In this document: piece by piece, positions 1 through 29,847 of the stretch
Numbering within the stretch: position 1 is the first letter of the stretch
Layout: every line of letters begins with the position of its first letter
Source of the DNA: a virus
DNA length: 29,847 nt
Direction: 5' to 3' (one strand)
Virus record (IMG/VR): IMGVR_UViG_3300036846_001605
Coordinates: 1-29,847 of that record
Position numbers and translations under genes: made by a program
Notes under the pieces: generated by a model
Seen by the model: only the letters and a program-made list of their open reading frames with translations
The model's database searches: none
Told to the model about the DNA's origin: nothing

Positions 1-498
1 ATGGCCATCACGCAGTGCAAAGAATGTAAAAAAGACGTTTCCACCTCCGCAAAAACCTGCCCACACTGCGGTGTAAAAGACCCTGGCGTTACCGCAAAGC
101 AAAAACTCGGCGGGTGCCTAGTCCTCATTGTCATTGCTGTTGTGATTGGGATTTACTTTGGTGGCAGCGATGAAAAGAAAACAGCAAGCACCCCAAAAGT
201 ATGCTCCAACACCGATACCCAGTGTAATTTTGATAAGAATTTGGTTGATGCCATTAGCAAGTGCAAACCTTTAGTCGAGCGTGCTGCAAAATTTGAGTAT
301 GAATGGACTGATGGCCTTTTGGACCCTATGTTTTCGCATGGCCGCATGGACTCAAAACAAAACCAACTAACGTACATTGGTGATAAGGTTAAGTTCACGA
401 ATGGATTTAATGCCAAAACCACAATGACCTATGCCTGTACATTGGATCTTAAATCAAAAGAAGTAGTGGACTTCAATATTTCGGAAGGCAAACTCTAG
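1..498 (+). CDS. Zinc-ribbon membrane protein (accessory gene)
   Basis: A 165-residue protein with a short zinc ribbon at the N-terminus (two CxxC pairs, Cys6/Cys9 and Cys20/Cys23), one hydrophobic segment at about residues 36-54, and a C-terminal domain of about 110 residues with further cysteines that would lie outside the cytoplasm if the N-terminus stays inside. This ribbon-plus-single-helix layout is common among small accessory proteins of prophages and enteric bacteria, but I know no assigned function for it. The gene is followed after 29 bases by another membrane protein gene in the same direction. The region is AT-richer than the phage core. The window begins exactly at the ATG, so the ribosome-binding site and promoter cannot be seen. 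The zinc ribbon is clear; lysogenic conversion, exclusion or defence is only a guess from position. Confidence 0.8.
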   Translation: MAITQCKECKKDVSTSAKTCPHCGVKDPGVTAKQKLGGCLVLIVIAVVIGIYFGGSDEKKTASTPKVCSNTDTQCNFDKNLVDAISKCKPLVERAAKFEYEWTDGLLDPMFSHGRMDSKQNQLTYIGDKVKFTNGFNAKTTMTYACTLDLKSKEVVDFNISEGKL

Positions 499-527
499 GA
501 CAAGTATGCTTTGGGGTTGAAACTGTT

Positions 528-1295
528 ATGAAGGTAAATCTGCTATCAAGCGCCGTTCTTACGGCGTATTTTCTGACTTGCGGCTCACTATATCTTTGGG
601 GTTTCTGGCTGCATTTTGACCTGAACATTCTCCAATTTGTTGATGTTTCAGATATTGTAAAAGCAACACTACTGCCAGTAATCACTGTTCTTTTTCTTTT
701 TTTTATACAAACCGCCTTAAACCACATTAACAATCCAGCCTCTGAAAGTTCCCAAAAATTATGGAAAGCAGGGGGTGGCTTTAAAGCAACGGTTTACATG
801 CAATACTCATTTTTTGCATTTGTGGTTTGTAGCGGTGGGTACGGCATCCTCATGCGATTTATCAATGGAACCAAGGCAGAAAAATATTTGTGCTTAGGCT
901 TATTTATTCTTTCCCCTGTTTTTTATGTACTTGCTTTCAAAACGACAGTTATGGCCTATCTAGGAAAAGCCAGGCCCATAGTTCTATCATCTATTTGCCT
1001 TATCCCACTAATTTTTATGAATAAAGGCATTAATGATGCTCAAAAAATTCTTGCCGGAGAAAATACTTTTCTAGTGGAATCTAATACTAATTGTTCTCCA
1101 CTTAAGGAAAGCAAGTATCGTTACATTGCAACATTATCCGACAAAGCCTTTGCGTATTCGTTAAGTGATAATTCTCTTTGCATTTTTAAGTTCGATTATC
1201 TAAAACTGATTAAAGAACCTGTAAAAGAGAAAGTGACAAAAGATTGGTTAACTTCATTAAATGATAAAGCAGCAAAACTTTTTGGGGGCACATAA
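528..1295 (+). CDS. Polytopic membrane protein of unknown function
   Basis: A 255-residue protein that I do not recognise. Five hydrophobic segments are visible at about residues 5-28, 46-64, 90-109, 120-145 and 150-164. They are followed by a C-terminal soluble part of about 85 residues containing two cysteines and ending in a lysine-rich stretch. It lies 29 bases after the zinc-ribbon gene and probably shares its transcript. The ribosome-binding site is weak: a GGGG run lies about 12 bases before the ATG. The sequence is markedly AT-rich and contains none of the TGGCCA motifs that pepper the phage core, which suggests separate origin. Membrane-protein morons at a prophage end often act in superinfection exclusion or surface change, but nothing in the sequence proves that here. 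Confidence 0.75.
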   Translation: MKVNLLSSAVLTAYFLTCGSLYLWGFWLHFDLNILQFVDVSDIVKATLLPVITVLFLFFIQTALNHINNPASESSQKLWKAGGGFKATVYMQYSFFAFVVCSGGYGILMRFINGTKAEKYLCLGLFILSPVFYVLAFKTTVMAYLGKARPIVLSSICLIPLIFMNKGINDAQKILAGENTFLVESNTNCSPLKESKYRYIATLSDKAFAYSLSDNSLCIFKFDYLKLIKEPVKEKVTKDWLTSLNDKAAKLFGGT

Positions 1296-1308
1296 CCTTA
1301 ATTATTAG

Positions 1309-1326
1309 AAAAAACATCTAAATGTT
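1309..1326 (-). terminator. Weak A/T-rich terminator after the LexA-controlled gene
   Basis: Read on the minus strand, AACAT-TTAG-ATGTT forms a 5-bp stem with a four-base loop followed directly by TTTT. It lies just past the stop of the 1345-1698 gene and in the gap with the convergent membrane-protein gene. The stem is almost all A/T, so efficiency would be low. Confidence 0.35.
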
Positions 1327-1344
1327 GGTTTAAATGACCATCAA

Positions 1345-1698
1345 TCAGAGCGGATTGCTATGCAATGTTTGAATCATCGCAAAAGTGTCTTTGGTGATTT
1401 CATCCTGGGGTTTCTGACATTTAGCTAAAGAAACTTCTCTGGAAAAGTTTAGTATTCTTTCATGAGTTTGATACATAACGGAAAGCGTCAAATCAAATGC
1501 GATCTGTTCACTGTTTAACGGTTCATCATTGAGCTTTATCCATTTTCGCGGCGGCTGTCGCTCTGCCGCGTTCCATCCATCCGGTGTTGACCAGATGACG
1601 TATAACCTACCCCAGTCAGCTCCGATGTGTTTTCTACTCAACACGTCTCCCGGTTCAAGAATCCGGATCAATGTGCCACAAAAATTTATTGACCGCAT
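1345..1698 (-). CDS. LexA-controlled small protein of unknown function
   Basis: A 117-residue protein of a family I do not recognise. The start at 1698 (ATG) is chosen because AGGGG lies 6 bases upstream; an open frame continues to a TTG at 1722 but has no comparable site. The N-terminal half is rich in Trp, Gly and Pro, with a conserved-looking stretch GADWGRLYVIW near residues 26-36. The C-terminal half reads as helical. There is no membrane segment or signal peptide. A perfect TATAAT (minus strand, 1768-1763) is overlapped by a LexA box at 1744-1763, so the gene should be derepressed during the SOS response. It sits alone at the far end of the genome, downstream of and outside the late operon terminator. 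Candidate roles include antirepressor, inhibitor of host division or moron toxin; none is supported by a motif. Confidence 0.7.
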   Translation of the reverse strand: MRSINFCGTLIRILEPGDVLSRKHIGADWGRLYVIWSTPDGWNAAERQPPRKWIKLNDEPLNSEQIAFDLTLSVMYQTHERILNFSREVSLAKCQKPQDEITKDTFAMIQTLHSNPL

Positions 1699-1743
1699 AA
1701 AGCCCCTTTTGGCTCGCACCAATCATAAATGACGCAGTGCAAA

Positions 1744-1763
1744 CACTGTACATATAAACAGCA
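1744..1763 (-). promoter_or_regulatory. LexA (SOS) box and promoter of the 1345-1698 gene
   Basis: CACTGTACATATAAACAGCA fits the LexA consensus CTG-N10-CAG, with the A/T-rich alternating centre typical of strong enterobacterial boxes. On the minus strand a perfect TATAAT -10 (1768-1763) abuts it; the -35 is poor. The box lies about 46 bases before the start codon. LexA bound here would block the promoter. Confidence 0.85.
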
Positions 1764-1954
1764 TTATAATTCATTTTTTTTTCAGTTCGCCAGACATTTA
1801 CTTTCACCCCTGAAGCCGCGTCCGGCCTGGGCTAAAGAATTGCATTGAGTGCAACGCATGCGCGCCTAACGATCCTTCAAACCTCACCTAAAACTTTAAT
1901 GTTTCAAATTTTTCAATCAGTTATCTCTTTAACCAGATCCTCTACCGATCCTAA

Positions 1955-1995
1955 AAACTGAAAATCATTGAAATCTTTTTCAATCATTTCAGTTT
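1955..1995. repeat. Long imperfect inverted repeat in non-coding DNA
   Basis: AAACTGAAA (1955-1963) pairs with TTTCAGTTT (1987-1995), and inside it ATTGAAA (1967-1973) pairs with TTTCAAT (1978-1984). This gives 16 base pairs with a small internal loop and a four-base apex. It lies in the 500-base non-coding stretch between the LexA-controlled gene and the late terminator. A smaller repeat, TTGCA-N5-TGCAA, is at 1840-1854. The function could be a terminator, a protein site or part of a small RNA. Confidence 0.6.
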
Positions 1996-2022
1996 GGATT
2001 ATCTCGCAGAACCCCAGCACCA

Positions 2023-2304
2023 GTGCGGGCTGGCATATCCTTTTGTAGAAAAATAAAACTGAAAAATTTTTATGATCCGAAACCCGTAGGCGGGTGCGGT
2101 GTAGTGCGATTTTTGTCGCTGAAGGTTTTATTTTGCCAGCCTGTCACGCTGCCAGCGCAACGGTATCAGGCGGATCGCTTTCGGTTGGGGCGGTGCGGTG
2201 GCTATGGGAGTGAGGCGCGCCATGGGCTTTATGTGGCGTCTTATGAGGGACGTAAAAAAGCCCGCACTATGGCGGGCCTAGTTGGTAGGGCTATTAGCCT
2301 ATGA
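2023..2304 (+). other. Possible Icd/Ash-like ORF over the late terminator
   Basis: A 93-codon open frame starting with GTG and lacking a clear ribosome-binding site. Its start (VRAGISF) and its end (GRKKARTMAGLVG) resemble, from memory, the short conserved frames annotated in enterobacterial genomes as host cell division inhibitor Icd-like or Ash family proteins, which accompany P4-like and P2-like elements. The final codons are simply the translation of the terminator hairpin of the opposite-strand late operon. It may be a real small gene, a decayed copy, or a conserved RNA region that happens to be open. The surrounding 1764-2253 stretch holds no other gene I can support. Confidence 0.3.
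2254..2277 (-). terminator. Rho-independent terminator of the late operon
   Basis: On the minus strand GCCCGC-CATAGT-GCGGGC forms a 6-bp all-G/C stem followed by TTTTTT. It begins 17 bases after the stop codon of the hub-spike gene at 2294 and so closes the long late operon. Confidence 0.9.
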
Positions 2305-3970
2305 CTGGGTCGTATTTTTGCTTAAGCGCATTGGCTGCGGTTCCCGCTGACGATATGGCACCGGAGTTCGTAGGCGTACCAACGCTAGGGTGAGTATGCG
2401 CGGCGGTTTGTTCTGCCAGCTGCATGACCACATCGAGCGTATCAAGCATAAGCTGTGCCACGTTAATGGTGCCACTGCCCAACCAGACTACTGGCGCGAT
2501 CAGCTCCTGCCGCTGTGCGGCCACACTTCGGCGCACCGCGCCAATCTGCTCTATCAGGTCTTTGCCTGTTGTCGTCGTTTTGCTTCCGCCGATCTCGGTT
2601 TCTGCGTCTCCACCCACGCTGGCCAGCATATTTCCCTTTACGGCCTGGCTGTAGTCTCCCGTGGCCACATGCTGAATAGCGCCAGCCATCAGCTGCGCAG
2701 CCCCCAATACAGTGGTTTTATCATTGGCCCTCACTGTGGTTTCGCGGCTCACCAGCTGGCGGCGTTCGGCATCTGCCGTTACTTCCCGCACCATGGATGT
2801 TTCATTGATCGCCTGGTCAGTTTTCCGCACCCAGTCACCCGCCTGAGTTACGCGCTGTGAAACTTCCTCCCGCTGTTGTTGCAGCTGCTCACCGGGTTTT
2901 ACATCGGGCAAACTTGTTCCATCGGCCACGGTCTGACGAACAAAAGGCTTATCTGGCCGGCCACCGGTAAAGCCGACTTCAACCAGCGTTCCTTCAGGGG
3001 GAAATTGAAACATTCCTGAATCATTTCCGGCCATAGGCACCGGCAGCGGTACCGCTGAATACACCGGCGTGGCCTTATCAGGGTTTCCATCTGCATCAAG
3101 CAACTGTACATCAACAGCATAACGCGGGCGAAATGGATCGGAAAAATTACCGCTGGTAACGCTTTCGGTTGGTGCCATTACCCTGGCGAACTTCGGCAAA
3201 TGCAACCCTGAAGCCAGCTCAGGGAAATGGCTCTCTACCTGACGTTGTAGCGGAGTCTTTTGCAGTGCGTGTCCGGTTATTTTATTGCGTGGCGTCCAGG
3301 TGATATTCATGTTGTCGTTTTGCAGGTTAACTTTCGTTAATCGCTGGCCATTCACTTCCACGCCCGGACGCATGCTCTGCACCATTGGAATGGTCATTGT
3401 GTTACCACCCGCCGCACCCTGCCCAAATTCAGCGGGAATTTCCACCGGGCGATCCGCAAACAAGGATTTTTCCGCTCCACCCACATACACATCGCCATCG
3501 GGTAACGGATACCAGACATAATCAGCAATACCAAATGCCCGTCCCAGATTATCAAGTAGCTGATAGCCGGTGCCGCTGTGCGTAAAATGTGGGATCGGTT
3601 TATCACTGTATGCAGCATCAGGTACGGTTATATTCAGCCCGCTGTTCTCAGTCAGCCAGCTGGCCACATCACGCAACGTCGGATGCTGAAATGAGCATGG
3701 CCAGTTACGTTCAAAGACTCCTGCAAGCTCTCGCACAAACAGGCGTTGATAGCCGTTCTCTGCGGGCTGCGAACGTTCCACATAACCCGTAAACCAACGA
3801 AGCAAAAGATCGGTATACCCGACATCTACCCGCACCACTTTGCCGGTGTAGTCTGTTTCGGTTTCAGCCGTAATAAAACCGCGGCCACAGCTGTTCAGCT
3901 CCAGAACCAGATTCACATCAGCCATATGAACTTCGTCCATTGACAGATACAGGCGTTTAATGGGTTTCAT
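2294..3970 (-). CDS. Baseplate hub-spike protein (gpD/gpV-like fusion)
   Basis: The 558-residue last protein of the late operon. The first 200 residues or so resemble the phage late control gene D/gp27-like hub fold. The middle (about residues 275-350), with the stretch GTLVEVGFTGGRPDKPFV, looks like the OB-fold of VgrG/gp5-type spikes. The remainder is helical and repetitive and leads to AHTHPSVGTPTNS, whose HxH resembles the iron-binding tip motif of the P2 gpV spike. In P2 the hub (D) and spike (V) are separate genes; here one chain appears to do both, as in HP1-type tails. The role is to sit at the centre of the baseplate at the end of the tube and pierce the outer membrane. The ATG at 3970 has GGAG 6 bases upstream. 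The gene lies 3 bases after the preceding one. Confidence 0.75.
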   Translation of the reverse strand: MKPIKRLYLSMDEVHMADVNLVLELNSCGRGFITAETETDYTGKVVRVDVGYTDLLLRWFTGYVERSQPAENGYQRLFVRELAGVFERNWPCSFQHPTLRDVASWLTENSGLNITVPDAAYSDKPIPHFTHSGTGYQLLDNLGRAFGIADYVWYPLPDGDVYVGGAEKSLFADRPVEIPAEFGQGAAGGNTMTIPMVQSMRPGVEVNGQRLTKVNLQNDNMNITWTPRNKITGHALQKTPLQRQVESHFPELASGLHLPKFARVMAPTESVTSGNFSDPFRPRYAVDVQLLDADGNPDKATPVYSAVPLPVPMAGNDSGMFQFPPEGTLVEVGFTGGRPDKPFVRQTVADGTSLPDVKPGEQLQQQREEVSQRVTQAGDWVRKTDQAINETSMVREVTADAERRQLVSRETTVRANDKTTVLGAAQLMAGAIQHVATGDYSQAVKGNMLASVGGDAETEIGGSKTTTTGKDLIEQIGAVRRSVAAQRQELIAPVVWLGSGTINVAQLMLDTLDVVMQLAEQTAAHTHPSVGTPTNSGAISSAGTAANALKQKYDPVIG

Positions 3971-3973
3971 TAC

Positions 3974-4519
3974 TTACTCCAGCGCATCGTTCACAGGCTT
4001 CAAAATCTTTTTTTCGAACCAGGTCATTTTTTCTTCACTCTCAGCAGCATCAGACTGCGCGCCACCTTTTGCAGCTCCGCCCCCCTGCTTTTTCGCCGTC
4101 GCTTTGGCGCTGGCGCGGGCTTCGCGCTTCTCCTGTACGCTGATATGTTCTGCCAGGGTAAAAGTGACCAGCCATGACATTTTCCCGTCATTCTGCGGAG
4201 CGTCCAGGGTGCCTGTAAACGTGACTTCCCGCAGACTAACGGCGCGGGCAACGTCATGTGCCACGCGATACGTTTGCAGCTTTCCGGCACCGTCTCTTGC
4301 GCTGGCCAGCTCAAAAATTCGTTTCAAAATATCAGGCCTTTTAAATGGCACCTCCCCGACCACGCGCAGCTCTTTACCCTTAATTCCCTGCTCTGATTTT
4401 GTGGTTGAACTGGTCTGCCCGGACTGGTCTTTATCCTGAAACTGCATGCTGATCGTTACGCGCATATTTTGCAGCGCGATGGCCTCGCCATTAAGCGCCA
4501 GTGTCGGGGTCGAGTTCAT
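3974..4519 (-). CDS. Baseplate/tail protein of HP1-type phages
   Basis: A 181-residue protein with an N-terminal part of about 125 residues rich in beta-strand, followed by a low-complexity linker of Ala, Lys and Gly (about 132-160) and a short helix at the end. The linker resembles a flexible tether between baseplate parts. It lies between an unknown tail protein and the hub-spike gene, the place where P2 has gpU/gpX functions, so a role in baseplate or tail-end assembly is likely. I cannot assign it to a named P2 gene by sequence. Its start codon (AAGGA 7 bases upstream) lies inside the preceding gene, a 29-base overlap that suggests translational coupling. Confidence 0.6.
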   Translation of the reverse strand: MNSTPTLALNGEAIALQNMRVTISMQFQDKDQSGQTSSTTKSEQGIKGKELRVVGEVPFKRPDILKRIFELASARDGAGKLQTYRVAHDVARAVSLREVTFTGTLDAPQNDGKMSWLVTFTLAEHISVQEKREARASAKATAKKQGGGAAKGGAQSDAAESEEKMTWFEKKILKPVNDALE

Positions 4520-5216
4520 GAATCATTCCTTTTACGCCATCAAGATTGTCGCCAACAAGCATCATTGCCGCACTGAACACTGCCGACTGCTGCGGAACAC
4601 TTTTCACCAGCTGCGTGACAGCCGTCGCTACGTCGCCACTGGCTGTAAAAACCCAGGCGTGGGCGCTTTTTCCCTGAAGCTCAGCCAGGCCACTGGCTGC
4701 ATCACCGATCATTGCCGAGTGCTGGCGAATAAAATCAGCCAGTTGGCCCTTCATGCCGGCCAGGCTGGTACCGGCGCTTACGGCCTTTTGCGCTTCAGCG
4801 ACGGCCATAGCCGTTAGCGCGGATCGTGATGTAGGTACTGACAAAGGAACAGCGGGAGGCAATCCGCTTGCAGCCTTACCCGGCAGCTGCATTCTAACGG
4901 TGGCCAGTTCTGCCGCAGATTGCGCCAAGCGGCTAACTTGTGTAAAAGCCGGTGCGGGGAATACCGAAGTTAACGCATTCAGGCTGACCATGAAGCTTTC
5001 ATGCGTTAAGCCAGTGACAAGAAAAATCACCACATCCGCATCCCCTCCCACACTGGCCAGCTTAGTCGCCAGCCAGGTAACAGCATTAACAGGGCTTAGA
5101 TAAGCGCCGTTATCTGTTTGCTGCCCAAGCCCGTAAATCCAGGGGTGCGCGGGTACCACGGAACAATTCAGCGCGGCCAGCGAATCTGAAAATGCCAGTT
5201 TGGCCTCACGCCACAT
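4491..5216 (-). CDS. Tail-associated protein of unknown function
   Basis: A 241-residue protein I recognise only by position in HP1-type tail operons. It is rich in Ala, Ser and Val; a globular N-terminal part with motifs such as HPWIYGLGQQ gives way to a long helical middle (about residues 90-190). No signal peptide or clear membrane span is seen. It overlaps the end of the fibre assembly gene by 11 bases and the next gene by 29 bases, so it is translated as part of a coupled chain. Its position between fibre assembly and hub-spike genes points to a structural or assembly role at the tail tip. Confidence 0.55.
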   Translation of the reverse strand: MWREAKLAFSDSLAALNCSVVPAHPWIYGLGQQTDNGAYLSPVNAVTWLATKLASVGGDADVVIFLVTGLTHESFMVSLNALTSVFPAPAFTQVSRLAQSAAELATVRMQLPGKAASGLPPAVPLSVPTSRSALTAMAVAEAQKAVSAGTSLAGMKGQLADFIRQHSAMIGDAASGLAELQGKSAHAWVFTASGDVATAVTQLVKSVPQQSAVFSAAMMLVGDNLDGVKGMIHELDPDTGA

Positions 5217-5733
5217 TAACAGGCACCTCCGGCCAGGTAACGGGCGCAGCGGTAATGTCCAGCGCTTCCAGCTCGTCGATATAATCCAGCCAGGCGTTAA
5301 GCTGCGCCAGCTGCACTTCGGACAATTTGCGGCCCAGCGCTAATTTTGTCTGTGGTACGATAATTTTTTCTTTTGCGTCACGGATTAGCTGGTCGCGCTG
5401 GGCTTCGGATTGCTGCTGTAATTGCTCCGGGGTAAAGGTAAACGGGGCTATTCTTTTGCCGTCAAATACCCAGCGGGTGCCCTCGTCAAAAAAGTTTTTT
5501 GGCACGCTGGCTTTGCTTATTTCACTCACCGATAAACCTTCTGGTGCCAGCATAGAAACATCCCTCGACGAGGCAATAATATTGCCCTTATCATCAAACA
5601 TAAATTTCAAACTGGTTTTAGAAAACTCTTTTTGTGATTCGTACCAGTCCCGCCCGTCTTCGTCCGTGAAAATCATAATTGAGACATTATCAATATCTTT
5701 AATTGTTGAGGAAAAATTCTTCATTAACATCAT
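5206..5733 (-). CDS. Tail fibre assembly chaperone (Tfa/gpG family)
   Basis: A 175-residue protein that helps the tail fibre trimerise and mature. The C-terminal third has the family signature of a Leu/Trp-rich helix followed by the ending DITAAPVTWPEVP. The N-terminal half is unlike the common versions and is AT-rich, as expected of a part matched to its own fibre tip. The ATG at 5733 follows AGGA by about 9 bases. It comes directly after the fibre gene, as is standard. Composition changes within the gene: the C-terminal half resembles the core and the N-terminal half the fibre tip, which suggests that tip and chaperone half were exchanged together. Confidence 0.88.
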   Translation of the reverse strand: MMLMKNFSSTIKDIDNVSIMIFTDEDGRDWYESQKEFSKTSLKFMFDDKGNIIASSRDVSMLAPEGLSVSEISKASVPKNFFDEGTRWVFDGKRIAPFTFTPEQLQQQSEAQRDQLIRDAKEKIIVPQTKLALGRKLSEVQLAQLNAWLDYIDELEALDITAAPVTWPEVPVNVA

Positions 5734-5745
5734 AATTAAAAATCC

Positions 5746-7662
5746 TTATGCGTAGGCAGCTGTTACCCAGGCACCATTTAATAAATATTGTAATGGACGT
5801 AAACGGAAGGAATAATTAGAACTCCCTGAATCCTGCCATGACGTCATAACCCCACCCGCCATGCGTTCGGTATTGCTCCGCTCGCTGAATATTGCCGATG
5901 CACCAAATCGCACCGCCGTAATAAACCGCGTATTACTTTCGGCCTTAGTATAAGCCTCCCCAGCCGGGGTATAGCTGCCCTTAGCCTGATACCGCGCATC
6001 AAAATTTGGGTAGCTGGATGGTGTAATTGTCCCCGTTACGGATACATTTCTGCCTAGTGTAATGGTTTCAGCAATAGTTATGCCCGCATCTGCTTTATAG
6101 TTGTATATAGATAGATTATTGTTATTTGTACTACCATAACCTATATACCAGTTATTAACTCCGTTAGCGTCCTGAGAAATAATAAAAGAACTCGTCGCGG
6201 CAGACACTGGCTTTATCATAATAGCTGAGCCATCTGAGTTTACTGTCAGTCTGCCAGTCATTGTGTCGCCAGTTTTATTTACTGCCCCAACATCCCCAGC
6301 GGTAGGTTTATTTTGTGTGTGATAAATCTCGCCCCACTTATTCCATGCCCCAGCGCTGTCGCCGTTGCGCGTTCGAAAAGCTATGCGGTTTCCACTGCCG
6401 TTATATTGCGCTAATATTTGCGCGTTATATCCGCCATTGGAACCAGAAAAATCTATTAAAGATCCAGTAAAGCCGGGTGAGTTTGTCGCATTAGCATATG
6501 CAAAAACTACAGAGTTCTGAGGAATATTATTAAGATCCGTTATCGCATAACCTGTCCCCACCAGGACGGAGCGCAAAGCTAAAGCACTACCATTCACCAA
6601 AAGCCGTCCAGACGTAACATCATCTTTTGACGTCTGCTTATCCCCCGGCTGCAAAGCTTTAACGATACGCGAATCATCCCCCGCCGCGACTGTGCTCGCA
6701 GTTGTGCCCACGTCCAGCACCGCTGACCCTTTCAGTCCCAGACTTTTGCGCGCCGTCGCCGCGTCCTTCAAATCAGCTAAGTTTTTATCTTTGCGCAGAT
6801 AGTCGCTATTTCCCTGCTGCTCGCCCAGACTCCCTTTCGGACGCAGGTCAGTAATCACGCCATTAGCGTCGATGCTGGCCAGCGCAAAGACATAATGCGC
6901 AATACCACCCTGGGTATAATTTGCCAGTGTAGTGGCCAGCGTAATTTTAATATCTATCTGGAAAGCACTGGTAAGGGTGCCGTGATAGCTGACGTCTGCC
7001 CATACCTTCATCGGCTTTGTCGTCACGGTGATATTGGCATTGGCCGCAAGACTGGCCCTCACTCCGCCAATGTATCCCACGCCTTTGGTTACGAAATACT
7101 GGGCGCCTGTTTTCGCAACCAGAAAACCATCAGCAAAGAATGCACCCTGGCCATAAACTTCCACGTTATCCATGCGCTGGCGTTCATCCATACCGGCCAG
7201 CCGCGCCGTGAAATCAATCTGCCAGGTTTCTGCCGGTGTGGTAATTTGCGTTTCCGTCGCGGCTCCGTTGTACTCCATCAAAAACGAGCGTGTCAGCACG
7301 TTACCCTGCTGGCCAGACGCGTTCTTATATTTAGCCTGCAACGGTGCATGGATAACCATGGCCAGCGTACCGGTGGCTTTATTTACAAGGCCAATCCAGT
7401 TAAAGGAAAAGTCGCCAACATCACTTCCCAGCGTGACCGAATACACAACCGCGTTTTCATTAACAACGCCGGTTAAGCTTACCGCCTGACGATGCACAAT
7501 CTGGCTGGCTGGCGGCAGCGTTTCATTACGATCAATAGTCTTGCTGGTATCCAGCCCCGGCACGTTGGCCAGCACAAATTCATCCAGAACCACAGGTTTA
7601 TTATCCGCGCCCTGCTGCGCTTTCCACTGCTCAAATGCCAGCGTGATGGCTGTCTGTGACAT
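5746..7662 (-). CDS. Tail fibre protein
   Basis: A 638-residue receptor-binding fibre. Residues 1 to about 160 match the phage tail-collar fibre N-terminal domain (DUF3751) that attaches the fibre to the baseplate. Near residue 285 comes the fibre repeat YLRKDKNLADLKDAATARKS, then beta-rich shaft sequences, and a C-terminal tip ending in a Trp/Tyr-rich segment. It follows the gpI-like gene by 2 bases and precedes its assembly chaperone. From about 6700 down to 5746 (roughly the second half of the protein) the DNA turns AT-rich and lacks the TGGCCA motif that is frequent upstream. This is consistent with a horizontally exchanged host-range tip on a conserved base. Confidence 0.9.
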   Translation of the reverse strand: MSQTAITLAFEQWKAQQGADNKPVVLDEFVLANVPGLDTSKTIDRNETLPPASQIVHRQAVSLTGVVNENAVVYSVTLGSDVGDFSFNWIGLVNKATGTLAMVIHAPLQAKYKNASGQQGNVLTRSFLMEYNGAATETQITTPAETWQIDFTARLAGMDERQRMDNVEVYGQGAFFADGFLVAKTGAQYFVTKGVGYIGGVRASLAANANITVTTKPMKVWADVSYHGTLTSAFQIDIKITLATTLANYTQGGIAHYVFALASIDANGVITDLRPKGSLGEQQGNSDYLRKDKNLADLKDAATARKSLGLKGSAVLDVGTTASTVAAGDDSRIVKALQPGDKQTSKDDVTSGRLLVNGSALALRSVLVGTGYAITDLNNIPQNSVVFAYANATNSPGFTGSLIDFSGSNGGYNAQILAQYNGSGNRIAFRTRNGDSAGAWNKWGEIYHTQNKPTAGDVGAVNKTGDTMTGRLTVNSDGSAIMIKPVSAATSSFIISQDANGVNNWYIGYGSTNNNNLSIYNYKADAGITIAETITLGRNVSVTGTITPSSYPNFDARYQAKGSYTPAGEAYTKAESNTRFITAVRFGASAIFSERSNTERMAGGVMTSWQDSGSSNYSFRLRPLQYLLNGAWVTAAYA

Positions 7663-7664
7663 GG

Positions 7665-8264
7665 TTAACTCTCCAGTTTCGCGCCATAGGTGGCGCTGTC
7701 GTTATTAATGCCGGTTGCCTGAAGGCTGGCCGGATAGCAAATGTATTCACCGTCGAACCAGCCCGCCCGGATAAACAGATCGCTGATTGTGATAACTTCA
7801 AAACGATAACGGCGGCATGTACGCCCGTACTGGCGGATGATCTCCATCATCAGTTCCGGGTTATCTGACAGCTGACCATCCGTCACGCGCACCGTAATTA
7901 CATCCCAGCCGATACCGTCCTGACGCTCCAGCAGTTCCACATAACCAATGCCGAGACGCTGAAAAATACTGATAAATCCTGCCACGCTGCCTGCGTCACT
8001 CGCGTTAATGAAGGCATAAGCCACACGCTTTCTGAACAGTGCCAACGGCTCCCCGTTGAAGCGGTTTATATCCCTGTCATAGGCAATAAGGTTAAGTAGC
8101 GCTGACGAACAGGTCAGCGGGTCAAACTGCTTTAACGGCCATGTGATCCAGTCGTATGCCTGCCGCCAGAAAACCTTTGCACTATTCAGCAGCTTTGCTG
8201 GCTCCCCTTTATCCATCCAGAACGGCAGCGCCAGCGCGGCCAGTTTTTTTAAAAAATCAGTCAT
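7665..8264 (-). CDS. Baseplate wedge protein, gpI-like
   Basis: A 199-residue tail protein following the J protein with an 8-base overlap and preceding the fibre gene, the same J-I-H order as in P2. The chain has a Trp-rich N-terminal region (about residues 33-50) and a conserved-looking ending with WFDGEYICYPAS. In this family gpI joins the J-containing wedge and supports fibre attachment. Assignment rests mainly on gene order plus general resemblance to the tail protein I family used by HP1-type phages. Confidence 0.75.
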   Translation of the reverse strand: MTDFLKKLAALALPFWMDKGEPAKLLNSAKVFWRQAYDWITWPLKQFDPLTCSSALLNLIAYDRDINRFNGEPLALFRKRVAYAFINASDAGSVAGFISIFQRLGIGYVELLERQDGIGWDVITVRVTDGQLSDNPELMMEIIRQYGRTCRRYRFEVITISDLFIRAGWFDGEYICYPASLQATGINNDSATYGAKLES

Positions 8265-9441
8265 GTTTGAGACTCACGGTTAAGGCATCAAGGCGCGGTA
8301 CCGTCAGTTCACTGACAATATCGCCCAGCGAAAAACTCAGTGAATCAACGGCGGGAAACTGCCGATGAATCTCCCGCCCAAGATTTGAGAAAGAAAAGCG
8401 CGAATACGGCCACGTCTTTTTAACGTCAAAATTGCTGTTTTCCCTGAAAGCACAGCGGATCAGGTTATTGACGCCCGCCAGCAACGTGCTTTGCTCTTCT
8501 TCCGTCATGTTGTCGGGATTGACGACATAGACGTTTACCACCAGGGCATGCCTCGTTTCAGGCATAGAAAAACACTGCATATCATCCCCATGGCCATGGT
8601 GGCCCTGCGAGTTGATGTAGTTATTTACCGCCTCAATGAACGGATCAGACGTCACACCGCTATCAAGCAGCAGATACGCATTGGCAGTGCCTGGGCCGCG
8701 GGGCGCGTCATGCAAAAAGAAAATGCGGTCAACACTCAAGCCCACCACCGCGGCAATCATGGAGCGATAAACCGCGTCGGTGTGGTAGTTGCCTACAAGA
8801 TTGAACTGATTGCGGCAGCGCTCGCGTAGCTCGTCGTCGCTCTCTTCATCAGCGCCCGGAACTGTCAACCAGTCCTCTTCACTCGCTACATGGCTGATCC
8901 CATCAATGGCCACGGGTAAAATGCGGTAGTAACCCGGCGCAAGGTTATATGCACCCCCGGTACCACTGGCTTTAACAGGCAGCAAAGCGTCTGCCACACC
9001 AGCAGTGATTGTCACATCTGACACCGTAGCCAGCTCGTACACCTTGCCGTTAATCCTTTCTGTCTGGATGAGCGTCCCGGCCTTCACGGTTACTACCGCT
9101 TTGGCATCCTCCTTAAAAAAGCGGATCACACCTTCGGCGGAACTCGCGGGTTTAGCCGTCAGATTCACCGCCCAGGCTAACAGGCGCAGCATCTGGCCAC
9201 CTGCTGTGGCCACGAACATATTGGCCAGCACGGTAGAGACCAGCACATCCTTTAGCCACATGACCGGCGCGGTCACAATGGCGGATATCAGCCGCCAAAA
9301 GGGCGACATTCTGGAAGTGTTGGTGATCAGCCCTTCCGCTTTGACGATGGCATTAAACCGGGTGCGCACTTCCTCTTCAGTCGTGGGCATACCGCTTTGC
9401 TTCAGCACGTCTTCAAAATCTATTTGCGGTTTTTCCGTCAC
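8257..9441 (-). CDS. J: Baseplate protein J
   Basis: A 394-residue baseplate J family protein, a component of the wedges that surround the hub. The motif region GADEESDDELRERCRNQF (about residues 193-210) is the hallmark of this family. The start is a GTG at 9441 that overlaps the stop of the preceding gene (GTGA), with a GGGGG run 7 bases upstream. A hydrophobic stretch near residues 45-65 may be an amphipathic helix rather than a membrane anchor. It is followed by the gpI-like gene with an 8-base overlap, as in other contractile-tail phages. Confidence 0.93.
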   Translation of the reverse strand: MTEKPQIDFEDVLKQSGMPTTEEEVRTRFNAIVKAEGLITNTSRMSPFWRLISAIVTAPVMWLKDVLVSTVLANMFVATAGGQMLRLLAWAVNLTAKPASSAEGVIRFFKEDAKAVVTVKAGTLIQTERINGKVYELATVSDVTITAGVADALLPVKASGTGGAYNLAPGYYRILPVAIDGISHVASEEDWLTVPGADEESDDELRERCRNQFNLVGNYHTDAVYRSMIAAVVGLSVDRIFFLHDAPRGPGTANAYLLLDSGVTSDPFIEAVNNYINSQGHHGHGDDMQCFSMPETRHALVVNVYVVNPDNMTEEEQSTLLAGVNNLIRCAFRENSNFDVKKTWPYSRFSFSNLGREIHRQFPAVDSLSFSLGDIVSELTVPRLDALTVSLKHD

Positions 9442-9767
9442 AGCTGCACCCCCGCCGAAATAACGCCAAACTCTTCCGTTTCAGCCGTCACCCAAAGACG
9501 CGCGCGGCTTTCTTCTGAAACTGCCACCGTACCCGCGACAATGCGCACGTCGCTTTCAACCAACAATTCAAGCTGCGTAAAAATATCAGCGCGCAGTGTC
9601 GGGCTGCGTTCAGCAATCAGCTCCGTTGCAAGCCCGCTTTCCAGAATTGAGTGAACAATATCCTGCCCGATGCTTTGCCGGTTATTGCACAGCTCTGGCT
9701 CTTTACCTGTGTTCAGTAAAAAATCATCAGACTCAATTAACAGGTCGATATATAACATTTCACTCAT
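9438..9767 (-). CDS. Baseplate protein, DUF2590 (gpW/gp25-like)
   Basis: A 109-residue protein of the DUF2590 family found in HP1-type phages. Its position directly before J and its size match the gp25/gpW sheath-initiator protein of the baseplate. The open frame extends to 9785, but the ATG at 9767 is preferred: it overlaps the tape measure stop as ATGA and has AGGAG about 8 bases upstream. The chain begins with an acidic stretch and ends in a beta-rich part. The precise biochemical role is inferred from order, not from active-site residues. Confidence 0.8.
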   Translation of the reverse strand: MSEMLYIDLLIESDDFLLNTGKEPELCNNRQSIGQDIVHSILESGLATELIAERSPTLRADIFTQLELLVESDVRIVAGTVAVSEESRARLWVTAETEEFGVISAGVQL

Positions 9768-11779
9768 GGGTTTAACTCCTGCCATTCCATTAGCTGCCCT
9801 GGCGTTAACATTTCTTTCGGGTAAATATTTACCGTGCCAACTTTTCTGCTGTTATCCGTCACAGATTTAGAATTGCTGCTGATGGCTTTATTTATTCCGC
9901 CCCGGTCAATATCTTTTACCGTGCCACCGGTTAATAAATTATTTTGCACCACAGATGGCGAAGGAGTCATATCAGGGAAAGATGGCATAGCCGTCTTTGG
10001 CAATTGTGGCGAGTCGCCAGCAACCTTAATATCCACACCAGGGATTTTATTCAGCTTTTCTACAATCCAGTTCCATGACTTAAGAAAGCTACCTTTAATT
10101 GATTCCCAGACATTATCGAACATATTGATAATGCCGGTAGCCATGCCATTTAATGCCTGCGAAGGTGAAAAGCTTGTAAGTAAAATAATAAATCTGTTCC
10201 AGCCATTGGCTATTGATTCCCATACGGAGCTAAAGACGCCGCCCAGCCACTCAATCACACCGGCAACGGATTTAAATGCTTCCGTATTCATCACGGCAGC
10301 TTTGATTGCGTCCCAGTGCTTCACAAGCAAATAACAGCCCACAACCAGCGCCGCTATTGCCGCGATGATCAGGAGGATTGGCCAGCTCATAAAGTTAATT
10401 GCCGCGCCGGTAAGCATTGCCTGCATTCGCAATGCCATTAGCACACCGCGCAAACCTCTCATTGCCGCAGCCCAAACCAGCTTCGCTTTGGTGTTAAGCC
10501 ACGTCCAGGCAGTATCAATTTTGGTAACTGTCGTGAGTAACTTCCAGACTCCAGTCCAGCCCATCATGATGAACTTAGAAACACCCATCACTATGTTAGC
10601 GATTGCCCCTACGGCGGCAAAACTTAACAGTGCCATCGCTGCATAGCCCACCACGCGGGCGATGTTAGGAAACATCTGCATCCAGCGGGCAAAGGTCTGC
10701 CCCATGTTTGCCAGACGGTTAAGCATGGGATACAGCACAGGTATCAGTGTCAAACCAATAACGGTCTGGATAGCCTTCAGAATAGCAACGAAGCGATCCC
10801 ATGGCTTTACCAGCTTAGTGGCCATTTCCTGGGTGCGTTTCAGACCATCTGAACCGCCCAGCTCTGTGATATTGCGCTGGAGCAACCCTACATTGCCGTA
10901 TAGCTGCTTAACCACGGCTGAACTATCACCAAAAGCGGCATCAAGTTCAGCCTGGGCTTTCAGGTTCCCTTCCAGACTCTTGCCATACTTACCCTGAAGC
11001 TTGATAAGCATTTCAGGCATGGAGAGCATTTTTCCGGTGGAATCGGTAAACGACAAGCCCAGCTTTTTAGCCCCATCAATCGCGCCGGTCATGAAGCCTT
11101 CGTATGCGCTGCTGGCTTCCGTCCCAAGCGTGCGCTGAAGCTGCCCCAGCACGGCCAACTGCTCATCCAGCCCGATATCATAGTTAGAACCCACACCGCG
11201 CGCGCCTTCCATAAGGTCTTTTATCTGGCCCATTTCCGTGCCAAACGTCTGGCGCATGTACACCATCTTGCCAGCCAGCTGCTCAGCAAACGGGACTTTG
11301 CCCACTGCATCGGCTTCCCGCTTAAAGTTACCGAACATTTGGCCCATAAACTCGCTGGTTTCGGCGGCGGTAGACTTCATAGCAAAAGCCAGCGTATTGG
11401 CTACTGTCGTCACCTTCGGCAGCTCCTGGCTGCTTAGCCCAGCAATAGCGGCATTAATATCCTGCGTGGACTGCACAAAAGCCACGGCGCTGGTTCCGTA
11501 TGTCGTGCTGAAGCGAAGGGCATCACGTTGCACCGTTTTTAACGCCGTGCTGTCGATACCCCGCGCCGCGGCCTCATTCACTGCGTCATACATTTCAATG
11601 GCAGGAGACAATGCCCCTTTAATTGCCATGGCGGTAGCGGCAAGCGCCAGTACACCCCCGCCTATTTGTTTAAAGGCGGCTTTTGATTTATCGGCAAAGT
11701 TACTTACGCTGCCCTGGGCTTGTTTCAGGGGGCGCGTTAATTTGTCGATAAGGCTTAATGTAAATTCAAGCTGTTTCAT
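9764..11779 (-). CDS. Tail tape measure protein
   Basis: A 671-residue protein that sets tail length and is ejected ahead of the DNA. The N-terminal 330 residues carry the TP901-type tape measure core, including a conserved region around GVGSNYDIGLDEQLAVLGQL. Hydrophobic segments at about residues 40-60, 370-405 and 455-480 are typical of the part that inserts into the host membrane. Its length is in line with the short tails of this group. It overlaps the frameshift extension of the tail chaperone by 4 bases upstream and the DUF2590 gene by 4 bases downstream. Confidence 0.93.
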   Translation of the reverse strand: MKQLEFTLSLIDKLTRPLKQAQGSVSNFADKSKAAFKQIGGGVLALAATAMAIKGALSPAIEMYDAVNEAAARGIDSTALKTVQRDALRFSTTYGTSAVAFVQSTQDINAAIAGLSSQELPKVTTVANTLAFAMKSTAAETSEFMGQMFGNFKREADAVGKVPFAEQLAGKMVYMRQTFGTEMGQIKDLMEGARGVGSNYDIGLDEQLAVLGQLQRTLGTEASSAYEGFMTGAIDGAKKLGLSFTDSTGKMLSMPEMLIKLQGKYGKSLEGNLKAQAELDAAFGDSSAVVKQLYGNVGLLQRNITELGGSDGLKRTQEMATKLVKPWDRFVAILKAIQTVIGLTLIPVLYPMLNRLANMGQTFARWMQMFPNIARVVGYAAMALLSFAAVGAIANIVMGVSKFIMMGWTGVWKLLTTVTKIDTAWTWLNTKAKLVWAAAMRGLRGVLMALRMQAMLTGAAINFMSWPILLIIAAIAALVVGCYLLVKHWDAIKAAVMNTEAFKSVAGVIEWLGGVFSSVWESIANGWNRFIILLTSFSPSQALNGMATGIINMFDNVWESIKGSFLKSWNWIVEKLNKIPGVDIKVAGDSPQLPKTAMPSFPDMTPSPSVVQNNLLTGGTVKDIDRGGINKAISSNSKSVTDNSRKVGTVNIYPKEMLTPGQLMEWQELNP

Positions 11780-11970
11780 TCAGTGCCTTTAAATGCCGTG
11801 CCGATACCGCTGGCAATTGCCAGACGCGTATATTCCCAATAACGATTATCCAGCCAGATAGCTGCGGCAATATCATCCGCATTATCTTCACCCTGGGGGA
11901 GATAATGACGCCGCAATATTAAGTATTGTTCCAGTCCGTTGTTATCTATTGCGCGCACCCGCGCCGTTAG
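11776..11970 (-). CDS. Frameshift extension of the tail assembly chaperone
   Basis: A 64-codon frame that continues the chaperone in the -1 frame. It follows the slippery sequence at 11970-11976 without a stop and ends 4 bases inside the tape measure gene (ATGA-type overlap). The only independent start, a GTG at 11958, lies in the loop of a G/C hairpin and has no ribosome-binding site, so the frame is probably made only as a fusion of about 149 residues with the upstream chaperone. This is the equivalent of the T part of lambda gpGT and of P2 E-prime. The part carries a Trp/Tyr-rich helix (AAAIWLDNRYWEYTRLA) suited to binding the tape measure protein. The 60-residue GTG-started form may be annotated elsewhere as a separate small protein. 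Confidence 0.8.
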   Translation of the reverse strand, partial: LTARVRAIDNNGLEQYLILRRHYLPQGEDNADDIAAAIWLDNRYWEYTRLAIASGIGTAFKGTE

Positions 11971-11976
11971 TTTTTT
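11951..11976 (-). other. Programmed -1 ribosomal frameshift signal
   Basis: Reading the minus strand, the chaperone codons GTA AAA AAC are followed by the stop TAA. This places the heptamer A-AAA-AAC exactly in the X-XXY-YYZ register. Five bases after the heptamer a hairpin GCGCG-GGTG-CGCGC (11964-11951) begins, which is the usual spacing for a stimulatory structure. Slipping back one base continues with CTA ACG GCG and stays open for 64 codons. Confidence 0.85.
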
Positions 11977-12224
11977 ACTTCAATCTCCAGCTCAGGGGCA
12001 TAAATTTCATTCACTTTTCCCGCCAGTTGAATAGCAGCGCCGGGACGTTTTAAAATTTCCGTCAGTGCTTCTTTGGTATCAACCGAAACAATACGCATCA
12101 GATAATTGTGCGCAGGGGCAACTTTGTTATCCATCGCCATTTCATTAATAAACTTATTGTACGCAGATTGATTAGGCTCCAGACAAATATCAATACCGGC
12201 AATAGCTAATTTAATCTTTTCCAT
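11967..12224 (-). CDS. Tail assembly chaperone
   Basis: An 85-residue acidic/helical protein directly upstream of the tape measure gene. Its position, size and frameshift into the following frame match the G-type tail assembly chaperones that coat the tape measure protein during tail polymerisation. It ends in EIEVKN, the last two codons being the slippery site. The ATG at 12224 lies 14 bases inside the Rz1 gene, with a GAGAG sequence upstream. The family is recognised by context more than by sequence. Confidence 0.78.
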   Translation of the reverse strand: MEKIKLAIAGIDICLEPNQSAYNKFINEMAMDNKVAPAHNYLMRIVSVDTKEALTEILKRPGAAIQLAGKVNEIYAPELEIEVKN

Positions 12225-12522
12225 TTAATATACTCTCTCTTAAGTTAATTTCGTCAACCAGCTGGTTATGCCTTACGGCACACTGGCCATACATATCCAG
12301 ATAAATAATAAGTAGGTCTGCCGCGCTATTGCCCTGATTGCCCTTCAGGCGCGGCAGCTGCGCGGGGCATTTTGTTTTCAGGTTTTCCTGATAACGCACG
12401 TTCGACTTTGGCGGCGGCGTCGTTGTACATGCTGACAAACTCAGCAGACAGGCAAACATTGGTAAAGACCGGCTTAACAAGCTCTGTGCGGATCTCCCGC
12501 GCTGGCGCGTTCCGTATTTCAT
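12211..12522 (-). CDS. Rz1: Outer-membrane spanin lipoprotein (Rz1)
   Basis: A 103-residue lipoprotein that bridges from the outer membrane to Rz and disrupts that membrane in the last step of lysis. A lipobox LSAC (Cys32) follows a hydrophobic stretch, and the mature part begins TTTPPPK, the proline-rich start usual for Rz1. The ATG at 12522 has AAGGA about 8 bases upstream; an internal ATG at 12459 (residue 22) would give a shorter signal peptide but lacks a ribosome-binding site. The start lies within the Rz gene in another frame, with an overlap of about 197 bases, and the C-terminal part extends beyond it. Confidence 0.85.
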   Translation of the reverse strand: MKYGTRQRGRSAQSLLSRSLPMFACLLSLSACTTTPPPKSNVRYQENLKTKCPAQLPRLKGNQGNSAADLLIIYLDMYGQCAVRHNQLVDEINLRESILNGKD

Positions 12523-12703
12523 CCAGTTTTCCTTCCAGTAACCGGCCTGAATGGCTGGCGATCAACTCCATCTTTTTGCCAGTGGCGCTGGCGCTTCGTT
12601 CAATAACCAGCTCCAGACTATCCCTCTGCCAGATGGCAACCTTCCAGCCCGACAGAAAAGCCAGCGCAAGCGCCCCAATGGCCAGCAAAACGGCGCGATT
12701 CAT
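12326..12703 (-). CDS. Rz: Inner-membrane spanin (Rz-like)
   Basis: A 125-residue protein with an N-terminal membrane anchor (about residues 4-22) followed by a charged helical, coiled-coil-like periplasmic domain, the form of an i-spanin. It spans the periplasm and pairs with the Rz1 lipoprotein encoded within and past its own end. The start codon shares a base with the endolysin stop (TGATG). The order holin, endolysin, Rz, Rz1 is complete. Assignment is by topology, size and context. Confidence 0.82.
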   Translation of the reverse strand: MNRAVLLAIGALALAFLSGWKVAIWQRDSLELVIERSASATGKKMELIASHSGRLLEGKLDEIRNAPAREIRTELVKPVFTNVCLSAEFVSMYNDAAAKVERALSGKPENKMPRAAAAPEGQSGQ

Positions 12704-13044
12704 CAGCGTACTCCGTTGTGTTCCATGCTGAAGTGATTGCCGTCCGGGTTCGTTTTAAAGCGCCCGCCCCAGCTGCCGCCGATGGATTCCCAGTACTCCC
12801 CAAGGGGCTTATAGTCCTCCGTCCGGGTTTTATACTCGCCATTCACGAACAGGTTAAAATCCACGGCCAGGCGCTGCGTATGAAGACTGTTTGAAATGCC
12901 GCTGCCTTTTTTAGCATTCAGCGCGGCTTGCTCCGGCGTACGATAAGCCTCACCGAAAGTCAGACGTAAACCGCGCTCCTGCGCCCAAAAAATCAGCTGT
13001 GCAATTTTCACGGCAAACAGCTGCTGCTTTTCGCTTAATGTCAT
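12703..13044 (-). CDS. Endolysin, M15 family peptidase
   Basis: A 113-residue zinc peptidase that cuts the peptide cross-bridges of peptidoglycan, similar to the L-alanyl-D-glutamate endopeptidases of T5-like phages. The M15 metal site is visible as His55-x6-Asp62 (SLHTQRLAVD) and Asp101-xx-His104 (DGNH), and residues Y34-R35-T36 fit the substrate-side motif. No signal peptide or SAR anchor is present, so it depends on the holin for export. The start overlaps the holin stop as ATGA, which couples their translation. Confidence 0.92.
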   Translation of the reverse strand: MTLSEKQQLFAVKIAQLIFWAQERGLRLTFGEAYRTPEQAALNAKKGSGISNSLHTQRLAVDFNLFVNGEYKTRTEDYKPLGEYWESIGGSWGGRFKTNPDGNHFSMEHNGVR

Positions 13045-13337
13045 TTTGAACCCCGCTTAAAAATTTCCCCGAAACCGCCGCGCCGCTGCACCCACGCTTC
13101 CACTGCCTGCTGCCCGGCAATGCCCATTGCCGAGGCAATTCCCAGCAATGCCAGGGGATGAATTTCAGGTGCCAGATACAGCACGGCACCGGCTGCAACA
13201 CAAAGCGCGCTCCCCAGAATCATGCGCCCAAATGCCAGGCGTGGCGTGATCGGTTCGCTCCCCGAGAGAAGTTTGGCCATAGCAATCAACCCGCCCATAA
13301 TGACCAGCTGCCAGAATGTTTTTTCATGCTCCTGCAT
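13041..13337 (-). CDS. Holin
   Basis: A 98-residue membrane protein with three hydrophobic segments (about residues 8-24, 36-56 and 62-82), an acidic N-terminus and a basic C-terminus, consistent with a class I holin of the LydA/phage_holin_3 type. It makes the timed hole in the inner membrane through which the endolysin escapes. AAGGA lies 5 bases before the ATG. It opens the lysis cassette, which is inserted between the tube and chaperone genes as in HP1-type phages. No separate antiholin is apparent. Confidence 0.85.
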   Translation of the reverse strand: MQEHEKTFWQLVIMGGLIAMAKLLSGSEPITPRLAFGRMILGSALCVAAGAVLYLAPEIHPLALLGIASAMGIAGQQAVEAWVQRRGGFGEIFKRGSK

Positions 13338-13345
13338 GGTTATCC

Positions 13346-13801
13346 TTACCCGATCAGGTTTTCAGTGGCTTCCGCTTCCAGATATGGAATGCCGTTAATC
13401 TTCACGAACTCCGGACTGGTCACGAAGTATTTAATTTTGTGCGTGGTAATGCTGCCGCCCTTCGGATCAACATCCAGAATATTGTTCAGTTGCAGCTTGC
13501 AGCCGAATGCCTCCACCTTCATTTCCTCATTGCCCGCTTTGGCATAGAAAAGAAAATCCTGTGGCTCAACACCCCGCCACGAACCGGCGCGGCGGGCCAG
13601 GCCGGTGACAATTGATAACGCCTTGGTGCTCAGTTCAATTTCACCTTCGGCGGCAACGTCACCATCAACATGGCCATCGGGTACACCACGGGTTTGTGCT
13701 GCGGCGCTGTTATCCGTGATATCCAGGCTGATTTTCTCAACGTGGATCAGCTGGCCACCCATATGGGTATCAAACGACATACCCGAAATTCGTTTAGTCA
13801 T
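13346..13801 (-). CDS. Tail tube protein (DUF2597)
   Basis: A 151-residue beta-rich protein of the DUF2597 family. It follows the sheath gene with an ATGA overlap and, by gene order and size, is the inner tube subunit. The N-terminus reads SGMSFDTHMGGQLIHVEKIS, with the pattern usual in phage tube proteins of hydrophobic strands and a conserved Gly. P2 gpFII is the functional counterpart, but sequence resemblance is to the HP1/K139 branch. Confidence 0.82.
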   Translation of the reverse strand: MTKRISGMSFDTHMGGQLIHVEKISLDITDNSAAAQTRGVPDGHVDGDVAAEGEIELSTKALSIVTGLARRAGSWRGVEPQDFLFYAKAGNEEMKVEAFGCKLQLNNILDVDPKGGSITTHKIKYFVTSPEFVKINGIPYLEAEATENLIG

Positions 13802-14925
13802 GCGCTTGCCTCCAGGCTGGCATCCAGTAACAGGCTGATCGTGATTTGCAGTGGCACTTCATAAGTGCGCAACACCATATAAATCTCTACAGCCTTTTTA
13901 TTTTTCCAGACAATCGATACGTCGCCATCCTGCGGAGACTTCACCTCGCCCGGAAACGTCACGCCGTTAATGGCTGAACTCACCGACATTTCCCGCAGCG
14001 GCTTCGCAAAAAGCTGCTCATGCGCGGCAATGCTGGAAGGTGTACTGTTCAGCGAACGATCCGCGATATGCGCAATCGCCAGCAGTCGCACACGGCGGGC
14101 CGCTTTATCGGCAATACGCAGCGTTTCAATGCTCTGATAATCGCCGCCCTCAACATCCAGCGTGCGGCCATCTGACCAGTACAGCCCATCGTAATCTGGG
14201 TACCACATCGGTACACTGAAGCGCTGCGCCTCCAGCGCCTGGAGTGTTGCCAGCTCCAGTGGAACACCGGAACCATCCAGCGGGGTTTCGTCACTGCCCA
14301 TGCTGATTAGCGCGCCGGTTTTAACCCTGGCCGGGCTATCGGCAATGGTCACTGCACGACTGCATAAACGCCCCGCAAGCACGCCCGGTTCATTGCCCCA
14401 CAGGCGGGGAACCAGCTGTACCGCCTTTTCAGCAATGCCATCCTGAAGCGTGGCCAGGCGCGCCAGATAATCGGCCTGCCCTTCTTCGTCCTGAATACCC
14501 TGAACAGCAAGGAGGAACCATACCCAGCGGCCAAAGCGGGCAATCAGATTTGCGCGTAACGTTGCCGCCTTATTAATGGTTGCAGGCTCTGCGACATCAT
14601 CAGACAGCACCACCCCTTCTACCGAACAAGACAACTGCGCAGCTATAACGGCATCAACCCACGCATCCGGCTCACTATCGCCAGCCAGCACATGCACAAA
14701 GCCCCACCAGTTCTGGCCCGCATTAGCCTGAGCGGCAAGCACATCACGCTTTAACTGGCTGTCGCCCTCACCCAGAAGGGCATCAAAATCACTCTGGGTA
14801 TTCACGGCCAGCGTTTTCCCCACATTCACGGAACCCGTCCCGATAAACAGCACGGTGCGTTCAACTTCGTTAGTTTCGCCCAGCAGCTGGTTTATCTGGT
14901 TTACTGTCACATTCGGCCAGGTCAT
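13798..14925 (-). CDS. Tail sheath protein (DUF2586)
   Basis: A 375-residue protein of the DUF2586 family, the contractile sheath subunit of HP1-type phages. The N-terminus (MTWPNVTVNQINQL) and the run of alternating strands and helices fit sheath proteins. It overlaps both neighbours by ATGA junctions: tail completion protein S before and tube after. In P2 the equivalent is gpFI, but that sequence family is different. Confidence 0.83.
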   Translation of the reverse strand: MTWPNVTVNQINQLLGETNEVERTVLFIGTGSVNVGKTLAVNTQSDFDALLGEGDSQLKRDVLAAQANAGQNWWGFVHVLAGDSEPDAWVDAVIAAQLSCSVEGVVLSDDVAEPATINKAATLRANLIARFGRWVWFLLAVQGIQDEEGQADYLARLATLQDGIAEKAVQLVPRLWGNEPGVLAGRLCSRAVTIADSPARVKTGALISMGSDETPLDGSGVPLELATLQALEAQRFSVPMWYPDYDGLYWSDGRTLDVEGGDYQSIETLRIADKAARRVRLLAIAHIADRSLNSTPSSIAAHEQLFAKPLREMSVSSAINGVTFPGEVKSPQDGDVSIVWKNKKAVEIYMVLRTYEVPLQITISLLLDASLEASA

Positions 14926-15629
14926 GCCCCACCCCTTATATCCTGTGCATTCACATCCCAGCCAAAGCCAATGGCCTGAAGCTGACGTGCGAGCGCTTTG
15001 TTAAAATCGTCGTCGCTCATACCGAGAAACTCACGCGCTGGCAGGTCTATCGTCCAGCTTGTTTTCACCGCCTTCCCACTCAACTTGCGGATCAAAATGC
15101 CCGCCTGGTTGTAGTGCATGCTCGCGGTTATTTCGCCAAGCGTTGGCTTGCGCCAACGCTTCCCCTTCCGTACCCGGTAGCCAAGAGCGCGCAGCTTTTT
15201 AGCCTGTCCTGGCGTGGCCATCACTTCCGGCCCGACAATGCGCCGCTTTCCGCCGCGGCTGCGCTTTTGGTGCATGCCATTTTGCTGGCTATCAGCAATC
15301 ACCCCGGCAGGTACCGGCGTTTCACCATTTCGATAGCCCCCACCCTGGAAATAAACGCGCACCGCCTCAATTTCAGGCATCTCGCGTATGTGCAGCAATT
15401 TCGGCAGATTGCGCAGCATCTTGCCTTTGCGCTTTGTTTTCCTGCCCTGCCAGGCATTGCCGTCCGGGTCTTGCTGGTTGCGCACATTGCGTTTTGCGGC
15501 GGCAATCAGACCGTATTTGGCCAGACGCCAAAGCAGGCGCTGCCGCTTTTTAGGCGGTAAGTCCATACCGGCCAGACTTTTGCGCAGTGTGGCCAGCTGC
15601 TGTTTGTTCAGCTCTCCGCTGGCAAACAT
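14922..15629 (-). CDS. S: Tail completion/virion morphogenesis protein (gpS-like)
   Basis: A 235-residue basic protein of the phage virion morphogenesis family, to which P2 gpS belongs. It is thought to act at tail completion and head-tail joining. The N-terminal region LNKQQLATLRKSLAGMDLPP and the following Arg/Lys-rich stretch are typical. The ATG at 15629 overlaps the stop of the R-like gene (TGATG); the frame also offers a GTG one codon earlier at 15632. The C-terminus ends next to the sheath start. Confidence 0.85.
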   Translation of the reverse strand: MFASGELNKQQLATLRKSLAGMDLPPKKRQRLLWRLAKYGLIAAAKRNVRNQQDPDGNAWQGRKTKRKGKMLRNLPKLLHIREMPEIEAVRVYFQGGGYRNGETPVPAGVIADSQQNGMHQKRSRGGKRRIVGPEVMATPGQAKKLRALGYRVRKGKRWRKPTLGEITASMHYNQAGILIRKLSGKAVKTSWTIDLPAREFLGMSDDDFNKALARQLQAIGFGWDVNAQDIRGGA

Positions 15630-16132
15630 CACTCAGCCCCAACCGGCGCGCCAGTTTCATCCACGCCGTAAATCTGTGCCGTTAGCGCCACCCACACTTC
15701 GGGATCAACCAGCGCCCAGCGTCGGCCATCCCACGGTATTGGCCCCCTCTCATCTGGCTTAATGACCAGCTCATTGGCCATTGGCACGGTTAAAACAACG
15801 GTTGCCGTTTCCTCCGTCTCCACTGACACATCCCAGTCCGGTTCCGCATCGGTTAGCCCAATTTCGTCCAGTAGCTCCCTGTCTGCATCATCCAGCCATG
15901 CGGCCAGCAGCGACATAAGCAGCTGTGGCGGGCAAAGGCGGTACGGAAAACGCTCCCAGCTAAATAATGCGTCGTAACGGATAACGGCCTGCCGGTACTG
16001 ATCCAGCCCCAAATCTTTAGCGGCGGGGATAAACCGCATTTCATCCATCACGCTGGAAAAACCCTGCATTGCCCGCGCTGGCACGTTTTCCCGGAAAAAA
16101 GCGGTTAATGATTCAAGTTGCGTCTGGCTCAT
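15629..16132 (-). CDS. R: Tail completion protein (gpR-like)
   Basis: A 167-residue acidic protein of the P2 gpR type, needed to finish the tail before it joins the head. The Trp/Tyr-rich stretch YDALFSWERFPYR (about residues 53-65) and the long acidic C-terminal half fit the family. It overlaps the upstream L-like gene by ATGA and the S-like gene downstream. The R-S order is conserved across P2 relatives. Confidence 0.85.
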   Translation of the reverse strand: MSQTQLESLTAFFRENVPARAMQGFSSVMDEMRFIPAAKDLGLDQYRQAVIRYDALFSWERFPYRLCPPQLLMSLLAAWLDDADRELLDEIGLTDAEPDWDVSVETEETATVVLTVPMANELVIKPDERGPIPWDGRRWALVDPEVWVALTAQIYGVDETGAPVGAE

Positions 16133-16581
16133 ACTTTTTTCACCGTTGCCCGTTTAAGTCCTTTCATGCGCCGGATAACCACCGATGCTTCGGCCAGCAG
16201 ACCGGCGCGGGTTTCTGTGCTCTCCTGCCCAGGGTGAGTCTCACGCCGTCCCACGGTGGCAAACTCCCCCATCAGATCGGCTTTTGCCCTGGCGAATACG
16301 GCTTTGGTGTACTGCGCGCAAAGCGCCCTAAGCTCACCCATTTTTACGCCCGGTACCGCCGCCGCCGTTTCATAGCCGCTTGCACGGTGCTTTGCCTCGA
16401 CGGCTTCCAGCTCGGCATTCACTTCCGTAACTGCGGTTATCAGCGCCTGGGCGATAGTGTCCGGGTCAATATCTGCCGGAATAGTGCGCTGGCTCTGGAA
16501 GTCTTTTAAATTCAGGTCTGGCCAGAATCCGTTGTTTTCCAGCGGTTCATCCTGATAATCAATCGGTGTTCCGCTAAACAT
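16129..16581 (-). CDS. L: Head completion protein (gpL)
   Basis: A 150-residue member of the gpL head completion/stabilisation family, which closes and stabilises the filled head at the connector. The ATG at 16581 is chosen because GGAG lies 5 bases before it; an in-frame GTG at 16587 overlaps that site and is unlikely. The frame stays open further upstream, but no start is present. Its 5-prime flank is a 96-base gap after the small terminase gene, the largest gap in the head part of the operon. Confidence 0.88.
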   Translation of the reverse strand: MFSGTPIDYQDEPLENNGFWPDLNLKDFQSQRTIPADIDPDTIAQALITAVTEVNAELEAVEAKHRASGYETAAAVPGVKMGELRALCAQYTKAVFARAKADLMGEFATVGRRETHPGQESTETRAGLLAEASVVIRRMKGLKRATVKKV

Positions 16582-16677
16582 AATCACTCCGTAAAAAGGT
16601 GGGCTGACCGGTTTCCGCGGCGCAGTTACACGTTCTGTGCTCTGCCCTCCACCGCGCCCACCCGGCGTCGGTAGTCG

Positions 16678-17379
16678 TTATTGCTGCGCCAGCTTTCGCA
16701 TTCGCGCAGCAATGGTCTGGCGCGTGGTTTTCACGCCAATTTTTGAATAATGCTGCTCAGCCATAGCCAGCAGTCGATCGGCTTTTTCAAGCAAGGCCAC
16801 ATCATCAACGGCGGCGGCACTCGTCTGGCCTTCTTCACTGCGTAGCAGTTCCTGGCCCGCGAACTTGTACCATTTGGCCGTGACCTGCTCATGCAAACGC
16901 CAGCAACTGGCCACACGTTCAAACGTGCGGGAAAAATACGGTTCAATACTTTCCCCGCGCCCCGCAGACTCCTGCGCCCAGGCCAGTACGGTATCCGCGA
17001 CAAATGTCGGGAAGTTACTGCGCAGGCGATCAGGCGTAGCCTGCTGTTGGCTAATCGCAATATCGGCCCAGTCCAGCGCAGAATCTAAATCGCCCACGTC
17101 GAACAGCCAGATAACGCACCAGGCAAACACCGGGTTGGCATATACCTGCCTGCTGGCCAGATAGGCTTCAACTGTCGGTTTCCAGCGCGGCAGCAGCACA
17201 TCGCGTTTGTGGGCGATACGATCAGCGCGCAGCGGCCATTGCTGAAGGGATTCCAGATCCCGGTTCAGTTCACCAATTTGGATGTGAAGACTGTCTGAAG
17301 TGGTTACCGCCATCTGGCGCGCCAGCTCCTGCTGCATCTGCACACGCTGCGTGTGGCGTTGCGCGGGTGAAAGTCCCAT
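16678..17379 (-). CDS. M: Terminase small subunit (gpM)
   Basis: A 233-residue protein of the phage small terminase family of P2 (gpM). In P2-type packaging this subunit is called the endonuclease subunit and cooperates with the gpP ATPase at cos. Family-like features are the Arg/Gln-rich start (GLSPAQRHTQRVQMQQ) and the helix around WCVIWLFDVGDLDSALDWAD (about residues 87-106). It starts directly after the capsid stop (TAA-ATG). Unlike in many phages it is encoded apart from and opposite to the large subunit, as usual in P2 relatives. Confidence 0.9.
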   Translation of the reverse strand: MGLSPAQRHTQRVQMQQELARQMAVTTSDSLHIQIGELNRDLESLQQWPLRADRIAHKRDVLLPRWKPTVEAYLASRQVYANPVFAWCVIWLFDVGDLDSALDWADIAISQQQATPDRLRSNFPTFVADTVLAWAQESAGRGESIEPYFSRTFERVASCWRLHEQVTAKWYKFAGQELLRSEEGQTSAAAVDDVALLEKADRLLAMAEQHYSKIGVKTTRQTIAARMRKLAQQ

Positions 17380-18402
17380 TTATCCCTCCGGCTGCTCTGT
17401 CACCGTGCCAATGGTCACGGCGTTTTCGTCGATAGCGGCGTACAACTCTGGCTCTTCAACGGCGTAGCCTTCGTTACGCAGATACTTGTTTTCATACTGC
17501 TTACGATCATCAACAAACTCTGCCTTGCGCTGACGGGTGTTGCGCTGTGTGTAGATGTGCAGGTTACTCAGGGGAGTAACCACCATGCGCTTGCCAGGCA
17601 TAAATGGCGGGATGATGGACTGACGCCCTGCAATCGTGTTACCCAGCAGCTGTGCGGCAATCTTTTCCGTTGGGCGATCTGCGGCCTGATACAACCGATA
17701 CTGTTCTGCTGCGACCAGGTCAGCACCAACAAGCACCACAAGGCGCGGATCGTTACGGAACTGTGCCGGAATTTTCGTGTTAATCAGGTCTGACGCCATC
17801 GCATCGAGAGACTTGTAATCGCCAGAATCGTCCAGCACCACAGCATCCGTCATGATCTGGTTGCCGCCGTTAAAGGCTTTCATGCGCTCATGCCAGCCAA
17901 TGTTTACGTCTTCGCCGTTCGGGTTCGCGATTGGGTCAGTGGTTTTAGCGCGGGTTTTACCGTTAAAGCCAATGCGCAACATGTCGAGAGCAAACGCCTG
18001 GTTGGAAAAGGTCTGCACCAGGTTGTAAAACTCATTTTCTTCTTTACCGGCGTTTGCCCAGACCGAAAGCAGATCCCAGCGCAGTGCGGCGCAGCTGTCA
18101 GTTTCAACCAGGTCGTAGGTATTACCGTCAACCCCCACACGACGCATGAAACGCCCGGTTTCGCTGCGGCCAGTGTGGAGCGCGTTAGCACCCACCGAAA
18201 CGACCTGGCCGCTTAGCTGGTCAACATCAAGGCAGGTGATCATGTTGAGAAACTCAACTTTTTCGAGCATGGCCAGACGTAGCGCCGTTTCCTGCGGGTC
18301 GGTCAGGGAAAAGTAACGGCTGGCATCATTAACGCCATATCCCTGTGCCAGACCAGCGGCATACTTGGCGATTAAATCTCGCGCTTTGTTATTTAAGTGC
18401 AT
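17380..18402 (-). CDS. N: Major capsid protein (gpN, P2 family)
   Basis: A 340-residue P2-type capsid protein with the HK97 fold expected of the family. The N-terminus MHLNNKARDLIAKYAAGLAQ matches the gpN start region, part of which is removed by the gpO protease in P2. The ATG at 18402 with GAGGG 7 bases upstream is preferred over a TTG five codons earlier. It follows the scaffold gene after a gap of about 50 bases and is followed by gpM. Composition is that of the core operon. Confidence 0.95.
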   Translation of the reverse strand: MHLNNKARDLIAKYAAGLAQGYGVNDASRYFSLTDPQETALRLAMLEKVEFLNMITCLDVDQLSGQVVSVGANALHTGRSETGRFMRRVGVDGNTYDLVETDSCAALRWDLLSVWANAGKEENEFYNLVQTFSNQAFALDMLRIGFNGKTRAKTTDPIANPNGEDVNIGWHERMKAFNGGNQIMTDAVVLDDSGDYKSLDAMASDLINTKIPAQFRNDPRLVVLVGADLVAAEQYRLYQAADRPTEKIAAQLLGNTIAGRQSIIPPFMPGKRMVVTPLSNLHIYTQRNTRQRKAEFVDDRKQYENKYLRNEGYAVEEPELYAAIDENAVTIGTVTEQPEG

Positions 18403-18456
18403 ATGTATCCCTCGCAATTAAGCGATTTAAAGCCAAAGGTAAAAGAATAAAATTAA

Positions 18457-19254
18457 TTACAGGAATTTAAATTTAGCTTCCTTCCCCGGAGTACTACGCT
18501 GCTGGCGCGAATTTTTATTACCCAACTCAGAGAAACGCTTAACAATTTCAGAGGCGTTATCACGAATAGACGCAAATTCAGCCGTATCGACAACCTCCGC
18601 CACCGTATCAACATCGTCTTTAACTTCAGCAAGCTTGCTTTCAATACTTGCCACGCGGCCTTCCAGTTCATTAAGCGCATTGGCTAATGCCTGCAATTTA
18701 TCATCGCCCTGCGCAGCATCATCGCCGCTTGCTTCATCTTCAAATTTTGGCTTAATACCAAAGAGTTTTTGCCAGTTTTTCATTTCAATTTCCTGTTCTA
18801 TTTTACCTTCGCGGGTAATTACACAGCTGTAATAACCCTGTTTATTTAGTTTTTTACGCTTACTGAAGCGTAACCGCGTAGTGCCCACGCTGGCCGGATG
18901 ATCTGTTACCGCCAGCCCCTTCAGATAGGTACGCCCTGATCCACGCCAGTTTTCTTCGGGTTCAATAGAGAAGTAGAGAAGCTGTCCCTCATCATTCGCG
19001 TAAAGAAGTCGCATATTTGGGCATATAGAGACAAAAAGCCGTACCTTTCCGTCCTCACCTTCTCGCCAAATAGCTTCTAATACCTCACCAAAATTTCCCG
19101 CGTCGTCTTCGTGCTCCGGCCAGATTAATGCGCCGTAATGATTAATATCGTAGGTATCCCCCATATCAATTAACCACTGACGTTTAAGATTTCGCCCGTC
19201 TACCGTATCTCCTTCAGTGGCAACACACAGCCAATCCGTTTTCAGATGTGACAT
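18457..19254 (-). CDS. O: Capsid scaffold/maturation protease (gpO)
   Basis: A 265-residue protein of the GPO family. The N-terminal part is a serine protease that cuts capsid, portal and scaffold; the C-terminal helical part is the scaffold. Asp19 and His48 (in LIWPEH) fall at the same positions as the catalytic Asp19 and His48 known for P2 gpO. The serine is not certain, the nearest candidate to P2 Ser107 being Ser106. The C-terminal third (about 175-265) is acidic and coiled-coil-like, ending in a basic tail suited to bind the capsid protein. It is the first gene of the late operon and faces the terminase gene across a 199-base promoter region. Confidence 0.92.
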   Translation of the reverse strand: MSHLKTDWLCVATEGDTVDGRNLKRQWLIDMGDTYDINHYGALIWPEHEDDAGNFGEVLEAIWREGEDGKVRLFVSICPNMRLLYANDEGQLLYFSIEPEENWRGSGRTYLKGLAVTDHPASVGTTRLRFSKRKKLNKQGYYSCVITREGKIEQEIEMKNWQKLFGIKPKFEDEASGDDAAQGDDKLQALANALNELEGRVASIESKLAEVKDDVDTVAEVVDTAEFASIRDNASEIVKRFSELGNKNSRQQRSTPGKEAKFKFL

Positions 19255-19453
19255 ATATTTCCCGTTTGCCGCATTGATATTGCGAGATGGATTATTAACG
19301 ATTAAGTATCACGTCGCACCCACATTAATTCTTATCAATTCGGATATAAGCCATAACGGAATTATGGCCGAAACACGAATCAAATATTTACTGCTACAGC
19401 TGGCACAATTAACCGACAAAAAAATTAATATTAAAAGGATGAATTAAACCTCC
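19255..19453. promoter_or_regulatory. Divergent late promoter region
   Basis: A 199-base AT-rich gap between the divergent scaffold and terminase genes must hold the late promoters for both operons. It contains A/T-rich -10-like sequences such as TATAAG at 19345-19350 but no convincing -35, as expected of activator-dependent promoters. I could not find the P2 Ogr site TGT-N12-ACA here. A 27-codon frame (ATG 19364 to stop 19447) ends 6 bases before the terminase start and could be a leader peptide. Confidence 0.6.
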
Positions 19454-21238
19454 GTGGCCAAATATTCGGAAGAACTCAAAGGCGTAGCGCGTTCGCTCTA
19501 TTTGCGCCGATGTACACCAAAGGAAATTGCCGGTGAACTGAATCTGCCCAATGCGCGGATCGTTTACTACTGGGCAGAAAAGCACAGCTGGGCGGATTTA
19601 CTCAGCCAGGAAAGCACGGAAGAAGCCATTGAACGCCGTTACCAGCTGCTGGCCAGCCGTGACGACAAGACAGAAACCGAACTCAAGGAAATGGAATTGC
19701 TGATTGCTCACGCCTGCAAGCTGCGGGCGCAAAGCAACAAGCATAAAGAGAAACTGGCCACAGCCGGGGCATACCCTGGAGCAGAAAGCCGCACTGGCGC
19801 GCCAGCTGATGAAGAGGACCGCAGGAAAAAAGGCAAATATAAAAAGAATGATATTTCATCGCTCACCCAGGAAGATTTTGACACCTGGGCAGATGAGCAC
19901 CTTTTCGGCTACCAGAAGCACCTGCGAAACAATTTAACCCAGCAAATCCGCAACATTCTGAAGTCACGCCAGATTGGTGCAACCTGGTATTTTGCGTTTG
20001 AGGCCTTCGAAAATGCGGTGCTGACCGGCGACCCGCAAATATTTCTTTCAGCGTCAAAAGCCCAGGCCGAGGTTTTCCGTTCTTACATAGTGAACATTGC
20101 AGAGCAGTATTTCGGCATCACGCTAACAGGCAACCCCATTCGTTTATCTAATGGCGCAGAGCTGCGATTTTTATCAACCAATAAAAATACCGCTCAATCT
20201 TACAGCGGTCATTTGTACTGCGATGAATATTTTTGGGTACCGAACTTCGCAAAACTGAACGAAGTGGCCAGCGCGATGGCCACACACGACAAATGGCGCA
20301 TTACCTATTTTTCTACGCCTTCGGCAAAAACGCATCAGGCCTACCCGTTCTGGACTGGCGAAGAATGGAAGCGCGGCAATAAAAAACGCGCTGCAGTTGA
20401 ATTTCCCGGCTTCAACCAGCTGCGCGACGGCGGCCGCATTTGCCCGGATGGACACTGGCGATACGTCATTACGATGGAGGATGCCATTGCGGGCGGCTTC
20501 AATCTGGCCAGCATCGATAAACTGCGGAACCGCTACAACACCGACACGTTCAACATGCTCTACATGTGCGTTTTCGTGGACAGTAAAGACTCGGTGTTTT
20601 CCTTCAACGACCTGGAGCAGTGCGCCGTTGATGTATCCGAATGGCAGGATCACAACCCGAACAAGCCGCGGCCCTTCGGTGATCGGCCCGTCTGGGGAGG
20701 CTTTGACCCGGCGCGGTCTGGCGACCTTTCATGTTTTGTGATTATCGCCCCGCCTGTTCTGGCCGTTGAGAAGTTCCGCGTACTGCGCATTTTCAACTGG
20801 AAAGGGATGAACTTCCGCTGGCAGGCAAAGCAGATAGAGAAGCTTTTCGGCCAGTACAACTTCACCTATCTGGGCGTTGACGTCACCGGGATCGGCCAGG
20901 GTGTCTTTGACAATATTCAGCACTTCGCCCTGCGCGTCATTGAGGCGATTCGCTATGACCGCAACACCAAAAACCAGCTGGTTTTAAAAGCCGCTGACGT
21001 GGTGGAGAGCCAGCGCATTGAATGGGATGAAGAGCTGAAGGAAATCCCGGCAAGCTTTATGTCCATTCGCCGCACAACAACGCAAAGCGGCGCGGCTATG
21101 ACCTTTGTAGCAGATCGTAGCCCTGAAACAGGTCACGCGGAATCAGCCTGGGCAATTATGCATGCCCTGCACAATGAGCCGCTGAACTATGAGAACAAAC
21201 CAAAATCCCGCTGGGGAACCACCAGGAAAGCAGCATGA
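19454..21238 (+). CDS. P: Terminase ATPase subunit (gpP)
   Basis: The 594-residue motor that drives DNA into the head. Residues 1-60 form an N-terminal helix-turn-helix. The deviant Walker A SRQIGAT is at 171-177 and Walker B LYCDEYF around Asp257/Glu258. The C-terminal RNase H-like nuclease shows Asp418 (GGFDPARSGD) and Asp476 (YLGVDVTGIG). The start is GTG, and the only purine-rich site (AAAAGGA) lies about 14 bases upstream, unusually far. An upstream 27-codon frame ending at 19447 may couple translation. The gene overlaps the portal start by 4 bases. Confidence 0.95.
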   Translation: MAKYSEELKGVARSLYLRRCTPKEIAGELNLPNARIVYYWAEKHSWADLLSQESTEEAIERRYQLLASRDDKTETELKEMELLIAHACKLRAQSNKHKEKLATAGAYPGAESRTGAPADEEDRRKKGKYKKNDISSLTQEDFDTWADEHLFGYQKHLRNNLTQQIRNILKSRQIGATWYFAFEAFENAVLTGDPQIFLSASKAQAEVFRSYIVNIAEQYFGITLTGNPIRLSNGAELRFLSTNKNTAQSYSGHLYCDEYFWVPNFAKLNEVASAMATHDKWRITYFSTPSAKTHQAYPFWTGEEWKRGNKKRAAVEFPGFNQLRDGGRICPDGHWRYVITMEDAIAGGFNLASIDKLRNRYNTDTFNMLYMCVFVDSKDSVFSFNDLEQCAVDVSEWQDHNPNKPRPFGDRPVWGGFDPARSGDLSCFVIIAPPVLAVEKFRVLRIFNWKGMNFRWQAKQIEKLFGQYNFTYLGVDVTGIGQGVFDNIQHFALRVIEAIRYDRNTKNQLVLKAADVVESQRIEWDEELKEIPASFMSIRRTTTQSGAAMTFVADRSPETGHAESAWAIMHALHNEPLNYENKPKSRWGTTRKAA

Positions 21239-22284
21239 AAAAGAAAAAGTATGTAGACCGTAAAGCAAGACCGGCTAAAGCCAAAAAGATGAGCATTATC
21301 AGCTTTGACAAACCGGAACCTATTTTAACTACCGGCACCGACTACACCAATATCTGGTACGACAAAGGCGCAGACCATTTCACATTGCCGATAGACCGGC
21401 TGGCACTGGCGCAACTGATTAATCTTAACGGCCAGCACGGCGGCATCATTCACGCCAGAAAAAATATGATTGTTTCCAGCTATCAGGGAGGCGGCTTAAC
21501 TTTTGATGAAATGGAATCATCTGCATTCGATTTTATAACCTTTGGTGACCTCGCTATTCACAAAATCCGCAACGGCTGGGGGGAAGTGGTCGGGCTTGAG
21601 CCTTTACCAGGTCTTTATCTTCGCCGCCGAAAAGAGCGGGAAAATGAAGCAAACGTGCCGGGGGAGTATGTCGTGTTACAGGAGGGAGAGCCGCTTGTTT
21701 ACCAGCCTGATGATGTGATTTTTATCAAGATGTACGATCCGCAGCAGCATATTTATGGCCTGCCCGATTACATCGGCGGGATTCACTCAGCACTGCTTAA
21801 TAGCGAGGCGGTGATTTTCCGCCGCCGTTATTACCACAACGGGGCGCACACTGGCGGCATTCTCTACACTCGCGACCCAAGCATGACAGATGAAATGGAA
21901 GAAGAGATTGAACAGCAGCTGCGGGACAGCAAAGGTATCGGCAACTTTTCCACTATTCTTGTGAACATTCCTGGCGGGGACGGGGATGCAATCAAATTCA
22001 TTGAAATGGGGGATATTTCTGCCAAGGACGAATTTGCCAACGTGAAAAACATCAGCGCGCAGGACGTGCTGAACGCCCACAGGTTCCCGGCTGGCCTCGC
22101 GGGTATCGTGCCGCAGAATACAGCAGGACTGGGCGACCCGGAAAAGGCACGGGCAACCTATTTCAAAACAGAAGTGGTACCCGTTCAGCGGCGCATCGAA
22201 ATGGCCATTAAGGCTGATTCAGAGATCCCGATAAACCTTCACCTGAAATTCGATTATGAATCAATGACCGAGGGTGCAAAATGA
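21235..22284 (+). CDS. Q: Portal protein (gpQ)
   Basis: A 349-residue P2-type portal protein, the dodecameric gate at the head vertex through which DNA enters and leaves. The start ATGA overlaps the terminase stop. After a Lys/Arg-rich beginning (residues 2-19) comes the family core with NGQHGGIIHARKNM (about 63-76) and the C-terminal FPAGLAGIVPQNTAGLGDPE region (about 284-303), both characteristic. Length is standard for the family. The order P-Q is as in P2 relatives. Confidence 0.95.
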   Translation: MKKKKYVDRKARPAKAKKMSIISFDKPEPILTTGTDYTNIWYDKGADHFTLPIDRLALAQLINLNGQHGGIIHARKNMIVSSYQGGGLTFDEMESSAFDFITFGDLAIHKIRNGWGEVVGLEPLPGLYLRRRKERENEANVPGEYVVLQEGEPLVYQPDDVIFIKMYDPQQHIYGLPDYIGGIHSALLNSEAVIFRRRYYHNGAHTGGILYTRDPSMTDEMEEEIEQQLRDSKGIGNFSTILVNIPGGDGDAIKFIEMGDISAKDEFANVKNISAQDVLNAHRFPAGLAGIVPQNTAGLGDPEKARATYFKTEVVPVQRRIEMAIKADSEIPINLHLKFDYESMTEGAK

Positions 22285-22334
22285 AGCTAAAACGGCTAAA
22301 ATCCAGGCATCATTTAACAGCTGGAGCATGGAAT

Positions 22335-22604
22335 ATGCGCGTATTAAAAATTGAATGCCCGGAGTGCGGCTCTAAAGCTGTTATTCGCAAGACGAACCGC
22401 AAGCACCGGCAGATTGCAGATATATATTGCGCCTGCGCTGACGTGGAGTGTGGGCATACTTTTGTTATGAATCTGACTTTTTCGCACACCCTCAGCCCAA
22501 GCGCTAAAACCGGCGATATTCTGGTTCAAAAGTTACTCAGCACAATGTCACCCGAGCAAAAGCAAATGGCTTTCGACTTACTGAAGGCTGCTCCCGCCGC
22601 CTGA
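22335..22604 (+). CDS. ogr: Late transcription activator, Ogr/Delta family
   Basis: An 89-residue zinc-finger protein of the Ogr/Delta family, which activates late promoters together with host RNA polymerase. The metal-binding pattern is visible as Cys-x2-Cys (IECPECG) and, 22 residues on, a Cys-x4-Cys (CADVEC) followed by Gly-His-Thr. The ATG at 22335 has GGAG 8 bases upstream. An alternative ATG at 22281 overlaps the portal stop and also has a good site, which would add 18 residues upstream of the conserved part. Its placement as third gene of the packaging operon means some Ogr is made only when that operon is read. The 3-prime end overlaps the convergent LexA-controlled gene by 27 bases. 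Confidence 0.9.
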   Translation: MRVLKIECPECGSKAVIRKTNRKHRQIADIYCACADVECGHTFVMNLTFSHTLSPSAKTGDILVQKLLSTMSPEQKQMAFDLLKAAPAA

Positions 22605-22790
22605 TTCAAAGCCACCCTTAATTGGTGGCTTGCTTATTTCTGTAACTATATCCCCTCTAACTTCCTCCACCATTTCCCCAATCCAGATTAGGGCCACCTG
22701 GCGATCCCTGGAGCTGCTGTTATCAACACAAGCAAATTTAGCCAGTAGTTCAATTCGTTCTAGTGTTGTTGACTGCTCTAATAAACCCAT
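22578..22790 (-). CDS. LexA-controlled small protein at the tum position
   Basis: A 70-residue acidic, mostly helical protein; I do not recognise the family. The ATG at 22790 has AGGT 7 bases upstream and a LexA box (22810-22829) overlapping a TATACT -10 sequence. Its place, downstream of the replication initiator and in front of the packaging genes, is where phage 186 carries the SOS-controlled antirepressor tum, so an antirepressor role is plausible. Phage 186 Tum is about twice as long, and I see no sequence match. The C-terminal 17 codons (Gly/Ser-rich, KPPIKGGFESGGGSS) overlap the terminator and the end of ogr, so this tail may be non-essential. Confidence 0.7.
   Translation of the reverse strand: MGLLEQSTTLERIELLAKFACVDNSSSRDRQVALIWIGEMVEEVRGDIVTEISKPPIKGGFESGGGSSLQ
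22609..22631 (+). terminator. Probable terminator of the packaging operon
   Basis: AAGCCACC-CTTAATT-GGTGGCTT forms an 8-bp stem with a 7-base loop, starting 5 bases after the ogr stop and followed by a moderately T-rich tract (GCTTATTTCT). It lies inside the coding end of the opposing LexA-controlled gene. Confidence 0.6.
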
Positions 22791-22809
22791 GTTACTACCT
22801 CAACAAAAG

Positions 22810-22829
22810 CACTGTACATAAACACAGTA
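22810..22829 (-). promoter_or_regulatory. LexA (SOS) box and promoter of the 22578-22790 gene
   Basis: CACTGTACATAAACACAGTA contains CTG-N10-CAG. The minus-strand -10 TATACT (22831-22826) overlaps it. The box core differs from the one at 1744 by only a few bases, so both genes should respond to the same signal. It lies about 20 bases before the start codon. Confidence 0.85.
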
Positions 22830-22888
22830 TACGCAAAAGCACAATTAGTGAAACCCATTTCATGCCCATCTGCTTGAAACAACTGAAA

Positions 22889-22911
22889 ATAGGTTGATTA
22901 TTGTCACCTAT
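22889..22911. repeat. Inverted repeat downstream of the replication gene
   Basis: ATAGGT (22889-22894) and ACCTAT (22906-22911) are separated by 11 bases. The repeat is in the 110-base non-coding gap between the LexA box and the gpA stop, followed on the plus strand by a short G/C-rich tract (22912-22922). It could be a weak terminator for the early operon on the minus strand (TTTTC follows) or part of the packaging site. Confidence 0.4.
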
Positions 22912-22940
22912 GCCCGCGCCCTCCACTGGTGTAAAACTTG

Positions 22941-24974
22941 CTATGACCAACCCGGCCACTGATCTGAAAGCGGTTCAATTTTACGTTCGATTAAGCGGCC
23001 ATCCCGATATATGAGTGTTTTTCCGCCACCTAACGACAAACCACTACCTCTAAAGAGTATTGCCAGCTCATCGGCTGAAGCATCAAACCCCCTTCGATTG
23101 AGTTCCAGTGTTAACCGCCTCCGGTTGCCCTCCGTACAGTTATTGACAGAACTCCAAGGGGCGGCGTTGCCGCCAGAAAAACCAGCCTCCGCTGGCGCTT
23201 CGGCCAACTTCGGCACCTTTTCCCACTTAACCAAACGTGTTACGACTTCAGAATCAGGAATCAAAGGCGAATAGATACCCTGGACGCGCTGCACGTCCTC
23301 CGCATATTCATTGCCCTGCTCTGTGATTTGGTAGGCGAGACGAACAACCAGATCCCGGCGCGCAACCAGCGCACCGCCCTGGGCTTGCGTGTAGGAAGCC
23401 CAGCAACCAACATCAGCCGCAGCCAGCACCGCATCCATACGTTTATCCGCTAACTGCTGATCGCCCAGGCGACGCAGCTCACGCCATACCGTCACCGGCG
23501 CGCCGCCAATCTGCTGAAACTGGCGAATTCGCCAGCGAGATGCCCACGCCGAAACAGCTTTGGCCATATCGCGCAGGCTCTCGCCCGTCTCGCCGTCCTT
23601 CTCGCCGTCCAGCGCATAGCCGTCGATATTTTTGGAGATGTACTTGGCGATATAGCCCGTGGCCGAACCCTTAGCAGGATCAATTGGCTCAACGTGAAAG
23701 CGCGCTTTTAGCGCCTGGGGGGTTTGTAGCTCTTCTGAATCAGCAATACGGGAGTGATAACAAAGAATATCTCGCACGGCCCCTACGTCCTGCGGGCGCA
23801 TAAATAGCAGCATATGCCAGTGCGGGGTACCGTCGTGGTGTGGCTCCACGACGCGAAAACCAAAGACATGTATACCTGCGCGGGAAAGCGCAGCGCGGGC
23901 CTTCGCCCAGACTCCACATAAATACTTTTGCGTTTCCTGTGGATTACTCCCGTTCCACTGGGAAACAAAACCACCTTTACTATGTACCGCATGATAACGG
24001 GAAGGTGCCGTGATGGTGTAGAACTCACCTGACAGATGCTGTTCATTTGCCATATCTTCAAAACCTCTCATTCTGACCATTAATTCAGACCGGCGAATTG
24101 CCGGATTTGAAAGGCTTTTGTAGACCATATCGGCCAGCGCTATCCGCTCACCCATATCGTTAATGAGATCGAACTTTTTAAAGAACTCAGCGTTGCGCTT
24201 CTTCTGCTCTAACCATTCGCCCAGGGTGCCACGTGAAACGTAGGCGCTGGCCGCTTTCTGCACCTGGCCTACGGCAATGGCCAGATGTTCACGCTGAACA
24301 TCGCGCATCCGCTTCAGCCGCCCATACCACCACTCAGGGGCCATCAGACGCAGCAGGCCGGATTCTGCCTTGCGCGTATCCAGCTCGTTCTCATTAGCCT
24401 GATACTCGGCCCAATAAGGCGGCTTGTTGCCCAACAGCAAGGAAAGATCGGCCAGGTGGCGGTAGCCCAGCAGGCTACGGCGGTGCATTTCGGCGGGGTC
24501 TTTGGTTGCGCCTTCAATGGCCGTTTCAGTAAAGGTATAAAACGACTCAGCCAGCCACATGGAAACCCGCGTGGCCAGCTTTTTGATTTCGAAGCGGTCC
24601 AGCGCGGGAAGCCGCTGGAGAGCTTTACCGAAAGGGAGATCGTCAACATCACCGGGCAGCTTATAGCGCGCCATGACATTGCGCAGGCGTGGCAATACAT
24701 TCTGGCCAATCGTCTGGCGTAAAAATGTATTGGCACGGCGACGCCCACCGCGAGGGGTGTTAAATATTTTCTCGTAGCGCTGGCCAAAATACCCGGCCAA
24801 CCAGTCGGGCATTTCGTGAATGTACTGCGAGCGGAAATCATGATCGGCTGGGTTGACCGTCCACAACTTCCGCTCTGTCAAAGTCACATCATTGGGAATA
24901 CCCGGTGCAAATGTTTCACGCCGCCAGCTATCGACGGCGTGATATTCACCCAGGGCAAGGGGCTGCTCACTCAC
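22941..24974 (-). CDS. A: Replication initiator endonuclease (gpA)
   Basis: A 677-residue protein of the P2 gpA family that nicks the phage origin, stays bound to the 5-prime end and starts rolling-circle replication. The HUH metal motif is His385-Trp-His387 within GTPHWHMLLF, and the catalytic tyrosine pair is Tyr441-x3-Tyr445 in TGYIAKYISKNID, as in P2. The length is slightly less than that of P2 gpA. The start is GTG at 24974, overlapping the preceding small gene by 8 bases. In P2 the origin lies within gene A; I cannot point to the nick site here. Confidence 0.95.
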   Translation of the reverse strand: MSEQPLALGEYHAVDSWRRETFAPGIPNDVTLTERKLWTVNPADHDFRSQYIHEMPDWLAGYFGQRYEKIFNTPRGGRRRANTFLRQTIGQNVLPRLRNVMARYKLPGDVDDLPFGKALQRLPALDRFEIKKLATRVSMWLAESFYTFTETAIEGATKDPAEMHRRSLLGYRHLADLSLLLGNKPPYWAEYQANENELDTRKAESGLLRLMAPEWWYGRLKRMRDVQREHLAIAVGQVQKAASAYVSRGTLGEWLEQKKRNAEFFKKFDLINDMGERIALADMVYKSLSNPAIRRSELMVRMRGFEDMANEQHLSGEFYTITAPSRYHAVHSKGGFVSQWNGSNPQETQKYLCGVWAKARAALSRAGIHVFGFRVVEPHHDGTPHWHMLLFMRPQDVGAVRDILCYHSRIADSEELQTPQALKARFHVEPIDPAKGSATGYIAKYISKNIDGYALDGEKDGETGESLRDMAKAVSAWASRWRIRQFQQIGGAPVTVWRELRRLGDQQLADKRMDAVLAAADVGCWASYTQAQGGALVARRDLVVRLAYQITEQGNEYAEDVQRVQGIYSPLIPDSEVVTRLVKWEKVPKLAEAPAEAGFSGGNAAPWSSVNNCTEGNRRRLTLELNRRGFDASADELAILFRGSGLSLGGGKTLIYRDGRLIERKIEPLSDQWPGWS

Positions 24975-25191
24975 TGCGGTTTACCCAGCCAATCCACCGC
25001 TCACCAGCCAGACAAAAGAGACTGCCCAGTAGGATTAAAGGCCAGACAACGGCCTGTACAACCGTGCTGCAATAGTCCCCAAAATCAGCATCTTTATTAC
25101 TTATTCGCTTCTCATGCCATGTGAAGCAGGCGAAGCAGATAACCGCGGCCACGATGTAGGAAGTGAAAACCAACAGTTCGGTATCAGACAT
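24967..25191 (-). CDS. Small membrane protein of the early operon
   Basis: A 74-residue protein with two hydrophobic segments (about residues 4-22 and 47-63) and a charged loop between them. The ATG at 25191 is preferred because GGAGG lies 7 bases upstream; the frame is open to 25257 but that part overlaps the methylase gene. It overlaps the methylase stop by 8 bases and the gpA start by 8 bases, so it is translated as a coupled member of the operon. I do not recognise a family. An exclusion or membrane-targeting function is possible but unsupported. Confidence 0.65.
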   Translation of the reverse strand: MSDTELLVFTSYIVAAVICFACFTWHEKRISNKDADFGDYCSTVVQAVVWPLILLGSLFCLAGERWIGWVNRSE

Positions 25192-25999
25192 GGGCCACCC
25201 TCCCACCAACGGCCAGCAACTCACCAACTGATGAGTCACCACCCTTGGCAGCGCCAATGCTGCGCGGAGCGGTTAACGTGTAGCGCTTAAAACGGGAATA
25301 AAGGTTGTGCGCCTCATGGGTATCGCTATTAGATACAACAACAGAGACATCCGCAGGCAGCTGCTGAAGCAAGCTGGCCAGCCGTAACTGATCGTCTTGC
25401 GTAAAGCCATCAGTGTGGTACTGGGTAAAGTTCGCAGTCGGGTTTAACGGGATGTATGGCGGATCGCAATAAACGACATCCCCAGGGCGTACCATTTGCA
25501 GGGTTTCTTCAAAGCTGGCGCAGATGAACGTAGCCCGTTTTGCCTTCTCCGCAAAAGCGCGGATCTCATCTTCAGGGAAATAGGGCTTTTTATAACGGCC
25601 AAACGGCACGTTGAAATGCCCGCGCTGGTTGTAGCGGCAAATACCGCCATAACAATGGCGATTAAGATAGAGGAACATTGCAGCGCGCCACTGCCACTCA
25701 GACTCAACATTAAAACTTGCGCGCAGCTGGTAGTAAGAGCATTCGGTTGTCATGACTTCAAACAACCGCCTGGTATCGTCAATAAACCAGTCAACATCGA
25801 GCTGGATGCTGTTATAAAGGTGAATCAAATCAGGATTTACGTCAGCAATCAGATACTCGTCATAATCAGTATTCATCATGACAGCACACGAACCAGCGAA
25901 CGGCTCAACCAGCCTTTTGCCTTTTGGCAGATGGGGAAGCAGCTGCGGCATAAGGCGGGCTTTGCTGCCCACCCATTTTAAAGGGGTTTTCATTGCCAT
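25184..25999 (-). CDS. DNA adenine methylase (Dam-like, D12 class)
   Basis: A 271-residue N6-adenine methyltransferase of the D12/Dam class. The SAM-binding motif FAGSCAV is at 34-40, preceded by the family start LKWVGSKARLMPQLLPHLP, and the catalytic DPPY is at 179-182. Most members of this class that are carried by phages act on GATC, protecting against restriction or tuning replication and the lysogeny switch; the target here cannot be read from sequence. AAGG lies about 9 bases before the ATG at 25999. It overlaps both neighbours by 8-10 bases. Confidence 0.93.
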   Translation of the reverse strand: MAMKTPLKWVGSKARLMPQLLPHLPKGKRLVEPFAGSCAVMMNTDYDEYLIADVNPDLIHLYNSIQLDVDWFIDDTRRLFEVMTTECSYYQLRASFNVESEWQWRAAMFLYLNRHCYGGICRYNQRGHFNVPFGRYKKPYFPEDEIRAFAEKAKRATFICASFEETLQMVRPGDVVYCDPPYIPLNPTANFTQYHTDGFTQDDQLRLASLLQQLPADVSVVVSNSDTHEAHNLYSRFKRYTLTAPRSIGAAKGGDSSVGELLAVGGRVAHV

Positions 26000-26220
26000 G
26001 ACGCACCGCCTTTGCTGCTCAGGTTTTCTGACTCCTGGCGGATCAGCTCAATAATTTCGTTTGCGGTCAGACAAAAATTGACAGCATGCGTAGCCAGCTT
26101 ATCCAGACGGGCAGAACAGAGATCGGCAGCTGCTTTTTTGCCGTCGTTAGTGGCTTGTTTCAGTAGCTGCGGCAGGCCTGTGCCCTGTGCAGTTGGTAAG
26201 TCCTGGCGAATCATTTTCAT
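25990..26220 (-). CDS. DUF2732 family protein
   Basis: A 76-residue helical protein of the DUF2732 type found in early operons of P2-like phages. The C-terminal part ADLCSARLDKLATHAVNFC followed by a TANEIIELIRQE helix matches what I remember of the family. The ATG at 26220 has GGAG 8 bases upstream; the longer frame starts only at a TTG. An 80-base non-coding leader with a foldable repeat precedes it, the longest untranslated stretch inside the early operon. No biochemical function is known to me. Confidence 0.75.
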   Translation of the reverse strand: MKMIRQDLPTAQGTGLPQLLKQATNDGKKAAADLCSARLDKLATHAVNFCLTANEIIELIRQESENLSSKGGASWQ

Positions 26221-26248
26221 GTGTAAATCTCCAAATTTAGGCAAGACG

Positions 26249-26290
26249 AAACCCCGGCAACCGAGTGGAGGCCGTAGGAATTCAGGGTTT
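26249..26290 (-). other. Foldable leader element before the DUF2732 gene
   Basis: On the minus-strand transcript AAACCC (26290-26285) pairs with GGGTTT (26254-26249). Inside, CGGC (26274-26271) pairs with GCCG (26258-26255), enclosing a 12-base loop, with a 10-base one-sided bulge. This stem stands between the stop of the upstream gene and the ribosome-binding site of the next. It may be a processing site, a small RNA or a regulatory leader. Confidence 0.4.
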
Positions 26291-26300
26291 TAGTTAGTCG

Positions 26301-26708
26301 TTAGTGAACCGCGGCGGGTGCCGGCTCAGGGGTAAATCTGGCATTAAGCGCTGGTAACTGGTGAAGCGGGAATGCCATTTCCCACCAACGATGCACCAGC
26401 ACAACGAAAGCGCTCTGGCCAAGCATTCCAGCAGCAACATTAAGCGCCTGAATGGCTCCTAATGCCTGCGCCTGATCTGCGGCCGCTTCCGCTTCCCTGA
26501 ACACCCGGCACCAAAACGCGGCGTATGCTGCCAGCCACTGGTGCGGATTTTTCAGGTGTTGCGTGTCATTAAACTGAAACGCAGTAAGCTCAACGGTTTG
26601 GCCGTTATCGACGTTTTTAGCGAGAAACTTATGAACATAGTTTGGCGCCACGCCCCAGGCCTGCAAATCTGCCAACAGCCCTTCCCGTTCTACTGCAATG
26701 ATTTTCAT
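26301..26708 (-). CDS. Early-operon protein of unknown function
   Basis: A 135-residue soluble protein I do not recognise. It is rich in Ala and aromatic residues, with a central helical region (about 60-100, including REAEAAADQAQALGAIQALN) and a proline/alanine-rich end. The ATG overlaps the stop of the upstream gene (ATGA), so the two are coupled and probably work together. There is no signal peptide or metal motif. Early genes in this position in P2 relatives commonly modify host functions, but no evidence ties this one to a particular target. Confidence 0.65.
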   Translation of the reverse strand: MKIIAVEREGLLADLQAWGVAPNYVHKFLAKNVDNGQTVELTAFQFNDTQHLKNPHQWLAAYAAFWCRVFREAEAAADQAQALGAIQALNVAAGMLGQSAFVVLVHRWWEMAFPLHQLPALNARFTPEPAPAAVH

Positions 26709-27127
26709 TGGTTTCCCTCAGTCTGATTATCAAGGTGTTCTCTGGCCGCAAGCGTCTGAAGAATATGCGGAGCAATAAGCATTTCCGGGCCGCGCCGTTC
26801 AGGGATAGCTGGCTTGTCTGGCCGCTGCGTTGTTCGGCGGGTAAAGTCGTCGCGGCGAAGCGTTCCGAATCCATTAAAAACGTTGCGGGCCTGCTGAATG
26901 CCAATGCGCATCTGCGCAATCCCGCGGCTATCTACGCGTGAGTAAAGTTCACGCCAGCAGCATTTGGCCAGCGACCTTTCAAAGCTGTTAGTACCGGCAA
27001 TTGACGCAGCATGAAGAACCACGCCGCGCCACTCTGGTTGTAAGGAATCCCAAAAATCTGCCGCATCTGAATGACTGGGATTGATTTGGTTGCGAAGGCG
27101 GTTTAACCAAGTTTTGTTATCAGCCAC
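26705..27127 (-). CDS. Early-operon protein of unknown function
   Basis: A 140-residue protein starting at GTG 27127, chosen because GGAGG lies 8 bases upstream; the frame is open to 27142. The N-terminal half contains DAADFWDSLQPEWRGVVLHA and a CCWRELYSR stretch, and the C-terminal half is Arg-rich and probably extended. It overlaps the Fil-like gene by 8 bases and the next gene by 4. I do not recognise its family. The basic C-terminal region could bind nucleic acid, which is only an impression. Confidence 0.65.
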   Translation of the reverse strand: MADNKTWLNRLRNQINPSHSDAADFWDSLQPEWRGVVLHAASIAGTNSFERSLAKCCWRELYSRVDSRGIAQMRIGIQQARNVFNGFGTLRRDDFTRRTTQRPDKPAIPERRGPEMLIAPHILQTLAAREHLDNQTEGNQ

Positions 27128-27320
27128 GATCACGCCCTCCAATTCGCTTTAATAAGGCAATCAGCCCAGGTCGTCGGCACTTTGGAACGGAAAAGTTAAA
27201 GCGCGTTGCCGGGTTCCACAGTTGGCCGTTCGGTAATTCAATCCAGCCATGGCCATGCGCGTTTAACTGTGGCGTTGGCGACTGGTTTTTCAGGTAGGTT
27301 ACGAAGGGTTTGTTTTGCAT
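27120..27320 (-). CDS. Fil-like protein (possible filamentation factor)
   Basis: A 66-residue protein whose stretch GHGWIELPNGQLWNP resembles the phage filamentation (Fil) family that occurs at the same point in the early operon of phage 186 relatives, just after cII. In 186, Fil inhibits host cell division when expressed. AGGG lies 6 bases before the ATG at 27320. It is separated from the CII stop by 9 bases and overlaps the next gene by 8. The family call rests on memory of the motif and on position. Confidence 0.55.
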   Translation of the reverse strand: MQNKPFVTYLKNQSPTPQLNAHGHGWIELPNGQLWNPATRFNFSVPKCRRPGLIALLKRIGGRDRG

Positions 27321-27329
27321 GATTTTCCC

Positions 27330-27833
27330 TCATATGAAGCCAGCAGCATTGCCCGTCACAATATCGACGGCTGCAGCCAGCACGGGAGCGGATTGAAAAC
27401 GGGATTCAACGGCATAGACCAGCATAGAGAGGTTTCGGATTGCGTCGTTTGCCCGATCCAGAATTGCGTTTTTACGCGAGGCGGTCATTTTCTCCGCTGA
27501 TACAGCTTCCCCAGCAATTGCGCCCACGCTTGCAGTGGCCGTCAGCGCGCATACCTGCATGCTGGCTTCGGTAGTGTTGTTCACTGGCACTGAAGGCAGG
27601 CAGTTAATTTGTGCCAGCAGACCATCCAGCAGGCGGGCATCTTCAGTAAAATCAGTGACAGCAAGCAGCTCATCGACGGTAAGACGATGGGGCTGATCGG
27701 GGTTCAGCTTGTTACGCAGAACCTGGGGGCGAATGGCCAATGCCAGCGCCACAGATTCCAGGTTATTGGCTTGCGCAAATGCTCGGCAAGCTGCATCAAA
27801 ACGTGAATGTTTGGAGGTTTGATAATCAAACAT
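27330..27833 (-). CDS. cII: Regulatory protein CII (186/P2-like phage family)
   Basis: A 167-residue protein of the phage regulatory CII family (Phage_CP76), which in 186 activates the establishment promoter of the repressor. The N-terminal start FDYQTSKHSRFDAACRAFAQ and the helix-turn-helix region around AIRPQVLRNKLNPDQPHRLT (about 33-52) are characteristic. GAGG lies 6 bases before the ATG at 27833. The order cI | cox(apl) - cII - fil matches 186. A 15-base palindrome lies just upstream. Confidence 0.9.
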   Translation of the reverse strand: MFDYQTSKHSRFDAACRAFAQANNLESVALALAIRPQVLRNKLNPDQPHRLTVDELLAVTDFTEDARLLDGLLAQINCLPSVPVNNTTEASMQVCALTATASVGAIAGEAVSAEKMTASRKNAILDRANDAIRNLSMLVYAVESRFQSAPVLAAAVDIVTGNAAGFI

Positions 27834-27847
27834 TGTTAGCCTCTCTC

Positions 27848-27862
27848 TAATCCGTAGGATTA
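27848..27862. repeat. Perfect palindrome between cox and cII
   Basis: TAATCC-GTA-GGATTA is a perfect 6-bp inverted repeat in the 30-base gap between cox and cII, just upstream of the cII ribosome-binding site. It could be a protein-binding site or a small hairpin affecting cII translation. Confidence 0.45.
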
Positions 27863-27863
27863 A

Positions 27864-28085
27864 TTACGCGTTAAGCGCAATGTTGCATTCGCTTAATGCT
27901 TGGACGGTCAGAGCAGCCATGTTGATCTCGACACGGGCACGAGGTTTGTCACCTTTACCACGGATAGGTAAACGACCATCGCGAACCATGTCGCGAGCTG
28001 TACCCATGGGGGTACCAGTAATACGGCAGTACTCATCAATAGGCAGATAAGGCGTTGGGATGGTGATTGTAATGTTAGGACGCAT
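27864..28085 (-). CDS. cox: Cox/Apl-type excisionase and repressor
   Basis: A 73-residue DNA-binding protein of the Cox family. It represses the lysogenic promoter and directs excision together with integrase. The winged-helix/MerR-like core is seen in PYLPIDEYCRITGTPMGTAR and the following GRLPIRGKGDKPRARVEIN. The ATG at 28085 is chosen because AAGGAG lies 8 bases upstream; the longer frame from 28130 would reach into the operator region. It is the first gene of the early operon, divergent from cI. Confidence 0.88.
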   Translation of the reverse strand: MRPNITITIPTPYLPIDEYCRITGTPMGTARDMVRDGRLPIRGKGDKPRARVEINMAALTVQALSECNIALNA

Positions 28086-28107
28086 AAGGCAAACTCCTTT
28101 GTTCGGT

Positions 28108-28125
28108 TGAGCGCGGTAACGCTCA
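28108..28125. repeat. Inverted repeat in the cox leader
   Basis: TGAGCG-CGGTAA-CGCTCA is a 6-bp inverted repeat in the untranslated start of the cox transcript, between the operator at 28131 and the cox ribosome-binding site. It may be a Cox site or an RNA hairpin. Confidence 0.45.
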
Positions 28126-28130
28126 GTCAT

Positions 28131-28146
28131 ATTCGATATAATCTAG
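28131..28146. promoter_or_regulatory. Probable CI operator 1 with -10 of the cI promoter
   Basis: ATTCGATATAATCTAG matches operator 2 at 13 of 16 positions. A perfect TATAAT (28137-28142) lies inside it on the plus strand and would be the -10 of the cI-int promoter; the -35 is poor. Repressor bound here would control transcription of its own gene and of cox. Confidence 0.65.
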
Positions 28147-28163
28147 ATAACGAATCGGAGATT

Positions 28164-28182
28164 AACTCGATAAAATCGAGTT
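28164..28182. promoter_or_regulatory. Probable CI operator 2
   Basis: AACTCGAT-AAA-ATCGAGTT is a perfect 8-bp palindrome. Its core ACTCGATAAAATCGAG repeats operator 1, and the two copies are 34 bases apart, about three helical turns, so two repressor dimers could sit on one face. It lies 11 bases before the cI start codon. Confidence 0.75.
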
Positions 28183-28192
28183 TGCAAGCTCT

Positions 28193-28783
28193 ATGACCCA
28201 ATTAAGACGAAAGGCATCATTACCCACTGATAGTGCAAAAGTACTAGATCGAGTCTGTGAAGCTTACGGATTCACCACGTCACTTCAGCTGGCAGAATAC
28301 TTGGATATGGCTTCAAGCAGCATGTCAGCTCGCAGAACACGCGGAATATTCCCAGCAGACATCGTTGTCAAATGCGCTTTAGAGACTGGGGCAAGCCTGG
28401 ACTGGCTAACAAACGGGAGCGGGCAAAAGTTTGCAGATGAGGAATTAGATATTATGAAGATTCCTCGAAAAAAACTAGTTGATGGTCAACTATATGATTC
28501 CGGCCTGGCAATGTTCGATAAGATTTTATTTCGAGCAGGCATCCCCTTGCCCGGCAGTCCGATCTGCTTAGAAGATGAAAAAGCCCAATACATCATTGAT
28601 CAGCATTTTGCAGAGGTTTACGACGGAGAATGGCTTGTAGGTGTAGAGGGGAAAATTAGTATCAGAACGCTAACCCGCATTCCTATTAAAAAAGTTCGCG
28701 TAAGCGGTGTTGGCATGGCCTTCGATTGCTCATTGGAAGATATTGAAGTTATTGGCCGTGTCGTGATGACAATCGTTAACTAA
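28193..28783 (+). CDS. cI: CI repressor (186-type)
   Basis: A 196-residue repressor with an N-terminal phage CI helix-turn-helix domain (about residues 15-80; LAEYLDMASSSMSARRTRG is the recognition region) and a C-terminal oligomerisation domain of the 186 type (about 100-196). There is no Ser-Lys peptidase site or Ala-Gly cleavage site of the LexA/lambda CI kind, so RecA-driven self-cleavage is not expected. The ribosome-binding site is weak. It is followed after 2 bases by the integrase gene, making a cI-int lysogeny operon. It lies divergent from cox with two operator copies between them. Confidence 0.92.
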   Translation: MTQLRRKASLPTDSAKVLDRVCEAYGFTTSLQLAEYLDMASSSMSARRTRGIFPADIVVKCALETGASLDWLTNGSGQKFADEELDIMKIPRKKLVDGQLYDSGLAMFDKILFRAGIPLPGSPICLEDEKAQYIIDQHFAEVYDGEWLVGVEGKISIRTLTRIPIKKVRVSGVGMAFDCSLEDIEVIGRVVMTIVN

Positions 28784-28785
28784 GT

Positions 28786-29847
28786 ATGAGCATTCGAAAG
28801 CAAACTGACGGCAAATGGCTACTGGACTTTTACCCTGAAGGCAAACCAAAGGGTAAGCCCAGCAAACGCATTCGCAAGACGTTTTCGACTAAAGGCGAGG
28901 CGCTGGCATACCAGAACCACACCCTTGAAAACATCCACGTAAAGCCGTGGCTGGACGGCAAAGAAGATCGGCGCACTCTGCGCCAGCTGGTAGGCCAGTG
29001 GTTCGACGAGCACGGCGTAACCTTGGATGATGGCGAGAAGCGAAAAGGGGCGATGGAGTTTGCCTGTGCAAGCATGGGTGAACCGCTGGCACATGAGTTT
29101 GATGCAACCATTTTTTCCCTGTACCGCAAAAAACGCCTGTCGGGTGAGATCGTCCGAACCGCTCGCGTCAAACAAGTATCGCCCAGAACGATGAATCTTG
29201 AGCTGGCCTACTTTCGCGCCGTATTCAACGAGCTAAAGCGCCTGGGGCATTGGAAACTGGATAATCCACTCTCCGGGGTTCGCGCCTTCAAATCAGAGGA
29301 AGCGGAGCTGGCATATCTTGAGCAAGACGAGATCTGCAGCCTTCTGGATCAATGCAAAGCCAGCCGGAACGAATGCACATTCTGGGTTGCCTGCGTCTGT
29401 CTGGCCACCGGCGCACGATGGGATGAAGCAGAATCACTGACGACCAAGCAGATCAAAAACCTGAAAGTGAGTTTCTTCAAGACAAAAGGTAACAGAAACC
29501 GCACGGTGCCAATCAGCAAAGAATTTTATGACGCCCTGCCGAAACCAGCAAAGCCTGGACGTTTTTTTAAGTCCTGTTATTCGGCGTTCCGCAAAGCGGT
29601 AGAACGTGCTGATTTTGAGCTGCCAGACGGCCAACTTTCGCACGTTTTACGCCACACCTTCGCATCACACTTTATGATGAACGGCGGGAATATCCTGGTG
29701 TTGCAGCGCATACTTGGTCACACAGATATTAAGATGACAATGCGTTATGCGCACTTCGCGCCGAACCATTTTAGTGAGGCCATAGAGCTTAACCCCTTGG
29801 CAAAAAATGCCCCCTTTCTGCCCCCTCAGGACTCAAACAACCAATAA
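28786..29847 (+). CDS. int: Integrase (tyrosine recombinase, HP1-like)
   Basis: A 353-residue tyrosine recombinase that inserts and, with Cox, excises the prophage. The catalytic residues are visible: Arg211 (TGARWDE), Lys232 or Lys234, His286 and Arg289 (HVLRHT), His312 (LGHTD) and Tyr321 (MRYAHF). These lie a constant 4 to 6 residues beyond those I recall for HP1 integrase. The N-terminal 60 residues form the arm-binding domain and about 65-160 the core-binding domain. The gene lies 2 bases after cI. The window ends at its stop codon, so the attachment site, normally just downstream, is not included. Confidence 0.95.
   Translation: MSIRKQTDGKWLLDFYPEGKPKGKPSKRIRKTFSTKGEALAYQNHTLENIHVKPWLDGKEDRRTLRQLVGQWFDEHGVTLDDGEKRKGAMEFACASMGEPLAHEFDATIFSLYRKKRLSGEIVRTARVKQVSPRTMNLELAYFRAVFNELKRLGHWKLDNPLSGVRAFKSEEAELAYLEQDEICSLLDQCKASRNECTFWVACVCLATGARWDEAESLTTKQIKNLKVSFFKTKGNRNRTVPISKEFYDALPKPAKPGRFFKSCYSAFRKAVERADFELPDGQLSHVLRHTFASHFMMNGGNILVLQRILGHTDIKMTMRYAHFAPNHFSEAIELNPLAKNAPFLPPQDSNNQ

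Follow-up and report, generated by a model that had tools for sequence, protein, structure and literature searches.

Probable programmed −1 ribosomal frameshifting between a tail assembly chaperone gene and a DUF6890-encoding frame in HP1-type phages

How is an open frame translated when it lies between a tail assembly chaperone gene and a tape measure gene? This question is raised by the virus record IMGVR_UViG_3300036846_001605 from IMG/VR, of which we analyzed positions 1 to 29,847 (29,847 nucleotides, hereafter the window). The window is an HP1-type prophage, and a preliminary description, made from the letters and their open reading frames, had proposed that a −1 frameshift signal at the end of the chaperone gene fuses the chaperone to the frame that follows.

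The tail cassette and its two overlapping frames

On the minus strand of the window, the genes follow each other in the order sheath, tube, holin, endolysin, Rz/Rz1-like genes, chaperone, second frame, and tape measure (Table 1). This is the layout of a cassette of the G/GT or E/E' type, with the tube and sheath genes upstream, followed by the chaperone, the −1 frame, and the tape measure gene, and with lysis genes between the tube and the chaperone, which is their place in HP1-group phages; in P2, the lysis cassette has a different position. The Rz-like gene occupies positions 12326-12703 (−), and the Rz1-like frame (12211-12522, −) begins inside it and extends 14 bases into the start of the chaperone gene. 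Outside the tail cluster, a D12-class adenine methyltransferase gene (Dam-like; 25184-25999, −) adjoins the gene for the replication gene A protein (22941-24974), and the left end of the window carries 2 plus-strand genes (1-498 and 528-1295), possibly lysogeny cargo; the product of one matches a zinc ribbon with a score under the cut-off, and that of the other looks hydrophobic and has no Pfam match.

Table 1. Features of the tail locus in the window.
Feature	Position	Strand	Basis or remark
Tail sheath	13798-14925	−	
Tail tube, Pfam "Bacteriophage HP1, Orf24"	13346-13801	−	PF10772
Tail assembly chaperone, zero-frame product (85 aa), lambda gpG / P2 gpE analogue	11967-12224	−	PF10963, phrog_1214
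GGAG, Shine-Dalgarno-like tetramer, 8 nt upstream of the heptamer	11985-11988	−	Direct reading; weak, possible stimulator
−1 slippery heptamer A_AAA_AAC (codons GTA AAA AAC)	11970-11976	−	Direct reading
Zero-frame stop TAA, abutting the heptamer	11967-11969	−	Direct reading
−1 frame extension, 64 codons and stop, contains DUF6890	11776-11970	−	Translation; PF21830
Small GC stem-loop GCGCG-GGUG-CGCGC, 5 nt after the heptamer	11951-11964	−	Fold −9.6 kcal/mol; no statistical support as stimulator
Decayed counterpart of the long-loop hairpin, 6 of 8 pairs	11931-11961 (arms 11961-11954 and 11938-11931)	−	Alignment columns
Tail tape measure protein	9764-11779	−	Pfam PF10145, E 4e-22; phrog_28 tape measure

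The chaperone frame (12224-11967) encodes 85 amino acids and ends in GAA GTA AAA AAC TAA. Its product matches Pfam family PF10963 (Phage_TAC_10) with 119.4 bits (cut-off 25.7; E 7e-35) over residues 4-85, spanning the model in full (positions 1-82 of 82), and a comparison with solved structures gave no credible match (best E 0.53). In the chaperone family, the annotated start of K139 orf30 (L006:426-1004) lies far upstream of the usual one, which suggests that this start is mis-set. Direct reading bore out the description of the signal itself: the heptamer AAAAAAC (11976-11970) stands in the X_XXY_YYZ register, correct for a −1 shift, and is followed immediately by the TAA of the 85-codon chaperone (11969-11967). 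The word as such is not rare in the window, with 11 copies observed and 9.0 expected; thus, any claim for it must rest on position, register, and conservation. The Shine-Dalgarno-like tetramer upstream was rejected as a conserved internal stimulator: the same interval holds GGAG in 31 and GGAA in 110 of 221 relatives (see below), and AGGAG or GGAGG in none.

Read from 11970, the −1 frame begins with LTARVRAIDNNGLEQ... and continues for 64 codons to a stop at 11778-11776; translation thereby confirmed that it is open up to the tape measure gene, the ATG of which (at 11779) overlaps the TGA stop in an ATGA. The second frame matches Pfam family PF21830 (DUF6890) with 76.3 bits (cut-off 23.6) over residues 19-62, covering all 44 model positions (1-44), and the same domain was detected in all 7 named relatives tested. 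We found no paper naming DUF6890 in a literature search. A shift at the heptamer would yield a fusion protein of approximately 149 aa, with the predicted junction (marked by a slash) ...EIEVKN/LTARVRAID....

Conservation of the heptamer, its codons and the second frame

Relatives were gathered with chaperone queries, used as close single queries, in viral contigs and genomes and supplemented with named phages, giving 221 sequences distinct over 280 nt. A −1 slippery heptamer in register is present in 217 of them: AAAAAAC directly before the stop in 153, AAAAAAA directly before the stop in 34, GGGAAAA directly before the stop in 1 (L281), and AAAAAAA 7 codons before the stop in 28 and 12 codons before it in 1. 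Heptamer and stop thus abut in 188 of the 221 relatives, so that this abutment, which had been taken for a special compact version of the signal, is the rule of the family. In the group nearest to the window, 84 of 86 sequences read exactly GTA AAA AAC, and among relatives retrieved with only the −1 frame as the query, AAAAAAC abuts the stop in every case (65/65). The frames join at the same base as in the window, in the −1 sense, in HP1, HP2, ESSI-2-type phages, phiO18P, SI7, K139, and many others, with AAAAAAC directly before the stop in HP2, K139, phiO18P, SI7, and ESSI2_ev239. Loss of the heptamer in relatives that keep both frames, named beforehand as the observation that would speak against frameshifting, is therefore not the pattern seen in the family, including HP2, K139, phiO18P, and many enterobacterial relatives. 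Of the 4 sequences without a heptamer, 3 (L107, L263, and L264) retain the two frames and have A_AAG, known as a shifty tetramer in E. coli, where the heptamer would be; L107 is a locus from a metagenome-assembled genome with 53% chaperone identity, in which the heptamer is lost and the second frame kept. In the fourth, the Vibrio-type L139 (approximately L139:1501-1950), 8 A residues leave the chaperone open straight into the DUF6890 frame, reflecting either a homopolymer sequencing error or a fixed constitutive fusion.

A lysine-asparagine C-terminus is common in the chaperone family, and AAA AAC might accordingly be kept for amino-acid or codon-usage reasons, with the second frame as a decayed remnant and no programmed event at all. 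Codon counts, conditioned only on chaperones with a final Asn (n = 153), speak against this. The 3 last codons are GTA in 150, AAA in 153, and AAC in 153 of these genes, whereas elsewhere in the same genes Asn is encoded by AAT (326) and AAC (291) in the 617 codons, Lys by AAA (452) and AAG (216), and Val by all 4 codons, of which GTA is the least used (92/567). A change of the last heptamer base from C to T is silent in both frames (AAC to AAT, Asn; CTA to TTA or CTG to TTG, Leu) and yet occurs in none of the 153 sequences; for this reason, selection on amino acids cannot explain the frozen AAC, whereas selection on slippage can. Furthermore, the supposed remnant extends for approximately 55-65 codons beyond the stop and is conserved among HP1-group phages whose hosts belong to several bacterial families. 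We regard a non-programmed origin of the motif as the least probable of the readings considered.

The second frame has no conserved start of its own, and its protein is conserved from the slip site onward. Directly behind the heptamer, −1 codons 2-15 of the near group vary by 0.08, 0.15, and 0.38 at codon positions 1, 2, and 3, respectively, and the phiO18P and HP2 groups show a similar third-position bias, indicating that the residues of the −1 frame are conserved from the slip site on, ahead of any start. ATG is absent from the −1 frame in 104 of the 221 relatives, and the first ATG, GTG, or TTG is scattered over codon offsets 3 to 57. These observations bear on the possibility that the second frame stands alone as a small gene, translated by re-initiation past the chaperone stop at the GTG at 11958 or at the TTG of codon 19. 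The window does have this GTG (−1 codon 5) only 8 bases past the stop, and RefSeq-style records call a short protein here, such as an E. coli DUF6890 protein of fewer than 30 codons. The first start falls at the GTG codon in no more than 15 of the 221 relatives, however, and a separate gene would leave both the residues conserved ahead of any start and the frozen synonymous bases of the heptamer unexplained, making re-initiation very improbable. The earlier view that the frame lacks a usable start holds in the sense that no start is conserved among the 221 relatives; the GTG is not the only alternative, given the in-frame TTG.

Runs of 6-7 A residues also invite the idea that RNA polymerase adds or drops an A, so that a mixed population of mRNAs encodes the fusion; 7 A residues occur in many Vibrio and Pseudoalteromonas-type relatives, and L139, with its 8, is an in-frame fusion. 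In the window and in 153 relatives, however, the run comprises only 6 A residues followed by C, and 6 is short for polymerase slippage; GGGAAAA in L281 contains no long run, and L139 may be a sequencing error. In addition, the requirement for codon register and a covarying downstream hairpin (next section) fit slippage of the ribosome rather than of the polymerase, and we consider transcriptional slippage even less probable than re-initiation.

Programmed −1 ribosomal frameshifting in the tail-assembly operon, analogous to lambda G/GT and P2 E/E', is the best explanation and, in our judgement, very probably the correct one, in view of the heptamer in 217 of 221 relatives, the frozen synonymous positions within it, the lack of a conserved start in the −1 frame, and the conservation of that frame's residues beginning at the slip site. 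Counting against it are the downstream structure of the window, which is at chance level (see below), the relative weakness of A_AAA_AAC as a shift site in E. coli, and L107, where the second frame is kept without the heptamer.

Hairpins downstream of the heptamer

In phages, a stimulatory RNA structure downstream of the slip site is an optional part of such a cassette. The GC hairpin described after a 5-base spacer is present in the window (11964-11951), with a 5-bp stem and a GGUG loop, but as a selected stimulator it stays within chance: 27 of 200 shuffles fold equally well or better, and 248 of 500 synonymous recodings over 49 nt are as stable. When recoding was confined to the first 17-26 nt, 5.8-8.8% of the recodings were as stable, which is marginal. 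Within the near group, the small stem is common only to the window, L090, L010, and L103. The compact stem of L103 has 6 bp and is equaled by at most 0.4% of local synonymous recodings, but 29 of 200 shuffles of 50 nt are as good.

Near relatives share a different structure, an 8-bp hairpin (CGAGUCCR...YGGACUCG) with a loop of approximately 15 nt that begins 8 nt after the heptamer and is found in 51 of 57 distinct near-group sequences. Its arms correspond to columns 15-22 and 38-45 of a 60-nt segment, and a sequence was counted when 7-8 of the 8 positions pair. For L001 and L007, none of 200 shuffles folds as well as this long-loop hairpin; where the stem is made up of uninterrupted Watson-Crick pairs, the hairpin mostly outdoes 96-99% of synonymous recodings, and it does less well against recoding where it contains G-U pairs or lies in a GC-rich codon context. 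The innermost pair is G-C in some sequences and A-U in others. On a tree for which the bases of this pair were left out, 6 and 5 changes fall on its 2 sites and 7 on the pair state, so that most of the changes were joint; one of the 2 sites is a synonymous third position. Shifting the arms by 1 to 3 bases lowers the pairing from 0.98 to 0.40 or less.

Only 6 of the 8 pairs can form in the window, L090, and L010, which constitute one clade (support 0.99), and in L103. Judged by these arms, the sublineage of the window has lost the long-loop hairpin. This raises the tentative idea, to which we give rather little credence, that the stimulator was exchanged within one phage lineage: the long-loop hairpin at 8 nt would have decayed, and the compact GC stem-loop at 5 nt would have replaced it in the clade to which the window belongs, while the heptamer stayed as it was. 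If true, such an exchange would be a natural experiment in how a phage retunes the ratio of chaperone to fusion. Separately, a hairpin with 7 bp and a loop of 3 nt (TGCCCTGATTCAGGGCA) follows the stop in Vibrio phage PV94 (L003:1262-1300), and 10 of 500 recodings are as stable; it is a candidate for a third, unrelated-looking stimulator in the same gene.

Proposed mechanism, known systems and annotation

By the proposed mechanism, most ribosomes would read GTA AAA AAC TAA and release the 85-aa, G/E-like chaperone, whereas on a minority the 2 tRNAs on A_AAA_AAC would slip back by one base to AAA AAA, bypass the stop, and add the 64-residue, DUF6890-containing extension, giving a fusion of the G-T or E-E' type. 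Slippage in the phage of the window is itself inferred from sequence, and its frequency would, by analogy, be a few to ten per cent. If assembly proceeds as in lambda, the short form may coat the tape measure protein, the rarer fusion may recruit tail-tube subunits, and both would leave the finished tail. Of the two sites A_AAA_AAC and A_AAA_AAG, the former is the less effective in E. coli (PMC5009743); this weakness would be consistent with a low set-point that the neighboring stop and a downstream hairpin adjust. The adjacent stop and, in most relatives, the long-loop hairpin probably tune the slippage rate; in the window, where the latter is degraded, the small GC hairpin may or may not substitute for it.

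Comparison across the HP1 group strongly supports the likeness to the lambda and P2 arrangements that had been drawn at the outset. The slippery heptamer of lambda is GGGAAAG, unlike A_AAA_AAC here, and its protein families differ from those of the window. As proposed for the window, lambda makes a short chaperone together with a less abundant form extended in the −1 frame, encoded ahead of the tape measure gene (PMC5009743). P2 belongs to the same family, Peduoviridae, and there too the tape measure gene immediately follows that of the chaperone; a −1 shift is annotated at base 19685 of its record, and its second frame likewise meets the tape measure start. The P2 heptamer, T_TTT_TTG, lies several codons before the E stop (PMC3091744), unlike the abutting A_AAA_AAC of the window, and no hairpin has been reported at the P2 E site. 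The chaperone has no detectable homology to P2 gpE (hhalign probability 0.3%, with a single P2 sequence); hence, the parallel in function is drawn from position and arrangement. The absence of homology agrees with the deep split between the tail modules of P2 and HP1 (PMC10612066).

The closest precedent is the HP1-group Pseudoalteromonas phage ACA1 (OR438928), in which gp36 and gp36a, from the same chaperone family, are curated as a joined −1 product, worded in the GenBank record as a "projected programmed frameshift analogous to that in phage P2". ACA1 has A_AAA_AAA with the stop 7 codons further on, whereas in the window the stop follows directly. ACA1 is also the exception to the expectation, otherwise borne out by the sampled records, that routine gene callers split the 2 frames. 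The records examined for HP1, HP2, K139, phiO18P, and ESSI-2-type phages, which have the same 2 frames, give either the short protein alone or a separate second-frame fragment, and where a separate protein is called it starts at various downstream points, which in E. coli leaves fewer than 30 codons. Public records thus give DUF6890 false or missing starts.

The arrangement has long been known from lambda and P2, and the case of this family had already been projected by the annotators of ACA1; a P2 paper of 2002 reportedly states its conservation among P2-related phages, and a literature search found no paper on frameshifting in HP1 itself. What is added here is the quantitative conservation, the DUF6890 assignment, and the covarying hairpin of the relatives. 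The general picture, established for lambda and P2 for many years, is unchanged. The results extend tail-chaperone frameshifting, with statistical support, to the HP1 half of the Peduoviridae and account for DUF6890, listed as a "family of unknown function", as the trans-frame part by which the TAC_10 chaperone is extended. With the covarying hairpin, the tuning of a weak heptamer can be tested cleanly.
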